This document shows, piece after piece, positions 1-46,575 of a stretch of DNA of 46,575 nucleotides. Source of the DNA: Syntrophus aciditrophicus (GTDB taxonomy: Bacteria > Desulfobacterota > Syntrophia > Syntrophales > UBA8958); the NCBI GenBank assembly GCA_020718905.1, contig DYRD01000013.1, positions 1 through 46,575 on the forward strand. The letters are read 5' to 3'. The notes under the pieces are model-generated. The model was not told where the DNA came from and made no database searches. It was given only the letters and a program-made list of their open reading frames with translations. Every line of letters starts with the position of its first letter. Position 1 is the stretch's first letter. Made by a program: the position numbers and the translations under genes.

Positions 1-9
1 ATTTCCCAC

Positions 10-292
10 TTATAAAAACCTGTATCCTGTCCAAACAACCCCCACCACCTCTAACGTCACGCGATCGTACCGCATGGGACGGTAGTAGCCGCCTTTGATG
101 TCGTCTTCGCGGGTCCAGACGACCTCGACCGGCTTCCCCAACCTTTTCGCCACCTCGGCCGCCTCGGAAACAAAATCCGCCGGGGGGCTGGCCCGGCATC
201 CGAAGCCGCCGCCCAGATAGGATGAGCCCTCCGCTCACGGCCATGCCCGTTTTCAGAAAATAGCGCCCGTCGATTTTGATGATGTCCATCAT
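10..292 (-). pseudogene. Remnant of molybdenum hydroxylase large subunit (isoquinoline 1-oxidoreductase beta-like)
   Basis: The start codon at 292 overlaps the stop of the upstream small-subunit gene (ATGA), the usual arrangement for IorA/IorB-type molybdenum hydroxylases. The first ~25 residues (MDIIKIDGRYFLKTGMAV...) look like the N-terminal export signal of an IorB-type subunit. The reading frame then changes near 225 and continues as GGGFGCRASPPADFV ... VVWTREDDIKGGYYRPM, which is the conserved molybdopterin-binding GGGFG region that normally lies hundreds of residues further in. It stops at 10-12 after ~15 unrelated residues. A family member has about 700 residues; here N-terminus and core have been joined by a large deletion and the C-terminal half is gone. 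It cannot encode an active enzyme. The family assignment rests on the GGGFG and WTREDD motifs. Confidence 0.7.
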
Positions 293-764
293 GATCTCCC
301 CCCCTCTGCCGTCATGCCGGTGGCCTGGCGGACGGCCTGGCGTATCCGTTGATAAGTTCCGCAGCGGCAGAGATTGCCGTTAAGGGCCCCATCGATATCC
401 GCATCGCTCGGCACATGCTTCTGCGCGAGGAGGGCTGCGGCCGCCATAATATGTCCCGATTGGCAGTAGCCGCACTGCGAAACATCTTGGCTGATCCAGG
501 CCTGCCGCAGGGGGTGTGATCCATCCGGAGACAGCCCTTCAATCGTGGTAATGCTTTTCCCGACAACGGAGGAAACGGGGAGGATACAGGAGCGGGTAGC
601 CTTTCCGTCCACCAGGACAGTGCAGGCGCCGCAAAGTGCCATGCCGCAGCCGAACTTCGTTCCCGTCAAACCGAGATTTTCCCGGATCACCCAGAGCAGG
701 GGTGTCTCGGGGGCCGCCTGGATAAAATATTCCTTGCCGTTTACATAAAGTTTCTATTGAGCAT
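289..764 (-). pseudogene. 2Fe-2S subunit of a molybdenum hydroxylase, frameshifted at the N-terminus
   Basis: The protein carries both [2Fe-2S] sites of the CoxS/XdhC/IorA small-subunit family. The plant-type cluster is [16 protein letters not shown] followed by CILP, and the second cluster is CGYCQSGH ... [13 protein letters not shown]. It would shuttle electrons from the molybdenum cofactor of its partner. The open frame begins downstream of a TAG at 754-756. The expected first residues ([21 protein letters not shown]) are readable directly after that stop, and the likely ATG at 762-764 is one base out of frame. One base therefore seems to be missing between 753 and 764. Without it the only in-frame start is a GTG at 690 that cuts ~20 residues. 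Its partner at 10-292 is deleted, so the pair is probably decaying. Frameshift versus sequencing error cannot be decided here. Confidence 0.72.
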
Positions 765-770
765 TCCGGC

Positions 771-997
771 GGCTTGCACACTCGGTTAAGCCCGGTTTCC
801 CTTCGCTGGGAGCCCTCTCCGTGCTTCAGGAATAAATATTATTGCCCTGGCTTAACCCCCCTAAACCTCTTCGCCTTCCTTCTGGTCAAGGCATTTTGTG
901 CCGTTAAACCAGGGACCCCCTCATTTCGCGTTTCAGTGAAATTCATTATATTATTCATAGTATGGAGGCGGTTACAACATATTCGGTTGTAATCTCC
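771..997. other. Intergenic stretch without a recognisable gene
   Basis: No coding frame on either strand here resembles a known protein. The only structure seen is an inverted repeat GTTACAAC-ATATTCG-GTTGTAAT around 970-992, just beyond the stop of the cytochrome remnant. It lacks a T-run, so it is not a convincing intrinsic terminator and could be an operator or chance. Confidence 0.4.
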
Positions 998-1372
998 TCA
1001 CGGTTCGCCTTTCCCTCCCGCGGGGCGGTTAATGACATTTACAATATAATCATAGAGTTCCTTTGCATCCTTGCCGGATATCTGCGATTCCGGGTAGACT
1101 GGCATGGGTGCTTCGGGATGGCGGATCACGGCAATGAAAATCTTTAAATCTTTTAGATCCGGGGAACCTCTCAGGGGTTTATAGGGTTTGAGTTTATTGC
1201 CCCCGTCGACATGGCAGATAAGGCAGTTGGCTGCAAAGACTTGCGCCCCCCGTTCGTATGTCTTTGCAGCTCCGGCCAGGGGATTTTCCCCATAAACCAG
1301 ACGGGCTCCGAACCATCCGAGCAGAACGACGGTAATCAGACAAAGCGTATAGAGCGACAGGTGGACATAGAG
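998..1372 (-). pseudogene. Membrane-anchored class I cytochrome c, 5' end lost
   Basis: Reading minus from 1372 to the TGA at 998 gives ~124 residues. First comes a hydrophobic anchor (YVHLSLYTLCLITVVLLGWF), then a class I cytochrome c domain with a single haem site ANCLICHVDGG. After it come APMPVYP, supplying a likely distal Met ligand, and a final helix KELYDYIVNVINRP. This fits a one-haem electron acceptor facing the periplasm. A TGA stop at 1373-1375 lies immediately upstream, and no ATG, GTG or TTG precedes the anchor in frame, so the start is missing through mutation or frameshift. It sits upstream of the 2Fe-2S and molybdenum subunits on the same strand; such hydroxylases often pass electrons to a cytochrome c, so the three are probably one former operon. 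Confidence 0.68.
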
Positions 1373-1537
1373 TCAGGCCCACCTGATTAACTACGATGGA
1401 AATCCCGGTTCCATTGCACCGGATGCCCACTGACAGCAATGTTTGCTCAACCGGCAGAGAAAGCGCAGGAAATCACATTGACGCAAGTCAGACACGGGGC
1501 GCCACCTTGCCATCGGTGTCTGCCTTTTTCATCCTGA

Positions 1538-2578
1538 TCATATCCTGAAGAAAGCCGCATACGCGCCCTGCCCCTTCCTGGCCGCGAGGCTCATGGCGGC
1601 CAGGAGATTGCGGTCGCGGATCAAAAGGCCGACCCGGTCGGCAAGGGCGACCTTATCGCCGGGAGGCACGAGAAACCCCTCCCGGCCGTCCGCCACTACC
1701 TCCGGAATAGCCCCGGACCTAGTGGCGATGACGGGCAGTCCGAAGGCCATAGCTTCGAGATAGACGATACCGAATCCCTCATAAAAGGAAGGAACGGCGA
1801 GGCAATGATGATCCTTAAGAAGAGCCGCCAGTTTTTCATCGGAGACGGTCCCCAGCAACGCTACTTGCTCACTCAAACCCGCCCTGGCGATGAGATTCCT
1901 GATTCGATCGGCATATCCCGTGTCGTCGGCAAAGTTTCCCGCAACGGTCAGTCGCCAGGTTCGCCGGGGCAGGCTGCCCAGGGCGCCGATCAGTTCATGG
2001 AGACCTTTGCGGGGGATCACATTGCCGACGAACAGTTTCTTCAGCGGCCCCGGCCCCCCGCAGCGTTCGACGATGCGGGGGGCGTCAATGTCCGGGTTTA
2101 GGTGATCTCCTCCTGGATAGGCTACAAAGGACGTCCCGTCCATGCCCAGTAAATTCAGGATTACGCCGCGCGTCGTTTCACTGTTAAAGATGAATCCGTC
2201 GACCGTTGCGAGGTACCTCTTTTCCACCAGCCGATAAAGATTATTCCGCCAGGCGGGGCGGAATTCGGAACTAAGGAGATGATGCACAATGGATATGACG
2301 GGACAATTCAGGGTTTTTTTGAGCGTCCCGTTGCAATGGAAAAGAGAGGGGTGGCACAATTCATCCTGAATGAGGACATCGGGGCGGAGCTTCTGCAGGA
2401 CCCGCGGGAGGACGCCGAAAATATTTTCCGTCAGATGCAAAGCATAACTCCCCGCAGGGAGAGAGATGATCTCTTCTCTTGCACCCCTCTTCCGGAGGAT
2501 TTCTACCATTTCGCGATCATAGAGATAGCCTCCCGACACCTGGTCCAGCTCTCCATAGATCATCAGGCAGATATTCAC
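1538..2578 (-). CDS. Glycosyltransferase family 4-like protein
   Basis: The protein has 346 residues and the GT-B architecture. Residues ~1-175 form the N-terminal acceptor domain, starting MNICLMIYGELDQVSGGYLYD. Residues ~180-340 form the nucleotide-sugar domain, with LFVGNVIPRKGLHELI, the glucose/nucleotide-binding stretch SFYEGFGIVYLEAMA (E-x7-E) and GLPVIATRSGAIPEVV. It would transfer a sugar from a nucleotide donor; donor and acceptor are not visible. The start overlaps the stop of the PTPS-like gene by four bases (ATGA), so the two are translationally coupled and it is the last gene of a four-gene operon. The C-terminus (QGAYAAFFRI) ends earlier than in most GT4 proteins, which have another ~15-30 residues, so a small 3' truncation is possible. 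A pterin or folate-like acceptor is suggested only by the operon partners. Confidence 0.85.
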   Translation of the reverse strand: MNICLMIYGELDQVSGGYLYDREMVEILRKRGAREEIISLPAGSYALHLTENIFGVLPRVLQKLRPDVLIQDELCHPSLFHCNGTLKKTLNCPVISIVHHLLSSEFRPAWRNNLYRLVEKRYLATVDGFIFNSETTRGVILNLLGMDGTSFVAYPGGDHLNPDIDAPRIVERCGGPGPLKKLFVGNVIPRKGLHELIGALGSLPRRTWRLTVAGNFADDTGYADRIRNLIARAGLSEQVALLGTVSDEKLAALLKDHHCLAVPSFYEGFGIVYLEAMAFGLPVIATRSGAIPEVVADGREGFLVPPGDKVALADRVGLLIRDRNLLAAMSLAARKGQGAYAAFFRI

Positions 2579-2955
2579 GAAATCTCCCGACGACAGGACG
2601 CCCAGTTATCATCATCTTCATAGACCTTTACGGTAAGAGCCCTAAGCTGAGCCTCCTTTAGCCCTTCCAGCAGCCGTCGGCCGCACTGATCGGCCAGATG
2701 CTCGATGCTGGGGTTCAATCCGGCAAATTCATCGAGATCATTAAGGATGCAGCCTTTCAGCCTTGAGATGATCCCGTTCAAGCGTGCTTCGATGTCGACG
2801 ATATCCATGAGGTAGCCATGTTCATTCAGATTTGACCCCTCCAGGCTGATCTCCACGGTATAGCGATGGGAATGAATTTTATTTTCATTTCCCCAGTCAC
2901 CGCCAACCAGATAATGCCGCGCGATAAAACACCGCCTCACCCCAACTGTGAACAT
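2575..2955 (-). CDS. 6-pyruvoyl-tetrahydropterin synthase-like protein (QueD/PTPS superfamily, Glu at the catalytic Cys position)
   Basis: The 126-residue length is normal for the T-fold PTPS/QueD family, which rearranges the side chain of dihydroneopterin triphosphate. The three zinc histidines are visible as H14 and H28-S-H30 (motif ENKIHSH). In QueD and PTPS a catalytic cysteine sits four residues before the first His of this HxH pair. Here that place is held by E24, as described for PTPS-III proteins that substitute for dihydroneopterin aldolase. The later conserved part LDEFAGLNPSIEHLA fits the pterin-anchoring region. It lies between an MDR dehydrogenase (65-bp gap) and a glycosyltransferase (4-bp overlap). 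A queuosine role is unlikely because no queC/queE/queF is nearby. Family is certain; the reaction is inferred. Confidence 0.85.
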   Translation of the reverse strand: MFTVGVRRCFIARHYLVGGDWGNENKIHSHRYTVEISLEGSNLNEHGYLMDIVDIEARLNGIISRLKGCILNDLDEFAGLNPSIEHLADQCGRRLLEGLKEAQLRALTVKVYEDDDNWASCRREIS

Positions 2956-3020
2956 TATTCATTCTCCTGCTTCTTTGTCTTTCGCCCAATAATCATCCTG
3001 CCCGCTAATCCGGGACCCAC

Positions 3021-4043
3021 TCAATACACAAGCAAAACCTGAAGGCAATCTTCATTCTGCTTATCCAGGCATTCAAAGGCAGCGGCGGACCGGTGGAAAG
3101 GAAAGCGGTGCGTAATGTACTGCTCAGGATTAATCTCCCGAAGGAATTGCCAGGCAAGATCGAGACGTCGTGATTTTGTCCAGCGTCCCAGATATTCAGG
3201 ATTGATGCTGCTGACCTGGCTGCCGATAAGGCTGATGCGGCTGCGGTGAAATCGGCCGCCCAGATTCAGATAGACGGGCTTCCGGCCATACCAGGAGCCA
3301 ATGATGACCCTGCCGCTGAATCCTGTCACATCGACCGCCTGAGCCAATGCTTCCGGGGCTCCGGAAATCTCGAAGGTCAAATCGGCGCCCTCCTTCCCTG
3401 TGGGTTCAAGGGCCTTCATGATCCGGTTGATAAAGCCCGGATCATCAGGGTCGAAGGTTGTCCATGCACCCGATCCAAGGGATAGGTCACGGCGGCAAGG
3501 AAGCCGGTCAACCGTCGACAGGCCCGCCAGGGGATATTTGGTGAGCAGGGCCGTTGTCAGCAGACCGACAACTCCCTGACCAAAAACAACCACCCGCTCG
3601 CCGATTGTCCGCCGGCCGTCCATCACGAAATTAATCGCCGTCTCGAGATTGGGGAGAAAAAGCGCCTGCGCTGGTGAAGTGTCTCCGGGAAGAAGCAGCA
3701 GTTCATTGAGGTCGGCAATAAAATGGCTTTCATGGGGATGAAAGAAAAAAACCACCCGCCCTTCCCATTCGCGGGGGACACCCCTTCCCGCAGACCTAAC
3801 CTCTCCTACCGTCGCATAGCCATACTTCAGGGGAAAAGCGCAGGGCCCCCTAAGGCTGGGAATAGAAGCGTCAACAGGCATATCGGGGGGGGCGAGACCA
3901 CGGTAGAGGAGCAGTTCGGAGCCGGCGCTGATCGCCGAGAGCAGGGTCCTGACCAGGACCTTTCCGGCCGGAGGCGGCGGCAGCGACTCCTCGCGAATTT
4001 GGACCTGTCCGGGTCCCGTAAAATAGAGCGATGCACGCTTCAT
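3021..4043 (-). CDS. MDR-superfamily (zinc-type) alcohol dehydrogenase-like oxidoreductase
   Basis: The 340 residues show the medium-chain dehydrogenase layout: a GroES-like N-terminal domain (SAISAGSELLLYRG), then a Rossmann domain with VVVFGQGVVGLLT (GxGxxG) near residue 155 and the acidic end of strand 2 at STVDRL. The catalytic zinc Cys of classical alcohol dehydrogenases is absent: the usual GICGSD segment reads SAISAGSE, as in the BchC-like and sugar-oxidoreductase branch. It is therefore probably NAD(P)-dependent but not a classical zinc alcohol dehydrogenase. Its start overlaps the stop of the RibD-type gene by four bases. The product would oxidise or reduce a side-chain hydroxyl or keto group in the same pathway as the PTPS-like and RibD-like enzymes. 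The substrate is unknown. Confidence 0.85.
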   Translation of the reverse strand: MKRASLYFTGPGQVQIREESLPPPPAGKVLVRTLLSAISAGSELLLYRGLAPPDMPVDASIPSLRGPCAFPLKYGYATVGEVRSAGRGVPREWEGRVVFFFHPHESHFIADLNELLLLPGDTSPAQALFLPNLETAINFVMDGRRTIGERVVVFGQGVVGLLTTALLTKYPLAGLSTVDRLPCRRDLSLGSGAWTTFDPDDPGFINRIMKALEPTGKEGADLTFEISGAPEALAQAVDVTGFSGRVIIGSWYGRKPVYLNLGGRFHRSRISLIGSQVSSINPEYLGRWTKSRRLDLAWQFLREINPEQYITHRFPFHRSAAAFECLDKQNEDCLQVLLVY

Positions 4044-4765
4044 TGTTCATTCCATACCATATCGGCCCTGAGGATGACATCCGATCCGCACGGTTCCCAT
4101 TCCATATTCCGAAGTACGGGAGGATTGGAAAGGTTGATCTGCAAAGGCCATACGGCATGCATCCCACCGATATGAACGTGACTGATCGTCAAAACGAGCT
4201 GATCTACAAGTTGATGTTTAAGAAAACTGGTGATGATTTCCGCCCCGCCCTCCACCATGAGGCTGGTAATCCTCATGTCGATGAGCCGCCTGAGCAGTGC
4301 CGCCAGGTCAATCAGGCCGTTCGAATTGGACGGTATGCGCAGGATCTTGACGCCTGATCTCATCAGGACCTGTTCGCGCTCGGCATCGGGTCTCTCGGAT
4401 GTTGCGATCCACGGGATTCGCTGATTTTTGAGGGCATGGGCATCGAGGGGGAAGCGCAGTCGCCCATCGACAACGATGGGTTGAGGATTTTTGCCCTGGA
4501 CATGCCTAACGGTCAGGTAAGGATTATCGGCCAGGACTGTACCGATACCGACAAGAATCCCCTGATGGATGGACCGCAGACGGTGAGTGAAGACCAGGGA
4601 ATCTTCGCAACTAAGGGCCAGTGGCCTTCCGGGCCGGTAAGCAATCGACCCGTCTATGCTCTGGGCATAACTCAGCGTTACATAAGGGAGGCCGCTTTTC
4701 GTCCTTCCGGGCTCATCTTCGAGGCATGAGCTTATTTTGCTGAATATATCGTATCGGGACTTCAT
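4040..4765 (-). CDS. RibD C-terminal (DHFR-like) reductase domain protein
   Basis: The 241-residue protein consists of the RibD_C fold alone, without the deaminase domain. Typical features are YVTLSYAQSIDGSIA near residue 30, the NADPH-binding stretch GILVGIGTVLADNPYLTVR near 90, PIVVDGRLRFP, and the signature SLMVEGGAEIITSFL near 190. Members reduce pyrimidine or pterin-like substrates with NADPH (5-amino-6-ribosylamino-uracil phosphate in riboflavin synthesis; dihydropterins in DHFR-like relatives). No other riboflavin gene is nearby. It is the first gene of a four-gene operon behind a good promoter at 4812-4839, with a short leader and no strong ribosome-binding site before the ATG at 4765. 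A role in a reduced-pterin pathway is inference from the neighbours. Confidence 0.85.
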   Translation of the reverse strand: MKSRYDIFSKISSCLEDEPGRTKSGLPYVTLSYAQSIDGSIAYRPGRPLALSCEDSLVFTHRLRSIHQGILVGIGTVLADNPYLTVRHVQGKNPQPIVVDGRLRFPLDAHALKNQRIPWIATSERPDAEREQVLMRSGVKILRIPSNSNGLIDLAALLRRLIDMRITSLMVEGGAEIITSFLKHQLVDQLVLTISHVHIGGMHAVWPLQINLSNPPVLRNMEWEPCGSDVILRADMVWNEQ

Positions 4766-4811
4766 AGTAAGATATTTATAGACCCAATGATTATATTAAG
4801 ACGGTCTTCGT

Positions 4812-4839
4812 AATATAAGTCGTATAAAACAACTGTCAA
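4812..4839 (-). promoter_or_regulatory. Sigma70-type promoter of the RibD/MDR/PTPS/GT operon
   Basis: On the minus strand TTGACA (4834-4839) is followed after 16 bases by TATATT (4812-4817). Transcription would begin near 4805, about 40 bases before the ATG at 4765. The -35 is a full consensus match and the surroundings are AT-rich. Confidence 0.65.
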
Positions 4840-5149
4840 TAAAAAGCTGCTTGAAATGAAGAAATATGTAGCCTCATCTTAAAATCACGCATGAATATTT
4901 CAAAGCAAGCCTTAAAGGCCGGGTTGCCGGTGAAAGTTCCGTTCCTGCGGGCCTTTTTGGCCATGTTGCTATCTGCCGTCCCAACCTGTCAGGCCGACAA
5001 TTATGCCCTTGCAACCAAAGGCCTTATCGAAAAGGCGAAGATAATCTACCCAATCGATTTCTCGGTTGATTCATCTCTAATTATCTGGAATAAGGTTTGA
5101 GATCATCCCCTGCTGATGGGCAACGGATTAATACCCAGGAATAAAAAAC
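4840..5149. other. Intergenic stretch, possible short secreted-peptide frame only
   Basis: No recognised gene. A 69-codon plus-strand frame from 4891 to 5100 has a hydrophobic stretch (FLRAFLAMLLSAVPTCQA) that could pass for a signal peptide. It has no ribosome-binding site and no family resemblance, and its tail is unremarkable, so it is not called as a gene. Confidence 0.4.
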
Positions 5150-5623
5150 TTGAAAACACTCTATTTATTAAGGCATGCTGAAGCGGATAACAACCCGATT
5201 GATCCGGAGCGGGATCTCACGGACGGAGGCCGCAGACATGCCGAATCTTTAGGCCGCTGGATGTCCGGCACGGGAATATTGCCGGCCTGTATTTTCAGCT
5301 CTCCGGCGAAGCGGTCCCAGGCGACGGCAAGGATATGTTCTGAAAATGCCGGCTATCAAGGGGGTATCCGTTTTGAAGATGATCTCTATGATACTCATGG
5401 CGCCGCCTATTTTGCCGTCATGGCGGACCTCGAAAATAAGTACGATTCCGTCGTGATCGTCGGACACAACCCGGCAACATCAGATGTGATAGCAATGCTT
5501 ACGGGAGATCGGCGCCATATGTCACCCTGCGCACTTGCCTGCATCGAGTTTGCCGTTGAGGAATGGGGCTCTGTCCAAAATAGCGACGCCATATTGAAAT
5601 GGGTCCAAATCCCTGCTCATTGA
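5150..5623 (+). CDS. sixA: Phosphohistidine phosphatase SixA-like
   Basis: The 157-residue histidine-phosphatase-superfamily protein matches SixA in length. The catalytic RHAEAD (H9) lies at the N-terminus and the second core His is in VVIVGHNP (H106). LDERD-like QNDL spacing is seen as DPERDLTDGGRRHAESLG. SixA removes phosphate from phosphohistidine on HPt or PTS proteins in the cytoplasm. The start is a TTG at 5150, with AGGA about 15 bases upstream; no ATG lies at the proper place before the conserved KTLYLLRHA. A site-2 protease follows 29 bases downstream, so the two may be cotranscribed. Conserved catalytic residues support an intact enzyme; the true substrate is not shown. Confidence 0.85.
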   Translation: MKTLYLLRHAEADNNPIDPERDLTDGGRRHAESLGRWMSGTGILPACIFSSPAKRSQATARICSENAGYQGGIRFEDDLYDTHGAAYFAVMADLENKYDSVVIVGHNPATSDVIAMLTGDRRHMSPCALACIEFAVEEWGSVQNSDAILKWVQIPAH

Positions 5624-5652
5624 ACTGGAACATGATAAAAAGGACAAAATAA

Positions 5653-6276
5653 ATGGGACTGCTGAACCTGCTGATAAAAGATCCGCTCGCGTTTCTGTTG
5701 TTATCCGTCCTCCTGCTTTATTCCGTAATCATTCACGAACTGGCCCACGGCTGGGTAGCGTACCGGATGGGTGACCCCACCGCAAAAGGGGCGGGCAGAT
5801 TGACCTTGAACCCTGTGAAGCATCTTGATCCCATCGGGACGTTAATGCTTTTCATGCTCGGGTTCGGTTGGGCAAAACCGGTGCCCGTCGATTTCAGTTA
5901 TGTCAAAGATTCCCGTACAGGCTTGATCATGATTGCTTCCGCGGGAATCATTGCCAATATGATCCTGGCGTTTCTGGCCCTGCTGATTTATCAAATCTTC
6001 TCTCCACCGCAAACAAGCCTCTTCGCGAAAATTATCTATTATCTGGCGCAAATCAATATCATGCTGGCGGCCTTCAACCTCATTCCCATTCCGCCCCTGG
6101 ATGGGTCCAAGATCCTTATGGGCTTCACTTCCGAGCGCTTTCAAGACACCCTTTCCCGTTTCGAACCCTACGGATTTTTCATAATCATCGCCTTGCTCTA
6201 TATCGGCGCCTTAGATCCGGTCATCGCCTTTTTCCACTGGATGATTTTGGCGATAATCGGTTTCCTCTTGCCGTGA
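5653..6276 (+). CDS. Site-2 protease family membrane metalloprotease (M50)
   Basis: The 207-residue polytopic protein belongs to the small bacterial M50B (YwhC/FtsH-like rhomboid-independent) group. The zinc site HELAHG lies at residues 28-33 inside the first membrane helix, and the third ligand is D150 in NLIPIPPLDGSK (the NxxPxxxLDG motif). Four to five hydrophobic segments are visible, with no PDZ domain, typical of this short class. It would cleave membrane-embedded or membrane-proximal substrates, which are unknown. An AAGGA sequence 9 bases before the ATG supports the start. It follows sixA closely on the same strand. The region downstream to cspA has its own promoter. Confidence 0.9.
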   Translation: MGLLNLLIKDPLAFLLLSVLLLYSVIIHELAHGWVAYRMGDPTAKGAGRLTLNPVKHLDPIGTLMLFMLGFGWAKPVPVDFSYVKDSRTGLIMIASAGIIANMILAFLALLIYQIFSPPQTSLFAKIIYYLAQINIMLAAFNLIPIPPLDGSKILMGFTSERFQDTLSRFEPYGFFIIIALLYIGALDPVIAFFHWMILAIIGFLLP

Positions 6277-6320
6277 GGAGTTCTTCGGTTCGTGGATCGG
6301 GTTACGGCTGATAAAAAAAC

Positions 6321-6528
6321 TTGACAGGCTTTAAGCCCCGTATTACATCTTGCAAAATTTTTTTTATATCCCGCTACAGGTACCGCGCTGTGGGGGAGGC
6401 GAGTAGTAAAGGTTGGGTAAAGGCATTTGGAAGTACAGCGGATGGCGGCCACGCTCTTTAGGGCTTGGAGGCGCTTTTTCTTTCTGTCATAGATGCAATC
6501 CGACTTTACGGAAAGGAGGATTCAGGAA
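6321..6528 (+). promoter_or_regulatory. Promoter and long structured leader of the cold-shock gene
   Basis: TTGACA at 6321-6326 is followed after 17 bases by a weak TACATC (6344-6349); a perfect 11-bp palindrome GGCTTTAAGCC fills the spacer and could be an operator. A start near 6356 leaves a leader of ~170 bases. It can fold a long hairpin closed by CGCTGT (about 6389) and ACAGCG (about 6440). Long structured leaders that act as thermosensors are known for cspA-type genes. No known riboswitch motif is seen. Confidence 0.4.
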
Positions 6529-6729
6529 ATGCCAGAAGGAAAAGTGAAATGGTTTAATGAGCAGAAAGGCTTCGGCTTCATCGAAAAAGATGACGGCGGG
6601 GATGTGTTTGTTCACTACAGCACCATCCAGAGTTCCGGTTTTAAAACCCTTCAGGAAGGTCAGCGCGTAAGCTTTGACATCGCCCAGGGGAAGGAGGGTC
6701 CGGCGGCTGAAAATGTAAAGCCTATATAA
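6529..6729 (+). CDS. cspA: Cold-shock protein (CspA family)
   Basis: The 66-residue single OB-fold protein begins [19 protein letters not shown]. Both nucleic-acid-binding motifs are present: RNP1 (KGFGFIE, residues ~14-20) and RNP2 (DVFVHYS, ~28-34). It binds single-stranded RNA and DNA as a chaperone. The ATG at 6529 is chosen over an upstream in-frame ATG at 6493. It has AAGGAGGA 9-10 bases before it and starts exactly at the family N-terminus. It is a single-gene unit with its own promoter and long leader, and a terminator directly after it. Confidence 0.96.
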
Positions 6730-6751
6730 GGGCTTGGCAAATAAAAAATTG

Positions 6752-6786
6752 AGGCGCTTGGGTTTTTGACCTTGGCGCCTTTTTTT
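6752..6786. terminator. Intrinsic terminator between convergent cspA and ftcD
   Basis: AGGCGC (6752-6757) pairs with GCGCCT (6775-6780), extended by weaker pairs towards a loop at 6764-6768, and is followed by TTTTTTT. On the opposite strand an A/T run at 6743-6750 follows the same stem. It may therefore also stop ftcD transcription from the other side. Confidence 0.8.
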
Positions 6787-6826
6787 GCCTCTCTAGGGCA
6801 AATGATTATTGCCGCTATTATTCAAT

Positions 6827-7732
6827 TCATCTCATCGGCAAATGGGTTTCGATAAGCCGTTGCGCCGAGAACCCGGTCAGATGGATATATGCTGCCGTCT
6901 CCTCGTCAAGAGCGGCCCGCGGCGCCAGACCGATCAGCTCCGATTCGAGGATATCGACCCCCGCCAGGTCAGCTTCGTTCTTGACGCCTTCAAAGACCTT
7001 CCGGAGGGAGGTAACTTGGAAGTTGGTCAGACTCGTGGAAACCTGGGCGAGATTACGAGTTTTCAATAAGAGTCCCAAGGCCCTGACACAGGGCAAACCG
7101 CCGCTGGACTCACGAATCCTCCCGGCAATCCGCACTGCCAGTCCCACATCGGAAGAATCCAGATTGATGTTATAGGCAATCAAGGGCATCCTCGCTCCCA
7201 CGGCCACGGCCCCGGAGCGATCAGGGCAGACATTAGGCCCCTCGTCGGGTTGGCATTCGCCGGCCCGTAATCTCTTTATCAGTCCCGGCAAGCCCCCGCG
7301 GCGAATATTCGGCAGCTCCCTGTTCGCTTCATTTTTAGCGGCTTCTCCATAGAAAAAAACCGGCACCCCGTGCCCGGCGGCAAAGGTGCGTCCGAACCTG
7401 TGGGCACAGGCCACCGCATCCGACATCTCCGCCCCTTCCAGGGGGACAAAAGGAACGACATCTATGGCCCCGACCCGCGGATGCACGCCTTCATGGCATT
7501 TCAGGTCGATAAGCTCCAAGGCCTTGTTTCCCGCTGCCAGGGCCGCCTCATAGACATATTCCGCCTCGCCGAGGAAAGTAATGACGCTGCGATTATGATC
7601 GTGGTCCCATGAATAATCGAGCAAGCTTACCCCGGACACGGCAGCGACCGCCGCGGCAATCTCCTTAACCTTCTCCGGGTCCCTTCCTTCACTGAAATTC
7701 GGGACGCACTCCATGATTTTGACGGGATTCAC
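6827..7732 (-). CDS. ftcD: Glutamate formimidoyltransferase
   Basis: The 301-residue protein corresponds to the formiminotransferase N- and C-subdomains (MECVPNFSEGRD ... ; YNINLDSSDVGLAVRIAGRIRESSGGLPCVRALG). The catalytic His is H80 in KCHEGVHPRVGAIDVVPF. The enzyme moves a formimino group between formiminoglutamate and tetrahydrofolate; no cyclodeaminase domain is attached. Its start overlaps the stop of ftsY by four bases (ATGA). Such coupling to ftsY links a one-carbon enzyme to a housekeeping operon. Together with the glycine-cleavage genes at 37.7-46.6 kb it suggests active tetrahydrofolate chemistry. In histidine-degrading bacteria it sits with hut genes; none are here, so it may instead work with folate rather than histidine catabolism. 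Confidence 0.93.
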   Translation of the reverse strand: MNPVKIMECVPNFSEGRDPEKVKEIAAAVAAVSGVSLLDYSWDHDHNRSVITFLGEAEYVYEAALAAGNKALELIDLKCHEGVHPRVGAIDVVPFVPLEGAEMSDAVACAHRFGRTFAAGHGVPVFFYGEAAKNEANRELPNIRRGGLPGLIKRLRAGECQPDEGPNVCPDRSGAVAVGARMPLIAYNINLDSSDVGLAVRIAGRIRESSGGLPCVRALGLLLKTRNLAQVSTSLTNFQVTSLRKVFEGVKNEADLAGVDILESELIGLAPRAALDEETAAYIHLTGFSAQRLIETHLPMR

Positions 7733-8673
7733 TGCCGCTCGCTCCCAAACAGGGCATCTACAAAAGCTTCGCCGTGAAAGGGTTGCAGATCTTCAAGACC
7801 TTCGCCAACGCCGACATAGCGGATGGGAAGCTCCAGTTCTTTGACAATCCGGATAATGATCCCCCCCTTGGCCGTCCCGTCGAGTTTGGTCAGCACAATG
7901 CCGGTCACGCCAATCTCCTCCTTGAACATCTTGGCCTGGACCAGGCCGTTCTGTCCCGTCGTGGCATCGACGACGAGGAGGATCTCATGAGGGGCTCCGG
8001 GCAGTTCCCGTCCCACGACGCGCTTCATCTTTTTTAATTCTTCCATGAGATTGACTTTGGTGTGGAGCCTGCCTGCCGTATCGATGATGAGGACCCGGCC
8101 TCTGCCTGCATTTGCCGCCTGGATGGAATCAAAGACAACCGCCGCCGGGTCGGCGTTGGCCTTCTGTTTGATCAGGGGTACGCCGACGCGCTGACTCCAG
8201 ACCTCCAACTGTTCGATGGCCGCCGCCCGAAAGGTATCGGCCGCCACGAGGAGCACCTTCTCTCCCCTGCTTTTCAGTTCGTGGGCGATCTTCCCGATGG
8301 TGGTGGTCTTCCCCGTTCCGTTCACCCCCACGACCATGATGACATATAGCCCCTCCGCCGGGATCCGGAGGGACGCCTCCTGCTTCGTCAGGATATCCTG
8401 CATCGTCTCCCGGAGGATTTTCTTCAACAAGTCCGCACGGCCCAGTTCCTTCCGCTTGACCTGGTCCTTCATTTTTTCGATTAATTCACCCGTGAAAGCC
8501 GGACCCACATCGGCACGGATCAGTACCTCTTCCAGTTCATCAAAAAGGTCCTGGTCGATCTTTTTCTCCCCGAGGATCAAATCATCGACGTCGGTTAAAA
8601 GGAAATCCCTCGTCTTGGCCAAGCCGTCCTTCAGCTTGTCAAAAAAACTTTTTTTCTTAAATACGTCCCGCAT
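7729..8673 (-). CDS. ftsY: Signal recognition particle receptor FtsY
   Basis: The 314-residue protein has a short N-terminal region and a complete NG domain; the long acidic A domain of enterobacterial FtsY is absent, as is common outside that group. GTPase motifs are G1 GVNGTGKTT (~116-124), DTFRAAAIEQL, DTAGRLHTKVNLM and TKLDGTAKGG. It binds the Ffh-4.5S RNA-ribosome complex at the membrane to deliver nascent membrane proteins. It lies 17 bases after smc and overlaps ftcD, so smc-ftsY-ftcD form one operon. smc-ftsY adjacency is widely conserved. Confidence 0.97.
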   Translation of the reverse strand: MRDVFKKKSFFDKLKDGLAKTRDFLLTDVDDLILGEKKIDQDLFDELEEVLIRADVGPAFTGELIEKMKDQVKRKELGRADLLKKILRETMQDILTKQEASLRIPAEGLYVIMVVGVNGTGKTTTIGKIAHELKSRGEKVLLVAADTFRAAAIEQLEVWSQRVGVPLIKQKANADPAAVVFDSIQAANAGRGRVLIIDTAGRLHTKVNLMEELKKMKRVVGRELPGAPHEILLVVDATTGQNGLVQAKMFKEEIGVTGIVLTKLDGTAKGGIIIRIVKELELPIRYVGVGEGLEDLQPFHGEAFVDALFGSERQ

Positions 8674-8690
8674 CTCTACCTCTATCTTGG

Positions 8691-11600
8691 TCAGTTCAGA
8701 GACACCGAAACCACCGTGGAGATCCCCTGTTTCTGCATTGTGACTCCAAAGAGGTTTTCGGCGACTTCCATGGTCTTTTTGTTATGGGTAATAAGGATTA
8801 CTTGCGAATTGGCAGCTATCTCCTTGATGATTTTGGCAAACAGGGAGATATTGGCCTCATCGAGAGCGGCATCCACCTCATCCAGGATAAGAAACGGCGG
8901 CGGCCGGTACAGGATAATAGCGAGAATCAGGGCAATGGCAGCGAGGGATTTTCCCCCTCCCGACAGGAGGCTGATATTTTGCGGCCGCTTCCCGGGGATC
9001 TGGATATCGATATCAACCCCCGTTTCCAGGAGATCGCTTTCATCAGTCAGGTTCAGTTCCCCCTTGCCGCCGGGAAAGATCCGGGAAAACACATCCCGGA
9101 AACAGACTCTTACCGCCTCGAAGGTTTCGGCAAACCGCTGACGGGAAACCCGGTTAATCTTGGCGATGGTCTGCTCCAAGGTATGGAGGGAGGCGTCGAG
9201 GTCCCGGGCCTGGGAGGCGAGAAACTCAAACCGCTCCTGCAATTGATCGTATTCGCTGATCGCCAGGAGGTTGACCTCTCCGAAGGCATCGAGAATATGA
9301 CGGTTCTTCACGAGTCTTTCCTGCCTAACCTTCAGGTCTTCATCGGTGACCTGGGGCACGGCTCCCGCCTGTTCCTGGAGCACGGTCCCGTGTTTCTCCG
9401 CGATCATCCGGCTCAAGCTTTCCATCTGATAGGAAATCTCCCGGACGTTCGCCTCCAGGTCCCGCCCCTGCTTGATTATTTGCTCTGATTTTTCTTTCGC
9501 CTCCCGGCTCTTGCCTTCCCAATCCCTCAGGGTCGCCTCCGCAAGGGCATAGAGTTCCTTTTGTTCCGCAAGGCCTCTTTCCAGCTCGGCAAATGACTTA
9601 TCGAGACCTGCCAGCTCCAGCTCTTCCCGGGCGATTTCTCCCCGGAGTCCTTCGATCTGGCTGTTTGATGTCAAAGAATCTTCCCGCCCCGCTTTGATCT
9701 TTCCCGTCAGGGCATTGATTTCTCCATTGATTCGCTCCGACGATCGGAGGGCGGATTTTTGCTTTTCCTCAAGAGACGCCTGGCGAATCTTTTCCGCGGT
9801 TAATTCCTTTTCCCTGCTTTCCAGTTCCCCGCGGAGCCGGCGGACCTTTTCCTGCAGCACGGCAACGGTCTCATGAATGGCTGCTTCCCGTTTTTTCTGA
9901 GCTTCGAGATCCGCCTGGCCGCTTTTAAGCTTCTGACGGGCCTGCTCTTCCTCCTCGGCCAGGGTCTCGCTGTTGAACTCAAGAACCTTCAGGGTCTGCC
10001 GGAGTCGCTTCAGTTCTTCCTCGTATCGCTCGACGTCCTTCTTATGACTGTTACACTTCAATTCCCCCGCATGGATTTGGGAGGTCAGTGAATCCAGTTC
10101 CTCCTCCCCGCGGGCCGCCAGGGAGGCAAGGCTTTTTTTTCTCAGCCCCTCTTCGTGCAGAGCCGCGGATAACTCACGGATACCTGCCTCCAAAGCCTCC
10201 ATCTCTCGCTTGTTTTTCAGGAGACTGCGATCACCGTTCCCATTGCGCCCCCCCGTCAGGACACCCTGGGGGCTGATCATGTCGCCGTCAGGGGTCACAA
10301 ATGTGCCCCGGAATCCGTTTCTATTCCACAATTCGAGGCCGTTGCTGAGATTGGGAATGACGAGGACATCTCCCAGGAGGTATTCCGCAATCCCCCGAAA
10401 AGATTCCGCTACTTCGATGTGATCGATGAGCCGCACCGTTTCCCGCAAATGTTCGGCATTCGCCGTTCGCTGGGCCGCATGGCGTATCTGCAGGGGGACA
10501 AAGCTGCTTCTTCCCACGGCCGCTTCCTTCAAATAATCGATTGCCTGCACTCCCGCCTCGTGACTGCTCACTACGACATACTGCAGCTTGTCTCCCAGCA
10601 CCGCTTCCACCGCAGTTTCATAATCTTGGGGAACCCGAATCTGTTCGGCAACCAGGCCGATGACCTGATCCTGCGCAGCACCTTGCCAAGACTTCTCATC
10701 TTTGGCCATCATGATCGATCTGGTGGCTTCGTTGCACCAGACATATCCGTCATCAAGTTCCTTCAGGGATGTAAACCGGGAAGACCGGTTACTGAGGTCT
10801 TCCTTGAGGCCCTCGATGGTCATCTCGATTTCCCGCAGCTCGCTCCGGGTATTCTCCCATTCTTCTAGCACCGTCGCCTTGCTGCTCCGCAGCTGCCTGA
10901 GCCTTTCACTGTCCTCGCTCAACGACGCGGCAAGTTCTCCAAGACGCCCCTCCAGGCGCAGGATATTCTGCCGATGATCACCGATATCCTTGCTGTTTCT
11001 TTCCTTCTTTCTGTTCAGATCATCGAGGACCCTGGCCAGGTGACCATAATTATTGTTCAGCCGTGATTTCTCCGCCGCGATGTCGATCAGCTGGACCTTG
11101 TTTTCTTCGAGATACTGCTGCTGAGACGACAATTCCCGTTTGATTTCCGATACCCTGCCTTCAACATCCTTCGTCATGTCTTGGGCCCGGGCGATGTCTC
11201 CTTCCAGCACCTGCCGCAAGGTCGTAATCCTGTCCCCCTCACGGATCAGCTCGTCATGACGGGCCGCTAATTGCCGTTCCTCCTCCCCAAGCCGGTCTTT
11301 CCGGGCGGTGATGTCGGCTACCCTGCCTTTTGAAAATTCGACCCCCTTCTCCTTGACCTGAATGGTTGTCTGCAACTGGTATATCTCCTCCTGGTATTGA
11401 GACCGATCCGACTCCCGGGTTACGACTTCCAGCCTGGCCGCCGCCAGGAAGTTCTCACATGACTCCAGAGACGCCTTGCCTTCGCTTTCCTGCTTTTCCC
11501 AGACTTGCCGCTGCTCTGCGAGGGTGGCATGGGTTGCACATAATTCACTGTAAGCGTAAAGGGCGGCGGCGATTTCATCCTCGCGAATGGCCGTCTTCAG

Positions 11601-12260
11601 GTTTTTATACTGTTCCGCCCGCTTGGCCTGCCGGGATACGGCGTTGAGCTGACTTTTCACTTCCCAGATGATATCGTTCAGACGGAGAATATTCTGCTTT
11701 GTGGCCTCCAGCTTCCGCAGGGCCGCCTCTTTTCTGGTTTTGTATTTTGAGATCCCCGCCGCTTCTTCAATAACCTGGCGCCGTTCTTCCGGTTTCGCCT
11801 CGACGAGCGAGGCGACGCTATTCTGTTCGATGATGGAGTAAGTCCGGGGCCCGATGCCGGTTCCGAGGAAGAACTCCCGGACGTCGAGGAGGCGACAGGG
11901 GACACCGTTAACGACGTATTCGCTCTCGCCATTCCGAAAAAGCCGCCGCGAAATGGTCAACTCCGAGCAGCCGGCATAGGGATCGGGGAAGGTAACCCCC
12001 TCGGCGGCAAGGACCATGGAGATCTCCGCCAGTCCTACGGGCGCCGCGTCCTGGGAACCGTTGAAGATGACGTCCTCCATCTTTGCGCCCCGGAGACTCT
12101 TGACACGCTGCTCACCCATAACCCAGCGGATCGCATCGACGACATTGCTCTTCCCGCACCCGTTGGGACCCACAACGCCGCTCACTCCCACAGCAAAATC
12201 GAAGACGACCTTGTCCCGGAACGATTTGAAACCACTGATTTCCAAGTACTTTAATTTCAT
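8691..12260 (-). CDS. smc: Chromosome segregation protein SMC
   Basis: The 1189-residue length is normal for SMC. Walker A GPNGCGKSN lies at residues 31-39. Long coiled coils flank a hinge around 500-680 (hinge glycines in GGRNGNGDRS and the preceding VLTGG). The C-terminal half-ATPase has an ABC signature LLSGGGKSL near 1098, Walker B FLILDEVDAALDEAN near 1124-1137, and ITHNKKTM. The protein forms the condensin ring with ScpA/ScpB. The signature reads SGGGK where most SMCs have SGGEK, an unusual change at a contact to ATP. The ATG at 12260 starts one base after the stop of a truncated radical-SAM relic, and a promoter lies inside that relic. The frame is fully open over 3.5 kb. Confidence 0.97.
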   Translation of the reverse strand: MKLKYLEISGFKSFRDKVVFDFAVGVSGVVGPNGCGKSNVVDAIRWVMGEQRVKSLRGAKMEDVIFNGSQDAAPVGLAEISMVLAAEGVTFPDPYAGCSELTISRRLFRNGESEYVVNGVPCRLLDVREFFLGTGIGPRTYSIIEQNSVASLVEAKPEERRQVIEEAAGISKYKTRKEAALRKLEATKQNILRLNDIIWEVKSQLNAVSRQAKRAEQYKNLKTAIREDEIAAALYAYSELCATHATLAEQRQVWEKQESEGKASLESCENFLAAARLEVVTRESDRSQYQEEIYQLQTTIQVKEKGVEFSKGRVADITARKDRLGEEERQLAARHDELIREGDRITTLRQVLEGDIARAQDMTKDVEGRVSEIKRELSSQQQYLEENKVQLIDIAAEKSRLNNNYGHLARVLDDLNRKKERNSKDIGDHRQNILRLEGRLGELAASLSEDSERLRQLRSSKATVLEEWENTRSELREIEMTIEGLKEDLSNRSSRFTSLKELDDGYVWCNEATRSIMMAKDEKSWQGAAQDQVIGLVAEQIRVPQDYETAVEAVLGDKLQYVVVSSHEAGVQAIDYLKEAAVGRSSFVPLQIRHAAQRTANAEHLRETVRLIDHIEVAESFRGIAEYLLGDVLVIPNLSNGLELWNRNGFRGTFVTPDGDMISPQGVLTGGRNGNGDRSLLKNKREMEALEAGIRELSAALHEEGLRKKSLASLAARGEEELDSLTSQIHAGELKCNSHKKDVERYEEELKRLRQTLKVLEFNSETLAEEEEQARQKLKSGQADLEAQKKREAAIHETVAVLQEKVRRLRGELESREKELTAEKIRQASLEEKQKSALRSSERINGEINALTGKIKAGREDSLTSNSQIEGLRGEIAREELELAGLDKSFAELERGLAEQKELYALAEATLRDWEGKSREAKEKSEQIIKQGRDLEANVREISYQMESLSRMIAEKHGTVLQEQAGAVPQVTDEDLKVRQERLVKNRHILDAFGEVNLLAISEYDQLQERFEFLASQARDLDASLHTLEQTIAKINRVSRQRFAETFEAVRVCFRDVFSRIFPGGKGELNLTDESDLLETGVDIDIQIPGKRPQNISLLSGGGKSLAAIALILAIILYRPPPFLILDEVDAALDEANISLFAKIIKEIAANSQVILITHNKKTMEVAENLFGVTMQKQGISTVVSVSLN

Positions 12261-12527
12261 CTACCCGCTCAGAACGCACCCCTCGAAAATTTGGTGCACT
12301 CTATCAAAAGGAAGGGTTCTTGTAAAGAAAAAATACAACATATGCATGGGAAGGCCGGAGTTAACCACAATATGTAGTATATATAGGCTGTGCAGAGTCC
12401 CCTCCCGATTTTCCCGGATGCCACAAACGCCGCGCCGACCATTCTTTATCCGGCAGGCATGGGCGCAAAGGTGGCATGGAACCTCATGATCCGCCAATAC
12501 CTCAAAAAACATCGCCTTCTTAATCAT
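12261..12527 (-). pseudogene. 5' remnant of an AmmeMemoRadiSam-type radical SAM gene
   Basis: The first ~47 residues match the N-terminus of the AmmeMemoRadiSam-system radical SAM proteins: KAMFFEVLADHEVPCHLCAHAC followed by RIKNGRRGVCGIRENREGTL. The cysteines CHLCAHAC and GVCG belong to the accessory region before the radical SAM domain. After TLHSL the sequence no longer resembles the family. The catalytic CxxxCxxC and the remaining ~280 residues are absent, and the frame ends immediately before the smc start. This is a truncated relic left by a deletion whose other end lies just upstream of smc. A second, differently damaged radical-SAM gene of a related type is at 32323-33196. Confidence 0.72.
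12298..12326 (-). promoter_or_regulatory. Probable smc-ftsY-ftcD promoter
   Basis: On the minus strand TTTACA (12321-12326) is followed after 17 bases by TAGAGT (12298-12303), with a predicted start near 12291, about 30 bases before the smc ATG. It lies within the 3' part of the radical-SAM relic, where no coding constraint remains. Confidence 0.4.
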
Positions 12528-12565
12528 TTAATAAACTCTGCGCAAGTCAAGAAATGGTTATAATT

Positions 12566-12690
12566 GACGGCTTCGTAAAAAGATCCGCAGGCAAGGCGCG
12601 CAAAGCCTGAGTCATGAGGAATACTTGTCGTACGCCGCGGTGACGAAGGATGCCGTGCAACGCCGCATCCGGACTTTTTACGAAGCCGTC
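12566..12690. repeat. 125-bp element with 17-bp perfect terminal inverted repeats (MITE/REP-like)
   Basis: GACGGCTTCGTAAAAAG (12566-12582) and its exact complement CTTTTTACGAAGCCGTC (12674-12690) bound a 125-bp segment without coding capacity. The arms continue imperfectly (ATCCGCAG inside the left arm, GCATCCGGA inside the right). The right end lies one base from the methyltransferase stop codon, so the transcribed hairpin could also act as its terminator. No second copy with the same ends is visible in this window. The layout fits a non-autonomous mobile or palindromic dispersed repeat. Confidence 0.75.
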
Positions 12691-12691
12691 C

Positions 12692-13459
12692 TCATTTAAT
12701 CACCCGCACGACCCCCGGCAGGGGCTGCCGGCCTGTGCTTTCTAGGGGCATTAATTCTCTTAGCGGTTCCTGAACGGCTACCTGGGTAAAGGTTACGGAA
12801 AATGACAAACCCAGAAAGGCGCCAAAGGGATTATACATAACCGGCAGGGACTCCTCGAGGCCCTTGGCGAAACCGTACCAGCCATAAGGCAGGAAGATCA
12901 CACTTCCCCAGCGAATCCTTACCCCGGCAAGCTGCCTGCGAATCATTGTCGCCAGTTCACAGATGCCAAAAAAACGGGCATTGTCATATATGGAAGATCG
13001 ATAGCAACCGCTCAACCGGCGGGTAACACCGAGGCAGGAGAATTTGTTAAGGACGCCGATGAAGACCCTCCCCCGGCAAACCCTGATGGCTTCATGAATA
13101 GCCTGCACCGGATCGGTGGTGAATTCCAGGGAAGTGATCAGGGTTACGATATCAAACTCGTCATCCGCAAAGGGAAGGTCCTCCGCTTGCCCCAGATAAA
13201 AGCCCGCCTTGTGGCCAAGTTTTTGCCGGGCCATGTCCAGCATGGACGCGGAAGGATCGACGCCGGTAACATCACACCCTTTCCTACGGAAGAGCCACAG
13301 GTGGTCACCGGTTCCACAGCCGACATCCAACAGGCGCTCCCCTCCCCGGGGCTGGGTCAGATCCAGGATCATGCTCTTTTCACGGCTGTCGATGTAATGA
13401 CCGGCGGGCGTCTCGCGCCAGGCATCATAGGAGCGGGCAATTTCTTCAGAAAAGCTCAA
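12692..13459 (-). CDS. Class I SAM-dependent methyltransferase (Methyltransf_11 type)
   Basis: The frame has about 255 residues. The SAM-binding motif I is LLDVGCGTGDHLWLF, followed by the acidic end of strand 2 in VTGVDPSASML and by DIVTLITSLEFTTDP. The start is set at the TTG at 13459: a strong GGAGGT lies 8 bases before it, overlapping the moaA stop codon (TAG at 13465-13467). An in-frame ATG at 13498 would lie inside moaA and add 13 residues without family character. The tight spacing implies cotranscription with moaA, but the methyl acceptor is not evident; the MoaA link does not prove a molybdopterin role. The gene ends at the MITE-like repeat. Confidence 0.87.
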   Translation of the reverse strand: MSFSEEIARSYDAWRETPAGHYIDSREKSMILDLTQPRGGERLLDVGCGTGDHLWLFRRKGCDVTGVDPSASMLDMARQKLGHKAGFYLGQAEDLPFADDEFDIVTLITSLEFTTDPVQAIHEAIRVCRGRVFIGVLNKFSCLGVTRRLSGCYRSSIYDNARFFGICELATMIRRQLAGVRIRWGSVIFLPYGWYGFAKGLEESLPVMYNPFGAFLGLSFSVTFTQVAVQEPLRELMPLESTGRQPLPGVVRVIK

Positions 13460-13464
13460 TACTG

Positions 13465-14457
13465 CTAACCTCCGATTGCCGACATGTTTTTCACACACTT
13501 GCGGAGGGACGGACCATCAAACCTTACTTCGTGCTTCCGGGGTTTTCCGGCAATAGCCTCTTTAATAAGCGTCGCCAGGGCGCTGTCCGTACAACCTGTT
13601 CGCAGGGGGGTCTTCAAATCGGTTTCCTCATCGGACAACAGACAGGCGCGCAGTTTTCCATCCGCCGTCAACCGCAAGCGATTGCAGAGATGGCAGAAAT
13701 GATGGCTTACGGGACTGATAAAACCGATTTCCCCCCTACCGCCTTCGATCCTGTACATCTTGGCCGGACCGTCCATCCTTGCCCCCTCGCCATTTACGGG
13801 ACTTAAGGAATACTTGTTCGCAATGGCCCCCATGATAGCTTCGCTGGCCAGGTACTTGCCAAGATTGTCCCGCCCCGGATGCCCCAGGGGCATCAATTCA
13901 ATAAACCGGACCTGATAAGGATTCTCCAGCGTCAAACGGGCAAAATCGAGGAGTTCATCGTCATTAAATCCTTTGATTGCCACAACATTTATCTTAATCG
14001 GTGAAAACCCCTGATCATAAACGGCGGCAATACCCCGCAGGACGTCAGCGAGGCTCCCCCCCCTGGTAATATCATGATACTTGTCAGGATTGAGGGAATC
14101 AAGACTGACATTGATCCTCCTGATCCCGGCCTGGAAAAGATCCGCCGCACATCTCTCCAAGAGGATGCCATTGGTTGTCAAGCTGAGATCCTCTATTCCG
14201 GCCAATGCTTTCAGAGCGGCAACGAAAGGAACGATCCCCCGCCTGACCAGGGGCTCGCCGCCGGTGATTCTGACCTTGGCCACTCCTAGGGATACGGAGC
14301 TCCTCACGACCCTGAGAATTTCTTCATAGCGCAGGATATCGTCGTGGCCGATCTGGGACAGACCTTCCTTGGGCATGCAGTATCGACACCGGAGGTTGCA
14401 GCGGTCAGTAATGGAAATCCTTAAATAGTTTATGTCTCTTTGATAGTTGTCCAACAT
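13465..14457 (-). CDS. moaA: GTP 3',8-cyclase MoaA
   Basis: The 330-residue radical SAM enzyme converts GTP to 3',8-cyclo-GTP, first step of molybdenum-cofactor synthesis. The SAM-cluster motif CNLRCRYC lies at residues 20-27. The C-terminal cluster is CHLCNRLRLTADGKLRACLL, and the chain ends in the functional double glycine AIGG. GGEPLVRRG and the conserved basic residues of the TIM barrel are present. All features of an intact enzyme are visible. No other moa genes are nearby; the downstream gene is a methyltransferase with overlapping ribosome-binding site. A working molybdenum-cofactor pathway coexists here with a decayed molybdenum hydroxylase at the start of the window. Confidence 0.97.
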   Translation of the reverse strand: MLDNYQRDINYLRISITDRCNLRCRYCMPKEGLSQIGHDDILRYEEILRVVRSSVSLGVAKVRITGGEPLVRRGIVPFVAALKALAGIEDLSLTTNGILLERCAADLFQAGIRRINVSLDSLNPDKYHDITRGGSLADVLRGIAAVYDQGFSPIKINVVAIKGFNDDELLDFARLTLENPYQVRFIELMPLGHPGRDNLGKYLASEAIMGAIANKYSLSPVNGEGARMDGPAKMYRIEGGRGEIGFISPVSHHFCHLCNRLRLTADGKLRACLLSDEETDLKTPLRTGCTDSALATLIKEAIAGKPRKHEVRFDGPSLRKCVKNMSAIGG

Positions 14458-14585
14458 CCTGGCCTCTCCCTAACACAAATGCACCCCCCACGCAAGGGGT
14501 TCACAGCGCTGAGAGCTTGTACGTAAAAAGTGAATCCCCCGGAAAATGAATAATGGAATAATGGCCCGGAAAGATCAAATCCGCC

Positions 14586-14614
14586 TTGACAGCAGGGTTT
14601 TTATCCATTAGGAA
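14586..14614 (+). promoter_or_regulatory. Probable greA promoter
   Basis: TTGACA (14586-14591) is followed after 17 bases by TAGGAA (14609-14614), ~45 bases before the greA ATG. The -35 is perfect, the -10 only partial. Confidence 0.35.
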
Positions 14615-14662
14615 TGAGACAGCAATTTCGGCATTATCTTGCCGTCAGGGAGTCAGCGGAGC

Positions 14663-15145
14663 ATGAAAAAAGCACCCATCACCAAAGCGGGATTTGAAAA
14701 GATCAAGAAGGATTTGGAACATCTCAAGAACGTAGCCGTTCCGGAGAATGTCCGGGATATAGAAACGGCGCGCGCCCACGGGGACATATCTGAAAACGCC
14801 GAATATACGGCTGCCAAGGAACGGCAGGCTTTCATCCACTGCAAGATTCAGGAACTGGAAAACAATCTTGCCACCTCGGAAATTATCGACCTGAAAGACC
14901 TTTCCCCGGATAAGATTGTCTTCGGGGTGTCCGTGATCATCGCCGACGCGAAAACGGGAAAGGATACCACCTATCAACTTGTCGGCCCTCATGAATCGGA
15001 TATCGGACTGAATAAAATATCCGTAACCTCACCCATCGGAAAGGCCCTGGTGGGCAAGTCCATCGGCGACACTGCCCGCGTTAACGCCCCCGGGGGCATC
15101 CGGGAATTTGACATCATCGATATTTTCATCTCCGACCAGGGATAA
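14663..15145 (+). CDS. greA: Transcription elongation factor GreA
   Basis: The 160-residue protein has an N-terminal coiled coil (residues ~1-75) and a C-terminal FKBP-like domain. Its tip motif IETARAHGDISENAEYTAAKERQ carries the acidic pair that stimulates RNA cleavage by backtracked RNA polymerase. The C-terminal VTSPIGKALVGKSIGDTARVNAPGG is the standard GreA end. The ATG at 14663 is chosen because it matches the family start KAPITKAGFEKIKKDLEHL and has AGCGGAG just upstream. A TTG 24 bases earlier adds only non-family residues. The gene is divergent from moaA and convergent with the atp operon. Confidence 0.96.
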   Translation: MKKAPITKAGFEKIKKDLEHLKNVAVPENVRDIETARAHGDISENAEYTAAKERQAFIHCKIQELENNLATSEIIDLKDLSPDKIVFGVSVIIADAKTGKDTTYQLVGPHESDIGLNKISVTSPIGKALVGKSIGDTARVNAPGGIREFDIIDIFISDQG

Positions 15146-15161
15146 GAGATTGTCCGTAAAC

Positions 15162-15197
15162 AAAAAAAGGCCGGGAAAGTAACAACCTTTCCCGGCC
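15162..15197 (-). terminator. Intrinsic terminator of the atp operon
   Basis: GGCCGGGAAAG (15169-15179) and CTTTCCCGGCC (15187-15197) form a perfect 11-bp stem with a 7-base loop. On the minus strand the stem is followed by a run of seven T (15162-15168). It lies 29 bases beyond the atpC stop and between atpC and convergent greA. Confidence 0.92.
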
Positions 15198-15225
15198 GCA
15201 TAATTCTTATCTTATCTCAACCAGA

Positions 15226-15633
15226 TCAAGCCTTTTCCGCTACCTTGAGGCGCATGTCCGCCTTGGCGACAGCGGCCTTAACAAGCTCGTAATCCTGATC
15301 TTCCTTGGCCATCTTTACCAGCCGGGCCTCGGCATCAGCCTTATCCTTCCGGGCCTGATCCTTGTCAATCATATCGGAACGCTCCGCCCCTTCGACTAGA
15401 ACGGTCACCTTGCCGGACAAGACTTCGGCATAGCCTGTATCCACAGCATAGCAGATCCGCTTGTTATCTTTGGTATAACTCAGTTCGCCGATCTGAATAG
15501 AGCTCAGCAGCAACGCATGGCCTCTCAGGACGCCGAACTCTCCCTCACTTCCCGGTACGGTTACTTCTTCCACCTTGCCGCTGAAGGCCAGCTTTTCCGG
15601 GGTGACAATTTCCAACATCAGTTCATCAGCCAT
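15226..15633 (-). CDS. atpC: ATP synthase F1 epsilon subunit
   Basis: The 135 residues have the N-terminal beta-sandwich ([40 protein letters not shown]) and the C-terminal helical hairpin ([21 protein letters not shown]). Epsilon sits on the central stalk and can inhibit ATP hydrolysis. It is the last gene of the atp operon, 14 bases after atpD, followed by a strong terminator. It is intact and of normal length. Confidence 0.96.
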
Positions 15634-15647
15634 GTGCTATCCTCCGG

Positions 15648-17961
<2,314 letters not shown>

Positions 17962-18019
17962 TAACTCTTACTCCCTTTTTTCAAATCGACTTAATAATGT
18001 TAAGCTTTTCCAAAGTCCC

Positions 18020-19531
18020 TCAGCCGGCGAATACGGCGTCAAACTCGGTGAAGGCGTCTTTCATCTTCTTTTCAAGCTCGGGACTGATAATCATCTTCTC
18101 ATCGATCTCTTTGAGAATATCGGCATACTTGTTCTTCACGAACGAAAGAAGCTGCAGTTCGTAATCCTTTATCTTATCGATGGCGATTTTATCCAGGAAC
18201 CCTTTTGTCCCGGCAAAAAGGATCGCCACTTCCTCGCCCAGAGACATGGGCTGGAACTGGGGTTGCTTGAGGAGTTCGACCAGGCGGACGCCACGTTCAA
18301 GCTGGGCCTGGGTCGCCTTGTCCAGGTCGCTTCCGAAGGAGGCAAAGGCTGCCAGTTCGCGGTACTGGGCAAGGTCGAGCTTAAGGGTTCCCGCCACCTG
18401 CTTCATGGCTTTTACCTGGGCGGCCCCACCGACGCGGGATACGGACAGACCGACGTTGATCGCCGGACGGACGCCGGAAAAGAAGAGTGACGGCTCCAGG
18501 TAGACCTGGCCGTCGGTAATGGAAATAACGTTCGTCGGAATATACGCCGATACGTCGCCCGCCTGGGTCTCGATGATGGGCAGGGCTGTCAGGGAACCGC
18601 TGCCGAGATCCTGGCTGACCCGCGCCGCCCTTTCGAGGAGGCGGGAATGGTTGTAGAAAATGTCCCCGGGGTAAGCCTCGCGTCCGGGAGGCCTTCTCAG
18701 CAGCAGAGAAATCTGCCGATAAGCAACGGCCTGCTTGGAGAGATCATCATAAATAATCAGGGCGTCTTGACCCCGATCCCGGAAGTATTCCCCGATACTG
18801 CAACCGGCAAAGGCGGCGACATACTGCAGGGTCGCCGGGTCGCTGGCGCAGGCGGAGACGACGCATGTGTAATCCATGGCGTCATACTTGCGGAGGTTCT
18901 CAACCACCTGGGCAACGGTGGACTTCTTCTGCCCGATGGCGACATATATACACTTTATGCCCGTTTCCTTCTGGCGGATGATGGCATCGATACAGATGGC
19001 CGTCTTGCCGATCTGACGATCGCCGATGACCAGTTCGCGCTGTCCCCGGCCGATGGGCGTCATGGCGTCGATGGCCTTCAGGCCCGTGTACATGGGCTGA
19101 TTGACCGACTGTCGTTGAATAACGCCGGGGGCGACCATCTCGATTCTGCGGAATTCAGTTGTCTCAATAGGCCCTTTACCGTCCATAGGAGCACCCGTCC
19201 CGTCGATGACCCGTCCCATGACGGCTTCGCCAACCGGCACCTGGGCAATCCGGCCCGTTCTTTTTACAATGTCGCCCTCTTTAATGTGGGTTACCTCGCC
19301 GAGGACGGCGACGCCGACATTATCCCTTCCCAGGTTGAGAACCATGCCGAGAATGCCGCCCGGGAACTCCAGCAGTTCCATGGCCATGGCGTTCTGGACG
19401 CCGTAGATCCTCGCGATGCCGTCACCGACGGAAAGCACCGTACCGGTTTCGCTGATGTCCAGCTTCTTCTCATAGTCCTTGATCTGTTTGGATATGATTT
19501 GACTGATTTCTTCTGCCCTGATTGTGTCCAT
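18020..19531 (-). CDS. atpA: ATP synthase F1 alpha subunit
   Basis: The 503-residue length is normal. The nucleotide-binding motif GDRQIGKT lies at 170-177, with [16 protein letters not shown], the arginine-finger region [18 protein letters not shown] and the C-terminal helical domain. The N-terminus [24 protein letters not shown] docks to delta. It lies 3 bases after atpH and 58 bases before atpG, inside the operon. Intact. Confidence 0.97.
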
Positions 19532-19534
19532 GCG

Positions 19535-20080
19535 CTACATCTCCTCCCCTAAGAGATTCCTTATATTGTTCAGTTGTGTTCTGATACTGTTATCATATAC
19601 GGTGTCCCCCACTCTGACAACGATACCGCCGAGTAGCGAGGGTTCCTCGATAACGGTCATGTCGACCTTTTTCCGGGTTTGGGTTTCGAGACCCTCCTGA
19701 AGCTTCTGGATCAACTCGGTCGACAGCGGGAAAGCCGTTTTGACACTGGCCCGAACCGTTTTCAGGGCTTCGTCCATCAACTCCCGGTAGCAATCGACAA
19801 TGTCGGAAAGAATGATGATTCTTTGTTTATCCGCAAGCAACTTCAAAAAATTCGCAGTAATTCCGGTAATATCCGTTTTCTGCAGGATACTTTCGACGAC
19901 GGACTTCTTCTCATTCTGATCAAAAACGGGATTGGCCAGAAAATCCTTGAGGTCCTTATTGTCATTGATAATAGCGGCAAAGCTAGCCAACTCTTGGTAA
20001 TACTTCTCGAGCCGGCTTTCCTCGGCCGCAATTTCATAAAACGCGCGGGCGTACCGTTTTGCAATCGTGCTTCCGATCAA
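19535..20080 (-). CDS. atpH: ATP synthase F1 delta subunit
   Basis: The 181-residue OSCP/delta subunit has an N-terminal six-helix domain starting [17 protein letters not shown] and a conserved C-terminal region [26 protein letters not shown]. It joins the peripheral stalk (b/b') to the top of F1. The start overlaps the stop of the b-subunit gene by four bases. Intact. Confidence 0.95.
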
Positions 20081-20685
20081 TGTTTTATCACCACCTTATC
20101 CAAATAGTCTTTGACCATGTATTCATGATCCGTAATGGTAATGTTCCTTTTCAGGAGCTCCTCGGCCATTTGCACCGAGAGCTGCGCCGCCTCGGCTCTT
20201 AACTGGTTCCTGGCGTTGCTGAATTCCTGCTCCATCCGGGCCTTGGTGTCTTCCTCAAGCTTGACAGCGGCCTTCTTGGCTTCCTCAAGCAACTTGTCCT
20301 TTTCCGCCAATCCCTGGACCTTGATCATTTCGGCAATACCGTCAATCTCTTCCGTGGCTTTTTCCAGTTTGGCAGCGTATTCCTTGAATTTCTTTTCCGC
20401 ATCCTCTTTCGCCGTCAGGGCCTGATCCAGGGACGTCTTGATGTCTGCCCGCCGGCCGGCAAAGAACTCCTTTACCTTCTTGGCCGACATCCACCAGAGG
20501 AACCCGGCGAGAATGCTAAAGTTCAGCAGCCGGTAGCCAAAGTCAATGAGACTTTTCTTCTGCTCTTCCGGGCTGACATGACCCTCGCCGCCGCCGGACG
20601 CATAGACCGCCGCCCCCGTCAGCAGAAGCATGAGAGAGGCAAAGAGAAGGGCTTTTATCAGTTGAAGCCGTTTATTATCTTTCAT
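20077..20685 (-). CDS. atpF: ATP synthase Fo subunit b (with N-terminal signal-like extension)
   Basis: The 202 residues begin with a signal-peptide-like segment (LIKALLFASLMLLLTGAAVYASG), then a second membrane helix (IDFGYRLLNFSILAGFLWWM) and a long charged coiled coil to the end. This extended b subunit is typical of delta-proteobacterial operons, where it pairs with a shorter b'. The dimer forms the peripheral stalk. Both ends overlap neighbours by four bases. The a and c subunit genes are not in the window. Confidence 0.92.
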   Translation of the reverse strand: MKDNKRLQLIKALLFASLMLLLTGAAVYASGGGEGHVSPEEQKKSLIDFGYRLLNFSILAGFLWWMSAKKVKEFFAGRRADIKTSLDQALTAKEDAEKKFKEYAAKLEKATEEIDGIAEMIKVQGLAEKDKLLEEAKKAAVKLEEDTKARMEQEFSNARNQLRAEAAQLSVQMAEELLKRNITITDHEYMVKDYLDKVVIKH

Positions 20686-21110
20686 TGGAGACTCCTTCCC
20701 AACACCTTTTCAGCGATCTCAGCCGATATTTTCCGGGACTGATCCGTCAGGATCCGCCGGGCGGCGTCCACTTCCTGCCCCACCTTCCCTTGAAACTCCG
20801 CCAGCATCGCCGGAATCTTGCTCCGACGCTCATCAATGATCGCCTTGGCGCTGTCCGCGGCCTCCTTGAGGATCTCGCCCTTCTTCTCCAAGGCATCCTG
20901 TTTGGCCAAGCGGAGTTTCTCTTCATACTCCGCGGCTTTCTTCTCGACGGTTTCGTTGAGGCGCTTGATTTCTCCCTCGGATTCATCGAGACGCATCTTT
21001 CTTCTGTCGAGAACGGCAAGGATCGGTTTATAGAGCAGGTAGTTCAAGATCAAAATGAGCACAAGGAAATTGGCCATCTGCACAAACAAAGTAAGATTAA
21101 TATCAACCAC
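20682..21110 (-). CDS. atpF': ATP synthase Fo subunit b'
   Basis: The 142-residue protein has one N-terminal membrane helix (NLTLFVQMANFLVLILILNYLLY), followed by KPILAVLDRRKMRL and a continuous coiled coil. That is the classic b/b' layout without the extension seen in the next gene. It is the first gene of the operon b'-b-delta-alpha-gamma-beta-epsilon. A hairpin with a long T-run stands only 31 bases upstream (21141-21179). Confidence 0.93.
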   Translation of the reverse strand: MVDINLTLFVQMANFLVLILILNYLLYKPILAVLDRRKMRLDESEGEIKRLNETVEKKAAEYEEKLRLAKQDALEKKGEILKEAADSAKAIIDERRSKIPAMLAEFQGKVGQEVDAARRILTDQSRKISAEIAEKVLGRSLQ

Positions 21111-21140
21111 TTTAGAACCTCTCGCTTATCATTACTTGTC

Positions 21141-21179
21141 AAAAAAAAACCGAGTGAAGAGGGTCCCTCGTCCACCCGG
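21141..21179 (-). terminator. Hairpin with nine-T tail between rodA and the atp operon
   Basis: On the minus strand CCGGGTG (near 21179) pairs with CACTCGG, with GAG/CTC inside and one or two mismatches, followed by nine T (21141-21149). It lies ~165 bases past the rodA stop and 31 bases before the b' start. It would end the cell-shape operon. Because too little room remains after it for a separate promoter, it may act as an attenuator for atp transcription starting upstream. Confidence 0.7.
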
Positions 21180-21284
21180 CTCGTCCGTCAATATTCAGTA
21201 TTTACAACAAGTTCCCTTACATCAAGAAAACAGCTATTTTGGTAGAAATACAAGACGCGACCCTCCCTTTCCAAAAGCGCGGAC

Positions 21285-21313
21285 TGTTAATCACAACTCT
21301 TCCCCCTTGTCAA
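21285..21313 (-). promoter_or_regulatory. Candidate atp operon promoter
   Basis: On the minus strand TTGACA (21308-21313) is followed after 17 bases by TTAACA (21285-21290), just beyond the rodA stop. A transcript from here has a leader of ~165 bases that includes the 21141-21179 hairpin. Confidence 0.4.
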
Positions 21314-21342
21314 GCATTTTTTGGCAAAATGCGCAGCAGTCA

Positions 21343-22449
21343 TTACGGCTGCAAGATAAATCGCCGCATGCTGATATTGATCAGCATGCCGACAGCCATC
21401 ATCATTACTACCACGGAAGAGCCGCCGTAACTTAAAAACGGCAAGGGGATGCCGACGACGGGAAGGATGCCGAGAACCATGCCGATATTGATAAAGACGC
21501 CCAAAAAAATCATGATGGTTATCCCGTATGCAATCAGAGTTCCCGGCAAATCCCTTGAATACTGGGCAATTTTAAAACCCCACAGGATCAGGGAAAGGAA
21601 CAGCATCCCCAGAACAACTCCCCCGATAAAACCCCATTCCTCGGCAAAAACGGAAAAGACAAAATCCGTCTGCTGCTCGGGAAGGAATTTCAACTGGGTC
21701 TGGGTCCCCTTTAAAAAACCCTTACCACAAAATCCGCCGGAGCCGATGGCAATCATTGACTGAATGATGTGATACCCCGAACCGAGGGGATCCCGCTCCG
21801 GGTCGAAAAACGTCAGAATCCGCTCTTTCTGGTAGTCCTTGAGAAAATACCAGGCCAAAGGTGCCAGGAGCAGCCCTGAGGACCCGGCAATAAGCAGATC
21901 CTTTATCCTGATCCCCACGAAAAGGATCATGGAGATAAAGATTATCAGCAGCATCAAGGCTGTGCCCAGATCAGGCTGGCGGACAATGAACAAAAAGGGC
22001 ACCATAAGAATCGTGAAGGGCGTCAAGAGATCTTTGATACTGTAAAGGGTTTGGGTTCCGTGATCGCTGAAATATCTTGCTAGGGAAAGGATCAGGGTCA
22101 GCTTGACCAGTTCCGAGGGCTGCAAGGAAAAGCCTCCGAAAGCAAGCCAGCGTTGGGAGCCATGGGTCGCATATCCGTAAAAAGGCACAAAGATCAGCAG
22201 CAGGATAGCAATGCCATGGATAATATAAGCGTACTGAATAAGAATGCGATGATCAACGGCAAGCATGATCAACATAAAGAACAGCCCGATGATTATCCAT
22301 TGGAGCTGCTTCAGGTAAAGGGGGACCTTCGCCGAGGTGAGACTGAATCCGGTACTGTAGATGTTAATTACCCCGATGAGGCATATCGCCAGCACGATAC
22401 CCAGGAGCGGCCAATCAAAATTAATCAGCAACTGTCTATCAAATTTCAT
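21343..22449 (-). CDS. rodA: Rod-shape peptidoglycan glycosyltransferase RodA
   Basis: The 368-residue SEDS-family membrane protein has about ten hydrophobic helices. Conserved stretches include GSQRWLAFGGFSLQPSELVKLTLIL, FLPEQQTDFVFSVFAEEWGFIGG and the C-terminal GIPLPFLSYGGSSVVVMM. It polymerises lipid II together with PBP2 during side-wall growth. The start overlaps the mrdA stop by four bases. It is the last gene of mreB-mreC-mreD-mrdA-rodA. Intact. Confidence 0.96.
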   Translation of the reverse strand: MKFDRQLLINFDWPLLGIVLAICLIGVINIYSTGFSLTSAKVPLYLKQLQWIIIGLFFMLIMLAVDHRILIQYAYIIHGIAILLLIFVPFYGYATHGSQRWLAFGGFSLQPSELVKLTLILSLARYFSDHGTQTLYSIKDLLTPFTILMVPFLFIVRQPDLGTALMLLIIFISMILFVGIRIKDLLIAGSSGLLLAPLAWYFLKDYQKERILTFFDPERDPLGSGYHIIQSMIAIGSGGFCGKGFLKGTQTQLKFLPEQQTDFVFSVFAEEWGFIGGVVLGMLFLSLILWGFKIAQYSRDLPGTLIAYGITIMIFLGVFINIGMVLGILPVVGIPLPFLSYGGSSVVVMMMAVGMLINISMRRFILQP

Positions 22450-24341
22450 TGTCCGCCTCGCTCATTGGCAGTATTTTGCGCAACGGGCGCCTTCGCCGCG
22501 GCCCGGCCGGTCTTGAGATGAAAGTAGGCGTCCACAATCCGTCTTGCCACCGGGGCGGCAACAGCGCCACCGCCGCCGGCGTGCTCGACGATCACGGCCA
22601 CGGCAATTTCCGGATGTTTGTAAGGAGCAAAACAGGCAAAAAGGGCATGGTCCTTAAAGCGACGGGTAAGAATTTTCTTCCGGCGCGCCGCTTCATCCTG
22701 GGGTAATCCCACTACCTGGGAAGTTCCCGTCTTGCCCGCCACATCGGCCTCGGGTCGGCGCAGGGCGCCGCCGGTTCCCCCCTTCTCGTTGACAACCCCC
22801 CAAAGACCCTGTCTGATCATTTCAATCTGCTCCGGAGACAAGGGCAGGACCCTTTTCTTTTCCGGGGGGAACGTCTTGACTATTCTGCCGTCTACCGCCT
22901 CGATCTGCTTGATGATTCTGGGGCGCCAGAGGACGCCGCCATTGGCCAAGACGCTAAAGGCGTTGGCAAGCTGAACGGGGGTTACCAGATTGAATCCCTG
23001 TCCGATAGAAACGGGGATGGTCTCCCCTACCTGCCAAGGCTCCTTGCGCTTCGACAGCTTCCAGGCCTTGGTGGGAATCAGCCCCGGTTTTTCCCTTGGC
23101 AGATCTATGCCGCTGAGCTCACCGAACCCGAAAGACCGGGCGTATTCGGCCAATTTGTCGACACCGATCATTTTCCCGAGATTATAGAAATAGACGTCGC
23201 AGGACTCCACAAGGGCCCGGTGAAGATTTACCCAGCCGTGACCATGGCGCTGCCAGCAGCGATAGGACCTGTTCCCCAGTTCAAAGGAACCGTTGCAGAA
23301 AAACCGCGTGTCCGGAGTGATCAGACCTTCGGCAAGGGCCGTCGCCGCGACTACCACCTTATACGTCGAGCCGGGAGGATACTGACCCGATACGGCCCGG
23401 TTTTCCATGGGATACAGGGGGTCCTTGGATAGCCTATCCCAATCCCGCTTGGAGATGCCGGAGTTAAAAAGATTGGGGTCGAAAGAGGGGGTGCTGACCA
23501 GGGCCAGGATGGATCCGTCCCGCGGATCAATGACAACGGCGCTTCCGCGCTTGCCCGCCAGGGCCTCCCAAGCCGCCTTCTGAATCTCCATATCAATCGT
23601 CAATACGACATTATGCCCTGCCAGGGGGGCAATGTGACCCAAGGCCTTAACCACCTTGCCCGTAACATTGACTTCCACCTGTTCCGCCCCGCTTTTACCG
23701 GCAAGATATTCATCGAGAAACTTCTCCATTCCCGATTTCCCGATAATATCACCGGGCCCCAGTTCATCGTCCTCACGCTTTTCCAGTTCCTCCTTGCTTA
23801 TCTCGCCCGTATACCCGATGACATGAGACATCATCTCTCCTCCCGAATACTTTCTCACCGGCGCCACTTCCACAACAACGCCCGGCAGATCGAGGGCATG
23901 GGTTTCTACAAAAGCCAACTTCGACATGGTAATGTTCTTTTCGAGCCTGACCGGCACAAACGGCCTGGTTTTCCCCGTAAGCTGAGAATCATTGTTCAAG
24001 GAGAGGCCCCTTTTTTCGTAAAAGGCCTCCACTTTCTCGATGATGCCCTGGATGTCGACGACACGGCTCGGTACGTAGACCAGATCAAAGGCCGCCTGAT
24101 TATCCACGATGACCTGGCGATTGGTGTCCATAATCAATCCCCGCAGGGGGGCAATCTTTCTCAGGCGGACCGAGTTGTTTTCCGAACGCAATTTGTATTC
24201 ATCGCCCTTGAACACCTGGAGATAGGCCATTCTGATGGTCAGAATGGTCATCGCAATCAGGACAATGATAAAAAGGCGCTGAAAACGTTTCCGGAAATCC
24301 GCCGTATCATGGCCGTTAAGACGACCGAACATACCCGTCAT
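22446..24341 (-). CDS. mrdA: Penicillin-binding protein 2 (peptidoglycan transpeptidase)
   Basis: The 631 residues comprise a cytoplasmic tail, one membrane anchor (LFIIVLIAMTILTIRMAYLQ), a dimerisation domain (~60-240) and a transpeptidase domain. The active sites are S325-T-Y-K, S380-C-D and K537-T-G-T. It cross-links side-wall peptidoglycan with RodA. The start overlaps the mreD end by 26 bases. The C-terminal tail is Ala-rich (AAAKAPVAQNTANERGGQ). Intact. Confidence 0.96.
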   Translation of the reverse strand: MTGMFGRLNGHDTADFRKRFQRLFIIVLIAMTILTIRMAYLQVFKGDEYKLRSENNSVRLRKIAPLRGLIMDTNRQVIVDNQAAFDLVYVPSRVVDIQGIIEKVEAFYEKRGLSLNNDSQLTGKTRPFVPVRLEKNITMSKLAFVETHALDLPGVVVEVAPVRKYSGGEMMSHVIGYTGEISKEELEKREDDELGPGDIIGKSGMEKFLDEYLAGKSGAEQVEVNVTGKVVKALGHIAPLAGHNVVLTIDMEIQKAAWEALAGKRGSAVVIDPRDGSILALVSTPSFDPNLFNSGISKRDWDRLSKDPLYPMENRAVSGQYPPGSTYKVVVAATALAEGLITPDTRFFCNGSFELGNRSYRCWQRHGHGWVNLHRALVESCDVYFYNLGKMIGVDKLAEYARSFGFGELSGIDLPREKPGLIPTKAWKLSKRKEPWQVGETIPVSIGQGFNLVTPVQLANAFSVLANGGVLWRPRIIKQIEAVDGRIVKTFPPEKKRVLPLSPEQIEMIRQGLWGVVNEKGGTGGALRRPEADVAGKTGTSQVVGLPQDEAARRKKILTRRFKDHALFACFAPYKHPEIAVAVIVEHAGGGGAVAAPVARRIVDAYFHLKTGRAAAKAPVAQNTANERGGQ

Positions 24342-24816
24342 GGAGCCAACCTATCCGGTGGAAAAACTTAAAGAGGAACGGGCTGATCAAACTTACGATC
24401 GCCAACTGGGGAAGAAAGTACAAGATGAGGTCGGGAAGGATGTTCGTTCCGTAGATCATCTTGTTTAAAACCAGCAGCCATATCCCCTCGACAAAACCAC
24501 AGCAAAGAGTGAACAGGACAACAAAGAGGGTACTTCTCGCATATATCTGTGATGAAACGAGATAGACCATGAGAAAGATAGAAACGTAGATGAGGGCATA
24601 GAAACCCGAGGAGACGCCGGTTATGCAATCCATCATCAAGCCGAGCAGCAGCGATAAGATGCTGCCCTTGAGGACGGCCATGCGTAAGCCCGCATAGATG
24701 ACCAGGACGAGGGAAATCTCGACGGCAGTCGAATGAAAAAATACCGTCCCTAAAACAGCATGCTGAAAGACAACGAGCATCAAGAGGAACCAGGGTATTA
24801 AAACGTAAAATGTCAT
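24316..24816 (-). CDS. mreD: Rod-shape-determining protein MreD
   Basis: The 166 residues have five to six hydrophobic helices and the conserved MreD feature of a small GLMMDCITGVSSGFYALIY loop. MreD is a membrane component of the elongasome. It overlaps mreC by four bases and mrdA by 26. Identification rests on topology and position as much as on sequence, since this family is weakly conserved. Confidence 0.92.
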   Translation of the reverse strand: MTFYVLIPWFLLMLVVFQHAVLGTVFFHSTAVEISLVLVIYAGLRMAVLKGSILSLLLGLMMDCITGVSSGFYALIYVSIFLMVYLVSSQIYARSTLFVVLFTLCCGFVEGIWLLVLNKMIYGTNILPDLILYFLPQLAIVSLISPFLFKFFHRIGWLHDGYVRSS

Positions 24817-25640
24817 TTTTTCTTTTTATCCCCTACCATTAACACCAGCACTTCTTCCAGCCTGGTAAAATCCACCGCCGGAACCACCTCGATTCGCTGG
24901 AAGAGACCGGATTCTTTCTTGTCCGCCCGGATTACCGTCCCGAGCAGCAATCCCTTGGGAAAAACTTCCGTCATTCCTGAAGATACGACCAGATCTCCGG
25001 CCTTGACATCCTCCGTCTTGGCAATATACTTAAGTATGCAGCGCATCGTCCCGGAACCCTGCAGCATCCCCTGAACGCGGGTTCCCTGCACTAAGGCGTC
25101 GATATTACTGTTGCCGTCGCTGATGAGGAGGACGCGCGAGACATGCCATGACGTTTCGATAACCCTTCCGATAACCCCCTGATCATTCATGACGGGCAAG
25201 CCCTTGCTGATCCCATGGGAAGTTCCTTTATTGATGAGGATCATCTTGATCAGTGATTTCTGGTCTATCTCGATAACCCTTGCCGTCGTGAAGACATAGT
25301 CGCTCCGGTCTTTCAGGGTAAGCAGTTTTTGCAGGCGCAGCCCTTCCAAATATCCTTCCTGGTACTTGAGCAACTGGTTCTTCAACCGATCGTTCTCCTT
25401 CTTCAAGCGCAGGTTTTCATCTCCCAACCCCACTAAAAAAAGATAACGGTTCCAAACATTGATTGTTTTATCCAGGGGAATCCTGATCAGACGCTCGACA
25501 GGGGCCGTCACATCGAGAATGAATCTTCTCGGATAAACCGTATCCGAAGGCATTTTCGTGCTCAAAATCAGGATAATGACGGAAAAGGCGATAAAAAGGA
25601 TAAAGATGGCAACCGGCCGGTATTTTTTTGGGATTGACAT
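24813..25640 (-). CDS. mreC: Rod-shape-determining protein MreC
   Basis: The ~275-residue bitopic protein has a short cytoplasmic tail, a membrane helix (PVAIFILFIAFSVIILILS), a coiled coil (GDENLRLKKENDRLKNQLLKY) and the periplasmic beta domains with GVIGRVIETSWHVSRVLLISDGNSNIDALV. The start is placed at the ATG at 25640 (MSIPKKYRP); a TTG at 25658 would add six residues without a better ribosome site. MreC scaffolds PBP2 on the periplasmic side. A 167-base gap separates it from mreB. Confidence 0.94.
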   Translation of the reverse strand: MSIPKKYRPVAIFILFIAFSVIILILSTKMPSDTVYPRRFILDVTAPVERLIRIPLDKTINVWNRYLFLVGLGDENLRLKKENDRLKNQLLKYQEGYLEGLRLQKLLTLKDRSDYVFTTARVIEIDQKSLIKMILINKGTSHGISKGLPVMNDQGVIGRVIETSWHVSRVLLISDGNSNIDALVQGTRVQGMLQGSGTMRCILKYIAKTEDVKAGDLVVSSGMTEVFPKGLLLGTVIRADKKESGLFQRIEVVPAVDFTRLEEVLVLMVGDKKKK

Positions 25641-25807
25641 ATTTCTGGCGACTATCAAGTCACATGACCAACCGGCATACCTGTTCAGGAACAGAGAACT
25701 TTTGCAGGACGCCTATGAAAGCAATTAATAAAGTAAGCCTCATGGCGCCCCATCCTCCAGGGCTCAAGATCTTTTTCCCATGGTGATTGGAAGTTCCAAC
25801 GGAATCA

Positions 25808-26884
<1,077 letters not shown>

Positions 26885-26981
26885 CTAAGCCCTTGCAAAA
26901 ACTAATTAGCGTTGGTCTATAACCTATTTCCTTTACCTAAGCAATGCATTTTTAAAAAGGTGATTGCATTTTTCGTGGGAC

Positions 26982-26987
26982 TATAAT
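26982..26987 (+). promoter_or_regulatory. Candidate -10 element before the SurA/PpiD-like gene
   Basis: A perfect TATAAT stands 40 bases before the gene's ATG; no good -35 is found at 16-18 bases. Two GCATTTTT direct repeats lie just upstream (about 26946 and 26966). Confidence 0.35.
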
Positions 26988-27027
26988 ACTAATAATGATT
27001 CAAAAAAGCACCTATAAGGGGAACGGT

Positions 27028-28626
27028 ATGCTTGAGTTAATGAGAAAACATGCGCGCAACTGGATCATGAAGGTCCTTCTTGCCATCATTATTATCGTCT
27101 TTGTCTTTTACTTCGGCTCCATGACGGGACGACATAAGGCGGATGCCATCGCCACCGTTGACGGGAAGATCATCACCTACCTGGAATATGAGAAGGGATA
27201 CCGCGAACTTGTCGATTTATACAACTGCCGCTCAGGCGGCCGTCTTACGGAAGAAATGATGAAGGCCATGAATCTGAAGCAACAGGCCCTCGACAAGCTG
27301 GTGTATCAGGCGATTCTCATTAAAAAGGCACAGGACCTGAAGGTCAAAGTCACCGACGAAGAAATCAAGGGGTTTATATCCTCCCTGCGGGCATTCCAGA
27401 GAGACGGCGTCTTCGATGATCGCCAGTACCAGCAGATGCTTCGTTACAACAAGATCACACCGGAAGATTTCGAAAATGAGCAGCGGAAATCCCTCCTGAT
27501 CATGAAGCTGGAAGATCTTCTTCAGGACGGCGTCCACGTTTCCGACCAGGAAGTGAACAGTTTTTATGAAGCCCAGACCGAAAAAATAAACATTGCTTTC
27601 GTGCGCCTGGAAGCCCGGGATTTTGAGGGTAAAGTTCAGCCCTCGACATCGGATCTGGAAAAATACCTGAAAGAAAACAGCGGCGATTTTCGTTTGCCCG
27701 AACAGATCCAGATCAAGTACCTGTTTTTTTCGGCCCGGGATTTCACGGCCAAGGTAAATGTCCCGGAAGATGAAATTGCCGATTTCTATAACAGTCACAA
27801 GCAGCAGTGGACCAAAGCGGGGAAAACCATTCCCCTGAGCAGCGTCAGGGATGAAATAGTCGCCGATCTTAAGCATTCCCGGGCAATGAGACTGGCTTAC
27901 GGGGAAGCAAAAAAGGCTCGCGAAACGATCTATCAGCAGGAGAATTTTGACGCCTACGCCACCGCCCATAGCCTGCCGGTCTCAGGGACGGACTTTTTCA
28001 CCGCAAAAAATCCTCCCGAGGCATTCCGGCAGCTACCGGATTTCGCAAAAACCGTCTTTGCCCTGCAGAAAGACGAAATCAGCAATGTGATTGCCGCCGA
28101 AAAAGGCTACTATCTCCTCAAGGCCGGGGCAAAGAAGGCGGCGTATACCCCGGAGCTCAAAATCGTGGAAAAGGAGGTTCGCCAGCGGTATGCGACGCAG
28201 GAAGGCGGCCGCCTTGCCAAACAAGAGGCGGACATGATCCTTGCCCGCCTGAAGAAAGGTGATAAGTTACAGATTATCGGCAAAGAAAAGAATCTCAAAT
28301 TAGAGGAAACGGGACTCTTTCGCCCCACCGCCCCGGCCCCGAAGATCGGGACGTCTCCCCAGATCATGAAAACCCTTTTCCAGCTCTCGGCGAAAAAACC
28401 TTATGGGGAAGAGGTTATCTTCATAAACGGCGACTACTTCCTGGTCGAATTCCGGGAAAGGGCGCAGTCGGACCGGCAGCTCCCACCGGAACAGCAGGAG
28501 CAACTCAAGAAAGTGTATCTGAACTTGAAAAGAAACGAAGTGATCCAGGCCTGGATGGAAGAAAGCAAAAACGCCTTGATCAAAGCGGGCAGGCTGAAGA
28601 TAACAAAAGATCTGAAAGAACTGTAA
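27028..28626 (+). CDS. SurA_N/PpiD-like membrane-anchored chaperone without a recognisable parvulin domain
   Basis: The ~532-residue protein starts MLELMRKHARNWIMKVLLAIIIIVFVFYFGSM, a short cytoplasmic tail and an inner-membrane helix as in PpiD. A SurA_N-type chaperone domain follows (DGKIITYLEYEKGYRELVDLYN ... QDGVHVSDQEVNSFYEAQ). The PPIase domain expected next (residues ~240-340) is not seen. After FYNSHKQQWTKAGK the chain goes straight to SSVRDEIVADLKHSRA, a linker that normally follows the parvulin fold. The C-terminal half is a degenerate parvulin-like and helical region. PpiD proteins are usually ~620 residues, so ~90 residues are missing in frame. It probably folds exported proteins at the periplasmic face. 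The start at 27028 is chosen over 26995 because the tail then matches PpiD and AAGGGG precedes it. Confidence 0.8.
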   Translation: MLELMRKHARNWIMKVLLAIIIIVFVFYFGSMTGRHKADAIATVDGKIITYLEYEKGYRELVDLYNCRSGGRLTEEMMKAMNLKQQALDKLVYQAILIKKAQDLKVKVTDEEIKGFISSLRAFQRDGVFDDRQYQQMLRYNKITPEDFENEQRKSLLIMKLEDLLQDGVHVSDQEVNSFYEAQTEKINIAFVRLEARDFEGKVQPSTSDLEKYLKENSGDFRLPEQIQIKYLFFSARDFTAKVNVPEDEIADFYNSHKQQWTKAGKTIPLSSVRDEIVADLKHSRAMRLAYGEAKKARETIYQQENFDAYATAHSLPVSGTDFFTAKNPPEAFRQLPDFAKTVFALQKDEISNVIAAEKGYYLLKAGAKKAAYTPELKIVEKEVRQRYATQEGGRLAKQEADMILARLKKGDKLQIIGKEKNLKLEETGLFRPTAPAPKIGTSPQIMKTLFQLSAKKPYGEEVIFINGDYFLVEFRERAQSDRQLPPEQQEQLKKVYLNLKRNEVIQAWMEESKNALIKAGRLKITKDLKEL

Positions 28627-28634
28627 TAATAAGC

Positions 28635-28771
28635 ATGTCCGACGATAAAAGGGAGAAATGGATGACCCGGGGGACGCCTTGGCAAGGAGCCGGACGCTCG
28701 CTCAGGACCAGGCGGGAAACGTCGGCCAGAGCCTTGCCTACCTGCAGATCGCCATTATGCTCTCCTCCGTT
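28635..28771 (+). pseudogene. Relic of a DUF4337-type membrane protein gene
   Basis: The first codons read MSDDKREKWM, like the start of DUF4337 proteins. In another frame from ~28658 comes DDALARSRTLAQDQAGNVGQ-like sequence ending AYLQIAIMLSSV, which resembles the last helices of the same family. The roughly 130 residues between are missing. The frame then shifts again, and the relic ends where the 3' end of the opposite-strand DUF2845 gene begins. Family assignment is from remembered resemblance and rests on short pieces. Confidence 0.45.
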
Positions 28772-29139
28772 CAGCGGCCCTTACATTCCGAAGCGCCGCG
28801 ACCCCGTCCGTCCGTTGTTTCCTTGGTGAGTTTTCCCCCTCCGAAGGTCAGGATGAAAATGAAATCGTCCTTACCGCAATTATAGGTCCACTGCTCCACG
28901 GTCTTGGAAGATTTGACACCCTTTGTCTTCGTCGTCCCTGTTCCTTTTTTACGGGCCTCCTTGTCCCCCACCTTTTCCTTGAAGGTGGGCTTGCCGCATT
29001 CGATGAGCACCCTGCCTTTCGAATCCCCGACGGTCACCAATCCATCACCGCAGCGAAAGGCATGGAGGGGGAAAGGGATGGACAAGAGCAGAAGCACCGC
29101 CAGGGTGCCCGTAAAAATACCGTAAATCGGGACACGCAT
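28771..29139 (-). CDS. DUF2845 domain-containing secreted protein
   Basis: The 122 residues have a signal peptide (IFTGTLAVLLLLSIPFPLHAF) followed by FRCGDGLVTVGDSKGRVLIECGKPTFKE, the hallmark of DUF2845, and a short beta-rich end (QWTYNCGKDDFIFILTFGGGKL). Four Cys in the mature part could form two disulfides. It is expected in the periplasm; function unknown. The 3' end abuts the DUF4337 relic. Transcription is convergent with the SurA/PpiD-like gene. Confidence 0.82.
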   Translation of the reverse strand: MRVPIYGIFTGTLAVLLLLSIPFPLHAFRCGDGLVTVGDSKGRVLIECGKPTFKEKVGDKEARKKGTGTTKTKGVKSSKTVEQWTYNCGKDDFIFILTFGGGKLTKETTDGRGRGASECKGR

Positions 29140-29165
29140 AATACCATCCTTTCTTACCTGTACTG

Positions 29166-29816
29166 CTAAATGGTACGGTACAGGCCGTTATTGACAATGT
29201 AATGGCGCACGGGTTCCGTGGTCAGATAGGTAATGGACTTTCCGTCCCGAACCCGGTTCCTTATCCGGCTCGACGCGATATCGAGAAAGGTCGCTTCCCG
29301 GAAAAAGATGGAATAGCCCAGCGGTCCCCGGAAACCGTCCCCCTGGGATTCATAGTGAAAGCGGGAGGCAAATTCGGGAGGGAGAATACCTTCCAGACCT
29401 TTGTTTTCGTACCCCGGTCTGGTCATGACGACGAAATTGCACAGTTGCAGGAGCTTTTCCCAATCCTTCCAGGTCGTGATGGCATGGAAGGCGTCCTGGC
29501 CGACGATGAAGTACAGCTCCAAGCGTTGCAGATATTTCTTGAGGATGAACTCAACGGTCTCTACGGAATAAGATTTCCCTTCCCTTTTGTTTTCCGCATC
29601 GGAAAAAGAAAAAGAAGGATTGTTTTCGATCGCCAGCCTGACCATCTGTTCCCGATGGTAAAACGAAGTAATCTCGCCATCGATTTTATGCGGCGGCCGG
29701 GAAGCGGGAACAAAAATGATCCTGTTGAGATCAAATATCTCCAGAATTTCCTCGGCACAACGCAGATGGCCGATATGGATGGGATCAAAGGTCCCGCCAA
29801 ATAGTCCCCATTTCAT
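29166..29816 (-). CDS. nadD: Nicotinate-nucleotide adenylyltransferase
   Basis: The 216 residues open with [16 protein letters not shown], containing the HxGH adenylyl-transfer site (H14, H17). [17 protein letters not shown] and the C-terminal [20 protein letters not shown] (ISSTxxR motif) follow. The enzyme joins nicotinate mononucleotide to AMP in NAD synthesis. It overlaps proA by four bases, as in many delta-proteobacteria. Intact. Confidence 0.96.
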
Positions 29817-31069
29817 GTTCTCACCTGTCCATTGCCATAAATGATAAATTTGGATGTTGTCAGTTCTTCCAGTCCCATGGGACCATAGGCATGCAGTTTG
29901 GTGGTGCTGATACCGATCTCGGCGCCAAGACCCAGCTCAAATCCGTCGCTGAACCGCGTGGAAGCGTTCACGAGCACCGTTGAAGACTGGACCTCGTTGA
30001 GAAACCTCTGGGCATGACCGTAGCTTTCCGTTATGATCGCCTCGGTGTGCAGAGAGCCATACTGTCCGATATGGTCCATGGCCGCATCCAAGCCTTCCAC
30101 CACGCGAACGGCAAGGACCAGGGCGAGGTATTCCTCATGCCAGTCCTGCTCCGTTGCGGCGTCAATATGGGGAAGAAGCGCCCGCGCCTGCGAGCATCCC
30201 CTTAACCGCACCCCCGCACTCTCATATTTTTCAGCCATCAGGGGCAGGAACCGGGGGGCGATCGCCTGGTGGACAAGAAGAGTTTCCATGGCATTACAGA
30301 CCCCGGGGCGCTGAACTTTCGCATTCACACATATCTTCAGGGCCATATCCAGATCGGCGGTTTCATCGACATAAATATGGCAGACGCCCTTGTAATGTTT
30401 GATCACGGGAATCTTCGACTGGCTGACCACGGCCCGGATCAGCTCCTCTCCCCCCCGGGGAATGATGACATCGATCCATTCCTCAAGCTGCAGCAGTTCA
30501 TAGACGGCCTTCCTGTCCGTTATGGGAATGAGCTGGACGGCGGTCTCGGGAATCGGTCCTTTTTTAAGTACTTCCTGGATGATCCCGGCGATGGCCGCAT
30601 TGGAATGGATAGCCTCCGAGCCACCCCGGAGAATCACGGCATTGCCCGACTTGAGGCAGAGAGCGGCGGCGTCGGCAGTGACGTTAGGGCGGGACTCATA
30701 AATAATGCCGATAACCCCCAGGGGGATGCGCATGCGTCCGACCAGCAGGCCATTGGGACGGCGCCACATGGAACTGACCTTGCCCACGGGATCGGGCAGG
30801 GCCGCCACCTCCTCGCATCCCTTCGCCATGGCCTGAATCGTCCCTTCCGTGATGGTCAGACGATCGATCATGGCGGCGGAAAGACCCTTCTCGGAGGCAA
30901 GGGCCACATCCCGGGCATTTTCCTTCCGCAGGAATGATCCATGCTTCCGGAGGGCGGCGCCTATTTCCCCGAGGGCCACGTTCTTTTCCTCCGCAGCAAG
31001 CCTGCACAACTTGTTCGCCGCCTTTTTTGCCTCCTGGGCTATCCCAAGGACCTGGGATTGAATCGTCAT
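29813..31069 (-). CDS. proA: Glutamate-5-semialdehyde dehydrogenase (gamma-glutamyl phosphate reductase)
   Basis: The 418 residues have the aldehyde-dehydrogenase fold: [29 protein letters not shown], the catalytic C258 in [14 protein letters not shown], and the C-terminal [11 protein letters not shown]-like stretch. It makes glutamate semialdehyde for proline. The ATG at 31069 is chosen; an upstream TTG/ATG-led extension to 31207 adds 46 residues without family likeness. proB is not adjacent. It is cotranscribed with nadD. Intact. Confidence 0.96.
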
Positions 31070-31231
31070 TTCACTACCGCTCCCCCATTGACAAAGCTGC
31101 CAAAGTCTGTATATGAACCCACCCTTCAGGCTAAGATCAACATCTGCGTAATCCCGGCGGGCTGCTCTAACGGGAGTTACTTTACAAAACCATGAGGTTT
31201 GTGTCAAGGTGATTTGGGGAAAGGTAAAGGT

Positions 31232-32299
31232 ATGGACAGGCTCTGCATCAAGGCAGGAGAAGGCGCCTGCGAACGCATCCGGGACGGCGGTTTTTCCCTG
31301 GATGCCTTTGCCGGCTACGCCGGGCCGGCAGTAGGACCCCGCTGGTTAATTGCCAGCGGTTTCGATCTGACCCTTCTCAAGGAGAAAGCCCTCGGCCGGT
31401 CACGACCCCTTACCTTAGTCGGCGCCTCGGCCGGGGCCTGGCGGTTTGCCGCCTGGATCCAGCCGGAAGCGAAAAAAAGTTACGGGCAACTTCTGGAAGC
31501 ATACATCACCACGACCTATACCCGGGCAGACAAACCTCGCTCCATCCGCAAATCCTTAGCAGCCATCATCAATAAGACCATTGAAAACGACGCCCTGCCT
31601 TTTGCCCTGAATCACCACGACTATCGTCTCGCCATCATCACGGCCCGGGCAAAGAATCTGACCGCGGCGGGGAATGCCTTCTTCCAGCGCCTCGGGTTCG
31701 CCTTTTCCTTTCTCGGCAACGCCCTCAATCGGTCCCTGCTCTACACATTTTTCGAACGGGTGGTTTTCTTCAGCGGCCCCAAACACCCGGCCTTCACTCT
31801 GCATCCGAAATTTCGCGGCGTCTGTGTGCCCCTGAATAAGACCAACTTCAAGTCCGTACTGGTCGCCACCGGCGCCATTCCCCTGCTGGTGACCGGGGTC
31901 CGGGATATTTTCGGGGCTCCACGAGGTATTTACCGGGACGGAGGCCTCATCGACTATCACCTGGCCGGAAACTACGGAGGGAAGGAAAACGACCTGACCC
32001 TCCTGTTTCTGCATCAGGAGCGTCTCATCCCCGGATGGCTCGACAAAAGGCTTACCTCCCGGAAACCGTCCGCCAACGACTTGAAAAACCTCGTCCTCGT
32101 TTATCCTTCCGCTGATTTCATTGCCTCCCTGCCGGCGGGAAAGGTCCCCGATCGGGAGGATTTCGTAACCTTCATCGATGATCCGGAAACAAGGATCGCC
32201 AACTGGCGGCAGGCGGTTGCCAAAGCGGAACCCCTGGGAGAGATCTTTCTGGAACTCGTCGCCAGCGGCAGGATCAAGGATATAGTCAACCCCCTGTAA
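31232..32299 (+). CDS. Patatin-like phospholipase family protein
   Basis: The 355-residue protein carries the patatin catalytic dyad: the nucleophile S67 in GASAG (LVGASAGAW) and D236 in YRDGGLID. An oxyanion-type glycine-rich start near 25-35 (AGYAGPAVGPRW) is present. Such enzymes hydrolyse acyl esters of phospholipids or triacylglycerols. There is no clear signal peptide, so a cytoplasmic or membrane-surface role is likely. The ATG at 31232 has AAAGG before it; an upstream TTG at 31199 has no ribosome site. It is divergent from proA and followed 23 bases later by a damaged radical-SAM gene. Confidence 0.85.
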   Translation: MDRLCIKAGEGACERIRDGGFSLDAFAGYAGPAVGPRWLIASGFDLTLLKEKALGRSRPLTLVGASAGAWRFAAWIQPEAKKSYGQLLEAYITTTYTRADKPRSIRKSLAAIINKTIENDALPFALNHHDYRLAIITARAKNLTAAGNAFFQRLGFAFSFLGNALNRSLLYTFFERVVFFSGPKHPAFTLHPKFRGVCVPLNKTNFKSVLVATGAIPLLVTGVRDIFGAPRGIYRDGGLIDYHLAGNYGGKENDLTLLFLHQERLIPGWLDKRLTSRKPSANDLKNLVLVYPSADFIASLPAGKVPDREDFVTFIDDPETRIANWRQAVAKAEPLGEIFLELVASGRIKDIVNPL

Positions 32300-32322
32300 T
32301 TCCGGCATGAAACGAAGAGGCT

Positions 32323-33196
32323 ATGGGAACAGAACATCAAGGGACTCTCCAGGCATTGGAGACCCTGAAAGGCATGATGGTCCCCTGCGTCCTGTGCCCG
32401 CGGCAATGCCGCGTCGACCGGGTGGCCGGCGAGAAGGGCTTCTGCGGCCTCGCCGCGGAAATAGTCGTCAGCGACGCCATGCCTCACCACGGCGAAGAGC
32501 CGCCTCTCTCCGGAACGGGGGGAGCCGGGACGATCTTCTTTTCCTCCTGCAACCTCCGTTGCCTGTACTGCCAGAATCACCAGATCAGCCGGCGGACAAC
32601 GGGAAAGGTCATGGATCCGGAGGGGCTGGCCGGGATCATGCTGAGGCTCCAGGAACGGGGATGTCACAACATCGACGCCGTCACCCCGCCCCCCCCAGGC
32701 CCCCCTCGTTATGGCGGCACTCTTATCCGCCCGGCGCCAGGGATCGACTATCCCCTTCATTTACAACGGCGGCGGCTACGAAGCCCCGGAAGTAATCCGG
32801 CTGCTCGCGGGCATGGTGGAAATCTATCTTCCCGACATGAAATACGGTCGCGATGATCTGGCCCGGCAGTTCTCCGGCGCGCAAGAGTACGTCGTCCCTG
32901 CCATGTATTCCCTAAGAGAAATGGCGGCGCAGGTGGGAGATACCCTCGAAATTGTGGACGGCGTCGCCCGGCGGGAACTGTCGCTACGGGTCCCCTTGAG
33001 CATCATGTCCCAATACACCCCGGCGGCGCAAGCAGGAAAACACCCCCTCCTGGGCCGGCGGCTCCACAGGGAAGAGTACGAAAAGGTGGTCAACTACGCC
33101 CTGGACCTCGGTTTTGATCACCTCTTCGTTCAGCAGGTCGATGAACGCAATCTGCTGCCCGATTTTGAAAAAGAATCCCCCTTCAACTGGGAATGA
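32323..33196 (+). pseudogene. Radical SAM protein (PflA-like, AmmeMemoRadiSam-related) with frameshift and internal deletion
   Basis: The N-terminal part to ~32690 reads CVLCPRQCRVDR, then the SAM cluster CNLRCLYC in FFSSCNLRCLYCQNHQIS, then NIDAVTP. A run of eight C at 32689-32696 puts the frame out by one. The protein resumes in the next frame as PLVMAALLSARRQG and runs to the family C-terminus RNLLPDFEKESPFNWE. Near 32969-32980 (VARR-ELSLRVPLSIMSQYTP) about 25 residues that normally contain LIIRHLVLPG are absent in frame. The enzyme would make a 5'-deoxyadenosyl radical as an activase or modifying enzyme. With both lesions it is unlikely to work. The C-run alone might be sequencing error; the deletion is harder to explain that way. 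Confidence 0.8.
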
Positions 33197-33826
33197 TAAG
33201 AGAGAAATAGGCCTACCGATCCGGCCAATGCTCAACGATATCAATACGCATCACCACTGTCCGGTTTCCGCAAGGGCACTGTTATTTGCGCTTTTAAAAT
33301 ATTGTAACGGATTTATCCAAAGGGCTGGCGGAATGGACGGGAATTAAAAGATATTTACGTCTATCCGATATTATTGATATTATTAATGACTAAATTTAGA
33401 GCAATCCGCAAGAAATCTATCTTAAATAGAGAATTACTATCTTCGTCAACAAGGTTATCAACAACCCTACCCACACCTGCCGCCTTGGGAATTAATACTG
33501 ACCATAAAAACAAGTGGTTCGCTTAAGAGAGGTTGTTAGCAAAAATTTTCTTTATCCTTACTCCTCAGATGTGAACAGGCCGAAGGGCAACGGATAATAC
33601 AGAAGGTCTGTCATCGCGCCGAATAATAATCTTTCCGGATTCTAAACCAGGGAATAATTCCTCATGATGTGATGTCAAATTCCCCAATTAAGCGTTGATT
33701 GCTCCCGGCTTCAAACGATCAACACTTATAACGATCTGATTTATAATGTTATATTTGTCGGCGAAGGTTTTGGCACAGCAAATGCGATAACTGAATACAA
33801 CTAAAAACTGAGAGGAGTAACAAAAC
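33197..33826. other. AT-rich intergenic region without recognisable genes
   Basis: Roughly 630 bases, clearly richer in A+T than the flanks, with no frame resembling a known protein (a 39-codon frame at 33228-33347 is unremarkable). Scattered TTATCAACA (about 33453) and TTATCCAAA (about 33314) resemble DnaA boxes but are too few for an origin. A TATAAT at 33742-33747 and the inverted repeat GTTGAT/ATCAAC before it could form the promoter and operator of the gene at 33827. Confidence 0.45.
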
Positions 33827-34062
33827 ATGAAAAAGCTGATGTCCATTATCGTTTCCATCCTTTTTGCACTTTCCGTATCAGGGTTGGCTTTCGCCCAGGC
33901 TCCGGCCGCAAAGCCTGCTGCTGAACCCGTCAAGGCCGAGGAAAAGGCCCCGGCAAAGGAAAAGAAGGCAAAGAAGACACTAAGAAGACCAAGAAAGCCA
34001 AGAAAGAGAAGAAGGATGACGCCAAGGCCACCAAGAGTGAACCGGAAGGCGCCGGCAAGTAA
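33827..34062 (+). pseudogene. Small secreted Ala/Lys-rich protein, frameshifted
   Basis: A clear signal peptide (LMSIIVSILFALSVSGLAFAQ) is followed by an Ala/Pro/Glu/Lys-rich tail (APAAKPAAEPVKAEEKAPAK). GAGGAG stands ~8 bases before the ATG. Near 33976 the frame changes to Arg/Pro-rich sequence. In the next frame the expected low-complexity tail goes on (TKKTKKAKKEKKDDAKATKS ... GAGK) to a TAA at 34060-34062, directly before a strong terminator. One base is missing. Such small KKAAP-rich exported proteins are common in delta-proteobacteria; function unknown, perhaps binding acidic polymers. If read as is, the frame ends at 34108 inside the terminator, which supports the frameshift reading. 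Confidence 0.65.
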
Positions 34063-34087
34063 GAATCTGCCGATCTTCAGCTCAAAT

Positions 34088-34120
34088 AAAAAAGGCTCCT
34101 GCCGTTGAGGGGCCTTTTTT
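34088..34120 (+). terminator. Intrinsic terminator after the Lys-rich protein gene
   Basis: AAAAAAGGCTCCT (34088-34100) pairs along its whole length with AGGGGCCTTTTTT (34108-34120) around a 7-base loop. The A-run and T-run make it usable in both directions. Confidence 0.92.
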
Positions 34121-34336
34121 ATTGCCTTAAATCCGCTTCAACAATGATCCTCGGGGAGATGCAGTTGGTGTGTATAGCATATGCATGTCAGCTTATTTAA
34201 TAATTAAAATCCCTGGTAGGCCCTAAATCTATGGCTTGAGGCTATAGGATCTTCAAAAGCGGTAAAATAGCGGTAAAAAATCACCAGCCAACGAAAAAGG
34301 GGCTAACCATTACTCGGCTAACCCCCTGAATTTATA

Positions 34337-34410
34337 TGGCTGGGAGACAAGGATTTGAACCTTGATTCACGGAGTCAGAGTCCGTTGTCCTACCATTGAA
34401 CGATCTCCCA
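34337..34410 (-). tRNA. tRNA-Gln (anticodon CUG)
   Basis: On the minus strand the 74-base sequence folds as a cloverleaf: acceptor TGGGAGA/TCTCCCA, D arm with TTCAATGGTAGGAC, anticodon stem ACGGA/TCCGT around CTCTGAC (anticodon CTG), and T arm AAGG-TTCAAAT-CCTT. Discriminator G and an encoded CCA follow. It is transcribed alone from a near-consensus promoter at 34478-34506. Confidence 0.96.
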
Positions 34411-34477
34411 GTAAAGAGCGGCCAGATGACTTGCCCCTGAGGCGCTTCAAAGCAGCACCGGTCTCAAAGGGAGGGAG

Positions 34478-34506
34478 ACTATAGTGCGATCGCCCTTTTA
34501 TGTCAA
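34478..34506 (-). promoter_or_regulatory. Sigma70 promoter of tRNA-Gln
   Basis: On the minus strand TTGACA (34501-34506) is followed after exactly 17 bases by TATAGT (34478-34483). Transcription would begin near 34471, about 60 bases upstream of the tRNA. It lies within 20 bases of the original stop of the damaged permease gene. Confidence 0.85.
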
Positions 34507-34524
34507 CCCATTTTTTTATGACCC

Positions 34525-35140
34525 CTATATCGCTTTGCGCCAGGCCAAGCGCGTTTCGAGCCAGCGGGGAAGCACATCACAAAATAGATACAGGCGATAA
34601 AGAAAAATATTTCCGTCGGATAGACCATCGTCCGGTTACTGATCTGGGTCGCCACATGGGTCAGTTCCGATACACCGACGATAAAAGCGAGGGAGGTGTC
34701 CTTGATCATGGAAACGAACTGGTTGACAAACGACGGGATCATGTTCCGCAAGGCCTGGGGCAGAACGACATAGACCATGGTTTGCCACGGATGCAGGCCC
34801 GTAGATAAGGCCGCTTCCGTCTGGCCCTTCGGAAGGCCGTCGATGCCGGCCTGGACAATCTGGGACATGTAGGAGGAGATAAAACATCCAGAAAATAACC
34901 ATGAGCAGCGGTATCCCCCGGATGGTATTGACTACGGCCAGCGTGGCAAACCTGATAAAACGGTTCGAGGAAACGCACAGGAGGCCGAGGATCAAGCCCC
35001 CGAAAAAGGACAGGATGAGCGCGACAAAGGCGAGATAGAGGGTCAGGACAATCCCCCCGATGGGGCCGTTGGGATAGGTACCGATTGAAGAAGTGGGTAA
35101 GATTATCCCAGATCACGCTGAAGTCCAGTCCCGGATTCAT
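34525..35140 (-). pseudogene. Second permease of a polar amino-acid ABC transporter, multiply broken
   Basis: Pieces of one HisM/GlnP-type permease appear in different frames. The start is MNPGLDFSVIWDNLTHFF. From ~35085 another frame continues TYPNGPIGGIVLTLYLAFVALI through SSNRFIRF and RGIPLLMVIFWMFYLLL. Near 34875 about 30 residues are missing, and a new frame resumes with YMSQIVQAGIDGLPKGQTEA (the EAA loop) to FFFIACIYFVMCF. Near 34557 a last shift leads to RWLETRLAWRKAI and the native TAG at 34525-34527. Three separate lesions rule out a functional product. Its intact partners lie upstream in the same operon. Confidence 0.85.
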
Positions 35141-35179
35141 CGTCTACCGCACCCCCAGAGGATTCAAGACATACTTATT

Positions 35180-35821
35180 CTACAGCGTCATCATCCACGT
35201 AATAACTACGGAAAGGGCCAGATAAACAAGGGTCGCCGCCGTGAAGGCCTCGAGTCCCTTGAAGGTATAGCTCTCAACTTGCCGGGCCTGATAGGTCAGC
35301 TCGGCAACGCCGATGGTCATGGCCAGGGAAGAGTTCTTGGTCAGATTGAGAAACTGGTTGATCAGGGGAGGGATTGCCATCCTGACCGCCTGGGGGAGAA
35401 TGATGTAGTACATGGATTGTAAGTAAGAAAAACCGGAGCTCTGGGCCGCCTCCAGCTGTTCTTTGGGTATGGCACGGACGCCGGAGCGGAGGTCCTCGGC
35501 AATGACGGCGGCGGAGAACTCGAAATTCGTTGTATTTAGCCAGTCATTGACCACCTGGGGGAGGATCTTGTAGGGACCGAAATACCAGAAGAAAATCTGA
35601 ACGAGGAGCGGCGTGTTCCGGAAAAACTCGAGATAGGCATGGGCAAACCAGAGGATCGGCTTCACATGGCTCATCCTCATGACGGCAATGATCAGTCCCA
35701 GAAGAAAAGACAGGATGATCGCCACCACCGAAAGTTCGATGGTGACCATAATTCCGGAAAGGAGCCATTGGGCGTACTGCCCGGAGGTGACGATTGCCCA
35801 GTCGAAATGATAATTAAACAC
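35180..35821 (-). CDS. Amino-acid ABC transporter permease with a small in-frame deletion
   Basis: The 213-residue His/Glu/Gln/Arg-type permease has hydrophobic helices at the N-terminus (LLSGIMVTIELSVVAIILSFLLGLIIAVM), FFRNTPLLVQIFFWYFG, and the ATPase-contacting EAA loop (EQLEAAQSSGFSYLQSMYYIILPQA). Near residue 120 it reads AAVIAEDLRSG, where relatives have about twelve more residues (a stretch like ALTIYTSAFI) between AAVI and AE. The junction is GTCATTGCC at about 35498-35506. A deletion between two ATTGCC repeats would give exactly this and shortens a membrane helix. The frame is open, but transport may be impaired. The start lies 29 bases after the binding-protein gene. Confidence 0.8.
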   Translation of the reverse strand: MFNYHFDWAIVTSGQYAQWLLSGIMVTIELSVVAIILSFLLGLIIAVMRMSHVKPILWFAHAYLEFFRNTPLLVQIFFWYFGPYKILPQVVNDWLNTTNFEFSAAVIAEDLRSGVRAIPKEQLEAAQSSGFSYLQSMYYIILPQAVRMAIPPLINQFLNLTKNSSLAMTIGVAELTYQARQVESYTFKGLEAFTAATLVYLALSVVITWMMTL

Positions 35822-35849
35822 GGATCAGCATACGCTCCTGTTGAGATTA

Positions 35850-36647
35850 CTACTGCTTATCGGTGATCGTGAAGAGGCGGTTACCGGGAAACCACTTCCT
35901 GTAGATCTTGTCGGCTTCACCGCTTTTTTCCATCGCCAGGATGGTCTTGTTGACGAAATTAACAAAATTCGCATCTCCCTTGCGCATGCCCAGACCGTAG
36001 GGCTCCTTGGAAATCTGGATGTTGGGAATTTCATAATTATTCCTATCCTTCGTGGCATTCATGAGCCCCACCAGGATCGATTCATCCGTGGTTACCGCAG
36101 CGACTCTGCCCTGCTGCAAGGCCAGAAAGGCGGGGGGATAATCGTCGAAAGAAAGGATGGTGGCCGTCGGCAGGGCCTTTTTGGCATGCTGCTCCGACAT
36201 CGATCCCTTGGAAGTTCCGATCTTTTTCCCCGCCAGGTCAGCCAAAGTCTTCACCGTCCCCTTCCTGGTCAGGAACCTCTGCTCCGTGTAGAAGTACATA
36301 TAGCTGAAATCGATCTGCTTTGCCCGTTCTTCGTTCTTGGTCATCGTTGCCGCAATCAGGTCGATCTTTCCCGTAGCCAGATCGGGCATCCGGGTTGACG
36401 AAGTCACCGGTTTCAACTCCAGCCTCACCCCGAGCTTCTTGGCAATGGCCGCACAGAAATCGACATCGTAGCCGACGATGGAGCTGGTCTTTTCATCAAT
36501 AAAACCAAACGGCTTCGTCGAATCCTTCACGCCACAGACCAAGACGCCCCTTTTCTTGGCAGCGGCCAAGGTATCACCCGCCCAGGATGAACCGGCGACG
36601 CCGAGGATAAACATCACCGCCAATAAAAACAACCCGACTTTTTTCAT
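35850..36647 (-). CDS. Amino-acid ABC transporter periplasmic binding protein
   Basis: The 265-residue family-3 solute-binding protein has a signal peptide (VGLFLLAVMFILGVAGSSWA). The two lobes contain GVKDSTKPFGFIDEKTSSIVGYDVDFCAAIAKKLG and the ligand signature GKIDLIAATMTKNEERAKQIDFS. It captures polar or acidic amino acids in the periplasm. AGGAGGAG precedes the ATG. The frame is intact and of normal length, although one downstream permease is broken. Confidence 0.93.
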   Translation of the reverse strand: MKKVGLFLLAVMFILGVAGSSWAGDTLAAAKKRGVLVCGVKDSTKPFGFIDEKTSSIVGYDVDFCAAIAKKLGVRLELKPVTSSTRMPDLATGKIDLIAATMTKNEERAKQIDFSYMYFYTEQRFLTRKGTVKTLADLAGKKIGTSKGSMSEQHAKKALPTATILSFDDYPPAFLALQQGRVAAVTTDESILVGLMNATKDRNNYEIPNIQISKEPYGLGMRKGDANFVNFVNKTILAMEKSGEADKIYRKWFPGNRLFTITDKQ

Positions 36648-36778
36648 CTCTGCTCCTCCTTATGGCATGTTATCTTTTTTCACAAATGCCCTTTATCCAT
36701 GCCTTCCCGCCATAGCCCGCCTGCCGCATGAGCCGCAGGTATTCACATCGAGTTGTCCCCGGCAAGGGGGCATCCCGA

Positions 36779-37513
36779 TTAATGCATCGGCGACAGAACC
36801 TCTCGAAGAAAAAGCTGCGCCCGCTCATGCCGGGGATTCCGGAATAACTCCTCCGGCGCCGCTTCCTCAAGAATAACGCCGTAATCCATGAAGACAACAC
36901 GATCCGCCACCTCCCGGGCAAAGCCCATCTCATGGGTGACCACCATCAGGGTCATCCCCGTATGGGCAAGTCCCTGTATAACCTGGAGAACCTCGCCGAT
37001 CATCTCGGGATCGAGGGCGGATGTCGGTTCATCGAAAAGCATGATTTTGGGCTTCATGGCCAGACTGCGGGCAATAGCGACCCGCTGCTGCTGGCCGCCG
37101 GAGAGCTGGGCCGGATATGCGTCCCGTTTATCCACAAGCCCCACCCTCTCCAAGAGAGCCGTCGCTTGCCCTTCCGCCTCCGACCGTGACAGTTTGCGGA
37201 TCTTGAGCGGCGCCAGGGTAATATTATTCAGGACCGTCAAGTGGGGATAGAGGTTGAACTGTTGGAAGACAAAGCCGATTTCCGCCCGCAACAGATTAAT
37301 GTCCGTCTCCCCAGCGGCAAGATCATTTCCATCTACAACGATACGGCCTTTTTGAATCGGCTCCAGTTTGTTCACCACCCGGATCAGGGTCGATTTGCCC
37401 GATCCGGAAGGACCGCAAACCACGAGAACCTCTCCCTGTTTCACATGCAGGTTGATGTCATTTAGCACATGGAGATCTTTGAACCATTTATGAACACCTT
37501 GGAACTTGATCAT
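36779..37513 (-). CDS. glnQ: Amino-acid ABC transporter ATP-binding protein (GlnQ-type)
   Basis: The 244 residues have Walker [10 protein letters not shown] (34-42), the Q-loop [11 protein letters not shown], signature [16 protein letters not shown], Walker [15 protein letters not shown] and switch His [11 protein letters not shown]. It powers import of a polar amino acid. It is the first gene of the operon ATPase, binding protein, permease, permease. Substrate is not resolved by sequence; GlnQ is the nearest well-known family label. Confidence 0.93.
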
Positions 37514-37601
37514 TGAAAACCCCGGAATTGCTCATTATCATGAATATTTTTACGTCAACACCCCTTAAAAGATTTACTTCTTAAAGTCAAATTTTTTCAC
37601 C

Positions 37602-37630
37602 TTGAAATTCCGCCTTTGATGTAGTATCGA
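37602..37630 (+). promoter_or_regulatory. Candidate gcv operon promoter
   Basis: TTGAAA (37602-37607) is followed after 17 bases by TATCGA (37625-37630), ~100 bases before the gcvT start. The leader shows no glycine-riboswitch core. Confidence 0.3.
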
Positions 37631-37731
37631 TTATGTTTATAGCTGTTGGCAATGGCATCATCGTGTCGTAAAATATCTTTTCCGCTGGCGTTCATGAATG
37701 ACAGCGTCGCTGAGAAAATATCGAGGTTCCC

Positions 37732-38826
37732 ATGAATAAAACACCCCTGTAAAGTCGCCATGTCTCCCTGGGCGCCCGGATCATAGATTTCGGCGGCTGG
37801 GCCATGCCGGTTCAGTACACCAATGTGATCGAGGAACATCTCACCACCCGCAGCGCCGCCGGTCTTTTCGATATCTGCCATATGGGAGAAATCGACGTCC
37901 GGGGAAAATGGGCGTTCGATTTTCTGCAGCACGTTTTATCGCGCAATCTTGACGGTCAAAAGATCGGGCAGATGAAACTCAGCGTCCTGGCCACCGCGGA
38001 AGGGGGAATCATGGATGACCTGACCGTTTATCTCCTCGACGAAAATCACTATCGCCTCGTGACCAACGCCGCTACGAAGGACAAGGATTATGCCTGGCTC
38101 CTGAAGGTTAAGGATGCAAAGGGCTTCTCCCAGGTCGAAATAGCGGATGAAACCGATAATATCGGCAAGCTTGACCTCCAGGGGCCCCGGTCCGGGGATA
38201 TCCTTCAACAGGTCATACCCGTCTCCCTTCAGCAGTTGAAGTTCTATCATTCCGTGCAAACGCAGGTTCTCAATATTCCGGCCATTGTCTCCAGAAGCGG
38301 CTATACGGGGGAAGACGGTTTTGAAGTCTACGCCCCTCACGACCGGATCGGGGAAATATGGGATTGCCTCCTCCAGGTGGGCAGCGACTACGGCCTGAAA
38401 CCCATCGGCCTGGGGGCACGGGACACCCTGCGCCTCGAATCGGGAATGATGCTCTACGGCAATGATATGGACGAAACGATCACGCCCTATGAAGTCGTTT
38501 ACGGATGGGTCGTCAATCTGGAAAAGGATTTTATCGGCCGGGACGCCCTGGACAAACAGCTTTCCGGGGGCGTGAAACGGAAACTCGTCGGTTTCACCAT
38601 GGGAGGGCAGGGCATCGCCCGGCATGGCTACAAGGTCTTCAAGGACGGCAAGGAGACCGGCATCGTCACCTCGGGAACCCATTCCCCCACCCTCGAAAAG
38701 GCCATCGGTTTGGCTTTCGTTCCGGTGGAGCTCCCAAAACCGGGGACCACCTTCGATATCCAGATCCGGAATAATTTCGCCGCCGCCCAGGTTGTATCCC
38801 TGCCCTTCTATAAAAAGGGACGGTAG
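37732..38826 (+). pseudogene. gcvT: Glycine cleavage system T protein (aminomethyltransferase) with in-frame stop at codon 7
   Basis: The frame opens with ATG at 37732 as MNKTPL, then TAA (37750-37752), then continues without shift as SRHVSLGARIIDFGGWAMPVQYTN and on to the family C-terminus. Relatives have Tyr at the stop position, so one base change is enough. The rest is well conserved (GLFDICHMGEIDVRG, SRSGYTGEDGFEVYAP, GLGARDTLRLESGMMLYGND). T protein releases ammonia and passes the methylene group from H protein to tetrahydrofolate. The only internal ATG, at 37804, would remove 24 residues including the folate-site start and has no ribosome-binding site. It is first in the gcv operon. 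Confidence 0.85.
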
Positions 38827-38871
38827 GATGCCTTTTTCAATACATTTAGCTGAGATGAAAGGAAGAAGATT

Positions 38872-39273
38872 ATGTCAAAAGTCAATCCGACGGACAGAAG
38901 ATACTCCCGGGAGCATGAATGGGCCATCAACAACGGCGACGGTACGGTCACCCTGGGCATTACCGACCATGCCCAGGAATTGCTGACCGATATTGTCTTT
39001 GTCGAGCTGCCGGAAATCGGCAAGCAGGTTAAACAGCTGGAAACGGTGGCCGTGGTGGAATCCGTCAAGTCCGTCTCCGATGTCTATTCTCCCGTAACGG
39101 GGGAAGTCATCGCTGCCAATCAGCAGTTGGAACCGAATCCCGAACTGATCAACCAGGATCCCTACGGGCAAGGATGGATCGCCAAGCTCAGGATGGAACA
39201 ACCGGGAGAGCTCCAGGCCCTCCTCGACGCCGCGGGCTACGAAGCCTTTATCGCTGCGGAAGAGCATCATTAA
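38872..39273 (+). CDS. gcvH: Glycine cleavage system H protein
   Basis: The 133-residue lipoyl carrier has the lipoylated K66 in AVVESVKSVSDVYSPVTG, and the usual start RRYSREHEWAI. It shuttles the aminomethyl group between the P, T and L proteins. AGGAAGAAG precedes the ATG. It is intact while both neighbours, gcvT and gcvPA, are damaged; H protein also serves as a lipoyl donor or acceptor elsewhere, which may keep it under selection. Confidence 0.96.
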   Translation: MSKVNPTDRRYSREHEWAINNGDGTVTLGITDHAQELLTDIVFVELPEIGKQVKQLETVAVVESVKSVSDVYSPVTGEVIAANQQLEPNPELINQDPYGQGWIAKLRMEQPGELQALLDAAGYEAFIAAEEHH

Positions 39274-39348
39274 TTAGCGAACTGCGGGCAGGGCGGGCTG
39301 GCAAGCCTGCCGAACATATGACTATGCAATTGTTTAAGGGATAAGACC

Positions 39349-40601
39349 ATGGACTATGTACCCCATACCCCGGCAGACGAGGAGCGGTTGCGGGAAGCCG
39401 TCGGGATCGCTTCCATAGACGACCTCTTTGCGGAGATACCTTCCCGTTTCCTCCTCAAAAAGGCATTGGCCCTGCCTCCCGGCGTCTCGGAAATGGAACT
39501 CGCCGCCCTCATGGAAGATCTCGGCGCCAGGAACAAGGTCCCCGCCATGACGCTTATGGGCGCCGGCGCCTACGGGCACTGGATTCCCGCCGTGGTCGGA
39601 CACATCATCTCCCGCTCGGAGTTCTATACCGCCTACACCCCCTATCAGGCCGAGATCAGCCAGGGCATCCTGCAGGCTATCTATGAATACCAGACCATGA
39701 TTTCCCGGCTGACGGGGATGCAGGTCGCCAACGCCTCCATGTACGACCGGGCCACGGCGATGGCGGAGGCGGCGGTCCTGGCCGCCAAGACCTTGAACCG
39801 CAAGAAGCTGGTCATGGCGGATGCGGTTCATCCCGAGTATCGCCAGGTCGTCCGGACCTACGCCTGGGCCAACGGCTATGACGTCGTCGCCATTCCTTTC
39901 GCGGCGACCGGCCAAGTCGATATGGACAGCCTGCGCCAGGCCCTTGACAAAGACACCGCGGCGGTCCTGATTCAGAGCCCCGACTTTTTCGGCGTCCTGG
40001 AAAATATCGCCCCCGTGGCGGCGGCCGCCCGTGCCCACGGGTCGCTCCTCGTTTCCGGCTTTACGGAGGCAACCCCCTGAACTATGGCGGTCCCTATCTG
40101 GGCATCTTTGCGAGCTCCGATAAATTCTTGAGAAAAATCCCGGGACGCCTCGCCGGGGCGACGGTGGACAAGGAAGGAAACCGGGGCTTCGTCCTCACCC
40201 TCCAGACCCGGGAACAGCATATCCGCAGGGAACGGGCCACCTCAAACATCTGCACCAACGAGGCCCTCTGCGCGCTGGCCGCCGCCGTCTATCTGGTCAG
40301 CCTGGGGAAAAACCTCAAGACCATTGCCGGATTGAATGTTCAGAAAGCTCAATACCTGCGCTCCCGGCTCATTACCCTGCCCGGTTTCGCCCCGGCCTTT
40401 TCCGGTCCCGTCTACAATGAATTCGCCGTCCGCTGCCCCGATCCGACCGTAATAAATCGGAAACTAAGGGACGCCGGCATCATCGGCGGCTATGAACTTA
40501 GTCGCGATTACCCGGGATTACAGGACTGCCTCCTCTTCTGCGCCACGGAGCTGCTCTCAAAAGCCGACCTAGACAAAGCCGTCGCGATCATCGGCGGATA
40601 A
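39349..40601 (+). pseudogene. gcvPA: Glycine dehydrogenase subunit 1 (P protein N-terminal half), internal deletion and frameshift
   Basis: The first frame (39349-40080) begins MDYVPHTPADEERL and reaches SLLVSGFTEATP before a TGA. The next frame continues LNYGGPYLGIFASSDKFLRK to a stop at 40601, matching the remainder of GcvPA. Between these pieces relatives carry ~25 residues (the stretch ending EGQSFGIP) that are missing. A deletion of ~75-80 bases near 40066-40080 has therefore also shifted the frame. The subunit pairs with GcvPB to decarboxylate glycine. The two halves are individually well conserved, which points to a recent event. Confidence 0.87.
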
Positions 40602-40642
40602 TAATTCGGCCGGACAGATATTCACATATGGAGGATCACCCC

Positions 40643-40970
40643 ATGCCCTTCGTCAATCTTGAAAATAGCGCCGGCAGGGAAATCGTTCCCGGGTTTACTG
40701 CCCGGTTCGTCCATTCCGAGCACATGACCTGCTCCTACTGGCAGGTAAAAGCGGGGGCGGTCTTGCCGGAGCACAGCCACCCCCATGAACAGGGAACAGG
40801 TCGCCAATCTCATCACCGGCAGCTTCGAGATGACCGTCGCGAGGGAAACCAGCATCCTTGCCCCGGGAATGGTCGCCGTTATCCCCCCGGAGGCCAAGCA
40901 TAGCGGCCGGGCCTTGACGGACTGTTATATCCTGGATGTCTTTTATCCGGTCCGCGCGGACTACCGCTGA
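40643..40970 (+). pseudogene. Small cupin-domain protein broken by a 7-bp tandem duplication
   Basis: The start (MPFVNLENSAGREIVPGF, with GGAGG 8 bases upstream) leads to cupin motif 1 as VLPEHSHPHEQ. There GAACAGG occurs twice in tandem (40787-40793 and 40794-40800). Removing one copy restores HEQVANLITGSFEMTV and the second cupin motif ILAPGMVAVIPPEAKHSGRA, ending DYR at 40970. The rebuilt protein has ~107 residues. The metal ligands (H-x-H of motif 1 and H of motif 2) are present. Function unknown; it sits between the two P-protein genes on the same strand, an unusual insertion in a gcv operon. Confidence 0.82.
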
Positions 40971-41007
40971 AGGTGACTCAAGGGAGGTCTGAACGAAAGA
41001 GCAACCC

Positions 41008-41041
41008 CTCCCCGCCCTTACCCTCCCCTGGCAGGGGAGGG
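41008..41041. repeat. CCCTCCCC palindromic repeat
   Basis: CCCCTCCCC (about 41006-41014) is followed by CCCTCCCCT-GGC-AGGGGAGGG (41021-41041), a perfect 9-bp palindrome. Similar CCCTCCCC...GGGGAGGG repeats are dispersed in many bacterial genomes. It lies in the gap between the cupin and gcvPB. Confidence 0.65.
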
Positions 41042-41066
41042 GACTAAAAGAACAAGGAGACCCACG

Positions 41067-42506
41067 ATGGAACTGATATTCGAAAAAAGCCGGCCCGGCC
41101 GCCGGGCCGGCACCATTCCCGGCAGCGATGTTCCCGCCGCCCCCAGGGAAGAGGTCATTCCCCGGGAATTTCTCCGTGCGGACCTTGACCTTCCCGAAGT
41201 GGCGGAGGTAGATCTGATCCGGCATTATACGGCCCTGTCCCGGCGGAACTTCGGCGTCGATGTGGGCTTCTATCCCCTCGGCTCCTGTACGATGAAATAC
41301 AACCCCAAGATAAACGAGGACATGGCGAAACTACCCGCCTTTACCGGTCTCCATCCCTATGCCCCGGCGGCGTTCTCCCAGGGGAATCTGCAATTGATGT
41401 ACGAACTGCGCGGGTATTTGAGCGAAATATTCGGCATGGCCGATTTTACCCTCCAACCGGCAGCCGGCGCCCACGGGAAACTGACGGGCATCATGATCTT
41501 CAAGAAATATTTTGAGAAAAGAGGGGAAAAGCGGACCCGTCTCCTCATCCCCGACACCGCCCACGGCACCAATCCCGCCTCGGGAGCCCTCTGCGGCTAC
41601 CGGACCGTCACGGTCCGCTCCAACAGCGAAGGAGGGGTGGATATCGAACATCTCGCATCCCTGATGACGGAGGATGTGGCGGGGCTCATGCTGACCAATC
41701 CCAATACCCTGGGGCTTTTTGAGCGGCGCATCGAAAAGGTTGCGGAAATCATCCACGGTAAAGGCGGTCTCCTTTACGGCGACGGGGCCAACGCCAACGC
41801 CTTCCTGGGGAAGGCTCGCCCCGGCGACATCGGATTCGACGTCATCCAGTTGAATCTTCACAAGACCTTCTCCACCCCCCACGGATGCGGCGGCCCCGGC
41901 AGCGGCCCCGTGGGCGTCGGGGAAAAACTCACGGATTACCTGCCTCTTCCCCGGGTCATCAAAAGGGATGACCGTTTTGAATGGTCATACGACCATCCCG
42001 ACGCCATCGGACGGGTCCGGACCTTCTTCGGCAACTTCAACGTCATGGTCAAGGCCTATGCCTATATCCGCGCCCTGGGGCCGGAAGGTCTGAAAATGGC
42101 AAGTGAAATCGCCGTGTTAAACGCCAACTATATCAAAGTCCGCTTGACGCCCTATTTCGACCTCCCCTATGACCGTCCCTGCATGCACGAGTGCGTTTTT
42201 TCGGGAAACCGCCAGGTACGGGAGCAAGGCGTCCATACCTCGGATATGGCCAAACGCCTCCTCGATTACGGCTACCATCCCCCGACGATCTATTTTCCCC
42301 TCATCGCCCCCGAGGCGATCATGATCGAACCCAGCGAGACGGAAAGCATGGAAACCCTCGATGCCTTCTGCGAAACCATGATCCGGATCGCCGGAGAGGC
42401 GCAGGACAACCCCGACCTGGTCAAGGCGGCCCCTCTGACCACCCCGGTAAAACGACTCGACGACGTCAGGGCGGCCCGGGAACCGGATGTCTGCTGGAAA
42501 GGCTGA
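41067..42506 (+). CDS. gcvPB: Glycine dehydrogenase subunit 2 (P protein C-terminal half)
   Basis: The 479-residue frame is open and of normal length. The PLP lysine is K266 in [12 protein letters not shown], with [15 protein letters not shown] and [12 protein letters not shown] also present. It carries the cofactor of the glycine decarboxylase together with GcvPA. Two changes at positions that are nearly invariant in the family stand out: K138 where relatives have Glu (GAHGKLTG), and C274 in the glycine-rich [11 protein letters not shown]. They may reflect relaxed selection after loss of gcvPA. A ribosome site (AAGGAG) precedes the ATG. Confidence 0.93.
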
Positions 42507-42513
42507 CCTTGTG

Positions 42514-44261
42514 ATGAAAAATTCCATCTTCCTGTCGAAGGAAGAACTCCTGGAGCGGCTCTGGCAGGCAGACCCCCATATCAAGAAGGTTCTCAGGGAT
42601 TCCAAGCATATCGAAGAGGCGCGCCATCTTCGTCTTCGATTATTTCAACCATCTGAACCGCTCCATGTTCAACATGAAGCCCGACACCTATTATGCGGAA
42701 ATGAACATCTGACCCAGGCCTCGCCCCTGCAGCTCCTTTACGACCTGGCCCATGATCCCGACGGGGCCCTGGCAAGGGCCAGCGAGGCGTTTCTCTGCGA
42801 ACATCTCTCTTTCTTCCGCGGGATTACGGGAAAAGCGGGGAAACACTCCCAGAGTCAGGACCTCTTCGAGATGAAAGACGGACGGGAGGCGGCCCTGATC
42901 CGCTCCTCCCAGCTCGACGAATACGCCGCCATGATCCGCCGGTATTTCCGCCGCTATCGGACCGGTTTCGATCGCAGTGTCGTTAAACGCCGGAAGGGGC
43001 TAAAAAAAGACATCCTGGCCCATTTCCAGGCCACCGAGGCAGAATCGCAGGATTACCTCTGGCACCTGAAGCACATCATCAAGAACCTGGAGACCCTGTC
43101 CGCCCTCGTCACCCTCGATAAAGATGAAATCGCCGGTCTCAAGGCGGCAAAGGAATACGGCATCCCCGTTGAGATCACCCCCTATTACCTGTCCCTCTTC
43201 AATAAGGACGGCAAGACGGACTACGACCGCTAGATCCGGGCGCAGGTGATTCCCAGCGTCATCTATTGCCGGTCCGTCGCGGAAAGCCGGGCCAAGGGTT
43301 TCGATCTCGATTTCATGGGGGAGAAATCCACGTCTCCTATGGACGGCATTACCCGGCGCTATCCGGAAATCGTCATCCTCAAGCCCTTCAACGCCTGTCC
43401 CCAGATCTGCGTCTATTGCCAGCGGAACTGGGAGATCAAGAGCATCGACGACGAAGTGCAGATGAGCCGCGAGAAGATCCAGGAGGCCATTGCCTGGATC
43501 GGCGCCCACGACAGCATCACCGAGGTCCTCGTCACCGGCGGCGATCCCCTGACCCTGAAGAACGATTACCTGGACGCCCTCATCGGGGAAATTGCCAAGA
43601 TCAACCATGTCGAGAGGATCCGTATCGGCACCCGGGTTCCCGTTACCCTGCCCTTTCGGATCAATGAGGGGTTTTTGCAGGTTCTCGAGAAATATCACGA
43701 GTGGGGGAAAAGGGAAATCGCCATGGTCACCCACTTCGAACATCCCACGGAGATGAAGGCCGACGCCCTGGACGCCATCAAGAAAATCAAGAAATTGGGG
43801 ATCAAAGTCTACAACCAGCAGGTCTTCACGTACTACAACAGCCGGAAGTTCGAAACCTGCCTCCTCCGCAAGGTCTTAAAAAGGTCTCCGGTGTCGATCC
43901 CTATTACTCCTTCAGCGCCAAGGGCAAGGACGAAACCGTCGATTTCCGGGTCCCCATCGCCCGGATCGAACAGGAGCGGACGGAAGAGGCGCGGCTGCTG
44001 CCGGGCCTGGTCCGGACGGATGAACCCGTATTCAACCTCCCCCGCCTGGGAAAGTCCCAGTTGAAAGCGTGGCAGGACCATGAAGTGATCATGATCCATC
44101 CCGACGGGCGGCGGGTTTACCGGTTTTATTCCTGGGAGGTACACCTGGTAACCGCCCTGGATTACCTGTACACGGACATCCCCATCTACGATTACCTCAA
44201 GCGCCTCGATGCAGACGGGGAAAATGTGGCCGAATATAGTACGATCTGGTATTATTTCTGA
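42514..44261 (+). pseudogene. KamA-family radical SAM aminomutase-like gene with several lesions
   Basis: The gene encodes a ~580-residue KamA-family protein. The radical SAM motif CPQICVYCQRNW lies at 43396-43419, preceded by a long helical N-terminal region and followed by VTGGDPLTLKNDYL and RIGTRVPVTLPFRI. Between ~42620 and ~42712 the family sequence (IFVFDYFNHLNRSMFNMKPD) lies in another frame, so two shifts cancel each other. A TAG at 43231-43233 interrupts DYDR-IRAQVIPS without shift. Near 43875 one base is off, and KKVSGVDPYYSFSAKGKDET continues in another frame to the stop at 44261. Four lesions make it a pseudogene. A working relative would move an amino group using SAM and PLP; the exact substrate is not established. 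Confidence 0.85.
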
Positions 44262-44327
44262 CGGCCGTCGCTGATGGCTATTTTTTGCTCTCTACTGGTT
44301 AATCATCATTACAAGTGAGGAAGGATC

Positions 44328-44499
44328 ATGGAAGAAAAACTTTATCTGTCCGACACGGACAAAAAGATCGGCGGCGTGTGCGAAGGATTCCACTTTGTTC
44401 CGGGTGCTCTTTATCCTGTTGATCCTGTTTTCCTTCGGGGTTGCCATCCTCGCCTACCTGGCCATGTGGCTGGTGATCCCGAAGCGTCCGCAGCCTTGA
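44328..44499 (+). pseudogene. PspC-domain small membrane protein, internal deletion
   Basis: The frame starts MEEKLYLSDTDKKIGGVCEG, the PspC signature. In another frame it goes on DSTLFRVLFILLILFSFGVA with a single membrane helix to LVIPKRPQP and the stop at 44499. About eight residues that normally join GVCEG to the helix (a GxAxYF stretch) are missing at ~44383-44386, and the frame is shifted. PspC domains sense or buffer envelope stress. AAGGA precedes the ATG. Confidence 0.75.
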
Positions 44500-44539
44500 G
44501 GGCCCTGTATCCGATGAACCCGTAAAAAATCGGAATCCC

Positions 44540-44609
44540 GTCACTCCGGCGCAGGCGGGAGTCCAGCTCTAGCTAATACTACTTGCTTCCCGCTCCCGCC
44601 GGGAATGAC
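44540..44609. repeat. Dispersed palindromic repeat of the GTCATTCCCG...CGGGAATGAC type
   Basis: GTCACTCCGGCGCAGGCGGG (from 44540) with AGTCCAG, and further on CTCCCGCCGGGAATGAC (to 44609), form an imperfect long hairpin. The consensus is a very common repetitive palindrome in proteobacterial genomes. The first in-frame ATG upstream of lipA (44605) lies inside it. Confidence 0.75.
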
Positions 44610-44682
44610 AGAAAATGAGGTTTGCTACCTTTTGCCAGTCCATCAGAGTTATAAAGCCAAGGAAAACACGACCAGGAATTTC

Positions 44683-45525
44683 TTGAGAAAACCGGAATGG
44701 TTGAAGGTAAGGCTCCCCAATACGCCCGACTTCAACCGCGTCCGGGGCATCCTGTCCCGGCACGGACTCCATTCCATTTGCCAGGAGGCCCGCTGCCCCA
44801 ACATGAGCGAGTGCTTCCAGGACGGTACGGCAGCCTTTCTCATCCTCGGCAGTATCTGCACGCGGAATTGCCGGTACTGTAACGTCGCCCACGGCGTCCC
44901 CGCCCCCGTCGACGCAGAGGAAACCGGGCGCCTCGTCTTTGCGGTGGAGTCCCTGTACCTGAAATATGTGGTCATCACGTCCGTAACCCGGGATGATCTC
45001 CCCGACGGCGGGGCCGGAGCTTTCGCCCGCGCCATCGGCGCCCTGCGGGAATCCCGGCCGGAGATCAGGATTGAAGCCCTCATTCCCGATTTTCAGGGGA
45101 GAAGCGCGGCGCTGGCGGAAGTCATTGCCGCCGGTCCGGACGTCGTCAATCACAACATTGAAGTAGTACCATCCCTCTACCCCCAATTGCGCCCCCAGGG
45201 AAGCTATGAAACATCTCTCGGGATATTGAGCAGGGTCGGCTGGGTGGCAGGCGTCATCTCAAAATCGGGATTCATGATCGGCTGCGGGGAAAGAGACGAA
45301 GACATACACGGCCTCCTGGAAGATCTGGCCGCGGCCGGATGTCAGAACGTCACCATCGGCCAGTATCTCCAGCCCACTCCCGACCACTGGCCGGTCCGGA
45401 AATACTATCATCACGATGAATTTGCCGCCCTCGGACAGGCGGCCCGGGCCATGGGTTTCCGCCACGTCGAGGCCGGCCCCCTGGTGCGGAGTTCCTACCA
45501 CGCCGCGGAAGCGCTGCGGAGGTAG
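44683..45525 (+). CDS. lipA: Lipoyl synthase
   Basis: The ~281-residue radical SAM enzyme inserts two sulfurs into octanoyl groups on H protein and 2-oxoacid dehydrogenases. The auxiliary-cluster cysteines are C33, C38 and C44 (ICQEARCPNMSECF) and the SAM-cluster cysteines C59, C63 and C66 (CTRNCRYC). The C-terminal Arg-Ser-Ser-Tyr (VRSSYHA), whose Ser ligates the auxiliary cluster, is present. The start is placed at the TTG at 44683, which has AGGA 6 bases upstream and matches the family start RKPEWLKVRLP. The ATG at 44605 lies in a dispersed repeat and would add 26 unrelated residues. One conserved glycine-loop position reads GCGE instead of GLGE. Its partner H protein is in the same locus. 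Confidence 0.94.
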   Translation: MRKPEWLKVRLPNTPDFNRVRGILSRHGLHSICQEARCPNMSECFQDGTAAFLILGSICTRNCRYCNVAHGVPAPVDAEETGRLVFAVESLYLKYVVITSVTRDDLPDGGAGAFARAIGALRESRPEIRIEALIPDFQGRSAALAEVIAAGPDVVNHNIEVVPSLYPQLRPQGSYETSLGILSRVGWVAGVISKSGFMIGCGERDEDIHGLLEDLAAAGCQNVTIGQYLQPTPDHWPVRKYYHHDEFAALGQAARAMGFRHVEAGPLVRSSYHAAEALRR

Positions 45526-45534
45526 GAACGGTAT

Positions 45535-45566
45535 CCCTCCCCCTCAAAGGGCAGAGCGGGAGAGGG
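45535..45566. repeat. CCCTCC...GAGAGGG inverted repeat
   Basis: CCCTCCCCCTC (45535-45545) and GGGAGAGGG (about 45558-45566) face each other in the lipA-lpd gap. It resembles the repeat at 41008-41041 and typical dispersed CCCTCTCCC repeats. Confidence 0.5.
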
Positions 45567-45606
45567 TTAATTTGACGAAGTACTAAAAAGATCATGAGGT
45601 GAACGG

Positions 45607-46575
45607 ATGTCGGGAAAAATATTCGACTTGCTTGTCATCGGCGGCGGTCCCGGCGGCCACGCGGCTGCGGAAGAGGCGGCCCGTCACGGGGCCCGGGTCG
45701 GCATCGTGGAGAAGGCGCAATGGGGAGGAACATGCACCCACCGGGGCTGTGTCCCCACGAAGGCCCTCCTCGTCTGCAGCGGACACTTCGCCGCCCTGAA
45801 AAAGCTCACCCGCCTGGGCATTACCACCGGCGCAACGGGTTATGATTTCAACGCTATCCGGCGTCACCGGGACCAGATGGTCCGGATCGCCGCCCTGGGG
45901 GTGGAAAAATCCCTCCAAGACGCCGGCGTGGAGATGATGGCGGGATCAGGGAAGATAGTCTCTCCCGGCAAAGTGGAATGGTCGGACGCCGCGGGGAAGA
46001 GCGAGGTTCTTGCGGCCCGCCGGCTAGTCATCGCCTGGGGTTCCGAGCCGGCCCTGCCCCCTTTCCCGATGACGCCGCACCTGTCCGCAGGTCCGCAAGC
46101 ATCGGCCCCACCCCTCCGGGCTGCCGGAATCACTCAGCCCCCGGCCTCCACTCCCCAACACCCCCCGGCACGGACCTTGACCTCCGACACCTTTCTCCAG
46201 CTCGCAAACCTTCCCAAGAGCGTGGTGATCATCGGCGGCAGTGTCATCGGCGTCGAATTTGCAACATTTTTAGCCGAATTGGGGGTGCCCGTACAGATAG
46301 TGGAAATTCTTCCGGCCATTCTCCCCTACGAGGAAGAAGAGGCGTCAGCCCTCCTCGGGAAAGAGCTGAACCGCAGCGGCGTGCAGTTCCGGACGTCAAC
46401 CAAGGTCTTAGCCGTCCACGAAGGCTCGGATGCGGTCTCCATAGTCGCCACCGCCAAAGACGGGCAGCCCATGGAATTAACGGCGGAATACGCCCTTATC
46501 TGCACGGGACGGCGGCCGCGCCTGGATGAAGAATCACTGACCAAGATGGGCATCCGCTATGATCGCCGGGGCATC
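45607..46575 (+). CDS. lpd: Dihydrolipoyl dehydrogenase (L protein), 3' end outside the window
   Basis: The 323 visible codons are open to the edge. The FAD site is DLLVIGGGPGGHAAAEEAAR (~7-26), the redox disulfide GGTCTHRGCVPTKALL (C43, C48), and the NAD site VVIIGGSVIGVEFATFLAELG (~205-225). The C-terminal interface domain is cut off by the window. It re-oxidises dihydrolipoyl H protein and passes electrons to NAD. GAGGTG stands 5 bases before the ATG. Between the FAD domain end (GSEPALPP) and the usual LTSDTFL there are ~35 extra Pro/Ala-rich residues (152-190, e.g. SAGPQASAPPLRAAG), which most family members lack; it is an in-frame loop insertion. Confidence 0.92.
   Translation, partial: MSGKIFDLLVIGGGPGGHAAAEEAARHGARVGIVEKAQWGGTCTHRGCVPTKALLVCSGHFAALKKLTRLGITTGATGYDFNAIRRHRDQMVRIAALGVEKSLQDAGVEMMAGSGKIVSPGKVEWSDAAGKSEVLAARRLVIAWGSEPALPPFPMTPHLSAGPQASAPPLRAAGITQPPASTPQHPPARTLTSDTFLQLANLPKSVVIIGGSVIGVEFATFLAELGVPVQIVEILPAILPYEEEEASALLGKELNRSGVQFRTSTKVLAVHEGSDAVSIVATAKDGQPMELTAEYALICTGRRPRLDEESLTKMGIRYDRRGI

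Follow-up and report, generated by a model that had tools for sequence, protein, structure and literature searches.

A conserved RibD-MDR-PTPS-GT4 operon, possibly a minimal copy of a pathway from a GTP cyclohydrolase II product to a glycosylated pterin-type compound

A window of 46,575 nucleotides from Syntrophus aciditrophicus (contig DYRD01000013.1, the whole stretch that was analysed) raises the question of what a RibD-type reductase, an MDR dehydrogenase, a PTPS-like protein and a GT4 glycosyltransferase could make together. The initial annotation had placed these four families here in one direction, and all four genes are indeed present and co-directional on the minus strand. They encode, in order, a stand-alone RibD C-terminal-type reductase without deaminase domain (4040..4765, 241 aa), a zinc-less MDR-superfamily dehydrogenase (3021..4043, 340 aa), a PTPS/COG0720-fold protein (2575..2955, 126 aa) and a GT4 glycosyltransferase (1538..2578, 346 aa). 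Of the two ATGA overlaps that had been described, the one shared by the RibD stop and the MDR start (4040..4043, minus strand) is present and could possibly allow translational coupling, but that between PTPS and GT4 reads GTGA, as GT4 starts with GTG. The predicted sigma-70-like promoter TTGACA-N16-TATATT also lies where it had been reported, at 4812..4839 on the minus strand, 47 bases upstream of the RibD start codon; with 11 of 12 consensus bases it is the best among 4 promoter-like sites, but it is suggestive only, since shuffled sequence yields a mean of 2.8 such sites. An Rfam search returned a single tRNA, at 34340-34410, and no RNA match inside the four-gene operon. A CoxS-like gene flanking the cassette is missing its start codon. 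The RibD, MDR, PTPS and GT4 genes form a genuine operon, and the window carries the minimal version of the cassette.

The first point to settle is whether this grouping is biologically meaningful. All four families are present at 51 of 82 distinct MDR loci, a co-occurrence in other genomes on which the initial annotation had staked its reading, and at 48 of the 82 the order RibD-MDR-PTPS-GT4 is kept on one strand within 2.5-4.3 kb, in several phyla. This conserved arrangement, which far exceeds chance, is found in many bacteria and archaea. The cassette is present in haloarchaea, and Haloarcula, Halomicrococcus and Thermanaerothrix daxensis are among the cultured strains. Among sampled genomes, the share that carry the cassette MDR is about 5% for Desulfobacterota, 18% for Anaerolineae and 6% for the order to which the window belongs. 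Of the tree-distance correlations, those for MDR-PTPS (0.65) and RibD-MDR (0.62) are the highest, and those for RibD-PTPS, RibD-GT4 and PTPS-GT4 stay within the permutation maximum. The four genes almost certainly constitute one functional unit, and this co-occurrence supports the claim of a biosynthetic unit, kept across genomes, in which reduction goes together with sugar transfer and pterin-type side-chain chemistry.

That the genes are instead unrelated housekeeping paralogues grouped by chance, or a decaying remnant, is extremely improbable. Decay would fit some features of the window: the conserved P-x-W near the GT4 C-terminus, found in >90% of orthologues, is absent from the window GT4 (about 41-64% identical to its cassette orthologues), whose C-terminus is apparently frameshifted, the neighbouring CoxS-like gene has no start codon, and the cassette MDR is found in only 1 of 8 genomes of the same genus. 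However, gene order is kept across phyla, which refutes a chance neighbourhood as a general explanation, and the invariant zinc-site, nucleotide-site and other positions of RibD, MDR and PTPS are intact in the window. The window GT4 is nevertheless probably truncated, and this copy may thus not complete the pathway.

We propose, with a probability of about 0.45, that the operon represents, in minimal form, a widespread and uncharacterised pathway leading from the product of GTP cyclohydrolase II (GCHII) to a glycosylated pterin-type compound. Its starting point is indicated by the fuller operons of relatives, many antisense and overlapping ORFs being dropped as spurious in the clustering of neighbourhoods. 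RibD is found at 69 of 85 loci and GCHII at 40 of 85; GCHII adjoins the cassette at these 40 loci, is fused to the reductase in a single ORF at 15, and keeps its active-site Tyr motif in 36 of 40. In haloarchaeal cassettes the same MDR gene is adjoined by GTP cyclohydrolase IIa (PF05165, E 2e-82 and 2e-87), which is non-homologous to GCHII. Near the Haloarcula marismortui cassette lies a gene of the creatininase family, to which FAPy deformylase belongs. The earlier statement that no other gene of riboflavin, queuosine or folate synthesis adjoins the set holds for the window, but it is misleading, as relatives have GCHII directly upstream or fused to RibD. The occurrence of GCHII and of its haloarchaeal counterpart places the start in the riboflavin branch of GTP metabolism, and the pathway very probably begins from a GCHII-type product: GCHII would open GTP to 2,5-diamino-6-ribosylamino-pyrimidinone 5'-phosphate, the enzyme being supplied by the operon gene or fusion in relatives and, in the window genome, by housekeeping RibBA. 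The same context argues that the RibD-type reductase acts first, on the ring-opened diaminopyrimidine, and not after pterin side-chain processing, so that the reaction order initially envisaged has to be revised. Genomic context supports these first steps well.

The reductase itself fits such a role. Its product matches PF01872 (E 1.5e-41) through the reductase domain alone and passes TIGR00227 (157 bits, cut-off 150), and its top PDB match is 2azn (E 3e-26), annotated as a 5-amino-6-(5-phosphoribosylamino)uracil reductase. In an alignment of 68 sequences, E172-G173-G174, D80, P82 and R87 are conserved in at least 99%, the E172-G173-G174 stretch in 68 of 68. These data place it among the RibD-type pyrimidine reductases, with a predicted ribosylamino- to ribitylamino-pyrimidine activity, and reduction of the ribosyl to a ribityl chain as the second step is likely. 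It is not the bifunctional RibD enzyme of riboflavin synthesis, whose deaminase domain is absent here; the 2-amino group required for a pterin would therefore be retained. The cassette thus has its first two enzyme families in common with the RibA/RibD route to riboflavin, as the 15 GCHII-reductase fusions illustrate, but it differs in having neither a deaminase domain nor an adjacent lumazine or riboflavin synthase; the ribE-ribBA-ribH genes and the bifunctional RibD of the window genome are located outside it.

The MDR protein (PF00107, E 8e-9) is a predicted secondary-alcohol dehydrogenase. The catalytic-zinc ligands (Cys and the GHE motif) are absent, with SxISxGTE and YGY in their place throughout the alignment, which sets it apart from the zinc-dependent alcohol/polyol dehydrogenases of this superfamily. 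The SxISxGTE motif is BchC-like and BchC (TIGR01202) is the nearest NCBIfam model; with 58.9 bits where the cut-off is 291, the protein is not BchC, a 3-hydroxyethyl bacteriochlorophyllide dehydrogenase, and the cassette has no chlorophyll context, but BchC likewise turns a secondary alcohol into a ketone. The AF2 model (pLDDT 92) has butanediol, threonine, idonate and sorbitol dehydrogenases as closest folds, and Asp179, which follows the nucleotide-binding motif, points to NAD as cofactor. In the third step the MDR enzyme would oxidise the C2' hydroxyl to a ketone, upon which the 5-amino group would close the ring spontaneously to give 7,8-dihydroneopterin 3'-phosphate. C1' reduction and C2' oxidation would then stand in for the Amadori rearrangement of GTP cyclohydrolase I. 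We hold this oxidation and pterin closure only tentatively, as less likely than not: the detour of reducing then oxidising is costly, as GTP cyclohydrolase I works without redox. A pterin would likewise be obtained from the GCHII product, bypassing GTP cyclohydrolase I, in the chlamydial RibA/TrpF route reportedly described by Adams et al. in 2014, where TrpF acts as a direct Amadori isomerase to give dihydroneopterin phosphate; the cassette would instead use a reductase and a dehydrogenase, in two redox steps.

The cassette could instead replace or back up GTP cyclohydrolase I for folate or queuosine synthesis, and a closed Caldilineaceae chromosome (G099) and a Chloroflexi genome (G063) each contain it together with HPPK, with neither FolE nor FolE2 found. 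Such a role is nonetheless very improbable. The window genome already has FolE2, QueD, ribBA/E/H, a bifunctional RibD and HPPK, so that a second dihydroneopterin route is not needed for folate, and the GT4 and methyltransferase have no part in folate synthesis. Moreover, in Anaerolineae FolE is equally common in carriers (26/46) and non-carriers (108/203; Fisher p 0.74, n=249, counting FolE alone), so the cassette is not a general FolE replacement and is a candidate for this role in G099 and G063 only.

The third protein has the PTPS/COG0720 fold (PF01242, E 5e-25; AF2 pLDDT 96). It keeps the zinc His triad and the pterin-anchoring Glu, and across 70 sequences H14 is conserved in 100%, H28 in 90%, H30 in 100% and E113 in 100%. 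The catalytic Cys is replaced by E24 (99%), the Glu of the motif ENKIHSH lying exactly at the Cys position, and the Asp-His dyad is lost, LDH in the genome's own QueD aligning with LKG. With Cys and dyad missing and only 42.8 bits against the TIGR03367 cut-off of 89, it is neither QueD nor PTPS-I. The folate-bypass PTPS-III enzymes share the zinc-binding His and the Glu that replaces Cys as probable catalytic residue, and in P. vivax PTPS the catalytic residue is E37 according to PDB titles; however, the cassette protein has ExxxHSH rather than ExxHGH, no Asp-His dyad and a non-folate context. A Glu-type PTPS-like enzyme would process the side chain in the fourth step, but this protein, having neither Cys nor dyad, may not perform PTPS-like chemistry, which counts against side-chain processing as the initial annotation read it.

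By sequence as well as fold its best match is SCO6650 of Streptomyces coelicolor (PDB 3d7j, TM 0.91, compared with about 0.8 to QueD), a protein of the PTPS-IV type that carries the FGPAQ signature. The window PTPS has WGNENK at this place, and FGPAQ occurs in the alignment in a Thiodictyon relative only; PTPS-IV is of FGPAQRLHG type, whereas in the cassette protein, about 27% identical to it, the motif is ExxxHSH and the zinc triad is complete. The cluster type has been glimpsed earlier as the PTPS-IV neighbourhood (AGeNNT cluster-node 62), in which a PTPS homologue stands beside GCHII (PF00925) and RibD_C (PF01872) (PMC5445326). Relatives have both of these neighbours and the window RibD alone, without GCHII; in its passages on this neighbourhood, that source does not mention the MDR, GT4, methyltransferase or CDP-alcohol transferase.

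These features bear on whether a pterin is formed at all. The product could remain a ribityl-diaminopyrimidine or a lumazine-like compound, with the MDR enzyme oxidising elsewhere or late and the PTPS-like protein binding a pyrimidine. The pyrimidine is the first outcome of GCHII and RibD chemistry, a PTPS without Cys and dyad suits a non-pterin reading, and the closest fold is of the PTPS-IV type, which has been assigned, as unpublished work, to F420 synthesis (PMC5041015). The zinc triad and pterin-anchoring Glu of nearly all the PTPS sequences argue instead for a bicyclic pterin substrate, and none of the recurring neighbour families, part of which were annotated, was recognised as an F420 gene. 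We consider the pyrimidine product unlikely.

In the pterin pathway that we favour, the GT4 enzyme (PF00534, E 7e-38) would add a sugar in the fifth step. The tetrahydrobiopterin (BH4) glucosyltransferases (5ze7, 9v0l) share the GT4 fold and, as with known pterin glycosides, a pterin-bound sugar is the expected outcome. The likeness to cyanobacterial pterin glucosyltransferases does not exceed that to other GT4 enzymes, 5ze7 (E 2e-12) ranking below 6kih (9e-20), 3c4q, 7qsg and others, so an identity as BH4 glucosyltransferase was rejected; no BH4 pathway genes were recognised within the cassette. That the product is a glycoside is nonetheless fairly likely.

In the fuller operons, which add a methyltransferase and a CDP-alcohol phosphatidyltransferase, methylation would come next, possibly followed by joining to a phospholipid. 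The latter gene is found at 24 loci, whereas a background of 4 per 3.9 Mb would give 1.1, and recurs near the cassette in Desulfobacterota, Chloroflexota, haloarchaea, Thiodictyon and Streptomyces; on a Streptomyces plasmid, homologues of MDR, PTPS, GT4, RibD, GCHII and this transferase lie inside 8 kb. Possible lipid-side genes of relatives further include an acyltransferase at 11 loci, an LPG_synthase_TM gene adjoining one cassette (L052) and a flippase-like protein; from the window itself this lipid side could not be seen. All these could mean that the cassette makes a membrane glycolipid, the transferase lipidating a ribityl-pterin or -pyrimidine, a PimA-like GT4 adding sugar to the head group and the flippase-like protein moving the glycolipid. 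However, at most loci no CDP-alcohol transferase adjoins the cassette; the window is one such case, as are the five other cassettes that were found first in its order. GT4 also resembles PimA no more than other GT4 enzymes. This glycolipid account is rather unlikely, and a lipid-linked product in the full operons is likewise doubtful.

Cassette gene order agrees with the proposed order of steps. Gene content, gene order, conservation and active-site residues are observed; we infer all the reactions, above all the third and fourth, and the product, which probably bears a sugar and is akin to pterins and to intermediates of riboflavin synthesis. These genes are labelled QueD, zinc-binding alcohol dehydrogenase and riboflavin reductase, names that probably misstate what they do. 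In line with the initial remark, no characterised pathway with this set was found: literature searches on the gene combination, on SCO6650 and on CDP-alcohol transferase with PTPS returned no known product or function. It is quite unlikely that the cassette represents a second, widespread way for bacteria and archaea to make reduced pterins from GTP, with a RibD-type reductase and a zinc-less dehydrogenase replacing the Amadori rearrangement of GTP cyclohydrolase I and feeding a pterin that is glycosylated and, in many hosts, also methylated and linked to a lipid. Should the proposed chemistry hold, pterin biosynthesis would gain a route independent of GTP cyclohydrolase I. Even otherwise, a metabolite that derives from GTP, bears a sugar and is perhaps bound to a lipid comes within reach of testing in many anaerobes and haloarchaea, and the cultured strains allow direct tests of it.

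The cassette lies entirely on the minus strand of the window. It consists of a stand-alone RibD C-terminal reductase without a deaminase domain (4765-4040), an MDR dehydrogenase (4043-3021), a PTPS-family protein (2955-2575) and a GT4 glycosyltransferase (2578-1538). The initial annotation described two ATGA overlaps; the RibD/MDR overlap is indeed ATGA, but that of PTPS/GT4 is GTGA, and 65 bases separate MDR from PTPS. A TTGACA-N16-TATATT site (4839-4812, minus strand), 47 bases upstream of the RibD start, is the top one of four promoter-like sites; as shuffled sequence yields 2.8 such sites, its role as the operon promoter is only suggestive. The GT4 C-terminus (1538-1620, minus strand) lacks a P-x-W motif found in more than 90% of orthologues, and an alternative frame continues as GRVCGFLQDMIRMKKA, a plausible C-terminal helix. 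This suggests either a small deletion with a frameshift that really truncates the protein, or a misassembly of the draft genome. Downstream of the operon are, next after GT4, a short, apparently membrane-anchored c-type cytochrome with a CLICH motif (1020-1380, minus strand) and, beyond it and close to the contig end, a CoxS/xanthine-dehydrogenase-type 2Fe-2S small subunit (289-760, minus strand), whose N-terminus looks broken, with a stop immediately ahead of its natural start.

The cassette recurs as a conserved unit. Searching 60 related genomes for the window PTPS, and inspecting the matches, identified MDR-PTPS-GT4 with the same gene order in five other genomes of the window's taxonomic order, with RibD directly upstream in four. 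A profile built from these MDRs recovered 568 confirmed relatives from the GTDB genome collection; the top 80 were retained and added to the five same-order cassettes (85 loci, 82 distinct). In this set, MDR, PTPS and GT4 occur together in 62 of the 82 distinct loci and all four families in 51, thus bearing out the expectation that they co-occur in other genomes; 48 have the order RibD-MDR-PTPS-GT4 on one strand within 2.5-4.3 kb, and contig ends interrupt many of the remaining loci.

The same loci reveal a wider operon. GTP cyclohydrolase II (GCHII; 40 of the 85 loci), a SAM methyltransferase (42), a CDP-alcohol phosphatidyltransferase (24) and an acyltransferase (11) recur beside the cassette, and GCHII and the RibD reductase are fused as a single uninterrupted ORF in 15 loci (domains checked on one, L053). 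As carrier genomes have about 4 CDP-alcohol transferases each, the 1.06 Mb covered should contain about 1 by chance, against 24 observed (Poisson p ~5e-24, loci treated as independent). A flippase-like LPG_synthase_TM protein adjoins one Anaerolineae operon (L052). In Thermanaerothrix and relatives (loci L047:9010-10032 and L056:9020-9994, minus strand, and L069, also minus), an acyltransferase gene lies between MDR and PTPS on the opposite strand.

Annotated plasmids provide an independent view of this context. A Streptomyces globisporus plasmid carries MDR, PTPS, GT4, RibD, GCHII and CDP-alcohol transferase homologues inside 8 kb, and a Thiodictyon plasmid has the order MDR-PTPS-GT4-methyltransferase-cytochrome b-RibD-CDP-alcohol transferase. 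Haloarchaeal megaplasmids (L124-L129, L133) contain MDR and PTPS, in most cases accompanied by GT4 and a methyltransferase. In Haloarcula pelagica, a CDP-alcohol transferase and GTP cyclohydrolase IIa belong to the same gene run as the cassette, and in Natrarchaeobaculum the GTP cyclohydrolase IIa gene overlaps that of MDR; this enzyme, whose identity was confirmed as PF05165, adjoins MDR in two haloarchaeal megaplasmids examined. A creatininase-family gene lies near the cassette on Haloarcula marismortui pNG700, and in Halorussus ruber about 1.3 kb separates a bacteriorhodopsin-like gene (L101:5969-6721, minus strand) from that species' cassette MDR.

At the residue level, H14, H28 and H30 (zinc-binding), E113 (pterin-anchoring), N72, P82, S83 and E85 of PTPS are nearly invariant among 70 sequences. 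E24, a Glu in 99% of them, stands where QueD has its catalytic Cys, and the Asp-His dyad present in the QueD that the same genome encodes is missing from the aligned cassette PTPS. Glu as the base has a precedent in the Plasmodium vivax enzyme, for which PDB titles give E37 as catalytic. The PTPS structure model (pLDDT 96) matches best the Streptomyces coelicolor PTPS-IV protein SCO6650 (PDB 3d7j; TM 0.91), QueD fitting less well. Throughout its alignment, MDR is devoid of the family zinc ligands (neither Cys nor GHE) and carries a BchC-like SxISxGTE motif together with Asp179, a residue characteristic of NAD binding; the nearest folds are those of butanediol, threonine, idonate and sorbitol dehydrogenases. 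The residues conserved in the reductase domain are retained by RibD. GT4, compared in sequence with GT4 enzymes, is no more similar to pterin glucosyltransferases than to others.

The AGeNNT study gives GCHII and RibD_C as neighbours of the PTPS-IV cluster (PMC5445326), and a 2016 review assigned PTPS-IV, as unpublished work, to F420 synthesis, leaving PTPS-V unclear (PMC5041015). Although the FGPAQ signature of PTPS-IV is absent from the window PTPS, fold, gene context and partners are common to both, and the window version is therefore best regarded as a sister of the uncharacterised PTPS-IV pathway. A literature search confined to open-licence papers found none describing the full gene set.

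GCHII and GTP cyclohydrolase IIa each open GTP to a ribosyl-pyrimidine. The strongest argument for a pathway that starts in the riboflavin branch of GTP metabolism is that these unrelated enzymes have both been recruited alongside the same MDR. As the enzyme families imply, GTP would first be converted to a ribosyl-diaminopyrimidine phosphate, whose ribosyl group would then be reduced to ribityl. In the proposed third step, MDR would oxidise the C2' hydroxyl to a ketone, giving the very Amadori intermediate that GTP cyclohydrolase I forms; ring closure by the free 5-amino group would then yield 7,8-dihydroneopterin 3'-phosphate. Feeding pterins from the GCHII product has a precedent in the Chlamydia route, which uses RibA and the isomerase TrpF. 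PTPS would subsequently act on the side chain and GT4 add a sugar, followed by methylation and perhaps lipid attachment, as families and context suggest. For the window copy, housekeeping RibBA would have to supply GCHII activity. The gene order GCHII-RibD-MDR-PTPS-GT4-methyltransferase matches the proposed step order. Tree-distance correlations, all of which include a contribution from common host ancestry, are highest for RibD-MDR (0.62; permutation maximum 0.30) and MDR-PTPS (0.65; 0.32); that of MDR-GT4 is also above its null, and those of RibD-PTPS, RibD-GT4 and PTPS-GT4 are not.

The cassette is not the cell's sole pterin or flavin source, as the genome also encodes FolE2 beside QueD, ribE-ribBA-ribH, a bifunctional RibD and HPPK. 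FolE occurs as often in Anaerolineae that carry the cassette as in those that do not (p 0.74). Two carriers, one being the closed Caldilineaceae chromosome G099 (OY282381, locus L114), have HPPK, and a search for FolE/FolE2 found none in them, which is a lead rather than evidence.

Hosts in the best-match set include Desulfobacterota, Chloroflexota (mostly Anaerolineae), a Cohnella, Binatota, MAGs labelled Gammaproteobacteria, Methanotrichaceae, Bathyarchaeota and Halorussus, a spread that is a lower bound and no census, since loci were picked as best MDR matches. MDR was found in 9 of 155 genomes sampled from the window's order (1 of 8 within the genus), 15 of 297 from its phylum and 46 of 249 sampled Anaerolineae (E < 1e-110), a sporadic distribution as expected of a transferable accessory pathway.
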